DNA of 59,314 bases, taken from Candidatus Cloacimonadota bacterium. GTDB taxonomy: Bacteria > Cloacimonadota > Cloacimonadia > Cloacimonadales > TCS61. Below the pieces are notes generated by a model. That model was given only the letters and a program-made list of their open reading frames with translations, ran no database searches and had not been told where the DNA came from. The position numbers were made by a program, and so were the translations under genes. The DNA lies in NCBI GenBank assembly GCA_018645365.1, contig JABGOP010000007.1, positions 1 to 59,314 of the forward strand, in the 5' to 3' direction. Position 1 is the stretch's first letter; each line of letters starts with the position of its first letter. Positions 1-59,314 of the stretch are shown one piece after another.

Positions 1-15
1 AACTAGGAGGTTATT

Positions 16-1803
16 ATGTTAAATAAAATGATTAATCCCGATTTATCGGGGAAAAGAGTTTTATGTTATTCCACTTTATTGGAAAAAAAAGTATCTTTAT
101 TAGTTTTGTTAGTCTTTGTTGGTGTCGGCTTATTGAACGCCCAAACAGTAATACCAGGAGGAGATGTAATTGGGAGTTGGGCGTTAGATAGTTCACCTTA
201 CCTTGTTGAAGGTGATATTACTGTTCCAAATGGAGAGACGCTAACAATTGATCCAGGCGTACTTGTTGAATTTCAAGGACATTTTGCTCTCAATGTGCAA
301 GGGCAACTTTTGGCAATTGGCACAGCACAAGATTCCATCCACTTTACGGTTGTTGATACGACTGGTTTTCATATACCAACTTGGGTTGTTGGAGCATGGA
401 ATGGAATTCAATTTGAAGGAACACCAGCCACAAATGATTCTTCCAAAATAGTGCATTGTAAATTGGAATTTAGCAAAACAATTCCGCAATGGCCGTGTTT
501 ATATAATGGGGGTGCAATCTTTGTTAATGATTTTTCCAAACTTCTCGTTGCCAATTGTAATATTTCAAATAATCGTGCCAGATCTGGTGGAGGGGTAAGC
601 ATCATCGGTAATTCCAACCCCATCTTTACTTACAATAAAATCTGTTACAATACTGTTGTGGGGGATACTATAGATGGTAGTACCCACGGGGGTGGAGTTT
701 GCATTCGAGACGAAGCAGCCCCCACCTTCATCGGCAACATTATTAGTAATAATTTTAATTATGGAATAACTGCCTATGGAGGCGGTGTTTACATAGGAAA
801 CGGTTCATCACCGTTGCTGCAAGGTAATGTTATTTGGCGTAATTATGCTCATGGAGGATATGGTGGTGGTCTGCGAATTCTAGATAGTGCTCCTATTTTG
901 ATAAACAATGATATCCAATATAACCACGGTATTGAAGATGAAAACGGACATATGTGGGTAATAGGTGGTGCTATTAGCATATTCGGTGGTGCTAATCATG
1001 AGATCATTTTGATTAACAATCTTGTCGCCAATAATCGCGGAGGCACTGGTGTGTTACATTTTATGGGATCTTCAGTAAATATCATCCTTATAAATAATAC
1101 GATAGTAGATAATCATGCAGATTGTACTATATATACTATGCTTAATCAACCAGAGATTACGATTGTTAACTCTATTTTATCTAATCCAGATTGTATAGAA
1201 ATATGTAATGACATGTCTGGACTTATATTAACAATTCAAAATTCATTTATTAGGGGTGGTCAAGAAAATATTGAACTTGGAGCAGCAACCCTTAATTGGT
1301 TGGAAGGCAACATAGATGGGGAACCACTTTTTGTAGATGCAGAGAATGGATACTACACCTTACAACAAAACTCTCCTTGCATAGATGCAGGTATAGCTTA
1401 CTTTGAATGGGATGGAGAAGTTTGGGTAGATATGGCAGAAGACGAGTATTACGGTATTGCCCCAGATATGGGCTGTTACGAGTGGGAAGGAGTAAACACA
1501 GAGGATTACGAGTTGCCAGTTAACCATAATTATCAATTAACCAACCACCCTAATCCGTTTACGGGTGAAACCACGATTTCTTTTTCTTTAACCACGAATT
1601 TACACGAAAAAGCACGAATTGACATATTTAACATCAGGGGTCAGAAGGTAAAAACTTTTGATGTCATCACAAATGGTGCAGAAGGTTCGGTAATCTGGAA
1701 TGGTAGAGACGAAACCAATAAACCTGTTTCAAGTGGAATCTATTTCTACAAACTTGTCGCAGGTGAGAACACAGTAACTCAGAAAATGTTACTGTTGAAG
1801 TAG
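16..1803 (+). CDS. Secreted right-handed beta-helix protein with T9SS sorting domain
   Basis: A 595-aa exported protein. The start is fixed by an AGGAGG Shine-Dalgarno a few bases upstream of ATG 16. The N-terminus is unusual: about 27 polar residues precede the hydrophobic signal core (VSLLVLLVFVGVGLLNAQ). Residues about 55-440 are rich in short Asn/Gly/Ile strands (NNxIxxN, GGGV) typical of parallel beta-helix repeats of the Pel1/NosD type, which often bind or cleave polysaccharide; no catalytic residues are recognisable. The last ~90 residues (HPNPF... then ARIDIFNIRGQKVKTF... then SSGIYFYKLVAG, ending KMLLLK) are a type A T9SS C-terminal sorting domain, so the product is probably carried across the outer membrane and anchored or released at the surface. 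A hairpin terminator follows directly, so it can be transcribed alone. Substrate unknown. Confidence 0.85.
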   Translation: MLNKMINPDLSGKRVLCYSTLLEKKVSLLVLLVFVGVGLLNAQTVIPGGDVIGSWALDSSPYLVEGDITVPNGETLTIDPGVLVEFQGHFALNVQGQLLAIGTAQDSIHFTVVDTTGFHIPTWVVGAWNGIQFEGTPATNDSSKIVHCKLEFSKTIPQWPCLYNGGAIFVNDFSKLLVANCNISNNRARSGGGVSIIGNSNPIFTYNKICYNTVVGDTIDGSTHGGGVCIRDEAAPTFIGNIISNNFNYGITAYGGGVYIGNGSSPLLQGNVIWRNYAHGGYGGGLRILDSAPILINNDIQYNHGIEDENGHMWVIGGAISIFGGANHEIILINNLVANNRGGTGVLHFMGSSVNIILINNTIVDNHADCTIYTMLNQPEITIVNSILSNPDCIEICNDMSGLILTIQNSFIRGGQENIELGAATLNWLEGNIDGEPLFVDAENGYYTLQQNSPCIDAGIAYFEWDGEVWVDMAEDEYYGIAPDMGCYEWEGVNTEDYELPVNHNYQLTNHPNPFTGETTISFSLTTNLHEKARIDIFNIRGQKVKTFDVITNGAEGSVIWNGRDETNKPVSSGIYFYKLVAGENTVTQKMLLLK

Positions 1804-1812
1804 GTTAGTATT

Positions 1813-1845
1813 AGCAGGCGATAAACTGTCGCCTGCTTGCTTTTT
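1813..1845 (+). terminator. Rho-independent terminator after the beta-helix gene
   Basis: Perfect 9-bp stem (AGCAGGCGA / TCGCCTGCT) with a 7-nt loop, followed by a T-rich tract (1841-1845). It lies 10 nt after the stop codon at 1803. Confidence 0.9.
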
Positions 1846-1986
1846 ATAAAGGAAAGAATCTATTTGACAGAAAGTAATGGTGAAAAAATGGTGAACAGAT
1901 AGTAGTAACTTACAATGTAAATGTCGAAATTAAAATGGAATATAATAACTAAAAATAAACCCAAAAAAGCTATTTTAATAAAATTA

Positions 1987-2020
1987 TTGACATTATAACC
2001 CCTCAAAAAATCAATGTAAC
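1987..2020 (+). promoter_or_regulatory. Putative promoter of the rpmE unit
   Basis: A consensus TTGACA (1987-1992) stands 70 nt before the rpmE start in the only larger spacer of this part (1804-2056). The best -10 at 17-nt spacing is ATCAAT (2010-2015), which is weak. The rest of 1846-1986 is A/T-rich with no recognisable gene. Confidence 0.4.
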
Positions 2021-2056
2021 CTCGAATTAAATAAGTAAAGTAACAGGAGATAAGCA

Positions 2057-2272
2057 ATGAAAAAAGGTATTCATCCAAAGTATGAAAAGGTAACAGTTAC
2101 CTGTTCTTGTGGTAATACATTTGAAACTCGTTCGACAGAAGCAAGTATCGCGAAAGTTGATATTTGTTCAAGCTGTCATCCATTCTATACGGGCAAACAA
2201 AGAAGTATTTCCAAAGAGGGTAGAATAGAGAAGTTTAAGCAAAAATACGCAGACCTTGAAAAGAAAAATTAG
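2057..2272 (+). CDS. rpmE: 50S ribosomal protein L31
   Basis: A 71-aa protein, the normal length for L31. It opens with the family signature [20 protein letters not shown] and carries CxC (residues ~16-18) and CxxC (in [12 protein letters not shown]), so it is the zinc-binding Cys-plus form of L31, which sits at the 50S central protuberance and bridges to the small subunit. AGGAGA lies about 8 nt before the ATG. The order rpmE-DUF1385-prfA is a frequent bacterial arrangement and supports the call. A strong terminator directly follows, so rpmE can be made independently of the downstream genes. Confidence 0.97.
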
Positions 2273-2285
2273 AGACCACTTTTTA

Positions 2286-2318
2286 ACACCACAACTACAT
2301 GTTGTGGTGTATTTTTTT
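2286..2318 (+). terminator. Rho-independent terminator after rpmE
   Basis: Perfect 10-bp stem (ACACCACAAC / GTTGTGGTGT) with loop TACAT, followed by ATTTTTTT. Downstream genes are close, so it may attenuate rather than stop all transcription into DUF1385-prfA. Confidence 0.92.
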
Positions 2319-2329
2319 AGGAATAAATT

Positions 2330-3280
2330 ATGAAAAATAAACCAAAAATAGAAGTCGGAGGACAAGCTGTCATCGAAGGTGTGATGATGCGTGGTCCAAA
2401 ATACATCGCCACTGCAATTCGCCGTAAAGATGGTACCATCGAAATTGACAAAAAACAATTTATCAGCAAAACAAAAAACAATAAGTTTTTTGCATTGCCA
2501 ATTTTACGCGGATTTGTAGGACTCATCGAAATGATGATAATTGGGTTTAAAACACTCAATTTTTCTGCATCTCGTGCCGAATTAGATTTGGAAGAGAAAA
2601 AAGAAAAATCCGAAACAAAAGAAAAAATAAATGAAATTTTTAGCTACATTTTTGCGTTTAGTTTGGCATTTTTGTTGTTTGCCTTTTTACCATATCAAAT
2701 TGCAGAATGGATGAATTTGGGTAAGGGCAACATCTATTTCAATCTCTTTGCCGGTTCTATTCGTATTGTATTTTTTGTGCTTTATGTCTGGTTAATTGGT
2801 TTAATGAAGGATGTTCACCGCATTTTCCAATTTCACGGAGCAGAACATAAAGCCGTGCATGCCTTTGAAAATAAGAACGACCTCACACCCAAAAATGTGC
2901 AAAAATTTTCAACGCTTCATCCACGTTGCGGCACTAGTTTTATGTTTTTTGTGCTACTTATAGCAATATTAATCTTCTCCGTTGCAGATACAATCTTCGC
3001 CTATTTCTGGGGAGCACCTCACATCTTTATCAGGTTGGGATACCATTTTTTAATGATGCCTTTGATTTCGGGAATTTCTTACGAAGTTTTGAAACTTTCT
3101 GGCAAAAACATCAATCATCCACTCGTGAGACTTATGACTGCACCTGGTTTATTATTGCAACGCATCACCACTCAAAAACCAAATGATCAACAAGTAGAAA
3201 TTGCTGTAGTAGCAATGAAATGTGCACTCGAAATGGATGTTTTGGAATATGATAACATCACTTTTTTAGACGAGAAATAA
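2330..3280 (+). CDS. DUF1385 (YqhQ-like) integral membrane protein
   Basis: A 316-aa membrane protein of the DUF1385 family. The hallmark [15 protein letters not shown] (residues 9-23) and the central [15 protein letters not shown] and HPRCGTSF motifs are intact. Hydrophobic segments are visible around residues 100-120, 140-160, 205-225 and 230-255. The molecular function of the family is not established; it is commonly found between rpmE and prfA, as here. The stop codon shares one nucleotide with the prfA start (TAATG), implying translational coupling. Confidence 0.9.
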
Positions 3281-4350
3281 TGATGATTGCCGAAACTAAA
3301 ATTAAAGAACTTCAAAAAGAATACGACGCTTTAAAAATAGAAGTGTTTGATGTCAAAAATATGTCTAATCAACGCAATTATCGAAAAATTTCTAAACGCT
3401 TCAAAGTTTTGGAAGAAATTTTTGAGTGCGTCAATAAAGTTAAAAATTTAGAAGAAAACATTTCACAAAATAAAGAAATAATCGAAGAAGAAAATGACGC
3501 TGAATTGATTGAATTAGCAAAAGAAGAGACAGCAGAATTAAAGTTAGAGTTGGCAATCGAAATTGTAAAATTGAAAGATTTATTGGCACCGAAAGACCCG
3601 AATGATGAAAAAGATGCAATCGTGGAAATTCGAGCTGGCACCGGTGGCGATGAAGCTGCCCTTTTTGCTGCCGATCTCTACCGCATGTACTCATATTTTG
3701 CTGAAAAAAATAGCTGGAAAAAAACTGTACTTTCGTCAAATGCAACTGGTGTTGGCGGATTCAAAGAAATTTCCTTCTCTCTTTCTGGTAACAATGTGTT
3801 CGGCACAATGCGCTTCGAAAGTGGTGTCCATCGTGTACAACGCGTTCCCGAAACTGAATCACAAGGTAGAGTTCACACTTCTGCGGTCACAGTTGCCATT
3901 CTACCGGAAGCAGACGAAATCGATGTGGAAATTAATCCAAGCGACCTTAAAATCGATGTTTACCGTGCCTCTGGATGTGGTGGACAGTGCGTGAATACAA
4001 CTGATTCTGCCGTTCGAATTACTCACGCGCCAACGGGCTTAGTGGTAACTTGCCAGGATGAAAAATCGCAACTTAAAAACAAAAATAAGGCAATGAAAGT
4101 CTTGCGTTCCCGGCTTTTAGATTTGGAGATTTCCAAATTAGAACAAGAACGCGCCGCTACCAGAAAATCACAGGTTGGAAGTGGCGATAGAAGTGCCAAA
4201 ATCAGAACCTATAATTTCCCGCAATCTCGTGTTACAGACCATCGCATCAACCTAACTTCTTACAAATTAGACGGAATTTTACTCGGTGATTTAATAGAAT
4301 TTATCGATGCTCTAAAACTAAAACATCGAGAAGAAACCGTAAATAATTAA
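3280..4350 (+). CDS. prfA: Peptide chain release factor 1
   Basis: A 356-aa class I release factor, normal length. The peptidyl-tRNA hydrolysis motif GGQ is at residues 234-236 ([19 protein letters not shown]). The codon-recognition tripeptide is PET (190-192, in [19 protein letters not shown]), fitting the PxT pattern of RF1 (UAA/UAG) rather than the SPF of RF2. It overlaps the upstream gene by 1 nt. prmC, which methylates the GGQ glutamine and usually follows prfA, is absent here: a CNNM/CorC gene begins 3 nt later. Confidence 0.97.
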
Positions 4351-4352
4351 TT

Positions 4353-5579
4353 ATGTTTTTAATCATATTGGTGGTCGTCTTTTTTATTTTAGCCGGCTTT
4401 TTTTCTGGGATCGAAACAGGACTTATCTCGCTTGACAGATTGAGTTTAGAACAAAATGCAAAAAAAGATACAAAGAAAAAAAAAATTCTGAAATTTTTGG
4501 AAAATCCCGAAAAACTTTTTGGCACAACTCTTTTTGGCACAAATATTTCTATCGTAATCGTCACCTCTATTTCCATCTATTTATTGAAAAAAAATGATTT
4601 AGAAATTTCCGAAAAAATTGTCACAATTTTAATTGCAGTTTTGATTCTCATTTTTGCCGAGATTATTCCAAAAGCACTATTCCGAGATTATCCCAATAAA
4701 CTCGTTTCAAAATGTTTTCCTCTTTTAAATTTTTTTGGCATTATTTTTGCACCATTTGTGAAATTTGTTTCACACCTACATCACTTTCTGGCAAAAATTT
4801 TCAAATTGAATAAAACGGATAGATCTGGCATTATCACACGCGAAGATTTGTCTTTTATGCTCTCCGAAACAAAAGATGAAAACTCCATCCAGAATGACCA
4901 AAAACAAATGTTGGAAGAAGTTTTGGAATTCACAGAATTAGATGCGGAAAATGTGATGATTCATCGTACAGAAATCGTTGCGTTTGAAAAAGATACGCCG
5001 ATTGACAAAGTTATCATAACCGCACGCAAAAGAGGCTTTACGCGTTTCCCAATTTACGATGAAAATATCGATAATATTATCGGAATTTTAATTATTTTTG
5101 ATATTCTAAAAAAACCTGACATCAAAAAAGCGAAAGACGCGCTACACAAACCACTCTTCGTACCTGAAAACAAAGATGTAAACACCCTTTTAAAAGAGAT
5201 GCAATCGAATAAAAAAAGCATGGCGATTGTGGTAGATTCATTTGGTGGAACTGCCGGACTCATCACTATTGAAGATATTCTGGAAGAAATTGTGGGTGAA
5301 ATTGAAGACGAATATGATAATGTTAGAACCGTGCAAGAAGTCAAAAAAATAAATGCAAATACCTTTATTGTGCAAGGCTTTGTCGAGATAGATTTTCTGA
5401 ATGATGATTTTGGTATGAATTTACCAGAAGGTGATTATGAAACTATCGCCGGTATGATTATCCATAAACTTTCTCAAATTCCAAAAATGAATACAAAAAT
5501 AGATATTGAAAATTGGAAAATCGAAATTTTGCAAGCTACGAGTAAGAAAATTATCAAAATAAAATTAATAAAAAAATAA
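4353..5579 (+). CDS. CNNM / CorC-HlyC family membrane protein with CBS pair
   Basis: A 408-aa protein with the three-part architecture of CNNM/CorC transporters, often labelled hemolysin. An N-terminal DUF21/CNNM membrane domain (about residues 1-150; FSGIETGLISLDRLSLEQ and FAEIIPKALFRDYP are diagnostic) is followed by two CBS domains (about 190-310) and a C-terminal CorC_HlyC domain (about 320-405, with FGGTAGLITIEDILEEIVGE at the junction). Family members act in Mg2+/Co2+ efflux or related divalent cation transport in the inner membrane, with ATP-Mg binding by CBS domains; the ion here is not known. It starts 3 nt after prfA and ends 13 nt before ftcD. Confidence 0.9.
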   Translation: MFLIILVVVFFILAGFFSGIETGLISLDRLSLEQNAKKDTKKKKILKFLENPEKLFGTTLFGTNISIVIVTSISIYLLKKNDLEISEKIVTILIAVLILIFAEIIPKALFRDYPNKLVSKCFPLLNFFGIIFAPFVKFVSHLHHFLAKIFKLNKTDRSGIITREDLSFMLSETKDENSIQNDQKQMLEEVLEFTELDAENVMIHRTEIVAFEKDTPIDKVIITARKRGFTRFPIYDENIDNIIGILIIFDILKKPDIKKAKDALHKPLFVPENKDVNTLLKEMQSNKKSMAIVVDSFGGTAGLITIEDILEEIVGEIEDEYDNVRTVQEVKKINANTFIVQGFVEIDFLNDDFGMNLPEGDYETIAGMIIHKLSQIPKMNTKIDIENWKIEILQATSKKIIKIKLIKK

Positions 5580-5592
5580 ATTCGGAGAAATT

Positions 5593-7257
5593 ATGAAATT
5601 AGTTGAATGCGTCCCCAATTTTAGTGAAGGTAAAGATAAGAAGATTTTAGATGCAATCGCAGCATCTATTAAGTCTGTAAAAGGTGTTACTCTGTTGGAT
5701 GTAGATCCTGGCGAAACTACAAATCGCACTGTTTTCACGATGGTCGGCGAACCGAATCCAGTCGTTGAAGCAGCATTTCTCGCTATCAAAACTGCCGGAC
5801 AATTAATCGATATGAACAAACATAGAGGTGCACATCCACGCATGGGCGCAACCGATGTTTGCCCGTTTATCCCTGTGGCAAATATGACGATGGACGAGTG
5901 CGTTGAACTTGCTCATAAACTTGGAAAACGAGTTGGCGAAGAGCTAGAAATCCCTATTTATTTTTATGAATATGCGGCAACAAAACCAGAGTGGAAAAAC
6001 TTAGCAGAAGTGCGTAAAGGTGAATATGAAGCACTTCCACAAAAAATGAAAAATCCTGATTGGAAACCAGATTTTGGACCACAAAAATTTAATGCTCAAA
6101 CAGGTGCAACGGCTATTTCAGCACGTGAATTTTTAATTGCTTATAATATTAATTTGAATACACGCGACAAAGCAAAAGCACATGATATTGCTCTCGATAT
6201 TCGTGAAAGTGGTCGTTTTGCACGCGATGAAAATAAAAAATTCATTAGAGATGAAAACGGGAAAAAAATTAAAAAAACGGGAATTTTCAAAAATTGTAAA
6301 GCTGTTGGCTGGTTTATCGATGATTTTCATCGTGCTCAAATTAGCATAAATCTGACAAATTTCAATATTACACCTGCACATCTCGTTTTGGAAAAAGTGC
6401 GTGAACTTGCTAATGCAAAAGGTTTACAGGTTACAGGAAGTGAACTTGTTGGTCTTCTTCCAAAATCTGCGATTATTGAATCTGGCAAATATTATCTTCA
6501 ACAAATGGGCGAAAGTCTCGGTGTTCCCGAAAAAATGATTATTGAAACCGCAGTTCAAAGTATGGGACTTCGTGATGTTGCTACATTTGATATTGACAAA
6601 AAAGTCATTGAATACGCTATTCAAAGTGATGAAAATCTCGTAAATATGACCATTGCAGAATTTTGTGATGAACTTTCTATCGACTCTCCTGCTCCGGGTG
6701 GCGGAAGTGTGGCGGCAATTTCTACCGCAATGAGCGGTGCCCTCACAGCAATGGTGGCAAATCTCACAATTGGGAAAAAAGGATATAACCACTTTTGGAA
6801 AGAAGCGAAAGAACTTGCTGTAAAAGGACAAACCATTAAAGAGCGTTCACTTCACGCCATCGACGCGGATACGCAAGTATTCTACGAAATGATGGATGCA
6901 ATGCGACTTCCAAAGAAAACAGATGAAGATAAAAAAATACGCCATGAGGCAATTCAAGAATCAACAAAAAAAGCAATTCTTATTCCACTCGAAACACTTC
7001 AAATTGCCTATGATGCGGTTGAATTGTCTGCAAAAATAGCAAAAATAGGAAATACAAATGCACTCTCTGATGCTGGTGTAGCGGCGATTAATGCGAATGC
7101 GGCCGCAAAAGCTGCTTATCTAAATGTGAGAATAAATATGGCTAGCATCGAAGATGAAAATTGGAAAAATGAAATTATGAAAAAAGCTGAATTACTACTT
7201 CAAAAGGTTGATGAAATTGCACTCGTAGCTGAAAACTTCGTGAAAGGTAAAATTTAG
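5593..7257 (+). CDS. ftcD: Bifunctional glutamate formimidoyltransferase / formimidoyl-THF cyclodeaminase
   Basis: A 554-aa fusion enzyme. Residues 1-~330 are the formimidoyltransferase part, with the VPNFSEG start signature and the active-site segment KHRGAHPRMGATDVCPFIP (catalytic-type His about residue 81). Residues ~352-554 are the cyclodeaminase, with the glycine-rich SPAPGGGSVAAISTAMSG. The enzyme moves the formimino group from N-formimidoylglutamate, the end product of one histidine degradation route, to tetrahydrofolate and deaminates it to methenyl-THF plus ammonia. This links amino-acid fermentation to one-carbon metabolism. A GGAG sequence precedes the ATG. No hut genes are in the window. 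Confidence 0.95.
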   Translation: MKLVECVPNFSEGKDKKILDAIAASIKSVKGVTLLDVDPGETTNRTVFTMVGEPNPVVEAAFLAIKTAGQLIDMNKHRGAHPRMGATDVCPFIPVANMTMDECVELAHKLGKRVGEELEIPIYFYEYAATKPEWKNLAEVRKGEYEALPQKMKNPDWKPDFGPQKFNAQTGATAISAREFLIAYNINLNTRDKAKAHDIALDIRESGRFARDENKKFIRDENGKKIKKTGIFKNCKAVGWFIDDFHRAQISINLTNFNITPAHLVLEKVRELANAKGLQVTGSELVGLLPKSAIIESGKYYLQQMGESLGVPEKMIIETAVQSMGLRDVATFDIDKKVIEYAIQSDENLVNMTIAEFCDELSIDSPAPGGGSVAAISTAMSGALTAMVANLTIGKKGYNHFWKEAKELAVKGQTIKERSLHAIDADTQVFYEMMDAMRLPKKTDEDKKIRHEAIQESTKKAILIPLETLQIAYDAVELSAKIAKIGNTNALSDAGVAAINANAAAKAAYLNVRINMASIEDENWKNEIMKKAELLLQKVDEIALVAENFVKGKI

Positions 7258-7685
7258 TGGAACACATCGAATTATTAAAAAATAGTATCTCGCCAATCGT
7301 CCTTATATCTGGCGTAGGATTGTTGCTTTTATCACTAACAAATCGGCTCGGACGCGTCATCGACCGCTCCCGTAAAATAGTTGATGAGCTAAAAACTGGT
7401 TCACATAAAATTCACGAAAACAAAAATAAACAATTGCGAATTCTTTATAAACGCGCTCAAATATTGCGAACATCAATCACGCTAACCTCACTTACCATCT
7501 TACTTTCTAGCGTAATGATTCTTTTGTTATTTCTAAAATTCACGATTGCGGTTTCGATAGATACAGCATTTCTTATTTTTTTTGCAGTTGCAATATCGTG
7601 TTTAATCGCTGGTGTCATCTTCTTTTTAATCGATATCACGCTCACTTTAAAGGCACTCAAATATCAAATTAGAAAATATCGTTAA
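7257..7685 (+). CDS. DUF2721 family small membrane protein
   Basis: A 142-aa protein starting with GTG that shares one base with the ftcD stop codon (TAGTG), so it is probably translationally coupled. The opening (SISPIVLISGVGLLLLSLTNRLGRVIDR) matches DUF2721. Three membrane segments are visible (about residues 10-25, 72-92, 98-125) with a basic cytoplasmic loop between the first and second. Function unknown. It ends exactly where the convergent gene on the minus strand ends, with no intergenic base and no visible terminator. Confidence 0.82.
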   Translation: MEHIELLKNSISPIVLISGVGLLLLSLTNRLGRVIDRSRKIVDELKTGSHKIHENKNKQLRILYKRAQILRTSITLTSLTILLSSVMILLLFLKFTIAVSIDTAFLIFFAVAISCLIAGVIFFLIDITLTLKALKYQIRKYR

Positions 7686-8933
7686 TTAAGTTTTTAGTTT
7701 CTTTTTTTCGGCAGCGGGAAAAAGAATATTATTCAAAATAAGGCGATATCCTGGTGAGTTTTTGTGTAAATCAAGAACCGTTTCAGGGTCGCCAATTCTG
7801 TGCTGATAGTCTTCTGGGTCGTGTCCACCGTAAAAAGTAAAAGTTCCTTTGCCAAAATTTCCGTGCAAATATTTCACTTCATCCATTTGAGGAACTTCCG
7901 CCAAAATTATCACATTTTTCTTCACATATTTTTTTTGAAATGAAGTAGTCTGCCCCAAAAAACCATTGATTATATTTGTGTGACATTGCGTCAACATAGT
8001 GGGAACTGGATCATATTTTGCCGAAAAATCGAACAGTTGAAAATAGTCGGCTTCAGCACCGCGTAATTGGGCATAATCGCTCGCGTCTATCGTAGAAAAT
8101 TCATATTGGTACGGATTGGTAAATATTTCAAAATCGGTAAAGGCAAAAGTTCGTGAAAAATCTAGTTTCTGCTGAAAATTAGGTGTGAAATCATCTCCGT
8201 CAAAAACAGAATGGCAAATATCCACATTTTTTGTTGCAAGTGCAATATCAAAAGTATCGGTTGCGGCACACATCGCAAATAAAAAGCCACCATTTTTCAC
8301 ATAATTCCGAATTTTTTCGGCGATGGCATGCTTCAATTTCCAAACTTTTCCAAAACCAAAATCTGATGCCATTTTTTCACTAATTTGTACTTCTTCTTTG
8401 TACCAATCTTTATTGCGAAAACTACCGAAAAATTTACCATATTGTCCCGTAAAATCTTCGTGATGAAGATGCAACCAATCGTATTTTTCCAATTTACCCG
8501 AAAGCACATCTTCGTCCCAAACTGTGTCATACTCAATTTGTGCAAAAGTTAGTGCCAAGGTTACAGCATCATCCCACGGTTGCGAATTTGGGGGTGTGTA
8601 AATAGCAATTTTCGGTTCTTTCTCCAAATTTACTGCATTCATGTTTTCCGCTTCCATTTCGAACAAAATAGTGACCACATTTGAAGCTGAAATCTTTTCG
8701 TAGTTTACACCTCGAACATTACAAAGCATCTCCATATCGGCGGAATCAAAAATCAAAAAAGAGCCACCGCGATAATTAAGAAGCCACTTTACAACATTTT
8801 CGTTTTTGAGTGCTGCAAACGCAACTCCATATGCTTTCAAATGGTTTGCTTGCGTTTCGTCCATCGGTATAATTATTTCTGCATTTGTTGAAATGCTGAT
8901 TATTAAAACTAAAATCAAAATTATAATTTTCAT
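7686..8933 (-). CDS. Exported protein of an uncharacterised family often mislabelled asparagine synthetase B
   Basis: A 415-aa protein with a clear signal peptide (MKIIILILVLIISISTNA). From memory it resembles a family seen in Bacteroidota-like genomes (IPMDETQANHLKAYG, LLNYRGGSFLI, YDWLHLHHEDFTGQYG, FYGGHDPEDYQH) that is frequently annotated asparagine synthetase B. I see neither an N-terminal catalytic cysteine for glutamine amidotransfer nor a PP-loop (SGGxDS), and an exported location does not suit that enzyme, so the name should not be trusted. Alternating strand/helix segments around 107-270 (KIAIYTPP, TVWDEDVL, GGFLFAMCAATDTFD) suggest a Rossmann-like or GATase-like fold; H/D-rich motifs could bind metal. 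Function unknown. Confidence 0.75.
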   Translation of the reverse strand: MKIIILILVLIISISTNAEIIIPMDETQANHLKAYGVAFAALKNENVVKWLLNYRGGSFLIFDSADMEMLCNVRGVNYEKISASNVVTILFEMEAENMNAVNLEKEPKIAIYTPPNSQPWDDAVTLALTFAQIEYDTVWDEDVLSGKLEKYDWLHLHHEDFTGQYGKFFGSFRNKDWYKEEVQISEKMASDFGFGKVWKLKHAIAEKIRNYVKNGGFLFAMCAATDTFDIALATKNVDICHSVFDGDDFTPNFQQKLDFSRTFAFTDFEIFTNPYQYEFSTIDASDYAQLRGAEADYFQLFDFSAKYDPVPTMLTQCHTNIINGFLGQTTSFQKKYVKKNVIILAEVPQMDEVKYLHGNFGKGTFTFYGGHDPEDYQHRIGDPETVLDLHKNSPGYRLILNNILFPAAEKKKLKT

Positions 8934-8945
8934 CTTTTCTCAAAA

Positions 8946-8974
8946 AAAAGTAGCCCCAAATCGGGGCTACTTTT
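8946..8974 (-). terminator. Hairpin terminator of the C10 peptidase gene
   Basis: Perfect 12-bp stem AAAAGTAGCCCC / GGGGCTACTTTT with loop AAATC. On the minus strand the stem runs into a T-tract (complement of the A-run 8942-8949). It sits 12 nt beyond the stop of the 8986-11418 gene and separates it from the next minus-strand gene. Confidence 0.9.
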
Positions 8975-8985
8975 AGCAGTTTATG

Positions 8986-11418
8986 TTATTTTAAAAGAAT
9001 CATTTTTTTGGTTGAAATTGGAATTCCATCAACCACGAGTTTATAGAAATAGATGCCAGATGCTTGATCTTTTGCATTCCAAATTACTTGATTAACGCCT
9101 AATTCGTAATTCGCAATTTCTAATTGTTTCACAAGTTGACCTTTGATGTTGAAAATTTCAATCCCTGCGTTCCCTGTATTTTCTGCATTAAGAGAAAAAT
9201 TTATCATCGTTTCGTCACTAAATGGATTTGGATAATTTTTGCCAAGATGGTTTCCGCCACTCTGAATTTCAGTTTCATCTGACGCAACCGTTTCAGTAGC
9301 TATTATCCCTTCGATACAGAAATTAAAATCGTATGCAGTAGATGGAAGTTCTATCCAACCACTCGTTTTGATGAACATCCCCTTTCCTTCCACACGCGGT
9401 CCAGCATCGTGATATGCTGCTGGTGTTCCAACTGGAACTTCAATGCGATAACCAACAAAATATTCATTATCCGCATCAATTATAGCAAAATTATCGAATG
9501 TTATTGTAACCCATTCACCATCCACAAAATCGAAAACTTCCTCTTCTGAAATGAGGATATTTTCGTGCCAAACCTGAGCGAATAATTGACCTGTTTCAGC
9601 ATCGAATGGAGCAATAAATTTTACCTTTGAAATGGCTTCACCATCATAATTTGCAATATCTTCACCAAATAATTTGATGCCACAACTCATTGAACCGAGC
9701 ATTTGGAATTGTCCAACTGGTTCACCTGCAAAAGTAACATTATGATTATATGGATAATGTGTTAAATTGAGTGTCATATTTTGAGTTCCAGCGCTTACGG
9801 TGTAGTCTGTAAATGCAAAATAATTACCATCTAAACTTGCAACCGCAAAATAATCACCTGGTAAGATCCCAACCATTTCAACAGATCCACTCGCATCTGC
9901 TACACCAGATGTAACCAAGTGTTCATCTTGGTAAACAGCAACGCTACAACCTGTGGGATTAATTGGAGCAGAAATTTCTGCAGTTAGATATTCATAACTA
10001 TCCATAAAAAAGAAAATATTTGTGTTATTCTCATCTAACCAAACAAGCTGATTTGCATATTCAAAACCACCGTTATCCATCTCTATTATCGCGGTACAAT
10101 CGTACCAACCTGCTACAACCCAATCGAATAAAAACTGACCATTACCATCGGGTGTGCATTCATAATAACGCGGACCATCTAAAGTTATCGACGCATCAGT
10201 AGCATCTGCACCAGCAGTAATAACCTGTCCACCAGCAGTAAATGGTTCGAAACCACCTTCGATATTGATTACAGCTTGTGTGATTGTATCAAAGCCTGAC
10301 GGCATTCCGTTTGGAAGAGAATACCAACCGTCTGCACTGCCACCCCACCCCATATTAAGGTGATAAGTATCGTCATTTGAATTGTAGCCATCCACAATAA
10401 TTGCGTGGCCATAAGGTGAGCCACTTTCAATAATACCGAGAAATACAGGTTGTGCATTCTGCATATTGCTCTTTAAATTATTGTAAAAAGTTGCATTTAT
10501 ATTGTTTACAAAATTTGCAGAATCAAATCCAAATTTACCAAGAAGTGCATCGTCAACATCCATTGTCATCGCACCAGATCCTTCTTCCGAGTACGCCATT
10601 TTAACCGAGACACCAGCTGCAAAATTGAGTGCAGCCATATCATCATTAGTCAAAGTTTCCCAATTTGACAAATGTTCTGTCATCTCTGGCAAATAACTAT
10701 TCAATTCTGGGAATGTTGGAAAATCACGTGTAGCAGCGTGATTATCGATGTGAATCATCGGCGAAGTTTCGGTTGACCAATAATCGTCGGCATCGCTAAA
10801 AGTTGGATTTCCAGCAAAATGGTGATATTGCATAATCATCGACATCGCAGTTGCCACACAACCCGTTACCGAACGACCGTTTGTACCTGGGTCAATTGGG
10901 CAAAATGCATTCCACGGTGCACTTTGATTCCACTGAACCTCTACCCAACCCGCGGTTGCACTATAGCCTTCTGGTGGCCAAGTTTCATCACGCGTTTGAA
11001 AAGCTGCAAAATCTTCATTTTGATACTTTTCCCAAGTTTCGCTGTTGTTTGCTTTCAATTCTGCTGATGTTTGTGGAAGTGCTTCCCATCTCAATTTCAT
11101 ATCAGCTTTTAACATTTGAAAGCCGTTATTAAATTGAACATCTTCGGTTGAATAATTATTTCCAAAAGAATAAGAAATAACCGGTGCAATTTCTGTATCA
11201 GCAGAAACTACCACAAAACCTTGCGGTGCTAAATGGAAAATATACGCTAAAATTTTTCCATCATTTTCCAATGTGAAAACACTCTCGATCGAGTTATCTT
11301 CACCCTCAATTTGAATCTTCATTACGACTACTTTTTCGGCAGAATTAACATCTACAAAATCTGCAAAAAGAAGTGTACTCACGAAGATTGCTAATAAAAC
11401 TAATAGTACTTTTTTCAT
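8986..11418 (-). CDS. C10-family (streptopain-like) cysteine peptidase with T9SS sorting domain
   Basis: An 810-aa secreted protease. It has a signal peptide (MKKVLLVLLAIFVSTLLFA), then a Spi-type propeptide/inhibitor region (about residues 20-115; GFVVVSADTEIAPVISYS is typical), then a C10 catalytic domain. The catalytic Cys is C187 in GRSVTGCVATAMSMIMQYH and the His is H338 in GHAIIVDGY; the following GWGGSADGWY is the conserved Trp/Gly segment. Residues ~400-700 hold beta-sandwich modules, and the last ~80 residues (YPNPF, IEIFNIKGQLVKQL, ASGIYFYKLVVDG, KKMILLK) are a type A T9SS sorting domain. An AAGGAtg sequence lies about 9 nt upstream of the ATG. It is likely an extracellular protein-degrading enzyme, fitting an amino-acid fermenter. 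Confidence 0.92.
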   Translation of the reverse strand: MKKVLLVLLAIFVSTLLFADFVDVNSAEKVVVMKIQIEGEDNSIESVFTLENDGKILAYIFHLAPQGFVVVSADTEIAPVISYSFGNNYSTEDVQFNNGFQMLKADMKLRWEALPQTSAELKANNSETWEKYQNEDFAAFQTRDETWPPEGYSATAGWVEVQWNQSAPWNAFCPIDPGTNGRSVTGCVATAMSMIMQYHHFAGNPTFSDADDYWSTETSPMIHIDNHAATRDFPTFPELNSYLPEMTEHLSNWETLTNDDMAALNFAAGVSVKMAYSEEGSGAMTMDVDDALLGKFGFDSANFVNNINATFYNNLKSNMQNAQPVFLGIIESGSPYGHAIIVDGYNSNDDTYHLNMGWGGSADGWYSLPNGMPSGFDTITQAVINIEGGFEPFTAGGQVITAGADATDASITLDGPRYYECTPDGNGQFLFDWVVAGWYDCTAIIEMDNGGFEYANQLVWLDENNTNIFFFMDSYEYLTAEISAPINPTGCSVAVYQDEHLVTSGVADASGSVEMVGILPGDYFAVASLDGNYFAFTDYTVSAGTQNMTLNLTHYPYNHNVTFAGEPVGQFQMLGSMSCGIKLFGEDIANYDGEAISKVKFIAPFDAETGQLFAQVWHENILISEEEVFDFVDGEWVTITFDNFAIIDADNEYFVGYRIEVPVGTPAAYHDAGPRVEGKGMFIKTSGWIELPSTAYDFNFCIEGIIATETVASDETEIQSGGNHLGKNYPNPFSDETMINFSLNAENTGNAGIEIFNIKGQLVKQLEIANYELGVNQVIWNAKDQASGIYFYKLVVDGIPISTKKMILLK

Positions 11419-11431
11419 CTTTACATCCTTT

Positions 11432-13042
11432 TTATTTTATTAAAATCATTTTTTTCATCTCGACTGGCTTTCCGTCAACTACAAGTTTGTAAAAATAGAT
11501 ACCACTCGCTTGACTTTGAGCATTCCAATTAACCCGATTAATTCCTAATTCGTAATTACAAATTGCTAACTGTTTCACAAGTTGACCTTTAATATTGTAA
11601 ATCATCAATTCAACATTTTCAGCGTCATTAGCGTTTAAATTAAACGAAATGGTCGTGGTATTACAAAATGGGTTTGGATAATTTGCTAACTCATAATCAG
11701 CAATTGCCAATTCTTCTTCAACTACATCTGTTGGTGAAATTTGGGTATAGAATAAGCGGAAATTATCGAGCTGAATTCCAGAAAATTCGTCAACATCATT
11801 GGAATGAAATCCAATTCTAAATTTGAGAACAATTCTGTCTTCTCCGTCAAATTCAAATAATTCAGTTAATTCGTTAAAACCCAACCAACCAAAAGAAAAC
11901 GGTACAAATTCAGCTTGCGAACCAGTAAAAACGAGTTCCATTCCGTCTGGGTCGCCAGTTGGATTGGAAACTGAATGCCAAGCCGAAGGCTCACCTTCGA
12001 TGTAATGTTGCACCTCGATGCTAAAATAATCGCAATTGGGAAAATTAAAATCGTCTAATTCTGATTTAATGTCCATATCCAAAAAAAATTTAACATCGTC
12101 TAAATCATCTGGCAACACACCGCGAAAAATCGTGCATGAACGCTTGAGATAATTTTGCATATTTGGATTATACAAATTTGTTTCTGCATCAAAACAACCC
12201 ATTACCGAATTTAATTCCGTTTCATAAAGATGCCACAAGTCACCACCAATTGGCGTGTTTGTGTAGTTAGAAAACCCATTTGCTTCGTCACAATTTGAAA
12301 TTAACACATCTGCAATATTTATTTCATCGATAAAAATACCAGTAAATTCTGGATTTGTGGCGGTAGAAGTGTTTGGATCTGAAGCAAATGCAAAACTAAT
12401 AATCACATCTTCATTCGCATAATTTGAGGGAATTGTAATCATCGTTTGCGTCCAATCTGTTGAACCTCCCCAACCTGGAATGCCGGGAATTCCATCGATA
12501 TCTTCCTCGTGTTGATAGCCAAAACCATACATACTGGAACTGTTGTAAGCTGGTGTGCAGCTTGTCAAAATTTCGGCTTCATCGTAATCTTGGTTTGCTA
12601 AGCGAATACGAACATTCAAACCATCCCAACCATCAAAATTTTCGTGGTCACCGAGTGCTTCAATCGCTCTTTTTTGTTGGAATGAAATTGTTAAATTATC
12701 AGTCGGAAGTGTAATTATGGGAGTATCCAAAACTTGATACCAATCATCGAGATAGCCACCGTCGGGATAAATATTTACATCTCCCATTCGCCAACTTTTC
12801 CCATTTTCATCGTAAGAATCGTAAGTGGAAATGTGCCAAAAACAACCAGGATTGGTCACATCTGTTATCGTCCAACTACTAATTCCAGATTCAAAATCAT
12901 CTGAAAAAATAAGAGTAGAATCGCGTAAACCATTATAATCTCTCGTTGGATGCGAATTGCATTTTACAATTCCATCGTGATTTTTGGCAACAATTACGCT
13001 TATTGCCAAAATCAAAATGACGCTAATAATTATTTTTTTCAA
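11432..13042 (-). CDS. Secreted beta-sandwich protein with T9SS sorting domain
   Basis: A 536-aa exported protein beginning at a TTG codon (13042) with an AGGTGA Shine-Dalgarno 5-6 nt before it. The signal peptide is MKKIIISVILILAISVIVA. Residues ~45-240 contain a MAM/jelly-roll-like module (LIFSDDFESGISSWTI ... FTGIFIDEINIADV), a type found beside secreted peptidases as an adhesion or carbohydrate-binding domain. A second similar module spans ~250-430 (IQLDNFRLFYTQ). The last ~85 residues are a T9SS type A sorting domain (YPNPF, LMIYNIKGQLVKQL, ASGIYFYKLVVDG, KKMILIK). No catalytic motif is visible. It lies 13 nt upstream of the C10 peptidase gene, so the two are probably co-transcribed and may act together at the cell surface. 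Confidence 0.85.
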   Translation of the reverse strand: MKKIIISVILILAISVIVAKNHDGIVKCNSHPTRDYNGLRDSTLIFSDDFESGISSWTITDVTNPGCFWHISTYDSYDENGKSWRMGDVNIYPDGGYLDDWYQVLDTPIITLPTDNLTISFQQKRAIEALGDHENFDGWDGLNVRIRLANQDYDEAEILTSCTPAYNSSSMYGFGYQHEEDIDGIPGIPGWGGSTDWTQTMITIPSNYANEDVIISFAFASDPNTSTATNPEFTGIFIDEINIADVLISNCDEANGFSNYTNTPIGGDLWHLYETELNSVMGCFDAETNLYNPNMQNYLKRSCTIFRGVLPDDLDDVKFFLDMDIKSELDDFNFPNCDYFSIEVQHYIEGEPSAWHSVSNPTGDPDGMELVFTGSQAEFVPFSFGWLGFNELTELFEFDGEDRIVLKFRIGFHSNDVDEFSGIQLDNFRLFYTQISPTDVVEEELAIADYELANYPNPFCNTTTISFNLNANDAENVELMIYNIKGQLVKQLAICNYELGINRVNWNAQSQASGIYFYKLVVDGKPVEMKKMILIK

Positions 13043-13074
13043 ACTTCACCTTCCGCCAAAATAGAACGCAATTT

Positions 13075-15061
<1,987 letters not shown>

Positions 15062-15077
15062 AATTCACACCCCTTTT

Positions 15078-16796
15078 TTATTCTTCAGTAAATTCAATTT
15101 CTTTCCCGCCCATTTCATCAAGCATAAATTGAGCAGATTCGTGTAAATCACCTTTGGAAAATTCCAAAACTTTTACGAAACATTCGGTTGCTTTTTCATT
15201 ATCTTTCAGATTTTCTACATAGATGAATCCTTTCATGAAAGTGGCTTTGTAATCATCTTCATCGTTTGGATAAAATTGAATTATTTTATCATAATAATGA
15301 ATCGCATCTTTGAATTTGCGTCCTTTTTGAGATGTTTCTGCTTTATCATAATATTCTTTCACATCTAAAATTATCAGCAATCTTTCTTGATATTTTTTCA
15401 GATTATATTTCGTTTCCAATTTAGCGGTAACATCGTCAAATTTCTTTTTCGTGAGTTCTTTTTGCATTTGTGCTTTCACTTTCATCTCAATTTCTGCAAA
15501 AGGTTGTGGAACAGGCTTGTTATCATTTAAAATGCGGAAAAAGATAAATTCACCCTTTATGTTTTGAAAAATTTCGCTCAATTTGGTAGAATCGGCAGGT
15601 GTAGACCAAACGAGATCGTAATACTTTTTGTCTTTGCCAATCCCCGGAATAATATCATTCTGATAGATGTGGTCAATCTCACCATTTTTCGCTTTATAAA
15701 TCGAATATTCTTCGATTATTTTTTGCAAATTTTGCTGTTTTTTTACCTTCAATTTTTCAGCGTTTTGGAAATTTTCAAAGAAACTCAATTTAATTTGTTT
15801 TTGAACTTTTGCTCTAATTTCTGTTGCTACTTTTTCATTTTCAAAACCAAAAGTCTGGATTTTTCGAGTTGCTTTTGTACTGAATTGCATAATATTTTCA
15901 GCGTAATATTTTTTTACATTTTCGTCACTCAAGTCAACTTTATCAGCAACAATAATGTTGTAAGTGGCCGACAATCTTAACTGTCTTTTTACCATTTCCA
16001 CTTTTGATGAAAGTGCTTCATCTTCACCAAATCCCATTTCGAGTGCTTCCAAATAGAACAAATCTAACTCGATTAAACTCTCTAAATATTTTTTCAATAT
16101 TTCGTTATTCTTGATGGCCATTTTTTTATTTTGTGGTAAAAAATCATAATACACAATGAGATCTGCAACTGTTTTGTGCAAATCAGAATTAGCACTTTCG
16201 ATAATAATTTGTTCATTATTTGGAATATTCGCAGTTAGATCTTCGATATTAAAATTTCGTACATTTTCATCGATAATTGTTACACCATATTTTTCCATCA
16301 GTTCTGCTTTTTTCTGCTGAACTATTTCATTTTGCTTTTGTGGCATCAGTTTACTCTCAATCTGTCCAATTGATTCTGCAAAAGTGCGACCAGCAAAAAG
16401 TTCTGGATGCTCTTCAAAGAAAGCTTGTTTTTCGATATCTGTCAAAATTATCTCGCTCGCAAAACTAGCTTTATACGCATTGTAAAAAACACTTTTAACT
16501 TGGTCATTTAAACGACCGATATAACCAGCATTATTTTCAATATCATGCTGCCAAGATTCCATGTAAAATAGTGACTCGGTACAATACATATCGAGCAATT
16601 TCTTCTTGCCTTCTTCGCTTGCATAGCTGTGACGATACATCGCCGGAATTGCTTCAAGCTTCTCTTCCAAATCTTCAAAAGTAATAACTTTGTCGCCAAA
16701 TTCGGCTAAAACTGTCTCTTTTGAAATTGCATTCAAAACAGAAAACAACATCAAAAACACTACCATTACCAAAACCATTTTTTGTAAATTTACCAT
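15078..16796 (-). CDS. SurA/PrsA-like periplasmic folding factor with C-terminal TPR
   Basis: 572 aa. A signal peptide (MVNLQKMVLVMVVFLMLFSVLNA) is followed by a SurA_N-like helical region (VLAEFGDKVITFEDLEEKLEAIP is a typical opening of peptidyl-prolyl isomerase/chaperone proteins), a second chaperone-like helical stretch (~215-300), a PPIC-like region (~300-460; RKIQTFGFEN, KNGEIDHIYQNDIIPGIG) and a TPR-like tail (~475-560; KFKDAIHYYDKIIQFYPND). The parvulin core is divergent, so isomerase activity is doubtful and chaperone work on outer-membrane or T9SS proteins is more likely. AAGGAG lies 8 nt before the ATG. It heads an operon with fba and gap, an unexpected pairing of envelope and glycolysis genes. 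Confidence 0.72.
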   Translation of the reverse strand: MVNLQKMVLVMVVFLMLFSVLNAISKETVLAEFGDKVITFEDLEEKLEAIPAMYRHSYASEEGKKKLLDMYCTESLFYMESWQHDIENNAGYIGRLNDQVKSVFYNAYKASFASEIILTDIEKQAFFEEHPELFAGRTFAESIGQIESKLMPQKQNEIVQQKKAELMEKYGVTIIDENVRNFNIEDLTANIPNNEQIIIESANSDLHKTVADLIVYYDFLPQNKKMAIKNNEILKKYLESLIELDLFYLEALEMGFGEDEALSSKVEMVKRQLRLSATYNIIVADKVDLSDENVKKYYAENIMQFSTKATRKIQTFGFENEKVATEIRAKVQKQIKLSFFENFQNAEKLKVKKQQNLQKIIEEYSIYKAKNGEIDHIYQNDIIPGIGKDKKYYDLVWSTPADSTKLSEIFQNIKGEFIFFRILNDNKPVPQPFAEIEMKVKAQMQKELTKKKFDDVTAKLETKYNLKKYQERLLIILDVKEYYDKAETSQKGRKFKDAIHYYDKIIQFYPNDEDDYKATFMKGFIYVENLKDNEKATECFVKVLEFSKGDLHESAQFMLDEMGGKEIEFTEE

Positions 16797-16847
16797 TTAA
16801 AAATCTCCTTTATTCATCAAATTTATATAAACGCAACAAAAAAATAA

Positions 16848-16876
16848 TTGACTACATCAAGTCAAGCAAATAAATG
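16848..16876 (+). promoter_or_regulatory. Promoter of the EIIA unit, sharing an inverted repeat with the divergent operon
   Basis: TTGACT (16848-16853), a 17-nt spacer and TAAATG (16871-16876) form a plausible sigma-70-type promoter 63 nt before the EIIA start at 16911. The -35 is one arm of an inverted repeat, TTGACT-N6-AGTCAA (16848-16865); the second arm read on the minus strand is TTGACT 69 nt before the SurA-like gene start. The repeat may therefore be two back-to-back -35 boxes or an operator for both directions. Confidence 0.5.
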
Positions 16877-16910
16877 GACTCGTTTTTTCTTTAATGAAAG
16901 AGAGGAAGAT

Positions 16911-17363
16911 ATGAAAATTTTTTCGAAAGATTTAATAAAGTTGAATTATTACGCTTTAGACAAGAAAAGTTGTTTAGAGGAGATGGTCGAATTTCTCTTT
17001 GAAAATGAAGTTATTTTTTCGCGAGAGCGTTTTTTTGATTCCATTCTGACAAGGGAAAAAATGATGTCCACTGGAATTGGCAAAAAATTGGCAATTCCGC
17101 ACGCTAGATCGGAAGCAGTAAAAGAACTAACTATCGCTGTTTACCTGCTCCAAAATGAACTTGAATTTGACGCAATCGACGATGAACCCGTCAAAATCAT
17201 TTTGATGATTGCAGTTCCCGAAAATATGAAAGAAAAATATATGCTCGTTTTGAGCGCAATTTCAAATTTTTTCCAAGACATTGAAAATTATCGAAAATTA
17301 TTAAATTGCAATTCCAACGAAGAAGCTGTAAATTTATTGAGAACCATCGAAAGAAAAATCTGA
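16911..17363 (+). CDS. PTS EIIA (PtsN/FruA type 2)-like regulatory protein
   Basis: 150 aa from ATG 16911, which follows GAGAGGAAG; an in-frame upstream start at 16848 would sit on the promoter and adds non-homologous residues. The PTS EIIA type-2 signature is present with the phosphorylatable histidine at position 64 (GIGKKLAIPHARSEAV). No EIIB, EIIC, HPr or EI gene is in the window. It is therefore more likely a PtsN-like regulator or signal acceptor than part of a sugar transporter, but this cannot be settled here. It ends 8 nt before the PorV/PorQ gene. Confidence 0.85.
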   Translation: MKIFSKDLIKLNYYALDKKSCLEEMVEFLFENEVIFSRERFFDSILTREKMMSTGIGKKLAIPHARSEAVKELTIAVYLLQNELEFDAIDDEPVKIILMIAVPENMKEKYMLVLSAISNFFQDIENYRKLLNCNSNEEAVNLLRTIERKI

Positions 17364-17371
17364 GGTCTAAA

Positions 17372-18307
17372 ATGAAAATAAAAATTATCCTATTAATAAT
17401 TACTCTTGCTACTTCTATTTTTGCGCAAAATGATGAAATTAAAGCCACTGGTTTTACTTTTTTACGGTTGAATTATTCAGCACGGGCAAGTGCAATGGCA
17501 AATGCTTTTACCGGACTTTCCAACGATGCTAATGCCGTTTTTTTTAATCCAGCTGGCTTGACACAAATCGAAACTGACGAAGCATCACTAACTTACATGA
17601 ATTATTTTATGGGAATTAATTGTGGCTCAGCAGTTTATGCTCATAAAATGAAAGATGCAACCGTTGCTTTTTTCGTAAAGGGCTTGAACGCAACAGAAGA
17701 CCGAACTCTGGAAAATGAATCTGGCACTTTTGACGGTTATGATGGTACTTTTGGTGTTTCGATGATTGAATTAGGTACAAGTTTAGGTAAACAAATTTTA
17801 CACAACCTTGATGTTGGAATTTCAGCAAAATATCTCCTCGAAAATCTCGACGACAAATCTGCATCTGCAATTGTATTTGATTTTGCAGTTCTGCATCAAA
17901 CCACCAATAAACATCTAAAACTGGGAATTGTCTTACGCAATTTTGGTAAACAAATGTCCTATCATAATGAATACGAAGAGGGACTGCCACGCACCATTTC
18001 GGCTGGTTTCAGTTTTCATCCTTCCGAAAAATTTTATACCACCATCGACATCAACAAACCGCTCGAAGATGATATTTTTGGGAGTATCGGTACCGAATTT
18101 CAAATTTATCCAATTTTGGCGATGAGAATGGGTTACAAAACCAATGCCAAAGATTGGCAAACTGGCGGAGATTTAGATGTTTTTGCGGGAATTTCCTGCG
18201 GTTTAGGATTCGACTTACACCATTATAATATGGAAATAGATTACGCCATCTCTTCATACGGCGATTTGGGAGTTGTAAACCAAATTACTTTAAAATATAA
18301 TTTTTAA
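17372..18307 (+). CDS. PorV/PorQ-family outer-membrane protein
   Basis: 311 aa from ATG 17372 (after GAGG). The signal peptide is MKIKIILLIITLATSIFAQ. The N-terminal signature GFTFLRLNYSARASAMANAF and NAVFFNPAGLTQI is characteristic of the PorV/PorQ family (UPF0164), 14-stranded FadL-like barrels. The chain shows alternating amphipathic strands and ends in F (TLKYNF), as outer-membrane proteins do. In T9SS organisms PorV shuttles cargo from the translocon to the attachment complex and PorQ partners PorZ. Which role this copy has is not clear; it is shorter than the second copy at 32334 and lacks the calcium-type loops found there. Confidence 0.85.
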   Translation: MKIKIILLIITLATSIFAQNDEIKATGFTFLRLNYSARASAMANAFTGLSNDANAVFFNPAGLTQIETDEASLTYMNYFMGINCGSAVYAHKMKDATVAFFVKGLNATEDRTLENESGTFDGYDGTFGVSMIELGTSLGKQILHNLDVGISAKYLLENLDDKSASAIVFDFAVLHQTTNKHLKLGIVLRNFGKQMSYHNEYEEGLPRTISAGFSFHPSEKFYTTIDINKPLEDDIFGSIGTEFQIYPILAMRMGYKTNAKDWQTGGDLDVFAGISCGLGFDLHHYNMEIDYAISSYGDLGVVNQITLKYNF

Positions 18308-18321
18308 AATAGAGGAAATTA

Positions 18322-20394
18322 ATGATCAAAAAAGATTTTTTATTTGAAATTGGCGTTGAAGAAATTCCAGCAGGATACATCGAATCTGCAATTAGAAAAT
18401 TGCAGACATTTTTTGAAACAACTTTAAAAGAAGCAAAACTATCTTTCGATAGCGTAAAAATTTATTCTACCCCACGCCGTTTTGCCATTCGGCTAGATGG
18501 CTTACCAATTCAACAACAAGATGAAATTATCGAACGCGTTGGTCCTGCCAAAAATATGGCGTATGATGAAAATGGCAATTTATCCAAAGCGGCACTCGGT
18601 TTTTTGCGCGGTGCAAAGGCTACTGAAACTGATATTTTTATCAAAGAAACGCCCAAATCCGATAAAATTGCGGTGAAAATAGAAATAAAGGGAAAAGAAA
18701 CAAAAATAATTCTCATCAATGCAATGAAAGAAGTAATCACCAAAATAGTTTTTCCGAAATCAATGAAATGGGGAAACTATTCTACGAATTTTGCCCGCCC
18801 AATCCGTTGGTTCGTAGCTCTTTTTGGTGATGAAATTCTCAACTTCAAGTTTGATGCCGTAAAATCTGGAAATATAACTTTTGGAAATCGCTATCAAAAG
18901 TTGGAAAATCCAGTTGAAATTTCTACTATCAATGATTATGAAAATGCGTTAAAATCTGTTTGTGTTTATGCTGATAGAGCCAAAAGAAAAACAATTATCG
19001 AACAACAATTAGTTGAACTTTTTGCAGATTCAGATGAAAAAATTATTGAGGACAAAAAACTGTTAGAAATTGTGGTGGATTTAGTGGAATCACCCACGGT
19101 AGTTATTGCAGAATTTAGCCAAAAATATTTGGAATTGCCCGAAAAAATCATTACTTCAACTCTTTCGCAACATCAAAAATATTTTGCAGTTCGTAAAGAT
19201 GGGAAATTAACTAATAAATTTGTTTTCATCTCAAATGGCAATCCAAAATTTTCAGATTTAATCAAGCTTGGTAACGAAAAAGTAATTAAAGCACGCCTTG
19301 AAGATGCTACATTTTTCTTCAAAGAAGACACAAAGCAACCTCTCGAAAATTTTGTGGAAAAATTGAGTGAAGTTACCTTCCAAGCAAAACTCGGTAGTTT
19401 GCTCGAAAAAACCGAACGAATTATTAAAATCGCAAAATATATTGCTGAAAAATTGATGCTTTCCGAAGATGATAAATTAAATATTTTACGTGCTTCGAAA
19501 CTTGCCAAAGCAGATCTCGTAACCTTGATGTTAGGCGAAAAAGAATTCACTAAATTACAGGGTTATATTGGGATGAATTACGCCCTTTTGAGTGGCGAAA
19601 ATGAAGCAGTTGCCACTGCAATTTACGAGCATTATCAACCACGCGGACAAAACGATAATTTGCCAAATTCCCTCATTAGTTCCATCGTCGCAATTGCAGA
19701 TAAAATGGACACAGTTTGCGGAATTATCGGCGTTGGGCTTGTCCCGTCTGGCAGCAACGACCCCTTTGCACTGCGTCGTGCCGCGAATGGAATTGTGCAA
19801 ATTATTGACGCTCAAAATATGAATTTGAATTTGCTTGAATTGATTGATTTTACATTTGAAAAATTGGCAGATAAAATTGAAATTAAAAACCAAAAAATTG
19901 TGAACGATTTTTTTAAACAACGAGTGAACTGGTTACTCAAACAAGCCAACCTCGATTATGATATTATCGAAAGCGTGATGCACATTAATTTTGCAAATAT
20001 TTCCGATTTGAAAAAACGCGCCCTCGACTTGCAGAAATTTAAGCAACGCGATGATTTCAAAGCACTCGTAACTGGTTTCAAACGCGTTTCCAATATTATT
20101 GCGAAAGCTGATGAATTAGGCGAAATTGATGAAATACTTTTAATTGAAACCGCAGAAAAAAATCTTTATGGAAAATTCATCAAACTCGATTTAGAAAAAT
20201 ATTTATCGGTTAAAGATTACGAAAAAGCGATGGAAATTTTAGTTGATTTTCGCGTACAAATTGATACTTTTTTCGATGAAGTTATGGTGAATGCAGATGA
20301 CGAAAAAATTAAAGCAAACCGCTACAATTTACTCGGTAAAATCCGCGAAATGTTCTTGCAAATTGCTGACATTGCGAAAATAGTTGTAAATTAA
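18322..20394 (+). CDS. glyS: Glycyl-tRNA synthetase beta subunit
   Basis: 690 aa, full length for GlyS of the alpha2beta2 enzyme. The start DFLFEIGVEEIPAGYI is diagnostic, as are KSMKWGN ... FARPIRWFVALFGD, LSQHQKYFAVRKDGKL and the HD-like segment YEHYQPRGQNDNLP ... GSNDPFALRRAANGI. The beta subunit holds the tRNA-binding and anticodon-binding regions, while the alpha subunit (GlyQ) carries catalysis. glyQ, usually the neighbour, is not in this window. GAGGAAAT precedes the ATG. Confidence 0.96.
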   Translation: MIKKDFLFEIGVEEIPAGYIESAIRKLQTFFETTLKEAKLSFDSVKIYSTPRRFAIRLDGLPIQQQDEIIERVGPAKNMAYDENGNLSKAALGFLRGAKATETDIFIKETPKSDKIAVKIEIKGKETKIILINAMKEVITKIVFPKSMKWGNYSTNFARPIRWFVALFGDEILNFKFDAVKSGNITFGNRYQKLENPVEISTINDYENALKSVCVYADRAKRKTIIEQQLVELFADSDEKIIEDKKLLEIVVDLVESPTVVIAEFSQKYLELPEKIITSTLSQHQKYFAVRKDGKLTNKFVFISNGNPKFSDLIKLGNEKVIKARLEDATFFFKEDTKQPLENFVEKLSEVTFQAKLGSLLEKTERIIKIAKYIAEKLMLSEDDKLNILRASKLAKADLVTLMLGEKEFTKLQGYIGMNYALLSGENEAVATAIYEHYQPRGQNDNLPNSLISSIVAIADKMDTVCGIIGVGLVPSGSNDPFALRRAANGIVQIIDAQNMNLNLLELIDFTFEKLADKIEIKNQKIVNDFFKQRVNWLLKQANLDYDIIESVMHINFANISDLKKRALDLQKFKQRDDFKALVTGFKRVSNIIAKADELGEIDEILLIETAEKNLYGKFIKLDLEKYLSVKDYEKAMEILVDFRVQIDTFFDEVMVNADDEKIKANRYNLLGKIREMFLQIADIAKIVVN

Positions 20395-20419
20395 AATAAA
20401 AGGTGAAAAAGGATAAAAA

Positions 20420-21619
20420 ATGGCGATTAAAATTTCAAACAGAGCAAAGGCGATAAAGCAATCTCCCACGATGGCAGTTTCTGCCCTTGCCAACAAAATG
20501 AAGGCAGATGGAATTGATGTGATTAATTTTGGAGTTGGCGAACCAGATTTTGACACTCCAGATTACATTAAAGAAGCTGGTAAAAAGGCGATTGACGACA
20601 ACTTTACGCGTTACACTGCCTCAGCGGGAATTTTGGAATTGCGCGAAGCAATCGCAGCAAAATTAAAACGCGATAATGACCTTATTTGCGACCCCAAAGA
20701 TATTCTCGTTTCACCAGGTGCAAAGGCTTCTATTATCAATGTTTTAATGGCAATTTGCGACCCGCGAGATGAGGTGTTGATTCCTTCTCCATATTGGGTT
20801 AGCTACACTTCACAAGTGGAAATGGTAGATGCCTTGCCGGTGCTTTTGCCAACCACAATTTCAAATAATTTTAAGATAAAACCGAAACAATTGGAAGAGA
20901 GGATTCTGGAACTTTCCAATCCAAAAGCAATTATTTTGAACTCACCAAATAATCCAACGGGTTCGGTATATTCCAGAAAAGAATTGGTTAAAATTGCGGA
21001 AATTTGTTTGAAATATAACATTCTTATTATTTCCGATGAAATTTACGAAAAATTGATTTATGATGATGTGAAGCATATTTCTATCGCTTCAATCTCTGAT
21101 GAAACAAGAGATATTACGGTGTTAATTAACGGTGTTTCAAAGGCTTACGCAATGACAGGTTGGCGGCTCGGATATTCTGCGGGTCCTAGAGATATTATCA
21201 AAAAAGCTAGTCAAATTCAAGGGCACACTACTTCTTGTGTGAATGCGATGACCCAAAAAGCATCGATTGTGGCACTTTCCGAATGTGATGGCAGTGTCAC
21301 CACAATGCGTGCTGAATTTCAAAAAAGACGCAATTATTTGGTGGAAAAATTGAATGAAATTGAAAATGTGAAATGTTTGATGCCAAAAGGTGCATTTTAC
21401 GCATTCCCGAATATTTCCCACTATCTTACGCACAACACAAAAGGGATTAAAAATTCGGTCGAACTTTGCGAATATTTATTGGAAAATTATCACATTGCAA
21501 TCGTGCCGGGAATGGCATTTGGTGCGGGAAAATATGTCCGTTTTTCTTATGCAAACAGTATGGATAATATCAAAAAAGGTGTAAACCAATTTAAAAAAGG
21601 ATTGATGAGTTTACTCTAA
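20420..21619 (+). CDS. Class I/II PLP-dependent aminotransferase (aspartate aminotransferase-like)
   Basis: A 399-aa fold-type I aminotransferase. Signature segments are INFGVGEPDFDTP at the start, NSPNNPTGSVYS (~174-185), SDEIYEKLIYD (~205-214) and the PLP-Lys motif NGVSKAYAMTGWRLGY with Lys241. A substrate-carboxylate Arg is near the C-terminus (KYVRFSYA). The subgroup (Ib, AspC of Bacillus/Thermus type) usually transfers amino groups between aspartate/glutamate and their oxoacids, though prephenate or alanine activity occurs in relatives. It starts 26 nt after glyS and 7 nt before a small membrane peptide gene. Confidence 0.93.
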   Translation: MAIKISNRAKAIKQSPTMAVSALANKMKADGIDVINFGVGEPDFDTPDYIKEAGKKAIDDNFTRYTASAGILELREAIAAKLKRDNDLICDPKDILVSPGAKASIINVLMAICDPRDEVLIPSPYWVSYTSQVEMVDALPVLLPTTISNNFKIKPKQLEERILELSNPKAIILNSPNNPTGSVYSRKELVKIAEICLKYNILIISDEIYEKLIYDDVKHISIASISDETRDITVLINGVSKAYAMTGWRLGYSAGPRDIIKKASQIQGHTTSCVNAMTQKASIVALSECDGSVTTMRAEFQKRRNYLVEKLNEIENVKCLMPKGAFYAFPNISHYLTHNTKGIKNSVELCEYLLENYHIAIVPGMAFGAGKYVRFSYANSMDNIKKGVNQFKKGLMSLL

Positions 21620-21625
21620 ATTGTT

Positions 21626-21763
21626 ATGAAATCTGTAAAAGAATTAATCGAAAAAAGACGCGAACAAATGCGGGCAAAACGCAGTTCAACTTGGATAAAT
21701 ATGATTATTCGAATCATCGTTCTTATTTTTGTAATTTTGGTGATTCGCCATTTTGGTGGGTAA
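21626..21763 (+). CDS. Small single-span membrane protein (45 aa)
   Basis: A 45-codon frame filling the spacer between the aminotransferase and the sugar kinase. The N-terminal half is basic and helical (MKSVKELIEKRREQMRAKR) and the C-terminal half is one hydrophobic span (NMIIRIIVLIFVILVIRHF). It starts 7 nt after the upstream stop and ends one base before the next ATG; its last codons supply the GGTGGG ribosome site of the kinase. No strong Shine-Dalgarno precedes it, so expression may depend on coupling. The topology would place the basic tail in the cytoplasm. Function unknown. Confidence 0.6.
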   Translation: MKSVKELIEKRREQMRAKRSSTWINMIIRIIVLIFVILVIRHFGG

Positions 21764-21764
21764 A

Positions 21765-22661
21765 ATGAGTTTGGTAATTGTGGGGTCGGTAGCGTTAGAT
21801 TCAGTGAAAACACCGTTCGGAAGCGTGAAAAATGCACTTGGTGGTTCGGCTGTTTATGCTTCGATGGCGAGTAAAAATTTTTGCCAAACACACATCGTTG
21901 GTGTAGTTGGAAATGATTTCCCAAAAGAGCACATAAATCTGCTCGAAAGTAATAAAATTTCTACAACTGGCTTGGAATTTGCAAATGGTAACACATTCAA
22001 ATGGAAAGGCGTTTACAACGATTTGAATAAAGCTGAAACGCTTGACACACAATTGAATGTTTTTGCAGATTTTAATCCAAAAATTCCTGAAAATTACCAA
22101 AAATGCAAATATCTGTTTTTGGGAAATATTCACCCAAAATTACAACTTGAAGTTTTGCAACAAATGAAATCTTGTCAAATTTCGGCGTGCGATACAATGA
22201 ATTATTGGATTTCTAGTAAACGCGATAAACTGTTGAAAGTTATCGAAAAAGTGGATATTCTTTTCATCAACGAAAATGAAATAAAAATGCTGACTGATGA
22301 ACAAAATATTTTTATTGCTGCCCAAAAAACGCAAGAAATGGGAGCAAAGCTTATCATTGTGAAACGCGGTGAATACGGGGCGGTCGCTATTATGAACGAC
22401 TTTATTTTCTTCACTCCGATTTTCCCTGTAAAAAAAGTAATTGACCCAACTGGTGCGGGCGATAGTTTTGCTGGTGGATTTATGGGTTACCTTTCGCAAC
22501 AAAATAAATTTGATGAAACCACCATCAAAAATGCGATGATTTACGGCACCATAACTGCCTCGTTCAATGTGGAAGATTTTAGTTTGAATAAGTTGCAAAA
22601 AATAGATTTTGAAATGATAGAAAAAAGAAAAGAAGCTGTAAAAAAAAGTGTTGTTTTCTAA
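21765..22661 (+). CDS. PfkB-family carbohydrate/nucleoside kinase
   Basis: 298 aa from ATG 21765, preceded by GGTGGG; an alternative start at 21753 would overlap the small gene. The N-terminal substrate region opens with LVIVGSVALDSV and the glycine pair in ALGGSAVYASMAS. The C-terminal signature IDPTGAGDSFAGGFMGYL (residues ~226-243) contains the anion hole GAGD with catalytic Asp233; FINENEIKML is the typical central NE motif. Family members phosphorylate sugars or nucleosides such as fructose, ribokinase substrates and adenosine. The substrate cannot be named. From memory the compact form is close to sequences annotated as sugar kinase in Aquificota and FCB genomes. Confidence 0.88.
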   Translation: MSLVIVGSVALDSVKTPFGSVKNALGGSAVYASMASKNFCQTHIVGVVGNDFPKEHINLLESNKISTTGLEFANGNTFKWKGVYNDLNKAETLDTQLNVFADFNPKIPENYQKCKYLFLGNIHPKLQLEVLQQMKSCQISACDTMNYWISSKRDKLLKVIEKVDILFINENEIKMLTDEQNIFIAAQKTQEMGAKLIIVKRGEYGAVAIMNDFIFFTPIFPVKKVIDPTGAGDSFAGGFMGYLSQQNKFDETTIKNAMIYGTITASFNVEDFSLNKLQKIDFEMIEKRKEAVKKSVVF

Positions 22662-22678
22662 ACCAAAAAGGAGGAAGT

Positions 22679-22975
22679 ATGTTTTGTAAACATTGTGGAA
22701 AAGAGATTAACGATGAAGCTGTAGTGTGTGTGGGTTGTGGGTGTGCCGTAAAATCTAATGTGACTACTGAACTGAAAGAGGGACAGAAAAACTGGTTACT
22801 GGTTTTATTGATGTCAATTTTTTTTGGTACACTTGGTATTGACCGATTTATGATGGGACATGTTGGATTAGGGATTTTGAAATTACTCACCGTGGGTGCA
22901 TTTGGTATTTGGACACTTATTGATATTATTTTAATTGCCACAAAACATAAATTTGATGGCATTGAGTGGGTGTAA
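22679..22975 (+). CDS. Zinc-ribbon / TM2-domain membrane protein
   Basis: 98 aa behind a perfect AAGGAGG. The N-terminal zinc ribbon (FCKHCGKEINDEAVVCVGCG; two CxxC pairs) is followed by a TM2 domain of two hydrophobic segments (~36-53 and ~62-88) with the conserved FFGTLGIDRFMMGH and the aspartate in WTLIDIILI. TM2 proteins are small inner-membrane proteins of unknown function, and the zinc-ribbon fusion is common in them. Confidence 0.88.
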   Translation: MFCKHCGKEINDEAVVCVGCGCAVKSNVTTELKEGQKNWLLVLLMSIFFGTLGIDRFMMGHVGLGILKLLTVGAFGIWTLIDIILIATKHKFDGIEWV

Positions 22976-23042
22976 AAAACGCTGAATATCACAGATATGG
23001 CGTTGATTTAGAGTTTGATGAAAACTAAATAATTATTTCTCC

Positions 23043-23864
23043 ATGAAATTCCGTATCATTAAATCTGGCAAAAAAAGTCCCGCTGAAAATATGGCGATAG
23101 ATGAAGCTATTTTAAATGGCGTCATCGCGGGAACTTCACCGCCGACTATTCGTTTTTACGATTGGTCGCCGTCAACTGCTTCCATTGGCTACAATCAAGA
23201 AGTAGAAAAAGAGATAGATTTTGCTCTTTTGAAGAAAATGGGATTTGGCTTTGTACGCCGTCCTACTGGTGGTCGTCTCGTTCTACACGATGAAGAGATA
23301 ACTTATGCTGTCATCGTGCCAACTATAGAAAAATTTGCTGGCAATGTGATAGATTCTTACTCTGAAATTAGCCGAGCTTTGGCGGAAGGTTTGCGGATTA
23401 TGGGTGTAAATGTAGAATTTGAAAAAGGCAATCTTTCCGCATCACATCAGCGTCAAAATGCAAATCCTTGTTTTACAAGCAGTTCGCGTTATGAATTGAC
23501 TTTTGAACGCAAAAAAATTGTGGGAAGCGCACAAGTTCGCAGAGAAAATGCCCTTTTGCAACACGGATCTATTTTGTTAAATCACGACCAAAGTAAAGTC
23601 GCACATCTACTTCCCAATTTAGAAAACAAACAAAGAGAAAAACTAGCCAATTTTCTCGCAAAGAAGACAATTTCTATCAATCAAATATTGGACATGAAAA
23701 TCACTTTTTCGGACACTGTAAGTTGTTTTATTGCTGGTTTCAAAAAAAAATGGAATTGTGATAACTTTCATATTTCAAATAAGTTAACCGAAAGTGAGCA
23801 AATCGAAGTTCAAAAACTAATTCAAATAAAATACAGTCAATGCAAATGGAATAACCGTCGATAA
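23043..23864 (+). CDS. LipM-like octanoyl/lipoyl transferase
   Basis: A 273-aa protein of the biotin/lipoate A/B ligase fold. The motifs ENMAIDEAI, RFYDWSPSTASIGYNQ, RRPTGGRLVLHDEEITYAV and RYELTFERKKIVGSAQVRR are in place. Cys143, in NPCFTSSSRYEL, lies where LipM/LipL transferases have the acyl-thioester cysteine, so it may be an octanoyl-ACP:protein transferase rather than an ATP-dependent LplA ligase. It would serve GcvH or 2-oxoacid dehydrogenases. No Shine-Dalgarno is obvious. A 90-nt gap with a TTGACG box separates it from the TonB receptor operon. Confidence 0.85.
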   Translation: MKFRIIKSGKKSPAENMAIDEAILNGVIAGTSPPTIRFYDWSPSTASIGYNQEVEKEIDFALLKKMGFGFVRRPTGGRLVLHDEEITYAVIVPTIEKFAGNVIDSYSEISRALAEGLRIMGVNVEFEKGNLSASHQRQNANPCFTSSSRYELTFERKKIVGSAQVRRENALLQHGSILLNHDQSKVAHLLPNLENKQREKLANFLAKKTISINQILDMKITFSDTVSCFIAGFKKKWNCDNFHISNKLTESEQIEVQKLIQIKYSQCKWNNRR

Positions 23865-23888
23865 TTGCGATTTGTTCCAAAAAAGTAG

Positions 23889-23894
23889 TTGACG
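23889..23894 (+). promoter_or_regulatory. TTGACG box before the TonB-receptor operon
   Basis: TTGACG lies 65 nt upstream of the receptor ATG in the only gap before this long operon. At 17-nt spacing the sequence is GTTTTG, not a good -10; a TAATAT (23906-23911) is too close. The promoter assignment is therefore tentative. Confidence 0.3.
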
Positions 23895-23953
23895 AAAATG
23901 TAGCTTAATATGTTTTGGGTCAAAATATTTCTAATAAATTTAGGGAGCAATAA

Positions 23954-26900
23954 ATGAGTCTAAAGAAAATTTTCACATTTACACTTTTGTTTTTTTTGGT
24001 ACAAACCGCATTATTTGGTGGTACAACTGGTAAAATAGCAGGAAAAGTAACAGACGAAAATGGCGAACCAGTTCCTTACGCAAATGTAATTTTGGAAGGA
24101 ACAGAAATCGGCGCACAAACAAAAGAAAATGGAACCTATATTATCATTAACATTGACCCTGGCACATATAATGTGGTTTGTCAGCGTGGTGGTTTCAAGC
24201 CTGCTAAAGTCACAGGTGTGCAAATTAGTTTGGATATAACCACAATCCAAAATATTAAAATTTCCAGAACAGCTGTTCAGATTGATGATTTTGACGTCTC
24301 GGAAGCACGCGTCGAGATGGTGCAAGCGAGTAAAACTGGCTCGGGAAGAACCATTAAAGCGGAAGATATGGAACTTGCACCAGTTGATAATTTGGGAGAT
24401 GTAATTGCACTTCAAGCTGGTGTTTCTATTTCTGGTGGTGAACTTCACTTTCGTGGCGGTCGTTCAAATGAAGTAGTTTACACAATTGATGGTATGTCTG
24501 TCTCAGATGCTGTGGATGGCGGTTCTGCACTTACTGTCGATATGGACGCGGTGGAATATACAGATGTGAAAACTGGTGGTTTTACCGCTGAATACGGAAA
24601 CGCACAATCTGGAATTATTAACATTACCACAAAATCTGGTGGACGAGATTATCACGGAAAATTTGAACTCATTACCGACCATGCAGTAACCGATGTAAAC
24701 AGTTCTAATAGTGACCAACTTAAATTCAATATTGGCGGACCAGTATTTACGCCTTGGATTTCTTCGTTGCGAGATAAATTTACATTTTTTGCGAATGTGG
24801 CTGGAAGTTGGACAGATGGTCGTTTTAAAGATTATTTTTATTCCGATCCCGTTGCAGAAATTGAAGGTTTGGTTGAACCAGACAACTTCACATATTCAAA
24901 CCCAAATGAGGCAAGAGATGATTTCTTCGGATTTGATTTAGGCAACAGAAACTATAACGATTACAATGCTAATGTAAAGCTTAAATATCAAATTAATGCA
25001 GCCCAAAAATTAACCATTGCTGTGCGTGGTGACCGTAGCAAATACAAATCATTCGCGTATGGTTGGAAATATGCTCTTGAACACTACAACGCTGGCGAAA
25101 CTTTCCAACATCAAATTGCGGGAACTTATGACCACACATTTAATCCACAAATGAATTTAAAGATAAAGGCAAGTTACTACAGCAAACAAATCACACAAGG
25201 TCCAGACGGAATTTCACGCGATCAATTTTTCATAAAAACCATGACTAACGATGAATTCATAACTAATGATGACTATTTACACGCAGATAATCAAAGTAAC
25301 AATATAATTGGAGTTGATTATCTAACATCTGAAGTTGCCGGATTGGTAAATGGTAGTGCGCCCTATTGGGAGTTACCCAGTTTTTCTGTTAATAACTATG
25401 GCGTTCCCTTTACAAGACCTGGCTCTATTTCTGGTTTTTATGCAGATGATGAAAATAGCGTTCTTACTCTAAGAACAGATTTTGAATATCAACTGAATCA
25501 AATTCACGGCTTCAAAACAGGTTTGGAAGTCACCAAGCATCATATTTTGAAAGACAGATGGTCAAACCCTTGGGATATTGATGTAACACGCTACAATGCT
25601 TATTTAGCTGAATTTGGAAACCCTGTTGAATACGCATACACAACTTCAGATACCATCTTTTTTTCAGACTTAGAATTAGAACTCCCAACTGTCAGTGATA
25701 CAGCTTTTGTGAAAAATGTTTATGATTTAAATGACTTGTACAATGCCATTATCGCAGCAGCTGGCGATACCGAAGGCTACGAAGCATTTCCGTGGCAAGC
25801 GGCTTTCTATTTACAAGACAAAATGGAATGGGAAGGAATGATTGTGAACGCGGGTGTTCGTCTTGATGGTTGGTACCTTGGCGAAGAATATAAAATCTTA
25901 CAAGACGCTGGAAATTATGTTTGGGAACCATTCGAAGAAAAAGATAAATACCAATTGATGATTTCTCCTCGTCTCGGTGTTTCTCACCCTATTTCAGAAA
26001 CTGCAGTTATGCACTTTGCATATAATTATCAGAACCAACTTCCACAAATGCAATATATTTTTACCACCGACAGACCAGAAGATGCTATCACAAGTAGCTC
26101 GGCAGTTGTTGTTGGAAAGCCAAATCTTGAGCCACAAATCACAATCACTTACGAGGTTGGTCTTCAGAAACAACTTTCGGAAGATTATGTAATGGACATT
26201 CAAGCGTATTATAAAAATATTTACAATTATGTTTCTACCCGAATCGTATATGATCAAGTTGATGATAATGTTTCGTGGTATGAATATTATTCAAACGATT
26301 ACGGTAGTGCACGCGGAATTGATTTTAATTTGGAAAAACGACTTTCTAACTACATCATGGGGTCGACATCATATTCGTTGGCGTGGGCAAACGGAAATAA
26401 CTCTGCTACTGTTATCCAGAATGAAGCAACTAATTTGCGTGAATTCCCGCTTGATTGGGATATGCGTCATAACTACAGTTTAAATTTTACATTTAGAATT
26501 TCAAGAGGGGAAGAATTTTACATTCCATTTACCGATTTTATGCTTCCAACCTTCCTAACTGACGATTTTTCTACCAGCTTTGGTTACAATATTGCCAGCG
26601 GTACTCCCTATACTCCAAGCACTATTGACGGCACTTCTTTCGACACAAATAGCGCTTTGCAACCTTACACCGAATTTGCTAATATGAGAATTACAAAAAG
26701 TATCTACTTTAACGAAGATATTTCGATTAGAGCTTATTTGAGTATTAATAATTTATTCAATAAAGAAAATGTGAATTGGGTTTATTCAATTACGGGTTCA
26801 CCTTATGACAATGGAAATTTACATTTCGTTGATGATGAACAGGGTGGATACTACGCGGATACAGATGGTGAAGCTGTGTTAACTGAGCAAGCTGGAAATA

Positions 26901-26980
26901 TCTATATGGACTCCATTAGAAATCCTACCGCGACTTCAAATGGTAGAACTTTCTCAATGGGTTTTGCATTCAAATTTTAA
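23954..26980 (+). CDS. TonB-dependent outer-membrane receptor with N-terminal carboxypeptidase-regulatory domain
   Basis: 1008 aa. The signal peptide (MSLKKIFTFTLLFFLVQTALFG) is followed by a CarboxypepD_reg-like beta-sandwich (about 25-105; GKIAGKVTDENGEPVPYANV and NGTYIIINIDPGTYNV). Next comes a plug domain (about 120-230; NLGDVIALQAGVSISGGELHFRGGRSNEVVYTIDGM and FTAEYGNAQSGIINITTKSGG, given here as separate stretches) and a 22-strand-type barrel to the C-terminal F (MGFAFKF). It imports or exports a large ligand across the outer membrane, powered by TonB/ExbBD encoded directly downstream. No SusD-like partner or glycan enzymes are nearby, so it is not a classical polysaccharide locus. The same receptor class is seen next to T9SS surface proteins in FCB bacteria. 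Ligand unknown. GGGAGC precedes the ATG. Confidence 0.92.
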   Translation: MSLKKIFTFTLLFFLVQTALFGGTTGKIAGKVTDENGEPVPYANVILEGTEIGAQTKENGTYIIINIDPGTYNVVCQRGGFKPAKVTGVQISLDITTIQNIKISRTAVQIDDFDVSEARVEMVQASKTGSGRTIKAEDMELAPVDNLGDVIALQAGVSISGGELHFRGGRSNEVVYTIDGMSVSDAVDGGSALTVDMDAVEYTDVKTGGFTAEYGNAQSGIINITTKSGGRDYHGKFELITDHAVTDVNSSNSDQLKFNIGGPVFTPWISSLRDKFTFFANVAGSWTDGRFKDYFYSDPVAEIEGLVEPDNFTYSNPNEARDDFFGFDLGNRNYNDYNANVKLKYQINAAQKLTIAVRGDRSKYKSFAYGWKYALEHYNAGETFQHQIAGTYDHTFNPQMNLKIKASYYSKQITQGPDGISRDQFFIKTMTNDEFITNDDYLHADNQSNNIIGVDYLTSEVAGLVNGSAPYWELPSFSVNNYGVPFTRPGSISGFYADDENSVLTLRTDFEYQLNQIHGFKTGLEVTKHHILKDRWSNPWDIDVTRYNAYLAEFGNPVEYAYTTSDTIFFSDLELELPTVSDTAFVKNVYDLNDLYNAIIAAAGDTEGYEAFPWQAAFYLQDKMEWEGMIVNAGVRLDGWYLGEEYKILQDAGNYVWEPFEEKDKYQLMISPRLGVSHPISETAVMHFAYNYQNQLPQMQYIFTTDRPEDAITSSSAVVVGKPNLEPQITITYEVGLQKQLSEDYVMDIQAYYKNIYNYVSTRIVYDQVDDNVSWYEYYSNDYGSARGIDFNLEKRLSNYIMGSTSYSLAWANGNNSATVIQNEATNLREFPLDWDMRHNYSLNFTFRISRGEEFYIPFTDFMLPTFLTDDFSTSFGYNIASGTPYTPSTIDGTSFDTNSALQPYTEFANMRITKSIYFNEDISIRAYLSINNLFNKENVNWVYSITGSPYDNGNLHFVDDEQGGYYADTDGEAVLTEQAGNIYMDSIRNPTATSNGRTFSMGFAFKF

Positions 26981-26999
26981 AAAATAGGAGGATATAAAT

Positions 27000-27806
27000 A
27001 TGAGGAAAAAGTTATTTACAATCGTGTTATTAGTGGCTATGGCAAGTTTTTTATCTGTTGCTTTTGCACAAGAAGAGATGGTAGAAACCATTCAGGCAGA
27101 TACTTTAGTAGAGGAAGCTGTAGCACCTACTGAAGATTTCGAAGCATCACCACAAAGTGGTGGAATGGAGATGTTCGCAAGAAAAATCGTTGGAAGCGGA
27201 CTCGTTGATTTGTTTATTCAAGGTGGATTTGTCATGTGGCCACTTTTGATTTTGGTTATCTGGGGTATTGCTACCGTTATTTGGAAAATCATCTCACTTA
27301 GTTATGCTAAAATTGATGTTAGTAAATTTATGGAAGAACTTATTCCACTCGTGGAAAAGAAAAAATACAGCGAGGCTATTAAGCTTTGTGAAGAGACGAA
27401 AGGACCACTCGCAGTAGTTTTGCATATGGGTCTTCTTAAAGCAGATAAAAGCATCGAAGCAGTAGAAAAAGCAATCGAAAATGCAAGCGTTTTGGAAATG
27501 GCATTTCTGGAAAAAGGATTCATTCCACTTTCTACAACAATTAATTTAGCGCCTATGTTTGGTTTCTTCGGAACTATTGTTGGTATGATTCGTGCTTTTG
27601 GTGACATCGCAGCTGCTGGTGAAGTGGAACCAACAATTGTAGCTACTGGTATTCAAATTGCACTCATTACAACTGCAGCTGGTTTGGCTGTGGCTATTCC
27701 AATGCAATTCTTCAATAACTTATTTCTCGGTATGGTAGATGGTCTCGTGATGGATATGCAAAAAGGTACAGAAAAATTAATCGAAACTCTTGTGGAAAAT
27801 AAATAG
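27000..27806 (+). CDS. exbB: ExbB/TolQ-family proton channel with signal peptide
   Basis: 268 aa behind AGGAGG. Uncommonly for compact ExbB proteins, it begins with a cleavable-looking signal peptide (MRKKLFTIVLLVAMASFLSVAFAQ) and an acidic periplasmic segment of ~45 residues before the first channel helix (~75-97; VMWPLLILVIWGIATVIWKI). The MotA/TolQ/ExbB domain follows (~115-260), with the TM2-TM3 signatures LAPMFGFFGTIVGMI and ITTAAGLAVAIPMQFF. It forms the inner-membrane stator that uses proton motive force to move TonB. Overall order is receptor-exbB-exbD-exbD-tonB with 9-19 nt spacers. Confidence 0.93.
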   Translation: MRKKLFTIVLLVAMASFLSVAFAQEEMVETIQADTLVEEAVAPTEDFEASPQSGGMEMFARKIVGSGLVDLFIQGGFVMWPLLILVIWGIATVIWKIISLSYAKIDVSKFMEELIPLVEKKKYSEAIKLCEETKGPLAVVLHMGLLKADKSIEAVEKAIENASVLEMAFLEKGFIPLSTTINLAPMFGFFGTIVGMIRAFGDIAAAGEVEPTIVATGIQIALITTAAGLAVAIPMQFFNNLFLGMVDGLVMDMQKGTEKLIETLVENK

Positions 27807-27815
27807 GAAGTACAA

Positions 27816-28232
27816 ATGTTAAAACGAAAAAGAAAGGATTTGGGTGGAATTCCGACTGCATCAATGTCTGATGTGGCATTTCTACTTCTCGTATTCTTTC
27901 TATCCACAACTAAATTTGATGTCAAAAAAGGGTTAGGACTGGTTTTACCACCAGCTTCCGCAAATGCAGATAAAAAGGTGAAATTGAACGATGACAACAT
28001 CACCAAAGTTTGGATAAATGCGGAAGGAGAAATTACCATTATTTTTGGTGATAATGAAGAAACCATTACAATGAGTGAATTAGAAGCTAAAATCAAGCAA
28101 ATCATTACCGAAAATCCAGATATGGTTATCTCCCTTAAAACTGACAGAAAAAGTAAATACAAAAATATGGTGCACGCTTTGGATAAATTGCAAGCTGCCG
28201 GTGCGGAAAAAATTTCGCTCTCCACAAATTAG
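27816..28232 (+). CDS. exbD: ExbD-family biopolymer transport protein (copy 1)
   Basis: A 138-aa protein with a short basic cytoplasmic N-terminus, one membrane helix and a periplasmic domain. The channel motif IPTASMSDVAFLLLVFFLS carries the proton-path aspartate at residue 19. It starts 10 nt after exbB. It is a different subunit from the next gene: the periplasmic parts share little, while the membrane motifs are almost identical. Confidence 0.93.
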   Translation: MLKRKRKDLGGIPTASMSDVAFLLLVFFLSTTKFDVKKGLGLVLPPASANADKKVKLNDDNITKVWINAEGEITIIFGDNEETITMSELEAKIKQIITENPDMVISLKTDRKSKYKNMVHALDKLQAAGAEKISLSTN

Positions 28233-28241
28233 GAAGGAATT

Positions 28242-28649
28242 ATGGCAAAAATTAAAAAAGCTAAAAAACCGGAAACAACCATTCCGACTGCGTCAATGTC
28301 TGACATCGCTTTTCTACTTTTGCTCTTTTTTATGGTTTCTACCGTATTCGTGAAAGAGAAAGGTTTGAATGTAACAATGCCGCAAGCAGATGAAATTCAA
28401 AAAATTCCGCGTGACCAATCTGCAACAATTTATGTGGATAGAAATGGAAATATCTCAATTGATGATTTGATTGTTTCCATTCCCGATGTTAAATGGGTGA
28501 TGCAAAAGAAATTGATAGAAAATTTTAATGTCATCTCCTGTTTTAGAACTGATGAAAATACCAATTACGGTATTATGTCCGATATTTTGAATCAACTTCG
28601 AGAAGCCGAAACTTTGCGCGTCTCATTCGAAGCAAAGCTAAAAAGGTAG
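28242..28649 (+). CDS. exbD: ExbD-family biopolymer transport protein (copy 2)
   Basis: 135 aa with the same layout as copy 1. IPTASMSDIAFLLLLFFMVS carries the channel aspartate at residue 21. AGGAA lies about 6 nt before the ATG, and the gene follows copy 1 by 9 nt. Paired exbD genes are common in the FCB group, where two different ExbD subunits may form a heterodimer inside the ExbB pentamer; that pairing is inference here. Confidence 0.93.
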   Translation: MAKIKKAKKPETTIPTASMSDIAFLLLLFFMVSTVFVKEKGLNVTMPQADEIQKIPRDQSATIYVDRNGNISIDDLIVSIPDVKWVMQKKLIENFNVISCFRTDENTNYGIMSDILNQLREAETLRVSFEAKLKR

Positions 28650-28655
28650 GTGGAT

Positions 28656-29291
28656 ATGCATAGAAACGCTATTGATTGGAAAGATATCGCTGACAAATAT
28701 TATGACAAAGCTGTCAGTTTGGCTGTTTTAATTTTGCTTTTTGCTTTTATCGTTTCACCGAAAATAGAAGTTAAACCTTTCGAACGAACCATCAAAGTTA
28801 CAGAAGCAATCGATATTCCGCCGGAAATTAAAGAAAAAATTAAACCACCAGAAGAAACAATTAAACCGGTTATCCAAATCGTGGTAGAAGACGATTTAGA
28901 CAGTGACGAAGACGAAGATATTGAAATTATCGATACAATCGAAAAAACTTCGCTCGATTTGTCCGTAGACATTATCACGAAAGCTCTCGGAACTACTTCA
29001 AAATTTGTAGTTTATGAAGATCCTCCTGTTCCGATTAGACAGATTCCACCAGTATATCCAGATTTTGCCAGAACGGCTGGCATAGTCGGTGCAGTTACGC
29101 TTCAAGTTGAGGTTTTCGTTGATGGTTCCGTTGGCGCTATCGATGTGGTAAAATCTCTGATGAGTGGACCGGGTGGATTAGACGAAGCAGCCAAAAAAGC
29201 AGTTCGACAGTGGGAATTTTCACCAGCAAAAAGCGGTGGAAAACCTGTTGCGGTTTGGGTTATTTTCGATGTCAACTTTAGATTAGATTAA
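28656..29291 (+). CDS. tonB: Energy transducer TonB
   Basis: 211 aa from ATG 28656 (AAAAGG 9 nt upstream); a GTG at 28650 directly after the exbD stop is an alternative. It has one N-terminal membrane helix (~16-34; AVSLAVLILLFAFIVSP), a Pro/acidic periplasmic linker (IPPEIKEKIKPPEE, then a run of Asp/Glu), and a TonB C-terminal domain (~125-210; IPPVYPDFARTAGIVGAVT ... VRQWEFSPAKSGGKPVAVW). It transmits ExbB/ExbD energy to outer-membrane receptors, presumably the one at 23954. The acidic rather than Lys-Pro linker is a difference from enterobacterial TonB. Confidence 0.93.
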   Translation: MHRNAIDWKDIADKYYDKAVSLAVLILLFAFIVSPKIEVKPFERTIKVTEAIDIPPEIKEKIKPPEETIKPVIQIVVEDDLDSDEDEDIEIIDTIEKTSLDLSVDIITKALGTTSKFVVYEDPPVPIRQIPPVYPDFARTAGIVGAVTLQVEVFVDGSVGAIDVVKSLMSGPGGLDEAAKKAVRQWEFSPAKSGGKPVAVWVIFDVNFRLD

Positions 29292-29310
29292 AAACATTTG
29301 GGAGAAATAG

Positions 29311-32265
29311 ATGAAAATATTAAAAGTTTTATTAGTATTCACACTGATGTTTATTCTCGTCGGTTCGGTAATTGCCAAATCGGTAAGTAATAATTATTCA
29401 GACAAAAAATTTGACCTAAAGAAATACCACAATGTGGGAAATATTTGGTTAAGAGTTAGTAATTACGGTTTTTTTGGATCTGGCGACGATATTCAACCAC
29501 CATGGCCATCTTTGGAATATCCAGGTGGTAGCGGAATTGATTATCTCTATCAAGGTGCACTTTGGTTTGGTGCCAAAAAAATTCGTAGAAATTCTTTTGA
29601 CGAAATTCTTTATTGGAACGGTGATGATGCAATCACTGAAAATCACGAAGATTGGACACACGAATTACAAATGGTGGTAGATACACTTACTACTGTTGGA
29701 TTTGATGGCGATGCAGATTTATATGAATTCTTACCAGCTTATAACCCAATGGAAAACGGAAGTGCCAATTACGGCATTTACAATGCCACAGACACCATTA
29801 TGACTGCGTCTATCAGAAAACATCGTCGTGCAGTTGATGATGATGGTGATGGAAAAGTTGATGAGGATCCTACTGGTTATGCTTTCCCATTTAGAAAAAG
29901 CTTTGATGATGATGGCAACCCAGAACTTCCATTAGCATTCTCTAATTATGGAGAAATGTGGCTACACGATGTGGAAAATTTTTCGGCAATTGAAGAATAT
30001 GAATCCATCTGGTTCCCACTTGGTTTCGTAGATTTAGCAGATGACTCAAATGAAAACTATAGTTTTGCAGAAGCTTGCGATGATGATATTGACGGACTTT
30101 TCGATGAAGATGGCTACCCCGTTTCAGAACAGGATTACATTTCATATTACTACGATTACAGTCCTTTCGGTACCGCTGGTGACAGGGATTACGGTGGATC
30201 AGCTTCGAGTAACCATCACGGTAAAAGCGAGCAACTTAATATTCGTGTTCGTCAAATGAGTTATCAGTGGAGCTACGAATACATTAAAAATTTAGTTTAT
30301 ATAGAATTTGACATTACCAATATGAGTCCAACCCAAGATATGCTTTACGATTGTGCAATGGGTATTTATATGGATTCTGATGTAGGACCACAAGCGTATG
30401 GTGGTGATGAAAGATCAATGGATGATATTAGTAGTTATGTTCCCGGTGACGGTTATGAATTTGCTTACACATTCGATGCAGATCAAGATGGCGGATTGAC
30501 TACTGGTTATGTTGGTTCACGCGTATGCACACCAGATCCAGAAGTTTTAGATTTTGCTTGTTGGTATTGGAATCGTGGTGATGGTCCAAACGATGGCAAT
30601 CCTTTAAATATGAACGCTTCACCTACCGCAAACGAAAAATACTGGCTTCTTACTGGTAGAAATCCAGATGACGATAAATATATTTCATTGCGAGATGAAC
30701 CAACTTCACAAATGGGTGATCCAGACGATACCCGTTACCTCTTCGCATTTTATGGAGGTATGAATGGAATGACTAATCCAGATTCCACATCTTGGAACCT
30801 TGCATACGGTAAAACTATGAAAATCGTTATTGCTGTATTTCCTGGTAATGATATTCCACAACTTAAAACACAAGCAGGTTGGGCAAAAGAGATTTACGGA
30901 AAAGCACAAAATTTGCAAACTGTGGTAATGCCAGATACATTTATGCACTATCAAGCACCTGAACCACCAGCAATTCCAAATCTATACTATGAACTCGTTA
31001 ACAACGGAAATCAAGTAAATATCTCTTGGGATAACCGATCCCAAATGGATAATCTCGATACAAAAACTATTCCTGCTGAAGATATTGGTTGGCAATACAT
31101 AAATTCAGAGTATGAAAGCTATGCACCTACCGCAAATTTAACTGGTATGCCAGAAGAATTTTGGCCAGAAAATTGCGAAATTAATGATAATGCACTTATC
31201 AACCCTTGGACAGGTGACCGATTGCGTCACGATTTCCAAGGTTACGCAGTTTGGGGTAGATCTGGTAGTGGTTCACAAGAAGATTGGATGCTTTACGAAA
31301 GATGGGATAAAGACGAAACTGTTCAAGATTTCGAAGACTACGACGCTTGCCCCGATAAATATTTTGGCGGAAGCGGTACAATGTGGTTAACTGATAATGG
31401 TTTACCAAACGAAGCTTATGCTGCTGAAACAGATGCTGCTTACTATCACTTTAACGACCTTTACGAACTTGTAAATTATGAAGAAGGTGACGTTGTTTTC
31501 GGTCTTCCACTTTATAATGCTGCTGTTGTGTATAGTGATTCACTGCAAGATTATGCAAATGCACTTTCCAAAAATGACCAAGCTTTGCTTTTCAAAAATC
31601 CAATGGTATCAGATAATCTTTACCTCACACTTTACGATGACAGATTGATTCCACTCGAAGACCATCTCGGTGAAAATCATGTTGTGGGCAATGCAGAAGT
31701 AGAGAAGTACCGTAAAGACCGACTTGCGAGAAGATATTACACTTACACCATAAATCATCCACCAAAAGGGATAGAATATTATCTTGCTGTAAGTTCTTGG
31801 GATAGAGGAATTCCAAGCGTAAATCTACAATCTCTCGAATCTGGTAGAGATGGAAATATGAAAGTATTCTTCCCAGGTCCTGCTGGAAGTTCCGAAATGG
31901 ATAAAATCCATGTCGTACCAAATCCATATATTGGACAAAGTGATTTTGATGGAAAACGCAGTAACGACGAAAAAGGCGATAAAAGTCGCCGAATTTGGTT
32001 CGTGAATGTCCCTGAAAAATGTAAAATTAAAATCTTCACATTAGCGGGCGATTTGGTTGATGAAATTAATCACAATGGTAGAGAAAGTGTAGATGTCATC
32101 ACAATCAGTAAAGCCACTGCTAGCGGTACAGCCGCAAGTGGACTGGCTTCGTGGGATTTACTCTCTCGTTACAATCAAATTATCGCACCGGGCGTTTACT
32201 TGTTTTCGGTAAGAGATTTAACCACCGATGAAGTAAAAGTCGGAAAATTTGTGATTATTAAGTAG
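29311..32265 (+). CDS. Large secreted surface protein with calcium-type loops and a divergent T9SS/FlgD-like C-terminus
   Basis: 984 aa. The signal peptide is MKILKVLLVFTLMFILVGSVIA. The N-terminal ~300 residues (HNVGNIWLRVSNYGFFGSG, YQGALWFGAKK) resemble uncharacterised large proteins of FCB bacteria, as far as I recall. Asp-rich loops DDDGDGKVDEDP (~178-189) and DDDIDGLFDEDGYP (~260-273) look like thrombospondin-3/EF-hand-like calcium sites. The C-terminal ~90 residues (VVPNPYIGQSDF ... KIKIFTLAGDLVDEI ... IAPGVYLFSVRDL ... VGKFVIIK) are a divergent T9SS sorting or FlgD-like Ig domain. Directly behind tonB and ahead of a PorV gene, it is a likely surface client or partner of the receptor system. 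No enzyme motif recognised. Confidence 0.78.
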   Translation: MKILKVLLVFTLMFILVGSVIAKSVSNNYSDKKFDLKKYHNVGNIWLRVSNYGFFGSGDDIQPPWPSLEYPGGSGIDYLYQGALWFGAKKIRRNSFDEILYWNGDDAITENHEDWTHELQMVVDTLTTVGFDGDADLYEFLPAYNPMENGSANYGIYNATDTIMTASIRKHRRAVDDDGDGKVDEDPTGYAFPFRKSFDDDGNPELPLAFSNYGEMWLHDVENFSAIEEYESIWFPLGFVDLADDSNENYSFAEACDDDIDGLFDEDGYPVSEQDYISYYYDYSPFGTAGDRDYGGSASSNHHGKSEQLNIRVRQMSYQWSYEYIKNLVYIEFDITNMSPTQDMLYDCAMGIYMDSDVGPQAYGGDERSMDDISSYVPGDGYEFAYTFDADQDGGLTTGYVGSRVCTPDPEVLDFACWYWNRGDGPNDGNPLNMNASPTANEKYWLLTGRNPDDDKYISLRDEPTSQMGDPDDTRYLFAFYGGMNGMTNPDSTSWNLAYGKTMKIVIAVFPGNDIPQLKTQAGWAKEIYGKAQNLQTVVMPDTFMHYQAPEPPAIPNLYYELVNNGNQVNISWDNRSQMDNLDTKTIPAEDIGWQYINSEYESYAPTANLTGMPEEFWPENCEINDNALINPWTGDRLRHDFQGYAVWGRSGSGSQEDWMLYERWDKDETVQDFEDYDACPDKYFGGSGTMWLTDNGLPNEAYAAETDAAYYHFNDLYELVNYEEGDVVFGLPLYNAAVVYSDSLQDYANALSKNDQALLFKNPMVSDNLYLTLYDDRLIPLEDHLGENHVVGNAEVEKYRKDRLARRYYTYTINHPPKGIEYYLAVSSWDRGIPSVNLQSLESGRDGNMKVFFPGPAGSSEMDKIHVVPNPYIGQSDFDGKRSNDEKGDKSRRIWFVNVPEKCKIKIFTLAGDLVDEINHNGRESVDVITISKATASGTAASGLASWDLLSRYNQIIAPGVYLFSVRDLTTDEVKVGKFVIIK

Positions 32266-32274
32266 GTGAAAATA

Positions 32275-32337
32275 ATGAAAAATAAAAATAACTTTGGAAC
32301 GCTTTTTGCGTTTATAGCTTACAGGAGAACGGTATGA
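32275..32337 (+). CDS. Possible 20-aa leader peptide coupled to the PorV gene
   Basis: A 20-codon frame, MKNKNNFGTLFAFIAYRRTV, with AGGTGA about 7 nt upstream. Its stop overlaps the start of the PorV gene as ATGA (32334-32337). The PorV gene has its own CAGGAGA site inside this frame, so translation of the small frame could uncover or mask it. Chance is possible: the peptide resembles nothing known. Confidence 0.3.
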   Translation: MKNKNNFGTLFAFIAYRRTV

Positions 32338-33362
32338 GAAAACATATTGCAATTATACTCATTGTGCTAATAATTCCCAGCATCATTTTTGCGGAAATTT
32401 TCCCAAAAGTTGGTACTGCGGGAATGCAATTTCTGAAATTAGGAATTGATGCACGTGCAAGCGGAATGGGAGAAGCTTATACGGCTGTAACTAATGATAT
32501 CTCATCTGTTTATTGGAATCCAGCTGGTTTGGCTTTACAAAATCAAGATCAAGTTTTCTTCTCACATTTAGATTATGTAGCAAACATCAAATATGAATAT
32601 TTTGCCGCTTCAAAAGTGACAGACATTGGCGTTTTCGCGTTTAGTGGTGCACTTTTATGGATGGACTGGATGGATGTTTACGAAGAAGATAATCTTCTCG
32701 AATCCACTGGTGAAGTTTTTACTTGTAGTGATATGGCGGTTGGTCTCACCTACTCAAATGCCTACACAGATAAGTTTTCATTTGGTGCCTCGGTAAAATA
32801 TCTGCAACAATACCTTGACGAATATGCGGTAACGGGTTTGGCTGTCGATGTTGGTTCACTTTACAACACTGGTTGGAAAAACACCACGATTGGAATGTCT
32901 TTGAAAAATTTTGGACCAAATTTGAAATATGAACTTGATAATGATGGTGACGGAAATTTGGATGAAGACCCATTTGATCTTTTAGACAACGATGGCGATG
33001 GTGAAATTGATGAAGACAGAGAAGAAGTTGGTTTCAAGATTCCACTTAATTTCTCTCTTGGTATTGCAAGTGAACTTTTCAGAGAAAATAATCAAGTGTT
33101 GTTGGCATCTTTGCAGTTAGACAACTGCGTTGATAGAAAAGAAACTTACAACGCTGGTTTGGAGTATTCTATGGGTATCTTCAAACTTCGTAGTGGATAC
33201 CAATTTGCATACGATGCAGTTAGTTTTTCAACTGGGTTTGGCGTTAAAGTTCCCACCAGTTTTGCGATTGTAGATTTTGATTATTCATACACACATATGG
33301 GCGATTTAACCGAAAGTTTCTTCGCGACCCCACACCGTGTTTCAATAAAAATGAAGTTTTAG
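32334..33362 (+). CDS. PorV-family T9SS outer-membrane protein with two Asp-rich loops
   Basis: 342 aa. The signal peptide is MRKHIAIILIVLIIPSIIFA. The family signature TAGMQFLKLGIDARASGMGEAY and SSVYWNPAGLAL (within residues 28-68) is clear, and the protein ends in alternating barrel strands and F. It would be the cargo shuttle or attachment factor of type IX secretion. Two calcium-type loops are inserted at 202-212 and 218-228 (DNDGDGNLDED and DNDGDGEIDED), between strands of the barrel; the PorV/PorQ copy at 17372 lacks them. It sits between two secreted proteins with C-terminal sorting domains, its likely clients. Confidence 0.88.
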   Translation: MRKHIAIILIVLIIPSIIFAEIFPKVGTAGMQFLKLGIDARASGMGEAYTAVTNDISSVYWNPAGLALQNQDQVFFSHLDYVANIKYEYFAASKVTDIGVFAFSGALLWMDWMDVYEEDNLLESTGEVFTCSDMAVGLTYSNAYTDKFSFGASVKYLQQYLDEYAVTGLAVDVGSLYNTGWKNTTIGMSLKNFGPNLKYELDNDGDGNLDEDPFDLLDNDGDGEIDEDREEVGFKIPLNFSLGIASELFRENNQVLLASLQLDNCVDRKETYNAGLEYSMGIFKLRSGYQFAYDAVSFSTGFGVKVPTSFAIVDFDYSYTHMGDLTESFFATPHRVSIKMKF

Positions 33363-33405
33363 ATTCATTGTGAAAAGACAGAAAAACTAAAATCAAGGAG
33401 GAAAA

Positions 33406-35514
33406 ATGAAAAAGTTTTTTGTTTTGTTAGTTTTGGTAATGTTTGCAGTTACTATGTTTGCTGATTTAATGCAGCCAACAGGTAAAATTGCAATCGAGAG
33501 GGAAAATGTGATGGAAACACGATTAGTGCGAGAAACATCTGCACAGCGCGGTGTTCCTGAACACGAATTTGTGACAGCACCACAAAGTTTGATTACAAAC
33601 TATTACGACTATATGCCGGGTAGTTATAATTCACTTCCAGTTGCTGTTCAACCAGATGCTTTCGGGGGTGTTTATATGGTATTTCACGCGCGTGAAACCA
33701 CTACTGTAAACCGTCGTGAGTATTATGCTTATGTTGATGCGTCTGGTAATGTTACAAATGTTGGTACTATTGGTACACAAGACATTTGGGAAGGTTACGG
33801 TGGTATCGATACAGACCCAAATAATGGTGACCCTATTGCCGCGTGGCATTGGACTCCAACTGGTGGAATGTTCGAAGTTTGTGCTTCTTACGACCTTTTC
33901 CACTTTGGTGCACCGGGACTTTGGGTAGAACCTTGGACTGTTATAGATAATACAAACGACTGGGCACCAGATGAATTTATCTGGCCTTATGTTCACATTG
34001 GTCGTTCACCTGTTGCTGGAAAACAAAGAGTTTACATTCAAGGAAATAATGCTACATCAGCTGCTGGTGGAGACCCTTCAGAAAATGTATTTATTGCTTA
34101 TGCAGATTTCAACGAAATGGACTTCAATATGCAATCTCACCTTGATTGGACTTTTATAACTTTACCAGTTTTTGATGCGTGGCACAATGAAACTCCAGTG
34201 TGGAACCGTCCTTCTCACGGTATGTGCACAGACGAGATGAGTGGTCGCGTTGCTTTCTTCGGTTATAACCAAGCAGCTGAAGCAGAAGGTAATGAATACG
34301 AAGAATTTTATGTGTATTACAATGATAACTACGGCGAAGGCGAATGGACTTATGTAGCTACAGAATGCAGATTCGATGTTGAAAACCCAAATGATATGTT
34401 CTGGAATGACCTTGATAACATTGCTCATTCTCTCTATTGGGGACCTGTTAATTCTGGCCATATGAGTGCGATTTTCTCTGATGGTACAAGCAAAATTAAT
34501 ATGAGTATCAATATGGGACTTCAAACTTATGAAGATTCAGCTGGCGACGGCTGGTACTATCCCTGGGAAATTTTCCCATACTCTGTTCAATTCGACTTTA
34601 ATACAGAAGAATTTGTTATTCAAGTACAAGATAGTTATGTAAATCCAAATGCTCTCCATCAAGATTATGTGCATGGTCCAAACGCTTTATTCGTACCATG
34701 GGATACAGATAACGACGGCGAGCCTGATGAAATTGACGAAGAAGGCAATGTGCTTATGTACAATGGCTGGCCAATCTATTTTTGGGATACAGATAACGCT
34801 TTCCACGACAACTATATGCACATGACTACAAACGAAGAAAACGGCTGGTTGGTTAATGTTTGGTCAGATGGTTTGAAAAATAGATTTTACAACGAAAGTG
34901 GCGACGAAGATTATGTAGAATGGGCAACAGTTGCCGAACTTTACATTACCGCTTCAAACGATAATGGTGTAAATTGGTCTGACCCTATCATTATGAACGC
35001 AAAAGTGGGTGATGACAACTATGTTCCAGAATTTGAAGGCATGATGCCATGTTACTTCTATCCTGGAAACAAAATTCAAGACCTTGGTGATGATTTTGGA
35101 TTACTTCACTTGATGTTCTACGATGATAATAGCTTTGGTTCAAATGTTCAAGGTTTTGGTGAAAATCTTGGTGGAACGATGATGTATGCTTCTGTTAAAA
35201 TTGATTTTTCTGTAACTGACCAAGGTCAACCAGGCAATTCAGACAATCCTGAAATCATTACAGAATCAGTTTTGAACAACTATCCAAATCCATTTATGGG
35301 AAGCACCACAATTAGCTTCTCTATTGGCGAAACTGTTACTAATGGCTCAATCGAAATCTTCAACATGAAAGGTCAGAAAGTAAAAGAATTCTCAATTAAT
35401 GGACAAGAATCAGTTGTTTGGGATGCAACTAGTCAAGCTTCTGGTGTTTACTTATACAAAATGAAAGCAAACGGCAGATACACTTCGACTAAAAAAATGA
35501 TCCTTCTCAAATAG
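33406..35514 (+). CDS. Secreted beta-propeller-like protein with T9SS sorting domain
   Basis: 702 aa behind AAGGAGG. The signal peptide is MKKFFVLLVLVMFAVTMFA. The body (~60-600) consists of repeated short beta segments ending in aromatic/Asp turns (AFGGVYMVFHARET, NVFIAYADFN, NNGVNWSDPIIMN), like sialidase/BNR-type propellers, but no catalytic set can be assigned. An Asp-rich loop DTDNDGEPDEIDEEGN (~431-446) matches those in the two preceding genes. The last ~85 residues (NNYPNPF, IEIFNMKGQKVKEF, ASGVYLYKMKANG, KKMILLK) are a type A T9SS sorting domain. It is the last gene before a strong terminator, closing the TonB-ExbBD-PorV block. Confidence 0.82.
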   Translation: MKKFFVLLVLVMFAVTMFADLMQPTGKIAIERENVMETRLVRETSAQRGVPEHEFVTAPQSLITNYYDYMPGSYNSLPVAVQPDAFGGVYMVFHARETTTVNRREYYAYVDASGNVTNVGTIGTQDIWEGYGGIDTDPNNGDPIAAWHWTPTGGMFEVCASYDLFHFGAPGLWVEPWTVIDNTNDWAPDEFIWPYVHIGRSPVAGKQRVYIQGNNATSAAGGDPSENVFIAYADFNEMDFNMQSHLDWTFITLPVFDAWHNETPVWNRPSHGMCTDEMSGRVAFFGYNQAAEAEGNEYEEFYVYYNDNYGEGEWTYVATECRFDVENPNDMFWNDLDNIAHSLYWGPVNSGHMSAIFSDGTSKINMSINMGLQTYEDSAGDGWYYPWEIFPYSVQFDFNTEEFVIQVQDSYVNPNALHQDYVHGPNALFVPWDTDNDGEPDEIDEEGNVLMYNGWPIYFWDTDNAFHDNYMHMTTNEENGWLVNVWSDGLKNRFYNESGDEDYVEWATVAELYITASNDNGVNWSDPIIMNAKVGDDNYVPEFEGMMPCYFYPGNKIQDLGDDFGLLHLMFYDDNSFGSNVQGFGENLGGTMMYASVKIDFSVTDQGQPGNSDNPEIITESVLNNYPNPFMGSTTISFSIGETVTNGSIEIFNMKGQKVKEFSINGQESVVWDATSQASGVYLYKMKANGRYTSTKKMILLK

Positions 35515-35543
35515 TTTTTCAATAAAACTATTCGAATACACAA

Positions 35544-35575
35544 AAACAGCTCCGAAATTCGGAGCTGTTTTTTTT
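35544..35575 (+). terminator. Rho-independent terminator closing the TonB/PorV block
   Basis: Long perfect stem AAACAGCTCCGA / TCGGAGCTGTTT with a 3-nt loop, followed by a T-run to 35575. It is 29 nt after the stop codon. Confidence 0.95.
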
Positions 35576-35593
35576 AAACTTATAAAATAATTC

Positions 35594-35624
35594 TTGACCT
35601 ACCGCTATCATTCAAAACTATCAC
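35594..35624 (+). promoter_or_regulatory. Putative promoter of the HEAT/dockerin-cyclase unit
   Basis: TTGACC (35594-35599) lies 55 nt before the next start and just after a strong terminator, so a new promoter is expected here. The best -10 is TATCAC (35619-35624) at 19-nt spacing, which is poor. Confidence 0.35.
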
Positions 35625-35648
35625 TTCATAAATTCTGAGAGGATTATT

Positions 35649-38276
35649 ATGATAAAAAAACTGATTCTTTTCTTTTTGCCATTTTTATTTTTTGTAAATC
35701 TGCAAAGCAATAACCAATCTTATTTAAATGACTTATCTGAGCTTGCCAAAACAGGAAACATTGAGATTATTTTGAGTAAACTCGAAGAGAGAGAGCTTGA
35801 TAATGAATCTAAATTCCAACTAATCTGGCTCGTTAATGCTCATTTTAAAAAAGCTGAAAACATCGAAAATATTTTTCAGCCAATTTTTGAAATTGCCCAA
35901 AATAATGCCGACTTCAAAATCAAACTTGTGGCAATTGCAACTTGTAACGAAATATTGTCACATCTCAAAAATAATGGACAAAACATTAATGATCTTTTAG
36001 CAGAATATCAAAATTTTTTAACGCAACTTGTCGCGAATCAATCGGAATTTGCAGATGTAAGAAGAGCTGGCATAAAAGGTATAGAATATTTGAGTTTAAC
36101 TGAAGCAAAATCAAAGTTATTAGAATTTATCGCTGAACCAAACATTTCGCAAAATCCACCTTTTGCAAAATCAGTTTGTTCTGCTCTCGCTCACTTCGAA
36201 ATGACAGAGGCAATTCCACAAATTAGCAAATTATTACAAACTGATGACGAAAATATTTTTGCAACTGCAATCATTGCGTTAACTACTTTGAATAGTAAGG
36301 TTGCACTAAAATTAATCTTACAAAATGAACATAAATTTGGTGGAAAATTTTGTAGCCCTGTACTCAATAATATGGAAAATTTTATTGCTGACATTTTGAT
36401 AAAACCAGAATCTGACTTAACTATTTTTGCAGTTCGTGCGGCGAAATACTTATATAAATCTGATTATAGAGAGCAGCTAATCTCCATTTTATATTCCACC
36501 GAGAATAAAAAAATAAAGAAAGAAATTTTACAACAATTACTGCAAATTTTAGACAAACAAAAAGCTGCTGAAATTTGCCAAAACATTGCAAATAATCCAT
36601 TTTTCACAGTTGAATTGAGCAAACTAAAATATTTGGCAAATTCAAACTCCGTAGAACATAAAAAAAGCAATTTGCAGACTGTTTCACAAAATAATGGGCG
36701 ACCAAATTTAACCACCCAAGAATACGCTGATCCAGGTTATGTGGAAAATTCTTTGTGGTGGATTGGGATGAGCTGGTTAGGGCATACAGCTTTTTTTTCT
36801 GGGATGGATGCCGATCATATTTTGCGAGTTGTGGAAGTTTGTAGCCTCAGTTACGCGGTTCACGATAATACTTGGGATGTAGTCAATGACAACCCCGATT
36901 ATGAATACTGGGGTGTTTTTACGCCAAACAATGTGGAGATGACCTTTCAAAAGAGGAAAGATGTGATGAATACCGCCGTTTGGTTGATTGGGGAAGATAT
37001 CGGCTACCCGGTTTTTCCTGATCCAGATTTGTTGCGACATACTGATAATCCTGGCGAACGTATTGAGCCAAATGAAATTACCGACTTGCGTTGCGATGGT
37101 TTAATAGAATATGCATTTGAATACAATGACATTATGATTTGGGGTGAAAATGGTACTTCAAATCCACAAAATTTTGATGTTTGTAATCCTGCTAATGTGG
37201 AAGCTCACAATGATTTTTACAGCGATGAAGATGGTAACCCCAATACTGAGCTCGCACCAATTGTCCAATGCGGAATTGTGGAAAGCTCCAGCACCTATCT
37301 CACAGATGATAGCATTCCCGATTTACCAGAATATAATGTTGTCGAATTTACCCAAAATGGCAGTGATATCACGCTGACAGTTTCCGCTACAGACCGCTCT
37401 GGCATTCACTATTTTGGTTATTTCATAAATAATGAATGGCATTATTCCACAACTCAACCACAACATCCAAATTCCGATACTTTTACTGATCAAATAACTT
37501 TTACAATGTATGAATCTGATTTTATTTACTTTTTTGCGATAGATAACGGTGGAAATTATCCAGAATATGCGGAAGAAATTTATCTCGATATCACTCCTTC
37601 TGAACCAACTTATTTTATCAATCAAAATTTTGATGAAGAGTGGCCTCCTCAAAACTGGAGTGGAGATTTTGGGAATGATGATTGGCATCGAAATGGAAGT
37701 TATGCCCACAGTGGAGCAGAATGTGCAAATTATGATAGTTGGGGTGATGGGCGAACCGGAAATTTATTTACACCAATTTTTGACCTTTCAAATTCGATTT
37801 CCAATAAACTAAACTTTTGGTATATGAGCAAACTTTACGATGGTTGGTTTGGTGATTATTGGAATCATTTAAAAATTTATAAATCTACAAACGGTAACGA
37901 CTGGCAGCAAATCGTTCATTTGCAAAATGTGGAAAATTGGAATCACTACACTTTTGATTTAGAAGAAGATATTATTCAAATTAAATTTGTTGGCATTGGT
38001 GGCTATGCCGATACCCATCTCGATGATGTTCAAATTTATGGAATTGAAACCAATAATTTACTTTACGGTGATGTTGATGGAAATGGTGAAGTCCAAGCAA
38101 TGGACGCATCCTTAACACTCCTAAATGCTGTCGGTATGAATACTTTTGATGATTGCCAAACAACCGCAGCCGATGTAAATGTTGATGGAAATGTCTCCGC
38201 ATTTGATGCCTCACTAATTTTGCAATTTGCCGTCGGCATAATAGACGAATTTCCGCTTGGCAGAAATTTCAAATAG
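35649..38276 (+). CDS. Exported HEAT / predicted permuted papain-like / dockerin multidomain protein
   Basis: 875 aa behind GAGAGGA. It has a signal peptide (residues 1-~19). Residues ~30-330 are helical HEAT-like repeats. Residues ~360-500 show the order expected of circularly permuted NlpC/P60 (YiiX/LRAT-like) cysteine hydrolases: GHTAFF with His379, VVEV with Glu396, a helix RKDVMNTAVWLIGEDIGYPV, then RCDGLIEYAFEY with Cys482. Residues ~560-650 are Ig-like, and ~655-800 a jelly-roll module (FDEEWPPQNWSGDF ... HLDDVQIYG). The C-terminus is a dockerin type I pair (GDVDGNGEVQAMDASLTLL and ADVNVDGNVSAFDASLILQ). There is no T9SS sorting domain. The hydrolase call is inference from motif order. 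It abuts the cyclase gene (TAGATG). Confidence 0.7.
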   Translation: MIKKLILFFLPFLFFVNLQSNNQSYLNDLSELAKTGNIEIILSKLEERELDNESKFQLIWLVNAHFKKAENIENIFQPIFEIAQNNADFKIKLVAIATCNEILSHLKNNGQNINDLLAEYQNFLTQLVANQSEFADVRRAGIKGIEYLSLTEAKSKLLEFIAEPNISQNPPFAKSVCSALAHFEMTEAIPQISKLLQTDDENIFATAIIALTTLNSKVALKLILQNEHKFGGKFCSPVLNNMENFIADILIKPESDLTIFAVRAAKYLYKSDYREQLISILYSTENKKIKKEILQQLLQILDKQKAAEICQNIANNPFFTVELSKLKYLANSNSVEHKKSNLQTVSQNNGRPNLTTQEYADPGYVENSLWWIGMSWLGHTAFFSGMDADHILRVVEVCSLSYAVHDNTWDVVNDNPDYEYWGVFTPNNVEMTFQKRKDVMNTAVWLIGEDIGYPVFPDPDLLRHTDNPGERIEPNEITDLRCDGLIEYAFEYNDIMIWGENGTSNPQNFDVCNPANVEAHNDFYSDEDGNPNTELAPIVQCGIVESSSTYLTDDSIPDLPEYNVVEFTQNGSDITLTVSATDRSGIHYFGYFINNEWHYSTTQPQHPNSDTFTDQITFTMYESDFIYFFAIDNGGNYPEYAEEIYLDITPSEPTYFINQNFDEEWPPQNWSGDFGNDDWHRNGSYAHSGAECANYDSWGDGRTGNLFTPIFDLSNSISNKLNFWYMSKLYDGWFGDYWNHLKIYKSTNGNDWQQIVHLQNVENWNHYTFDLEEDIIQIKFVGIGGYADTHLDDVQIYGIETNNLLYGDVDGNGEVQAMDASLTLLNAVGMNTFDDCQTTAADVNVDGNVSAFDASLILQFAVGIIDEFPLGRNFK

Positions 38277-41200
38277 ATGAAAAATTTAATCCCATATTTA
38301 ATTCACGAAAATTATCAAAAAAATATTTTTGCAGGTATAATTAATGCAGATGTAATGTTTGTCGATATTTCCGGTTTTTCTGCGATGACCCAAAAGTTGA
38401 TGCAAAATGGCGATGAAGGTGCTGAAATTCTTTCCGAAATTATCAATAAAATTTTTACGCCAGCTATCGAAGAAATTTACGCCCAAAATGGATTTATCTC
38501 CACATTTGCAGGTGACGCTTTTACCGCAATTTTCCCAACCGCAAACACACAAACAAACTCAGTTTTAGCAGCAGCAAGCATGATTCAAAATAAATTCGAA
38601 ATAAATTGTGAACAAAGCACAAAATTTGGAAACTATTGTTTGCAAGCAAAAATCGGCATTTCAAGTGGCGATGTAAATTGGAAAATTTTGCCATCTGATG
38701 TGATTACTGGCTATTATTTTAGAGGCAAAGCTATCCAACAAGCCGCGATTTGTGAAACACACTGCGAAGTTGAGGAAATTTTGATTACTCCAGATATTAT
38801 CCACAAATTCGATCGTTGTGAATTCCAAAAAAGTGGCAATTATTTTTCTCTCAAAAAAAATGTGAAATTGACGAAACATCCGATTAAAAAGCAAGAACTC
38901 ACAGATACAGAGTTACAACCTTTCATTCTAAATGCCATCCTAAACTTAAACTCAAGCGGTGAATTTCGCAATGTTGTTTCGTGTTTCATCGCCTTTAAAA
39001 TTTCAGAAAATATGGACGCTAAAATCATCGATATTGAAAACTTGATTTTCCAATACGGTGGTTATTTGAACAAAATAGATTTCGGCGATAAAGGTGCAAT
39101 GATGTTAGTTCTTTTTGGCGCACCAATTGCAAAAAGTAAAATTTATCACCGAGCTTTTGAATTTGCACTCGCCGTAAATAATCTCCAAAATTTCCAAACT
39201 AAAATTGGAATGACTTATTACACCGCATTTACTGGATTTGTCGGTAGCAATTTACGAGGTGAATATACAGCTTTAGGGTTATCAGTAAATTTAGCGGCAC
39301 GCTTTATGACTCATGCAAATTGGGACACCGTTCTCGTCGACCGCTACCTCTATCGCGAAAATAATAAAGCTTATCAAATTGATTTTTATGACGAAACGCT
39401 TTTCAAAGGATTCGAGTTTAAAATTCCATCTTACAGATTAGTTAAAAAAAAATATACTCTAAATGAAACAAGATTTAGCGGAAAATTCATCAATCGCCGC
39501 CAAGAATTAAAATTATTAAATAATTGTTTGAATAAAATAAAATCAAACAAATTTGGTGGAATCGTTTACATAAATGGACCTGCTGGAGTAGGAAAAAGCA
39601 GGTTAGTTTTTGAATTTGAACAATCGCTTCCGAAAATTGATTTTAACTGGTTTCATCTGCCTTGCGACGAAATCTTGAACAAAGATTTTTATCCCATTAT
39701 TCAATTTTTAAAAATCTATTTTAATCAATCCGAAAATTTACCAAAAAATAACTTAAAAAAAGAATTTAATGATAAAATTGAGTGGCTGCATCAACAATTA
39801 GAAAATAAGGTTTTGGCAACTGAATTACTCCGCACAAAATCATTTATTGCCGCATTATTAGACATTTCATGGACAAATTCACTCCACTCAAAATTAGATA
39901 AAAAAAGCAAATTCCAATCAACTTTATTAGCACTCAAAAATTTAATTCTGTGTGTTGCGTCGCGTAAACCACTCATTCTCGAAATCGAAGATTGCCACAA
40001 CATTGATGTTGCCACAAAAATTTGGTTAAAAACCCTAGTTCAGGGTGTGGAAAATTTCCCCTTCCTCATCATTTCTACTTATCGACATTCTTCTAATAAC
40101 ATTGAATTTGATTGTGGAATAAACAACATTGAAACTTTGCAAATTCACCTTACAAATTTAACAAAATCAGATTCTGCTCAACTCATAAAATCAAAGTTAA
40201 ACACAAAAGTTATTCCTTCAAACACAACATCTTTAATTTTTGAAAAAAGTCGTGGCAATCCTTTTTTTGTTGAACAATTAGTTCAATTTTTGACAGAAAA
40301 AAAACAGTTGGACCACAGCTGTAACCTTGTTTCAAATGACATTGCTATCCCAGAAAATATCAAAGAACTCATTATTGTCCACATCGATAAATTACAACCA
40401 CAATCAAAAGAAATCGTCAAAATTGCATCTGTTATTGGCAACCTTTTTTCGAAAGATATTCTCTTTGAAGTATTGCATAAAATGGAATTATCAAATCCTG
40501 AAATCTTTGAACAAACTAAAAATATTTGGCATAAAATCTCTAAAATGCAGTATCTTTTCAATAATGCGATGATTCGTGAGTCTATTTATGCAATGCAATT
40601 GAAAAAAAGGGTACGCGAAATTCACATCCTCAACGCAAAAGCAATAGAAAATCTTCGCAAAAATAATCTACAAAATTTTTATCCTGATTTGGCTTATAAT
40701 TATGAAAAAGGTGAAGATTGGGAAAATACCGTTAAGTTTTTAGAATTAGCAGCAAACCATTCAAAAAAAATGTATTATAATGATTCTGCGATTTTACATT
40801 ACAATAACTTGCTTAAATATTTCAGAAATGAACCAGAATTTTATCAGAAATTCATTCTCGATAAATTAGAAATTTTACTACTTATTGGTAAATCGCAAGA
40901 GGTAGTAAAAGAGTTGAATATTCTGGAAAAAGTAGAATTTATCCAAACCGAATCCAAAGATAAATTCCATCTTCTTTTTGGACAATACTACATCCAAACC
41001 GAACAATATGCAGAGCTTGCAAAATATGTTGATAAGCACATTGATTCTATAAATTCTGAATTCCACAAACAGTCTATTTTAATTTATCATTTGAATGCAT
41101 TACGCTATTTAAATCGACAAAATGATTTCGAAATATTAGCAGAAAAACTCCTCAAAAACATAAAAAATAATTTTGAATTAAAAGCAAAATTACACAACAC

Positions 41201-42062
41201 CATCGGCATCTATCAAGCTCAAAAAGCAGATCACAAATTAGCAATTGTTTCATACAAAAATTCGCTAAAAAATGCTGAATTCGCTAACAGTAACATTCTG
41301 CTTCAAAAAGCATTTCACAGTATTGGTATCGCACATTTCCGATTAGGTGAACGCAAATTAGCAAAAGTTTTTTATCAAAAAGCGGCTAAAATTGCCAAAA
41401 AAATTGGCGACCAAAATGCAAATTGTAAAATCTTAACCGATTTAGCTTCAGCTAACACAATTGACGGCAACCACAATGATGCAATTAAACAATATTTACG
41501 AGCACTTCGTTTGGCAAAAAGTAGCGATAACAAAAAACAACAAGGTCTTATTTTTTACAATTTAGCATTAAGTTATGAACATAAAGCAGAAAGAGATACG
41601 GCTATTTCATACTTGGATAAAGCTAAAATTGTTTTCAATAATATCTCATTTTTAGTCGGCATTACTTACGCAAACGACCTTTACGGTGATATTTTGTTTG
41701 CACTAAAAAATTATGGAAAAGCAAAAATTATCTACCATGAAAATATCGTAATTCAGAAAAAAATAAAAGATAAAGAGGGAATTGCTCACACTTTAGGGAA
41801 TTTAGGCAATGTCGCAAAAATTGAAAAAGATTACGGTAATGCTGAAAAATACTACCAAAAACAGCAACAAATTCTCGTCAAAGTAGGTGATGCCGAAGGT
41901 GAAGGAAAAGCGTGGTTCAATTGGGCGATGATTGAATGGGAACAAAAGAATATTTCGGAAACTAAAATTAAATTAAAAAAAGCAATTCAACTTTTCGAAA
42001 AATGTTCCTTCAAAATGGGGGCAGATTTAGCAAAACAACAACTTAAAAAAATTACTAATTAG
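38277..42062 (+). CDS. Tandem class III cyclase / AAA-type ATPase / TPR protein (soluble adenylyl cyclase-like)
   Basis: 1261 aa, cytoplasmic. Cyclase domain 1 (~24-180) holds the two metal aspartates, Asp30 (FVDISGFS) and Asp80 (FAGDAFTAIF). Cyclase domain 2 (~230-355) lacks them but has Lys266, Thr331 (EYTALG) and Asn338/Arg342 (VNLAAR), the purine-selecting and transition-state residues, so the two domains can build one active site. An ATPase domain follows, with Walker A GPAGVGKS (434-441) and Walker B-like LILEIEDCHN, then a long run of TPR repeats to the end. Domain order and complementary site match mammalian ADCY10, predicting cAMP synthesis. It starts in the base after the upstream stop, and its last 4 nt overlap the convergent polA end. 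No Shine-Dalgarno is clear; coupling to the upstream gene is likely. Confidence 0.87.
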   Translation: MKNLIPYLIHENYQKNIFAGIINADVMFVDISGFSAMTQKLMQNGDEGAEILSEIINKIFTPAIEEIYAQNGFISTFAGDAFTAIFPTANTQTNSVLAAASMIQNKFEINCEQSTKFGNYCLQAKIGISSGDVNWKILPSDVITGYYFRGKAIQQAAICETHCEVEEILITPDIIHKFDRCEFQKSGNYFSLKKNVKLTKHPIKKQELTDTELQPFILNAILNLNSSGEFRNVVSCFIAFKISENMDAKIIDIENLIFQYGGYLNKIDFGDKGAMMLVLFGAPIAKSKIYHRAFEFALAVNNLQNFQTKIGMTYYTAFTGFVGSNLRGEYTALGLSVNLAARFMTHANWDTVLVDRYLYRENNKAYQIDFYDETLFKGFEFKIPSYRLVKKKYTLNETRFSGKFINRRQELKLLNNCLNKIKSNKFGGIVYINGPAGVGKSRLVFEFEQSLPKIDFNWFHLPCDEILNKDFYPIIQFLKIYFNQSENLPKNNLKKEFNDKIEWLHQQLENKVLATELLRTKSFIAALLDISWTNSLHSKLDKKSKFQSTLLALKNLILCVASRKPLILEIEDCHNIDVATKIWLKTLVQGVENFPFLIISTYRHSSNNIEFDCGINNIETLQIHLTNLTKSDSAQLIKSKLNTKVIPSNTTSLIFEKSRGNPFFVEQLVQFLTEKKQLDHSCNLVSNDIAIPENIKELIIVHIDKLQPQSKEIVKIASVIGNLFSKDILFEVLHKMELSNPEIFEQTKNIWHKISKMQYLFNNAMIRESIYAMQLKKRVREIHILNAKAIENLRKNNLQNFYPDLAYNYEKGEDWENTVKFLELAANHSKKMYYNDSAILHYNNLLKYFRNEPEFYQKFILDKLEILLLIGKSQEVVKELNILEKVEFIQTESKDKFHLLFGQYYIQTEQYAELAKYVDKHIDSINSEFHKQSILIYHLNALRYLNRQNDFEILAEKLLKNIKNNFELKAKLHNTIGIYQAQKADHKLAIVSYKNSLKNAEFANSNILLQKAFHSIGIAHFRLGERKLAKVFYQKAAKIAKKIGDQNANCKILTDLASANTIDGNHNDAIKQYLRALRLAKSSDNKKQQGLIFYNLALSYEHKAERDTAISYLDKAKIVFNNISFLVGITYANDLYGDILFALKNYGKAKIIYHENIVIQKKIKDKEGIAHTLGNLGNVAKIEKDYGNAEKYYQKQQQILVKVGDAEGEGKAWFNWAMIEWEQKNISETKIKLKKAIQLFEKCSFKMGADLAKQQLKKITN

Positions 42063-44785
42063 TGTGCCTCAAACCAGTTTTTCCCAACTCCAACATCCAC
42101 TTTTAGATGGATAATATTTGCAAATTCCACGGGTAATGCCTGTTCCATTTCGTCAATAATTATTTTTTCCGCAAATTCCAGTTTATCTTTTTTTATCTCA
42201 AAAACCAATTCATCGTGCACTTGAATTATCATTTTTATCTCATCATTGTTCTTAAATTTTTCGGTTAAATTTATCATCGCAATTTTAATAATATCCGCGG
42301 CAGAACCTTGAATGGGCATATTGGTCGCTACTCTTTCCGCACCTTTTGCCACCATTTTATTTGAACTATTAATTTCCGGCAAAAATAATTTTCTCCCAAA
42401 AACAGTGGAAACATATCCTTCTTTTTGGGCTTTTTCGATGCCATCGTTCAAATATTTTTTTATGGTTGGAAATTTTTCAAAATAATTTGAAATAAATTCT
42501 TTCGCTTCTTTTCGCGAAATATTCAGCTCTTTCGAAATTCGAAAACTCCCCATTCCATACATCAGTCCAAAATTGATAATCTTTGCATAACGCCGCTGTT
42601 CAGATGAAACTTCATCTTTGGCAATATTGTAAATTATGGTTGCCGTTTCACGATGAATATCATGATTATTCTGAAAAGCATTAAGCATTTTTTCATCACC
42701 CGAAAGCATTGCTAAAATGCGTAATTCTATCTGCGAATAATCGGCAGCTAAAATCACATATTCCTCATTTTTCGCACAAAATGATTTGCGGATTTCACGC
42801 CCCATTGAAGTGCGAATTGGAATATTTTGCAAATTTGGATTCGATGAAGACAACCTTCCCGTCGAGGTTACCGTTTGGTTAAAAGAGGAGTGAATGCGGT
42901 TTGTTTTTGCATTGATTAAATTTGGCAAAGCCGAAACATAAGTAGATTCCAGTTTTGAAATCTGGCGATATTCAATCAGTAATTTAGCAATATCATGATC
43001 TTTTGCCAAAATCTCCAAAACTTCATAATTGGTCGAATAACCCGTTTTTGTTTTTTTGATTGGCGAAATGTTTAGATCTTCAAAAAGTACTTTTGCAAGT
43101 TGTTTGGGTGAATTTAAATTGAATTGAATTCCAGCCAATTCGTAAATCTCTTTCGTTAAAACACCAATTCTTTTTTGGTTATTTTTAGAAATTTCTGCCA
43201 AAATTTTTCTATCAATAAAAACACCACTGTGCTCCATTTTTGCAAGTGTGAAAATAAGCGGAATCTCAATATTTTCAAAAAGCGGTTTTAAATTATTTTT
43301 AGCAATTTTTTTTACATACTTTTGATAGATTTTAAAAATGTAAAAAGCTCTTTCACCACCATATGTTGCTGCTTGCTCTGGTGGAACTAAATCAAAGTCA
43401 ACTTGCTTTTTACCACTCCCAATCAAATCAGATAACTGGGCAATGCCAACACCGAATTCCTCTGTAACGCAACTACTTAACGCATGACTTGCGTTTGGAT
43501 TAATGAGGTAATGAGCTACCATTGTGTCGAAAATATTGTCAAAATTTTCCCAACCATACTCCCGTAAAACAAGATATATCAATTTGAAATTATGACCAAT
43601 TATTAATTTTCGAGAAAGAGCCATCTCCAGTTTTGGCAAAATATTTTGTAATTCTAAATTTTGTGCCATTTGGTGGCTAAATGGGAGATAATATGATTTA
43701 TCACAAAAAAGTGCAATTCCAATCAATTTATCATATTGTAAGTCATTAATTTGAACATCAACCGAAATACTTTTGTGTTGATTTATTTCAGTAAGTAAAT
43801 TCGTGAATTTTGCGTCACTATCCACTAAAATAACATCATTTTTTTCTTCTGTTTTTGTAAAATCAAATATATTTTCTTCGAAATTAAATTCATTTTTATA
43901 CTCCAAAATATCCTTAGAGATAGATGTTTGTGCTGTTATTTTTTCAATTTTTGTTATTATCGACCTCAAATTAAAATTCCGTAAAAATTCAATCCCATTT
44001 TTTAAACTATTTTTCTCAAATTTGAAATCGCAAACTTGTAATGGCACATCACGAATAATCGTGACCAATTTTTGTGAAAGATAGGCATTTTTTTTATGTT
44101 CAATTAATTTTTCTTTCAATTTTTCGGGAACGATTTTTTCAATATTTTCGTAAATTTCATCTAAATTTCCAAATTGACCCAAAAGCTTCGTGGCACCTTT
44201 TGGACCTATTCCCTTCACGCCGGGAATATTATCAGCAGAATCACCACAAATCGCCAAATAATCGATAAATTGAGTTGGCAAAATCCCATATTTTTCTTTC
44301 ACTTTTTGCACATCAGTAGCTTTGTTTGACTTCGGATCAAAAAGGGAAATTTGTTCATTCACGAGTTGAGTAAAATCTTTATCGCCCGAAACAATAACCA
44401 CTTCATATTTATTTTGATAATTATCGGCGAGCGTTGCTATTACATCATCTGCTTCAAACCCAGCTTTTGAAATATCATTCAATCCAATTTTTTGGAAAAA
44501 TTCTTTTATCGGTTCAACTTGTTGGCGTAATTCATCTGGTGTTGGCGGTCGATTTGCTTTATAAGTATCCGTAATTTGATGCCTAAATGTTTTCTCTCTT
44601 CGATCGAATGAAATGGCTATATTGGATGGGTTGAATTGTTCGATTAATTTCAAAAGAGAGTTTATCGTGCCAAAGATGGCACTTACATTTTGCCCTTTAT
44701 TATCATAAAGCGGATTGCGAATAAATGCAAAAAAAGCTCGATAAATAAGTGCAGTTCCATCAATTATGTATAATTTTTCTTTCAT
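42059..44785 (-). CDS. polA: DNA polymerase I, proofreading domain apparently inactive
   Basis: 908 aa, full length. Residues 1-~290 are the 5'-3' exonuclease (GFEADDVIATLA, VSGDKDFTQLV, GDSADNIPGVKGIGPKGA). Residues ~315-490 are the 3'-5' exonuclease fold, and ~500-908 the polymerase with motifs A (DYSQIELRIL), B (RRYAKIINFGLMYG) and C (QVHDELVFEI). Compared with E. coli, the exonuclease metal ligands are lost: DxE is DVQ (343-345), the Asp of motif II is Ile403, and that of motif III is Arg479; only Asp343 remains. It should act in Okazaki fragment processing and repair without proofreading. A TTGACA box on this strand lies 55 nt upstream of the start. It converges with the cyclase gene with a 4-nt overlap and no terminator. 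Confidence 0.96.
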   Translation of the reverse strand: MKEKLYIIDGTALIYRAFFAFIRNPLYDNKGQNVSAIFGTINSLLKLIEQFNPSNIAISFDRREKTFRHQITDTYKANRPPTPDELRQQVEPIKEFFQKIGLNDISKAGFEADDVIATLADNYQNKYEVVIVSGDKDFTQLVNEQISLFDPKSNKATDVQKVKEKYGILPTQFIDYLAICGDSADNIPGVKGIGPKGATKLLGQFGNLDEIYENIEKIVPEKLKEKLIEHKKNAYLSQKLVTIIRDVPLQVCDFKFEKNSLKNGIEFLRNFNLRSIITKIEKITAQTSISKDILEYKNEFNFEENIFDFTKTEEKNDVILVDSDAKFTNLLTEINQHKSISVDVQINDLQYDKLIGIALFCDKSYYLPFSHQMAQNLELQNILPKLEMALSRKLIIGHNFKLIYLVLREYGWENFDNIFDTMVAHYLINPNASHALSSCVTEEFGVGIAQLSDLIGSGKKQVDFDLVPPEQAATYGGERAFYIFKIYQKYVKKIAKNNLKPLFENIEIPLIFTLAKMEHSGVFIDRKILAEISKNNQKRIGVLTKEIYELAGIQFNLNSPKQLAKVLFEDLNISPIKKTKTGYSTNYEVLEILAKDHDIAKLLIEYRQISKLESTYVSALPNLINAKTNRIHSSFNQTVTSTGRLSSSNPNLQNIPIRTSMGREIRKSFCAKNEEYVILAADYSQIELRILAMLSGDEKMLNAFQNNHDIHRETATIIYNIAKDEVSSEQRRYAKIINFGLMYGMGSFRISKELNISRKEAKEFISNYFEKFPTIKKYLNDGIEKAQKEGYVSTVFGRKLFLPEINSSNKMVAKGAERVATNMPIQGSAADIIKIAMINLTEKFKNNDEIKMIIQVHDELVFEIKKDKLEFAEKIIIDEMEQALPVEFANIIHLKVDVGVGKNWFEAH

Positions 44786-44834
44786 TTTTCCTCTTTTAAT
44801 TTTTCGTTTAACAGTTTGAAAAATACATCTTTTA

Positions 44835-44840
44835 TGTCAA
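44835..44840 (-). promoter_or_regulatory. TTGACA box upstream of polA
   Basis: TTGACA read on the minus strand, 55 nt before the polA start, in the 115-nt divergent spacer with the glycosyltransferase gene. No good -10 at 16-19 nt. Nothing equivalent is visible for the plus-strand gene. Confidence 0.3.
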
Positions 44841-44900
44841 GTTACCAAATTAATAAAAATATCTTTGGACAAAAATATCCTTTTTGAAAAACTGCAAATT

Positions 44901-46124
44901 ATGAAAAAAGTGTTAATTTTAACTTATTATTTCCCACCAAGCGGAGGAGCTGGCGTCCAACGATGGCTCAAGTTTGCTAAATATCTACCAGAATTTGGTT
45001 GGCAACCAACAATCATCACTACAAAAGATGGAGATTACCCAATTATCGACAATTCTCTTTTAGATGAAATACCGCAAAACATCAAAATTATTCGAACGAA
45101 AACACCGTCTATTTATAACATTTATGCTAAGTTTATGAAAAACGGTGAGAAAGTTCCTTACGGCTCGATGCAAATTTTAAAAAACGATAGCATTTTCAAG
45201 AAACTTTCTCTTTATATTCGCAAAAACTTCATCATTCCAGATGCACGAAAAGTATGGAATAAACATGCGTTTTTAGCGGCAAAAAAAGAATTATTGATAA
45301 GAAAATACGATGCTGTTATTACGACTGGTCCACCCCACTCTACTCATTTAATCGGATTAAAATTAAAAACAAAATTTGGTGTGAAATGGATTACAGATTT
45401 TCGCGACCCTTGGACAAAGATTGATTATTTGCAAGATGTAAAAAGATGGTGGTGCACCACCTATTTTGACAAAAAAATGGAACAAATTGTTATCGCAAAA
45501 TGCGATAAATTAATTTCAATAAACAACGCTATTATCACTGATTTTGGAGTTACAAAAAAATCAATCCGCATCACAAATGGATTTGACAGCACCGATTTTG
45601 AAATAACAAAAAAACCATCCAAAAAATTTACGATAAATTATTTTGGCAATATCATAAAAACAAGAAATCCGATGCCAATTTATAAAGCTCTAAAAAAAAT
45701 AAACCTAAATGTCGAGCTTAATTTTTATGGTAATATCGATGAAAACTTAATGGCTGAAAACTGCAAAAATCACCCATATTTGCCACATACGGAGATGTTA
45801 GATAAAATGATTAACTCAAATTTACTTTTACTCATTATCAATAAAACTTCTGGTAACGAAGGAATCATCACCGGTAAAATATTTGAATATCTCGCCGCAA
45901 ATGTACCAATTGTTGGTATTGGCCCTAATGATGGTGAAGCTGCCAAAATTTTAACAGAAACTGATGGTGGTAAAATGTTTGATTATCATCAAATTGATGA
46001 AATCTCAAAATACATAGAATTACAGTATGAACACTGGGAAAATAACAAAATTCATAACACTAAATGTGAAAAATATTCGCGTAGAAATCTAACAAAACTG
46101 CTAGCAAATTTTTTGGATAAATAA
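44901..46124 (+). CDS. Family 4-type glycosyltransferase
   Basis: 407 aa from ATG 44901, chosen because MKKVLILTYYFPPSGGAGVQ is the usual opening of this group; a TTG at 44865 is the only longer choice and neither has a strong Shine-Dalgarno. The GT-B fold is suggested by the Gly-rich N-terminal loop (FPPSGGAGVQRWLKFAKYL), WITDFRDPWTK and the C-terminal nucleotide-sugar region (GKIFEYLAANVPIVGIGP, with the Glu typical of the ExxxxG/A motif). It likely transfers a sugar from a nucleotide donor for surface polysaccharide or glycolipid synthesis; donor and acceptor are unknown. It stands alone, closed by a bidirectional terminator 1 nt after its stop. Confidence 0.85.
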   Translation: MKKVLILTYYFPPSGGAGVQRWLKFAKYLPEFGWQPTIITTKDGDYPIIDNSLLDEIPQNIKIIRTKTPSIYNIYAKFMKNGEKVPYGSMQILKNDSIFKKLSLYIRKNFIIPDARKVWNKHAFLAAKKELLIRKYDAVITTGPPHSTHLIGLKLKTKFGVKWITDFRDPWTKIDYLQDVKRWWCTTYFDKKMEQIVIAKCDKLISINNAIITDFGVTKKSIRITNGFDSTDFEITKKPSKKFTINYFGNIIKTRNPMPIYKALKKINLNVELNFYGNIDENLMAENCKNHPYLPHTEMLDKMINSNLLLLIINKTSGNEGIITGKIFEYLAANVPIVGIGPNDGEAAKILTETDGGKMFDYHQIDEISKYIELQYEHWENNKIHNTKCEKYSRRNLTKLLANFLDK

Positions 46125-46153
46125 AAAAGAGCGGTGATTTTCACCGCTCTTTT
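46125..46153. terminator. Bidirectional terminator between convergent genes
   Basis: Perfect 13-bp stem AAAAGAGCGGTGA / TCACCGCTCTTTT with loop TTT. T-runs lie on both strands, so it serves the glycosyltransferase (plus) and the four-gene membrane operon (minus, last stop at 46167). Confidence 0.95.
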
Positions 46154-46166
46154 TCTTCATAAACTA

Positions 46167-46769
46167 CTATTTAATTAGCCCTAACCAATCTCCCAATAAA
46201 AACTGAATTCTACCAATTAGAAGGGAAATACGAGCCATCACGGTGTAACCAAAAGATGCACCAAAACCAACCATCATATACCAAATACCAATGTTAGTGA
46301 TTTTCCCGTAAACTCCTTTGTGTGCTTTCGAAAAGAAGAAATACATCAAAATAGTTACCGTTCCGATAAACACAATTACTCCATTGAGACTATCGATTGG
46401 CAACATCGCAGTACGCATTTGTACTAAAACTGATGAGTTCATCGACATCGGCACACCCATTCCGACAATACCCATTCCAAACGCAATTGGATAACGCGAA
46501 AGCCAACTAAGATTTTTGGAAAATCGGAAAATGTATAAAATTCCCATTAAAGCTGGAATAATGAGAATGAATTTGTGTTCCAAAAAAATGGGGCGATAGA
46601 CAAATGGGATAAACGCGTTTTTATAAACAAGCGGAAGTGCATAACCCATCGAAACACCAACTAATAAATGCTCTGCAAATCTATACACAGGATTTTCTTT
46701 GTACAAAAATGAGAAAATTGCCAAAGTAAAAAGTGCCGCAACTGTATTACTTATCATTTCAAATGTCAT
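46167..46769 (-). CDS. Uncharacterised multi-span membrane protein, last gene of a four-gene operon
   Basis: 200 aa with about six hydrophobic segments (around residues 7-22, 33-52, 66-84, 94-112, 128-146, 160-185). Short polar loops include KENPVYRFAEHLLVGVSMGY near the start. I recognise no family. The start overlaps the end of the preceding gene by 4 nt (ATGA), so it is translationally coupled. A strong terminator follows 14 nt after its stop. Together with the three upstream genes it probably forms an inner-membrane complex; this is inferred from overlap and shared membrane character only. Confidence 0.85.
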   Translation of the reverse strand: MTFEMISNTVAALFTLAIFSFLYKENPVYRFAEHLLVGVSMGYALPLVYKNAFIPFVYRPIFLEHKFILIIPALMGILYIFRFSKNLSWLSRYPIAFGMGIVGMGVPMSMNSSVLVQMRTAMLPIDSLNGVIVFIGTVTILMYFFFSKAHKGVYGKITNIGIWYMMVGFGASFGYTVMARISLLIGRIQFLLGDWLGLIK

Positions 46770-47710
46770 TTTTTGCCTCCTTTTTTACGATTTGCAAAAT
46801 AACCAATATTTCCGAGTAAAATAAAGATGATAATCATCAAATGTGCTACTGTTTGAGCATTCATTCCAATGCGTGCTTTCTTGAATTTATACGGAATTTT
46901 ATCTCCATAAATTGGATGATCGCCAGTAATAGGAACTATCTCTTCTTTGATGATTTCTTTACTAAATTCTCTTTGCTGAGTGGCAAAAACATCAACTAAT
47001 TTTTCGTATTCAGCGGCACCTTTGATACCTGCTAACATACCAATAAGCTGTCCACTTTGCAAGTATGGATAGTTGTCAGCCGCCATCACAGCTGTAACAC
47101 CAGCCGCAACATTTGCACCAAATTTAGCACGCGCATAAGTTACCCACGAAAACACACTGGATGAAGCAGAAAAATCAATGACGAGGTTCAAATCATCATA
47201 GTTTTTGATACCTTCAATAATAGGAAGATTTTCTAGTTTTCTACCTTCCGAATCTATCTCTACCGCTTCCGCAATATTTTCTCCCATTCCGAGAAGAATA
47301 GGTAGAAAAAGACTGTACGGCTTGTAACCGAAGTTACAATAATTCACACCTGCTTTAATGTTTGGAAAATCCTCTTTCGCAGTGTTGATAGCATAATCTA
47401 CAAGAGGGGCTGTATCTGGCATAAAGCAAAGAGTAAACACTTTTACATCGCGTTCAAAACAATGGCGTAAAACAGCCACTTCCATTGGAAATAATTCTGC
47501 CAGAGTAGATGCATTATGTGAAAAATTCATCAAAATAGCTTTGTTCGGTTTGCCAGCAAAAGAATCAATCATTTGATAAACATCTTCTGTTGGTTTTGTT
47601 GTATCAATTCGGCTATTAAATGGAATTAATAACGGAATAATAATCGATAGAGCTACAATAATGTAGATATATCTTCTGTCAAGTGATTGTATTTTTGCAA
47701 AAATTTTCAT
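46766..47710 (-). CDS. Uncharacterised protein with membrane anchors at both ends and a Rossmann-like middle
   Basis: 314 aa. One hydrophobic helix near the N-terminus (~14-31; YIYIIVALSIIIPLLIPF) and one near the C-terminus (~288-306; VAHLMIIIFILLGNIGYF) bracket a soluble region of ~250 residues. That region shows alternating strands and helices (KAILMNFSHN, VKVFTLCFMPDTAPLVDYA, LNLVIDFSASSSVFSWVTYA, GANVAAGVTAVMAADNYPYL) suggestive of a Rossmann-like alpha/beta fold, probably outside the cytoplasm if the first helix is a signal anchor. There is no nucleotide-binding or catalytic motif. It overlaps the upstream gene by 1 nt (TAATG) and the downstream gene by 4 nt. Family unknown to me. Confidence 0.85.
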   Translation of the reverse strand: MKIFAKIQSLDRRYIYIIVALSIIIPLLIPFNSRIDTTKPTEDVYQMIDSFAGKPNKAILMNFSHNASTLAELFPMEVAVLRHCFERDVKVFTLCFMPDTAPLVDYAINTAKEDFPNIKAGVNYCNFGYKPYSLFLPILLGMGENIAEAVEIDSEGRKLENLPIIEGIKNYDDLNLVIDFSASSSVFSWVTYARAKFGANVAAGVTAVMAADNYPYLQSGQLIGMLAGIKGAAEYEKLVDVFATQQREFSKEIIKEEIVPITGDHPIYGDKIPYKFKKARIGMNAQTVAHLMIIIFILLGNIGYFANRKKGGKK

Positions 47711-48333
47711 TAATCACCTCCACCTAAATAAGTTCTTTCAATACCAAGCAAAATTTTCAAGGAAACTGCTGTCATACCGAGTCCAACGCCTGTCATAATG
47801 CCTCTTTTCGCAGCAAGATTTGGCACATTCAAAATCCAAGTTGCTGTTTCAGGAATCCATTTGGAAATCATTGCACCAATCGGTACCTGTCCGAGCATCA
47901 CAATAATGCCAGCAACAAGTAAAACTGTTGCTTCTGGTGAACGCGCTCTAAATGCCTTATATGCCGCCGAAGAGATGTAGAATGCCAAAAGAGAAAACAT
48001 CGTTGCACTCATCGGCAATTGCACATTTTTAAACAACCACATAAATGGAGTTCCTTCATTTGTGCCCCACATAAAACCAGCAAATGCGGTAAAAACTAAT
48101 GCTACCAAAGTAACTAAACTGTACTGCCAATTTGGTGCTTTTCTGGTAACTTTCGTACCATGAACCATCCACAAACTCATCACACCGAGTGCGACTGCAA
48201 AAGGTGAAATTGCTTTTGTCCAACTGATAAACCAATCGTAAAAATCGATGGAATATTTATGTGGAATAAATGTATGTCCCACAAATAAGAATCCCAAGAT
48301 TATTACAATCATTAAAGGAATTTGTCTTTTCAT
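47710..48333 (-). CDS. Uncharacterised six-helix membrane protein
   Basis: 207 aa with hydrophobic segments at about 5-22, 40-57, 70-90, 104-122, 134-155 and 175-197. A conserved-looking loop WGTNEGTPFMWLFKNVQLPM and a polar turn AFRARSPEA between helices suggest specific contacts. It starts 8 nt after the 884-aa gene, with AGGAGG directly before the ATG, and its stop shares one base with the next start. No known transporter signature. Confidence 0.85.
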   Translation of the reverse strand: MKRQIPLMIVIILGFLFVGHTFIPHKYSIDFYDWFISWTKAISPFAVALGVMSLWMVHGTKVTRKAPNWQYSLVTLVALVFTAFAGFMWGTNEGTPFMWLFKNVQLPMSATMFSLLAFYISSAAYKAFRARSPEATVLLVAGIIVMLGQVPIGAMISKWIPETATWILNVPNLAAKRGIMTGVGLGMTAVSLKILLGIERTYLGGGD

Positions 48334-48341
48334 CTATCCTC

Positions 48342-50996
48342 CTATTTTTCCGGCAATGCATTTATAAAGAAAGTCAAATGCAATGTGGAAAGTAAAGTTC
48401 CCGCTACAACGGAAATAATAATAATAAGTTTAAAATAATCAACTGCTTTCAATGTACCCATTTGAAGCGGATTTCTCGCCAAATATGCACTTGCTGCATA
48501 AAGTTCTTCACCAATTAAAGTATAATCGCAAGTCGTAATAAAGAATGGTAATTGCGTGATAGCATCGGTTCCAGCAATCTGAATAGCACCAGTTGCAGCA
48601 CCTGTTTCTGCCATAATCAAAGCTTCCGCGAAGAACATTCCCATAAAGAAGTTAGTCGCCACTTTTTCACGAATCATAATTCCGTTTATACCAGCCACAT
48701 ACGCAAATTGAGAAGTAGTTATGAAAAATACGCTATTTTTATCGTAAGTATCTGGTCGACCAGCTTCGTAATGAGCTTCTTTCACAACCTCTTGTGCAAT
48801 TGGGAGCACGAGTGGAACACCAATTGGCACGAGTATTTTTGTGTCGTATTCTGCCGCTTTTTTGGCAACTCTACCCAAAATAGCCAATGAAGCAAGCGTT
48901 GCTACATCAGAAATTCCGGTAAAACCTGGCACAAACAAAATCGGCTTACCCATTTCGGTTGCTCTACCTATGGCATTGTCTATCTCTTCAATTCCAGCAA
49001 TTGGACGTACATAAAAATCGTGTCCAGTTTTTGCTTTCAAGATTAACATGAAAACTAACAATCCAAAAATGAGACCAGCAATAAGAGCTGGAAGCATGGT
49101 TCTTTTCACCCAATTTGGTTTTGGAAAAAAATATTTTACGCCTTCATTTTCGTAAACTAATGATTCAACGAAGTGCCCTTCTCCATCTGTAACAACCATT
49201 TTGTATTGGTAAGATCTTTTCGCAAAATGGCGTGCTTTATCATACCTTTTTACCTCTTTTTTATTGAGTTTAAAAAGATTTACAACTAGACTCGAATCAC
49301 CTTCAAAATCATAAGTTTCAAAAGACGGAGCCACATAAATCAACTTTTTGTCAGCGTCAAAAATCTTCGGAACTTTGTAATGGTCTTTTTCGTATTTGAT
49401 TTTATCATCATACTCGCGTTGCAAACCTGAAAGTTTTTTGGTAATTTCAAATTCATCATCCAGATAATTCTTCTTGTAAACTGCATAACTGAACTTTTCC
49501 AAATCGCCATCATTCACGAAAGCGGTAGCTGGTTTCAACGATTTAGTCGTCTCATTATAAACCAGTTGTTGTTGAATTTCGTAGTTTTCATAACCTTCTA
49601 AAATTATTTTGAAATTTATCTTTTTCAAATTTTCGGGAATTTCTACCAAAATTTTATTGTCGATAAAAAATTCATTAATCGTTTGAATAATTTCGCCATT
49701 TTCGTCCGAAACTTCAAAATGAATATTTTTCATTTTTTTAGAAGAATTTGTGTAAGTTTCGTAAGCTACCAAAAGTTTTGTTTTCGTTTGATTTTGATAA
49801 GTAGAACCAACTAATTTAACGGCTGGATCTCCCCAAAAAATTGTATTATAATCGCCCTTATCGTCAATTCTGTCCACCACTTTGAAAGCTGGAATTATCG
49901 GCAAAACATCAGAATTGCAATGTTCAACTTCGAAAACATCAGAATAGGTCTCTTGGTTATGGTAATCCACAAACGAATAGAGGAAATAATAGTCGTCTAA
50001 TTCATTTGCATTTATTTTTGTATCAATTCCAAAATCTTCGTCAAAAATTATACCATTTGCAATGTCGATTATAGCATAATTTTCTGTATCAGAATTAGGA
50101 ACTGTTGTCATTTTCACAAAAAGCAATTCTGCGGAATTTTCATCTTCCCCATTTTCAACTGCTTTTTGGAATTTACTTAAATCTTTTTTTCGTAATTTGT
50201 ATATACAAAAATAAGCAAGGTCGCTACTTTTCTGTGGATTTGTCCACTCAAAATTAAGCTGTTTCAAATCTTCTACAAAAACAGGATAAAGTTTTTTTGG
50301 TTTTTCGGGAGCATCGTTAAACGCTTTTCCAGAAACAATTTTTGCTTGTGGAAAATAACGACGTGCCTCATTCACTGCCACCACTGTGTAAAAATATTCC
50401 TTTTTTGGAATCAATTTCTTCAAAAGAGTTGAGAAATTACGCAATTTCAAACCGGAATAATTGGTTGTATCTGCCGCTGTCGTATCATTTTCAACAATGT
50501 GTTCAACTTTTTCTTTTTTGTAATAAAAATCTTTTTCGGGAATTATCGAAAGAATCGTATAATTCTCTAATTCTGGACCTAAAACATTGATGTCCCTCGG
50601 AATACCTTGAAAAAGAACACCATCTTTAGATTGCCCTTTTTCCCTCTTTAATTTCGATGGTGAAGTTAAGTCGGCAAAGAAATTCCAATCCTTGTCAAAA
50701 TAACTCATCGTCGCACTGGAAACTCCAGTTTTTACATTCACATCGATTCGACCGATGTAGAAAAGAGTATCTGTCGTAACACCACGATAAATGCGATATT
50801 CGATAATTCTCTTCTCTTTTGGAAGCGGTTCCCAAGTTAGTTTCAATCCAGTTCCATCGTCATACTTCACATCTTCAACCGATAAATCTTGAACGATAAA
50901 TTCAGCTTCATCAATTGCTGCGTGAGTGGTAATTGGGAACAAGAAAAAAACCAACAAAAACAGGATTAATCCCGTCTTTAAAAAGGTAAACTTCAT
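48342..50996 (-). CDS. Large membrane-anchored protein with FN3-like ectodomain and DUF6754-like C-terminal domain
   Basis: 884 aa from ATG 50996 (AAAGGAG upstream; a longer frame from 51074 has no ribosome site). It has a signal peptide (residues 1-~26), then fibronectin-III-like modules (LKLTWEPLPKEKRIIEYRIYR ~50-70; LNFEWTNPQKSSDLAYFCIY ~250) and a long beta-rich region to ~625. A transmembrane helix (~634-654; LPALIAGLIFGLLVFMLILKA) leads to a conserved ~190-residue domain (GIEEIDNAIGRATEMGKPIL, FVPGFTGISDVATLAS, AETGAATGAIQIAGTDAI), which I recall as DUF6754, and a last helix (~845-866). The topology predicts the conserved domain is cytoplasmic. First gene of the four-gene operon. Role unknown. 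Confidence 0.85.
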   Translation of the reverse strand: MKFTFLKTGLILFLLVFFLFPITTHAAIDEAEFIVQDLSVEDVKYDDGTGLKLTWEPLPKEKRIIEYRIYRGVTTDTLFYIGRIDVNVKTGVSSATMSYFDKDWNFFADLTSPSKLKREKGQSKDGVLFQGIPRDINVLGPELENYTILSIIPEKDFYYKKEKVEHIVENDTTAADTTNYSGLKLRNFSTLLKKLIPKKEYFYTVVAVNEARRYFPQAKIVSGKAFNDAPEKPKKLYPVFVEDLKQLNFEWTNPQKSSDLAYFCIYKLRKKDLSKFQKAVENGEDENSAELLFVKMTTVPNSDTENYAIIDIANGIIFDEDFGIDTKINANELDDYYFLYSFVDYHNQETYSDVFEVEHCNSDVLPIIPAFKVVDRIDDKGDYNTIFWGDPAVKLVGSTYQNQTKTKLLVAYETYTNSSKKMKNIHFEVSDENGEIIQTINEFFIDNKILVEIPENLKKINFKIILEGYENYEIQQQLVYNETTKSLKPATAFVNDGDLEKFSYAVYKKNYLDDEFEITKKLSGLQREYDDKIKYEKDHYKVPKIFDADKKLIYVAPSFETYDFEGDSSLVVNLFKLNKKEVKRYDKARHFAKRSYQYKMVVTDGEGHFVESLVYENEGVKYFFPKPNWVKRTMLPALIAGLIFGLLVFMLILKAKTGHDFYVRPIAGIEEIDNAIGRATEMGKPILFVPGFTGISDVATLASLAILGRVAKKAAEYDTKILVPIGVPLVLPIAQEVVKEAHYEAGRPDTYDKNSVFFITTSQFAYVAGINGIMIREKVATNFFMGMFFAEALIMAETGAATGAIQIAGTDAITQLPFFITTCDYTLIGEELYAASAYLARNPLQMGTLKAVDYFKLIIIISVVAGTLLSTLHLTFFINALPEK

Positions 50997-51068
50997 AAAA
51001 TTACTCCTTTTTTTTATTTTTTCGTAACTTATTTCTCGTGACTGCAAAAACAAATCAAGACGCTTTAT

Positions 51069-51074
51069 TGTCAA
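51069..51074 (-). promoter_or_regulatory. TTGACA box upstream of the four-gene membrane operon
   Basis: TTGACA on the minus strand, 78 nt before the 50996 start and overlapping nothing but the 84-nt spacer after the M23 gene. It suggests the four genes have their own promoter. The -10 at normal spacing (GTTTTT) is poor. Confidence 0.3.
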
Positions 51075-51079
51075 TAAAT

Positions 51080-52294
51080 TTACTCTTTCAACATCATTTT
51101 CAAACTATCTGCAACCAATTTAAACTTTTTAATTTCATTTTTGGGAATTGGTGGTCCCGAAACATTTTTCAGTTTCAACGGATTAATCGCCTTATCGTGA
51201 TGATAAATAGTATAATGCAAATGGTTACCAGTGGAAAGCCCTGTTGACCCAACATAACCTATTACATCGTGTTGACTTACGCGACTACCAACTTTATATT
51301 TCCCATATTTACTCAAATGCCCATAAAGAGTTTTATAGCCATTTGAATGCCGAATCATCACTGTTTTCCCGTAGCCACCTTTGCGTCCATTCACCGTTGG
51401 ATGACCGCCTTTCCAACCACAATGGATTACCGTTCCATCTGCAGCAGCTTCCACGGGTGTACCGTAGCTCGCCGCGTAATCCACGCCATTATGGAAAATA
51501 CTTTTTTTACGAATTGGATGGTAACGGCTGCCGAAAGTTGATGTTATGCGTTTGTAATTTAAAGGAGATTTCAAAAATGCTTTTTGGAAACATTTCCCAT
51601 TTTTATCGTAATATTTTTCAGTTCCGTCTTTTGTTTTGAAAAAATAGGCCGTTTCATCTATTTTTTTACTCTCGTAATTTGCGACTAATATTTTGCCGTA
51701 TTGCACAAATTTACCATTGGCATTTGTGTATTTTTCAAAAATAAGTTTAAACTTATCACCTTTTTGCGGATCGATGAAAAAATCAATATCCCATTGGAAG
51801 ATCTGAGTTAACATCATAATGAGAGCTGGTTTTTCGCCAGCATTTATCATTGCATTCCATAAAGATGAATTGATTTCACTTTCGCAAAAACTAATTTTTT
51901 TTGCTAATTGCAAAGTATCTATTTTGGTCGTAAAATTTCGGGCAGAATCGCGAAAAACCCAATATGTATAAATTTCGTTTGGCTGAAATGCAATCTCGAC
52001 AACTTCGTTTAAAGTATCTAATTTTACGAAATATTTATCGTTTGGTTGAGCGTACCGCAAACTGAATATTTCATCTAATTGATTAGCAAATTTATAGGCA
52101 GTTCCATTGGCTAAACCATCGTTTATTAATGCATTTGCCAAAGTTTCACCTTTTTCCAATTTGCCCGTTTTATAAGCAAACGAATCTTTCTCTTTTGCTA
52201 TTTTTTTAATTTTAGAAAAATTAATTTCAGTTTCATTTTTCACGCACGAAATAGTTACAAATAAAATTATCAAACATACGAATATTTTTCTCAC
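51080..52294 (-). CDS. M23-family peptidoglycan endopeptidase, lipoprotein
   Basis: 404 aa. A lipoprotein signal (MRKIFVCLIILFVTISC, lipobox around the Cys) precedes an OapA/LysM-like helical-beta region (~30-240, similar to the N-terminal part of MepM-type enzymes; GETLANALINDGLANGTAYKFA). The LytM/M23 catalytic domain (~245-385) has ITSTFGSRYHPI, the zinc motif HNGVDYAASYGTPV and GNHLHYTIYHH, which carries the HxH pair. It cleaves peptide cross-links in the cell wall, probably for growth or division. A TTGACA box lies 51 nt upstream. Inactive EnvC/NlpD-type regulators share the fold, but all zinc ligands appear present here, so activity is expected. Confidence 0.92.
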   Translation of the reverse strand: MRKIFVCLIILFVTISCVKNETEINFSKIKKIAKEKDSFAYKTGKLEKGETLANALINDGLANGTAYKFANQLDEIFSLRYAQPNDKYFVKLDTLNEVVEIAFQPNEIYTYWVFRDSARNFTTKIDTLQLAKKISFCESEINSSLWNAMINAGEKPALIMMLTQIFQWDIDFFIDPQKGDKFKLIFEKYTNANGKFVQYGKILVANYESKKIDETAYFFKTKDGTEKYYDKNGKCFQKAFLKSPLNYKRITSTFGSRYHPIRKKSIFHNGVDYAASYGTPVEAAADGTVIHCGWKGGHPTVNGRKGGYGKTVMIRHSNGYKTLYGHLSKYGKYKVGSRVSQHDVIGYVGSTGLSTGNHLHYTIYHHDKAINPLKLKNVSGPPIPKNEIKKFKLVADSLKMMLKE

Positions 52295-52339
52295 TTCAAA
52301 TCCTCACCTTTCAGTTCCAATCGAAATTTTACCGCAAGA

Positions 52340-52345
52340 TGTCAA
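52340..52345 (-). promoter_or_regulatory. TTGACA box upstream of the M23 gene
   Basis: TTGACA on the minus strand, 51 nt before the M23 start, in a 121-nt spacer shared with the divergent rseP gene, which has its own TTGACC at 52375-52380 (plus strand). No convincing -10 for either. Confidence 0.3.
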
Positions 52346-52415
52346 CCAAAAATATCACAATTAGATTAAATAACTTGACCTTAAAAGCAAAAAAATCGGA
52401 ATTGCAAAAATTTTT

Positions 52416-53720
52416 TTGGAGTTTATTATCGGTATTATCGGAGCAATTTTAGTTTTTGGCGTTTTGGTTTTGGTCCACGAAGCTGGACATTTCATTGCCG
52501 CCCGTTTTTTCGGAGTGGAAGTGGAAAAATTTTCGATTGGGTTTGGTCCCAAATTATTTTCTTTCACCTCCCAGAAAACCGAATTTCGAGTTTCTGCAAT
52601 CCCACTCGGTGGTTATTTAAAAATGAAAGGTGAAAATCCTGATGAACAAAAATCTGATACAGATTCTTTCCACGCAAAAAAATGGTGGCAACGGGCTATC
52701 ATTGCATTTTCTGGACCTTTTGCCAATTTTATTTTTGCTATTTTAATTTTCATTTTCTCGTTCGCTCTCGGAAAAAGTTATGAGGACAATCTGCCAATTA
52801 TCGGAAAATCAGAAAACGCTATTTTCCAAAGTAACGATTTGCTTTTAAATGTAAATGGTAACAATGTGGAAAGTTGGACCCAAATCATCAAATTTACAAA
52901 CGAAAATGAAATTGATAATTTTCAAATTGAGCGAAATGGTGAAATCATTTTTATCGAAACTGACGAAATTTCAAAAGAAAATTGGTTATCTGATTTTTTG
53001 CCAGCTGTGACGGCTAAAATTGGCGAAGTAACACCTGGCTTACCCGCCTATAAAGCTGGTTTAATGCAAAATGATGAAATTTTGGCAGTTAATGAAATCA
53101 CCGTTAGCGACTGGTATGAAATGCGAAATGCAATCGGCAAAAGTACTACTGAAAAAGTAATTTTAACAATCAAAAGAGATGCTGAAATTTTTAAAAAAAC
53201 AGTAAATTTAGATACAAATCTTATTGATAATCGAAAAATCATTGGCATCATTCAGCCATTTTCCACCATAATCCACGAGAAATACAATCTCCTCGAAGCA
53301 ACAAAATTTGGCATTTTAACTTCTGTGAATGTTGTTGCTACAAATTATGCAATGCTATTCAAATTAATTGCTAATCCACAAACTTTAAAATCTAATATTG
53401 GCGGGCCAGTAATGATTTACACAATATCTCAACAGTATGCAAAAAAAGGAGTTAGTGACACATTAATGTTTATCGCAACCATTAGTATTATTTTGATGGT
53501 GATGAATCTTTTGCCGATTCCAATTCTGGATGGTGGCTTAATATTTTTCTGCTTCGTGGAAGGAATTCGTGGCAAAATCCTTCCCAAAAACATTCAATTT
53601 ATGTTACAAAAAATAGGAATGCTACTACTTCTATTTTTGATGATATTCGCTTTTTGGAATGACCTTTCGAGAATTTATTTTCGAAATTCATCAATTAAAC
53701 AACATGAAACAAGGCGATAA
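52416..53720 (+). CDS. rseP: RseP/site-2 protease, M50 family
   Basis: 434 aa if read from TTG 52416, the only plausible start: no in-frame ATG exists before the catalytic helix, and no good Shine-Dalgarno is present (a TTG start without one is odd). The zinc motif HEAGH is at 21-25 in the first membrane helix. IPLGGYLKMKGE follows, then a PDZ domain (~185-270; VTPGLPAYKAGLMQNDEILAVN) and the second metal motif NLLPIPILDGG (~365) in a late helix. It cuts membrane proteins within the bilayer, classically anti-sigma factors or leftover signal peptides. dxr, cdsA or bamA, its frequent neighbours, are absent. tgt begins 1 nt after its stop. Confidence 0.92.
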   Translation: MEFIIGIIGAILVFGVLVLVHEAGHFIAARFFGVEVEKFSIGFGPKLFSFTSQKTEFRVSAIPLGGYLKMKGENPDEQKSDTDSFHAKKWWQRAIIAFSGPFANFIFAILIFIFSFALGKSYEDNLPIIGKSENAIFQSNDLLLNVNGNNVESWTQIIKFTNENEIDNFQIERNGEIIFIETDEISKENWLSDFLPAVTAKIGEVTPGLPAYKAGLMQNDEILAVNEITVSDWYEMRNAIGKSTTEKVILTIKRDAEIFKKTVNLDTNLIDNRKIIGIIQPFSTIIHEKYNLLEATKFGILTSVNVVATNYAMLFKLIANPQTLKSNIGGPVMIYTISQQYAKKGVSDTLMFIATISIILMVMNLLPIPILDGGLIFFCFVEGIRGKILPKNIQFMLQKIGMLLLLFLMIFAFWNDLSRIYFRNSSIKQHETRR

Positions 53721-53721
53721 C

Positions 53722-54837
53722 ATGAGTATTTTTAAATTGGAAGCAAAAAGTGGAAATGCAAGAGCTGGCATCGTAAAAACACCACACGGCGAAATAAAAA
53801 CACCTATCTTTATGCCAGTTGGAACGCGTGGGACGGTGAAAACTTTGACACCCAAAAATTTACACGACGATGTAAAAGCACAGATTATTTTGGGAAATAC
53901 ATATCATCTCTACTTACGACCCGGCCACGAGTTAATCAAAAAAGCCGGTGGATTACACAGTTTCATGAATTGGCAAAAACCAATTTTAACCGATAGCGGT
54001 GGATTTCAGGTGATGAGTTTATCAGATTTGCGTAAAATTACGCCTGAGGGAGTAAAATTCCAATCTCATATCGATGGCAGTTACCACTTTTTTACACCCG
54101 AAAAAGTGATTGAAATCCAAAACGCAATAGGAGCTGACATCATCATGTCATTCGACGAATGCCCACCATTTCCAGCCACCAAAAAATATGTGGCAGATTC
54201 ATTACAGACGACTCTGAAATGGGCAAAACGCGGAAAATTAGCACACAAATTCCCCGAAAAACAATCTCTCTTTGGAATTGTTCAAGGTGGAATTTACGAG
54301 GATTTACGCGAAGAAAGTGCCAAAAAATTAATGGAAATGAATTTTCCTGGCTACTCAATTGGAGGATTAGCCGTTGGTGAAAACAAAGAAGATATGTTGC
54401 GTATCACCAAGTTTCTCGACTCAATTTTACCACAAAATAAACCACGCTACCTGATGGGCGTCGGCACTCCACAAGATTTATTAGATAACATCGCAAATGG
54501 CGTGGATATGTTCGATTGCGTAATGCCAACCAGGAACGCACGCAAAGGCACCATCTTTACCAGAAATGGAAAAATGATTATAAAATCGGCACGCTATAAA
54601 GAAGATTTTAGACCAATTGACGCAGAATGTGAATGTTATGCCTGCCAAAATTTCAGTCGTGCTTACATTCGTCACCTTTTCAATGTAAATGAATTTTTGG
54701 CAATGCAACTTGCATCAATACACAGTTTACACTTTTATTTGGAATTAGTTACTGATGCCAGAAACGCGATTTTAGCAAATAATTTTGCAACATTTAAAAA
54801 ATCTTTTGATGGAAAATTAGATGAAAAAATGGTCTAA
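53722..54837 (+). CDS. tgt: tRNA-guanine transglycosylase
   Basis: 371 aa from ATG 53722 (AAGGCGA upstream), the length expected for bacterial TGT; upstream in-frame starts overlap rseP. The base-binding Asp91 is in ILTDSGGFQVMSL and the nucleophile Asp265 in MFDCVMPTRNARKG. GGLAVGE is present and the zinc site is CxCxxC plus His (C303, C305, C308, H334). It swaps guanine-34 for preQ1 in tRNAs with GUN anticodons during queuosine synthesis. It lies between rseP (1 nt) and a DUF5683 gene (17-nt overlap). No queA or queCDEF here. Confidence 0.97.
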   Translation: MSIFKLEAKSGNARAGIVKTPHGEIKTPIFMPVGTRGTVKTLTPKNLHDDVKAQIILGNTYHLYLRPGHELIKKAGGLHSFMNWQKPILTDSGGFQVMSLSDLRKITPEGVKFQSHIDGSYHFFTPEKVIEIQNAIGADIIMSFDECPPFPATKKYVADSLQTTLKWAKRGKLAHKFPEKQSLFGIVQGGIYEDLREESAKKLMEMNFPGYSIGGLAVGENKEDMLRITKFLDSILPQNKPRYLMGVGTPQDLLDNIANGVDMFDCVMPTRNARKGTIFTRNGKMIIKSARYKEDFRPIDAECECYACQNFSRAYIRHLFNVNEFLAMQLASIHSLHFYLELVTDARNAILANNFATFKKSFDGKLDEKMV

Positions 54838-55261
54838 AATTTTAATTGGATTTTTGCTTTTGTTTACCGTTCTCAACGCCGAAATTGAGAAAAAACCACT
54901 AAAAGCAGCTGCACTTTCCACTTTTATTCCAGGCGGTGGACAACTCTACAACCAAAACTATTGGAAAGGGGGTGCAATTTTCATTTTGGAAAGTAGCCTC
55001 ATTGGTCTCTCTGTTTATCACCATTTAGAAGCAGAAAAATATTATGAAAATTATCAACTTTCAAATAATACCAACGACTATGAAAATTATCTAAACTCCT
55101 CTAACAAACAACAAAGTGACCTGTTTTGGCTCGGCACTGTAATATTTCTTTCTGCCGCTGATGCTTTTGTGGATGCACATCTTACTGATTTTACAGAAAA
55201 AAAAGAGAAATTACACCTAAAATTTGAGGATAACATTTTAAGCTTATCATACCAATTTTAA
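54821..55261 (+). CDS. DUF5683 family membrane protein
   Basis: 146 aa overlapping the tgt end by 17 nt. A signal-like N-terminus (MKKWSKILIGFLLLFTVLNA) is followed by the family core KKPLKAAALSTFIPGGGQLYNQNYWKGG and two hydrophobic segments (~52-68 and ~98-118). DUF5683 proteins are small envelope proteins common in Bacteroidota and relatives, function unknown. The chain ends in a strand terminating in F. Confidence 0.85.
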   Translation: MKKWSKILIGFLLLFTVLNAEIEKKPLKAAALSTFIPGGGQLYNQNYWKGGAIFILESSLIGLSVYHHLEAEKYYENYQLSNNTNDYENYLNSSNKQQSDLFWLGTVIFLSAADAFVDAHLTDFTEKKEKLHLKFEDNILSLSYQF

Positions 55262-55271
55262 AGGAAAATTT

Positions 55272-55949
55272 ATGAAAAAATACATTATCGCAATTGATGG
55301 ACCTGGTGCTTCGGGAAAAAGTACCACTGCCAAAATTTTGGCAAAAAAAATGGCATACATCTACATTGACACTGGTGCTATGTACCGTGCTTGTGCACTG
55401 AATACTTTAACGGAAAACATAAATCTGAAAGACAATGAAAAATTAGCTAAAATGCTCGAAAAAATAAAAGTTGAAATTGAATATTCACAAAATGGAAATC
55501 AACTATTTCTGAATGATATAAATGTCACAAAACGTGTTCGTGAAGCAGATATAACTAAACTTGCTTCTGAAATTGCTACCATCGGAATAGTACGAACAAA
55601 GATGGTAGATTTACAAAGAAAAATCGGTGAAAATGGTGGAGTAATTATGGATGGTCGAGACATTGGAACTGTTGTTTTCCCAAATGCAGATTTTAAATTT
55701 TTTATGGTGGCAGACGTAAAAACAAGAGCAATGAGACGCTGGAAAGAAGCAAAAAAAAAAGGTGAAATCCTCAATCTTGACGAAGTCGAAAAAGAATTAA
55801 TCTGGCGAGATAACAACGATTCAAAAAGAGAAATCTCACCGCTAAAACGAGCAACAGATGCCATTCCAATCGATAACAGCAATTTAACCATCGAAGAGCA
55901 AGTTCAATTTATTCTGCAAAAAATAAAACAAAAAAAGGATAAAAAATGA
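55272..55949 (+). CDS. cmk: Cytidylate kinase
   Basis: 225 aa. The P-loop GPGASGKST is at 10-18. IYIDTGAMYRA and MDGRDIGTVVFPNADFKFF are the CMP-binding signatures, and RDNNDSKREISPLKRATDA is the lid region. It phosphorylates (d)CMP to (d)CDP. It starts 10 nt after DUF5683 and overlaps plsC by 4 nt (ATGA). The order cmk-plsC-ispH-rpsA is also known from clostridia. Confidence 0.97.
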   Translation: MKKYIIAIDGPGASGKSTTAKILAKKMAYIYIDTGAMYRACALNTLTENINLKDNEKLAKMLEKIKVEIEYSQNGNQLFLNDINVTKRVREADITKLASEIATIGIVRTKMVDLQRKIGENGGVIMDGRDIGTVVFPNADFKFFMVADVKTRAMRRWKEAKKKGEILNLDEVEKELIWRDNNDSKREISPLKRATDAIPIDNSNLTIEEQVQFILQKIKQKKDKK

Positions 55950-56542
55950 GATTTTTTTACAATATTATCACATCATCTATTCGAGGCATAATGCGTGTTT
56001 TTTGGAATTACAAAATCATTAACAATGATAGGTTTGACAGTATTGAAGGTTCAATAATCGCACCAAATCATATTCACTTCCTTGATCCGCCATTTATTGG
56101 TAGTGCCTTCAAAAGAGAAATTTACACTTTAGCAAAATTTGAACTTTTCAAAAATTCTCTTTTTGGGAAACTTTTGCGTTATTTAAATTGTATTCCAATT
56201 AAACGCGGAAAAATTGACAGAACTGCCATTAAAACCGCTCAAAATGCATTAACAAATGGATACTCTTTGATGATCTTCCCGGAAGGAACTAGAAAATCTA
56301 CCAATGTGAAAGCCGGCATTGGCAAAATTTCGTTTGAAACCCAAAAAAACATTGTGCCAATTTTCATTCAATATCCATCAAATTGGCTAAAGTCTTTTTT
56401 CAGAATGGAAAGTTTGAAAATAGTCATCGGTGAAAAAATACTAATCTCGCAATTTGAAGAAAAAGAAAGAATGAAAGATACCTATCGTGAAATTGCCGAA
56501 TTTACCATGCAAAAAATCAGAGAATTAGAGAATGAGTGTTAG
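55946..56542 (+). CDS. plsC: 1-acyl-sn-glycerol-3-phosphate acyltransferase
   Basis: 198 aa. The acyltransferase motif I NHIHFLD (His42 and Asp47, HX4D) and motif III FPEGTRK are present. It transfers an acyl chain to lysophosphatidic acid to make phosphatidic acid at the inner membrane. It overlaps cmk by 4 nt and ispH by 11 nt, a fully coupled operon. The protein is short but has both catalytic motifs. Confidence 0.93.
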   Translation: MRFFYNIITSSIRGIMRVFWNYKIINNDRFDSIEGSIIAPNHIHFLDPPFIGSAFKREIYTLAKFELFKNSLFGKLLRYLNCIPIKRGKIDRTAIKTAQNALTNGYSLMIFPEGTRKSTNVKAGIGKISFETQKNIVPIFIQYPSNWLKSFFRMESLKIVIGEKILISQFEEKERMKDTYREIAEFTMQKIRELENEC

Positions 56543-57407
56543 AATTGCAAAAAACTCTGGCTTCTGCTTTGGCGTAAAAAGAGCAATAAATATGGCTTTT
56601 GAAGCGGCAAAACAAAACAAAAACATTGTGACTTTGGGACCAATCATTCACAATCCACAAATGGTAAAAAAACTGGAAAATGAAAACATCGTGCATATCG
56701 ATGACATTGTAGAAATTAATCATAGAACCACAATTATTCGTTCGCATGGCATCGAAAAAAATGTGATGGAACATTTAGAAAAAAATGGTGTAGAACTTAT
56801 TAATGCTACCTGTCCGTATGTTTCCAAAACGCAACAATACGCCGAAGAATTGAGCAAACAAAATTATCAAGTCATTATCTTGGGCGACAAAAATCACCCC
56901 GAAGTAATCGCACTCCGTTCCTATGCACAAAAGAATGTGATTGTGGTAGCAAAAGCAGATGAATTACCAACCACAAAATTCCAGAAAGTTGGAATTATTT
57001 CACAAACTACACGCCGTTTTGAAGATTTCCAAAATTTAGTTGATGCACTCTTGCCACAATGTACTGAAATGCGAGTAATAAACACCATTTGTAAGGCAAC
57101 TAGCGTACGCCAAATATCGACTTTGGAATTAGCAAAAGAGAGCGATTTGATGATTGTGATTGGTGGTAAAAATAGTTCAAACACAAAAATGCTTGCCAAA
57201 ATTAGCACAAAATTTGTAAAGACACACCATGTTGAAACAGCTACTGAAATTGAAGATAGTTGGTTTTCCAAGATTGAAAAAGTTGGATTAACAGCGGGTG
57301 CTTCCACCCCAGACTGGGTAATTGTGGAAGTGTATAATAAGGTTATCGAAATTATGGGAAATGTGAACGGTAATGTCGAAAAAATTGAGGAAATTCCCGG
57401 ATTCTAA
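56532..57407 (+). CDS. ispH: 4-hydroxy-3-methylbut-2-enyl diphosphate reductase
   Basis: 291 aa. The three iron-sulfur cluster cysteines are C12 (KNSGFCFGVKRA), C94 (NATCPYVSKTQ) and C187 (NTICKATSVRQ), with substrate-binding IIHNPQ, RSHGI and TAGASTPDW motifs. It makes IPP and DMAPP in the last step of the MEP isoprenoid pathway. The gene starts inside the end of plsC and precedes rpsA by 12 nt, a common ispH-rpsA linkage. Confidence 0.97.
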   Translation: MSVRIAKNSGFCFGVKRAINMAFEAAKQNKNIVTLGPIIHNPQMVKKLENENIVHIDDIVEINHRTTIIRSHGIEKNVMEHLEKNGVELINATCPYVSKTQQYAEELSKQNYQVIILGDKNHPEVIALRSYAQKNVIVVAKADELPTTKFQKVGIISQTTRRFEDFQNLVDALLPQCTEMRVINTICKATSVRQISTLELAKESDLMIVIGGKNSSNTKMLAKISTKFVKTHHVETATEIEDSWFSKIEKVGLTAGASTPDWVIVEVYNKVIEIMGNVNGNVEKIEEIPGF

Positions 57408-57419
57408 GGAGGAAATGTG

Positions 57420-59314
57420 ATGTTTAACGATCGAAATGAAAAAGTAGAAAGCGATCCTATCGAAGTAAAAGAAGAAGTAAAAGTGGAAGAAGTAAAAAAA
57501 GAAGTGAAAAAAGAAGTGAAAAAAGAAGCGAAAAAACAACCAACAAAAAAGGTTCAAAAAACAAAAAAAGTAGCAGTAAAAAAAACTACTACCAAAACAA
57601 AAGAAGAGACAATGGCTACTCTTCTCAGCGAACATGACAGCAAATTCAAAAAAGGTAACATCATCAAAGGTACTGTCGTAGATGTAAACGAGCGCAACAT
57701 TTATGTGGACATCGGCTACAAATCTGCTAGTCCAATCGCTGTAAAAGAATTCAACACAAACAACATTCCAAAAAAAGATGACATTATTAACGTCTTTATC
57801 GACTCTTTGGAAGATGACTCTGGTAAATTACGATTGTCAAAAAAGAAAGCTGATTTCTATCTACACATTGAAGAACTAGAGCAAAAACAAGCCGCTGGAG
57901 AAACAGTTAAAGGGATATATAAACGCCGCATCAAAGGTGGAATGATTGTGGATATTCTCAGTATCGAAGCATTCTTACCAGGTTCACAAATATCACTTAA
58001 ACCAATTCCAAATTTAGACCAATTTATTGGTAAAGAACATGATTTTAAAGTAATTAATTTAGATAAAGAGAAGAGAAATATCGTCATTTCGAGACGAGAT
58101 GTTCTTGTACGTGAACGCGAAGAACGCATCAAAAGTTTGCGTGATAAAATAGTCGAAGGTTCAGAGCACGACGGTGAAGTCAGAAACATTACCGATTACG
58201 GCGCATTTGTAGATTTAGGTGGAATCGACGGCTTACTTCACATTACCGATATGAGCTGGGGGCACATAAAACACTCATCAGATATGCTTAACATCGGCGA
58301 TAAAATCAAAGTAAAAATTTTGAAATACAACGAAGAAAGTTTACGAGTTTCGCTTGGGCTAAAACAATTAGTTCCCCATCCTTGGCAAAACATTGAAGCA
58401 AAATATCCAGAAGGAACTATCGTGGATGGTAAGGTTGTAAACCTCACAAACTACGGTGCTTTCATCGAATTGGAAGCCGGTGTGGAAGGGCTTGTGCATG
58501 TTTCAGAATTAAGTTGGACAAAAAAAGTTAATCATCCAAAACAAATATTGAAAGTTGGCGAAACAGTTAAAGCTATCGTTTTAAATATTTCAAAAGAAGA
58601 CGAACGCATCTCTCTTGGAATCAAACAAATGGAACCAAATCCATGGCTTATGGTAGACCAAAAGTATCCAGTCGATACTGAAATTGAGGGCGTTGTGAAA
58701 ACATTAACTCCTTTCGGCGTTTTCATTGGAATCGAAGACAACATTGAAGGTCTAATTCATATTTCTGATATATCTTGGACAAAAAGAATTTATCATCCAA
58801 AAGAAGTTTTGAAAGTTGGCGAAACCATTAAAGTTAAAGTCCTTTCTATCGACAAAACTTTACATCGCATTGCACTCGGGATTAAGCAATTGAACGAAGA
58901 TCCTTGGAATAATCTTGACAAAAAACTACCAATTAATGCAGAACTTAAAGCAAAAATTGTGAAAGTGATTTCAAAAGGCGTTTTGGTGGACATCGAAGTT
59001 GACGACTATACTGTTGAAGGCTTTATTCCATTATCACATTTAGCCATTCCAGACTTAAAAAGATCTGGCGATGCCTTCAAACTAAACGAAGAGCTTCCGC
59101 TTAAAATTATTGAATTAGATCTGGAAAACAGAAGGTTAATTCTTAGTGTAAAAGCATACTTCTTTGCAAGAGAAAAAAATGAATTGCAAGATTATGTGGA
59201 CGCACATTTGGCGATAGTTCAAGAAAAACACCAGAAAAAAACAGCCAAAAAAGAAAAAAAAGTTAAAGAAGAAGTAGTAGAAGTTAAAGAAGAAGTAGTA
59301 GAAGTTAAAGAAGA
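57420..59314 (+). CDS. rpsA: 30S ribosomal protein S1, truncated by the window end
   Basis: At least 631 aa, no stop reached. AAGGAGG lies 7 nt before ATG 57420. A Lys/Glu-rich extension of ~65 residues (EVKKEVKKEVKKEAKK and similar) precedes six S1 RNA-binding repeats, with clear copies such as VVDVNERNIYVDIGYKS, EVRNITDYGAFVDLGGIDG, VVNLTNYGAFIELEAGVEG and VVKTLTPFGVFIGIEDNIEG. A second charged tail begins around residue 600 and becomes a 7-residue tandem repeat. S1 binds mRNA on the 30S subunit and helps initiation. An internal ATG at 57612 (MATLLSEHD) would give a conventional N-terminus, but it has no good ribosome site. Confidence 0.95.
   Translation, partial: MFNDRNEKVESDPIEVKEEVKVEEVKKEVKKEVKKEAKKQPTKKVQKTKKVAVKKTTTKTKEETMATLLSEHDSKFKKGNIIKGTVVDVNERNIYVDIGYKSASPIAVKEFNTNNIPKKDDIINVFIDSLEDDSGKLRLSKKKADFYLHIEELEQKQAAGETVKGIYKRRIKGGMIVDILSIEAFLPGSQISLKPIPNLDQFIGKEHDFKVINLDKEKRNIVISRRDVLVREREERIKSLRDKIVEGSEHDGEVRNITDYGAFVDLGGIDGLLHITDMSWGHIKHSSDMLNIGDKIKVKILKYNEESLRVSLGLKQLVPHPWQNIEAKYPEGTIVDGKVVNLTNYGAFIELEAGVEGLVHVSELSWTKKVNHPKQILKVGETVKAIVLNISKEDERISLGIKQMEPNPWLMVDQKYPVDTEIEGVVKTLTPFGVFIGIEDNIEGLIHISDISWTKRIYHPKEVLKVGETIKVKVLSIDKTLHRIALGIKQLNEDPWNNLDKKLPINAELKAKIVKVISKGVLVDIEVDDYTVEGFIPLSHLAIPDLKRSGDAFKLNEELPLKIIELDLENRRLILSVKAYFFAREKNELQDYVDAHLAIVQEKHQKKTAKKEKKVKEEVVEVKEEVVEVKE
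59262..59314 (+). repeat. 21-bp tandem repeat in the rpsA tail
   Basis: A 21-nt unit beginning GTTAAAGAAGAAGTAGTAG is repeated exactly at 59262-59282 and 59283-59303 and partly at 59304-59314, running off the window. It encodes repeated VKEEVVE heptads in frame with S1. Confidence 0.9.

Follow-up and report, generated by a model that had tools for sequence, protein, structure and literature searches.

What do four overlapping genes on the minus strand of a 59,314-nt contig from a Candidatus Cloacimonadota genome (hereafter the window) encode, and do their products work together? The first-pass annotation described an operon of uncharacterised membrane proteins, here named A to D (Table 1), with a TTGACA box in front and a strong terminator behind. 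Its spacings agree with the coordinates: A and B are separated by 8 nt, B and C share one nucleotide (TAATG), and C and D overlap by four (ATGA). Each of the four starts is preceded by a Shine-Dalgarno-like GGAGG or GGAG; a longer form of A beginning at a TTG codon (position 51074) is possible, being less likely than the ATG start. The hairpin downstream of D is indeed strong (-22.5 kcal/mol, z -7.9 relative to shuffled sequences) and is followed by a T run. The TTGACA hexamer is also present, but a promoter scan gave it no partner (-10) hexamer, and promoter-like sites were no more numerous than in shuffles, so this hexamer is not taken as evidence of a promoter. Elsewhere in the window (38277-44785), a gene for a cyclase-like/ATPase/TPR protein of 1261 aa and polA (908 aa) are convergent, their ends overlapping by 4 nt.

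Table 1. Features of the A-B-C-D locus (positions in the window)
Feature	Position	Strand	Description
Gene A	48342..50996	-	884 aa; ATG at 50996; DUF6754 protein
Gene B	47710..48333	-	207 aa; polytopic membrane protein
Gene C	46766..47710	-	314 aa; TM, predicted extracytoplasmic alpha/beta (Rossmann-like) domain, TM
Gene D	46167..46769	-	200 aa; polytopic membrane protein
Intrinsic terminator 3' of D	46117..46155 (approximate)	-	In the gap before a convergent glycosyltransferase gene
TTGACA hexamer upstream of A	51069..51074	-	Sequence match
M23 peptidase lipoprotein gene	51080..52294	-	Upstream of A, 83-nt gap; not a core part

Among the four products, A carries a catalogued domain. Its residues 626-879 match Pfam PF20539 (DUF6754), the family named in the first-pass annotation, with an E-value of 1e-114 and 382 bits relative to a curated cut-off of 27, covering profile positions 2-255 of 257. 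Pfam gives no function for this domain, and neither DUF6754 nor the four-gene system was found described in searchable papers; what is already catalogued is the domain alone, without function. Hydropathy supports the signal-peptide/FN3-like/TM architecture proposed for A, namely a signal or anchor segment, an extracytoplasmic arm of ~600 aa with an FN3-like start, a transmembrane (TM) segment at ~635-653, the DUF6754 domain, and a TM segment at ~857-875. Positive-inside reasoning would place the DUF6754 domain on the cytoplasmic side. For a short paralogue of A (see below), AlphaFold modelled the FN3 domain and the first half of the alpha/beta domain; the second half was modelled poorly, and the Foldseek comparison was therefore limited to the FN3 part, which matched FN3 domains in the PDB. 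The same part matched 3mpc in a profile search of solved structures (E 0.083), and this search with A found no other relative. The arm itself varies between lineages, being FN3-like in Cloacimonadota, built of HEAT repeats in one Deltaproteobacteria MAG, and absent in Bacillota and Chloroflexi. The large extracytoplasmic arm noted at first reading is real in the source genome, but it is not essential, since A does without it in these two groups.

The other three proteins belong to no Pfam or NCBIfam family, nor do the diverse members of B, C and D that were also scanned; B gave scattered weak Pfam matches, all below cut-off, and D none of note. Profile searches of solved structures with B, C and D found no relative either, in line with the first impression that the products match no known transporter, secretion system or enzyme. 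B and D are polytopic as proposed, but their count of six helices is plausible rather than confirmed, with five segments of B and four of D passing a strict hydropathy threshold. The view of C as a doubly anchored Rossmann-like protein is borne out by hydropathy and by an AlphaFold model (pLDDT 88.5), both giving a TM segment, an alpha/beta domain and a second TM segment. Positive-inside reasoning on the hydropathy profile suggests that this domain is extracytoplasmic. Foldseek returned weak alpha/beta matches for C (TM score at most 0.40) and no convincing solved fold. In Chloroflexi (L099, L137, L103), C is extended at its N-terminus by ~600-750 residues that include a zinc ribbon and precede the C domain. 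This extension is probably cytoplasmic, because it precedes the first TM segment of C and carries a zinc ribbon, and for these reasons the idea that in Chloroflexi C had taken over the large arm of A was rejected. Profile comparison also spoke against homology of B with D and against internal repeats; homology between the domains of A and C is not claimed, their profile comparison being weak (16% probability). Residues conserved in 90% or more of the 102 non-redundant cassettes include (i) E681, G786, E791, E797, D824, G829, E830, E831 and D853 of A; (ii) R126 (K in the source protein), R177, G186, G197 and R200 of B; (iii) Q221, G224, Y235 and E236 of C, where G121 is also listed as conserved; and (iv) N26, Q117, F144, G170 and R187 of D.

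Within the Cloacimonadota, DUF6754 is present in 122 of 125 genomes, usually in two or three copies, the source genome having one. Two paralogous cassettes occur, both in the order A-B-C-D: one with a long A (~900-1150 aa, as in the source genome) and one with a short A (~370 aa, one FN3 domain). In near-complete genomes that lack DUF6754, profile searches found B and D absent as well, the same profiles detecting both genes in each of nine genomes that were searched whole. Some Cloacimonadota families possess a second long A directly after D (A-B-C-D-A2; L037, L038, L040, L045, L047 and L051). In one family of the phylum only, L068 (A at 9106-10206) and ten loci like it have a gene for a putative lipoprotein of 265 aa directly upstream of the short A.

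The complex could also be pictured as an envelope-building or scaffold machine (cell wall, lipid or surface layer), which in Cloacimonadota would cross the periplasm with its FN3 arm and may work with the M23 endopeptidase. The near-universal presence of the cassette in Cloacimonadota, the long arm in several lineages, the M23 gene upstream in parts of the phylum and the Beta-lactamase2-family neighbours in some Bacillota fit this scheme. However, the M23 gene lies upstream of A in only part of the Cloacimonadota, and none was seen beside the short-A paralogue or in other phyla. For this reason the partnership with the M23 lipoprotein that the first-pass annotation had suggested is weak. The missing arm in Bacillota and Chloroflexi is a further difficulty, and up to 15 divergent copies per genome (see below) would ill suit a cell-wall machine. 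We consider the envelope-building role improbable.

The distribution beyond this phylum was surveyed by scanning 84,980 species genomes with a degenerate DNA pattern for GEE[LF][FY]AAGA, a motif that we took to be that of Anaerolineae proteins and that mostly missed the Cloacimonadota's own AAS-bearing members; matches were afterwards confirmed with profiles built from Cloacimonadota, and codon-scored gene calls were used at GC-rich loci. At least 119 loci were found, at least 103 of them encoding A. Among the matches listed, the A-bearing MAGs are labelled as Chloroflexi/Anaerolineae, Elusimicrobia, Bacillota, Poribacteria, Zipacnadia, Armatimonadetes, WOR-3, Eisenbacteria, Bdellovibrionales, Deltaproteobacteria, Planctomycetota, Gemmatimonadetes, Hydrothermota, Muiribacterium and others, these labels being the records' own and single MAGs possibly being misbinned. 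One MAG labelled Bathyarchaeota (G127; L077, L207, L208, L209) has seven DUF6754 copies; contamination or misbinning is likely, and those of its cassettes placed in a tree nest among Bacillota cassettes. Tandem arrangements were also observed, with three A-B-C-D cassettes head to tail in L102 (1-8000, cut at both ends), three in one 15-kb stretch of L255 (4109-19026) and two in L221. A search of viral contigs and plasmids found no relative.

Several lines of evidence indicate that the four genes behave as one unit across these phyla. B, C and D follow A in order at all 16 loci with at least 5.5 kb of downstream sequence, and 164 complete cassettes were extracted, including those from Chloroflexi, Elusimicrobia, Bacillota, WOR-3, Eisenbacteria, Poribacteria and Bdellovibrionales. 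The very divergent Chloroflexi genes belong to the same four families (99.8-99.9% in profile comparison). Distance matrices of A, B, C and D from the 102 non-redundant cassettes correlate at 0.69-0.74 for all six gene pairs, a level reached in 0 of 200 permutations. When nine whole genomes were searched with the B, C and D profiles alone, all matches fell within cassettes except for two C-D cases, a remnant in G167 and a pair at a contig edge in G169; in these genomes the three genes are hardly ever found away from A. The former pair (G167:C1:1198909-1199804), in a Bacillota genome consisting of one contig, has neither A nor B beside it and is probably a decaying cassette. Given the conserved order, the complete cassettes, the correlated divergence and the shared absence, A, B, C and D very probably form a single complex of the inner membrane, its genes being passed on together, as the tight coupling of the genes had suggested at the outset.

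A second unit, to which the first-pass annotation made no reference, recurs beside the cassette outside Cloacimonadota. It comprises a small protein S (80-126 aa), an ATPase of ~600-640 aa from the ASKHA-type MutL/GlmL family (PF13941, E 1e-123), and a barrel-sandwich/SH3-like protein of ~370 aa. This unit adjoins the cassette in at least eight lineages (Chloroflexi, Zipacnadia, Armatimonadetes, Bdellovibrionales, Elusimicrobia, Muiribacterium, a Planctomycetota MAG and CSMAG_2321) and in more than one arrangement: S-ATPase-barrel-A-B-C-D in Zipacnadia and CSMAG_2321, S-A-B-C-D-ATPase-barrel in Chloroflexi, and A-B-C-D-ATPase-barrel in Bdellovibrionales and Muiribacterium, the latter with a small intervening ORF. 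The source genome has S-ATPase-barrel on a separate contig, C23 (L271:5966-9348, minus strand), and other Cloacimonadota carry the unit as well. All 25 cassette-bearing genomes examined, the source genome included, contain PF13941, and in 14 control genomes no match exceeded the cut-off. Two near-complete genomes lacking A, B and D retain PF13941, so the ATPase unit does not strictly depend on the cassette; it is a frequent, not an obligate, partner. Its repeated adjacency in these lineages makes it likely that the membrane complex cooperates with it.

Since GlmL accompanies glutamate mutase, the partner ATPase raises the question of whether the cassette could anchor adenosylcobalamin mutases at the membrane or reactivate them. 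With 414 bits (cut-off 27), the ATPase is a member of PF13941, and it scores with GlmL models, but its 210.5 bits in the GlmL NCBIfam equivalog model stay far below the cut-off of 475. It is also longer than GlmL (~460 aa) and is linked to a barrel-sandwich protein and a membrane cassette instead of mutase subunits. By sequence, therefore, the ATPase is not GlmL proper. No B12 mutase gene was noticed beside the cassettes, and a mutase-related role is hardly to be expected. The third member of the unit might point elsewhere, to an ion-translocating, energy-coupling complex distantly like RNF/NQR in which the barrel-sandwich protein would replace RnfC/NqrA. The source-genome protein has weak, sub-threshold similarity to RnfC_N, whose curated cut-off it narrowly misses (E 6e-5), and to NQRA_N (E 6e-4), and two polytopic plus peripheral subunits would suit such a complex. 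Yet barrel-sandwich folds occur widely, the partner is an ASKHA ATPase and not an oxidoreductase, no Fe-S, flavin or heme domains were found, and the membrane subunits of the cassette are unrelated in sequence to those of RNF/NQR. This possibility is highly unlikely.

In Bacillota the cassette occurs in a multi-copy, hydrolase-linked form that likewise had no place in the first reading. In the order of a Fermentithermobacillaceae member, all 17 genomes encode DUF6754, with 1-15 copies each; some Bacillota have 5-15 cassettes, the 15 being reached in a genome of 1.5 Mb. Of 69 cassette runs at the Bacillota loci, 64 comprise the whole of A-B-C-D, the others being partial, mostly at region ends. 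In the tree, Bacillota cassettes fall into sub-clades, each with members from several genomes, a pattern that would be expected if the paralogues are specialised. We further compared the close neighbours of these cassettes, defined as co-directional genes within 150 nt that encode at least 120 aa, and 10 of 14 proved to be Beta-lactamase2, amidohydrolase, M24, M20 or creatininase proteins; the same query set recovered 17 of 338 other genes at the same loci. It should be noted that the hydrolase query families were drawn from the neighbours themselves, which inflates the P-value, and for this reason the excess of amide/peptide hydrolases beside Bacillota cassettes is regarded as suggestive. Catabolic regulators of the RpiR and IclR families also adjoin Bacillota cassettes. 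For example, the L219 cassette lies among genes for a hydantoin racemase, a D-aminoacylase-type amidohydrolase, an aminotransferase, DUF3830, a gamma-glutamyltransferase and a 2-oxoacid:ferredoxin oxidoreductase. A 433-aa protein without a Pfam match, possibly a regulator, and its relatives are also encoded beside Bacillota cassettes (L241:3778-5079, L218:2-1039 and L231).

Since these paralogues are found with regulators and with hydrolases of amide-containing compounds, as importers are, solute import is the best single candidate for the role of the complex. From its gene neighborhoods, the complex may be a new multi-subunit inner-membrane transporter, and our tentative explanation as a whole is that A-D import amino-acid- or peptide-like solutes, which would probably be the class of substrate, in coupling with the ATPase unit. 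B and D would form the membrane core and the solute path; A would hold its conserved acidic alpha/beta domain (DUF6754) at the cytoplasmic face and connect inside to the S-ATPase-barrel unit; C would hold its alpha/beta domain at the outer face, where it, together with the FN3 arm of A in some lineages, would contact the solute or the envelope. Two polytopic subunits, an outer-face subunit and paralogues beside catabolic enzymes would make this arrangement work like the multi-subunit ABC and TRAP importers. It differs from them in having no recognized solute-binding protein in the cassette and no sequence relation: A-D and the partner unit have no nucleotide-binding ABC subunit, B and D have no similarity to ABC permeases above cut-off, and there are no DctP, DctQ or DctM homologues among the Pfam matches of the cassette. 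That the cassette represents a new class of multi-subunit transporter, widespread in uncultured phyla, with alpha/beta domains on both membrane faces and with a GlmL-like ASKHA ATPase, rather than an ABC ATPase, to drive or control it, is a more doubtful proposal.

Against the transport reading, B, C and D show no homology to any transporter and no solved relative, and many cassettes stand alone with no catabolic neighbor. No hydrolase link was seen for the Cloacimonadota, Elusimicrobia and Chloroflexi cassettes, and near-universality with one to three copies would rather suggest housekeeping; in Cloacimonadota, this low-copy near-universality counts against a purely nutritional one. A different scheme would be a transmembrane sensing or signaling complex, in which C, with the FN3 arm, senses a ligand or the state of the envelope outside and A relays it to the ATPase unit. 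Alpha/beta domains on both membrane faces would serve such a relay, and the variable arms of A (FN3, HEAT repeats or none), the variable extension that carries the zinc ribbon in Chloroflexi C, itself probably cytoplasmic, and the recurrent 433-aa neighbor agree with it. However, the cassette has no kinase, cyclase, GGDEF or receiver domain, two polytopic subunits exceed the needs of a sensor, and the hydrolase neighbors suit supply better, so we regard sensing as rather unlikely.

None of the features tested matches the system to a transporter, a secretion system or a redox complex already known, its apparent newness resting on the lack of homology. The cassette is near-universal in one phylum and conserved over many, and no characterised relatives of its proteins are known. 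The second unit and the hydrolase-linked copies provide concrete handles on its function. If the complex is not a transporter, it would still be a conserved core envelope machine; if it is one, it would represent a new class and would change the predicted diet of these mostly uncultured fermenters.
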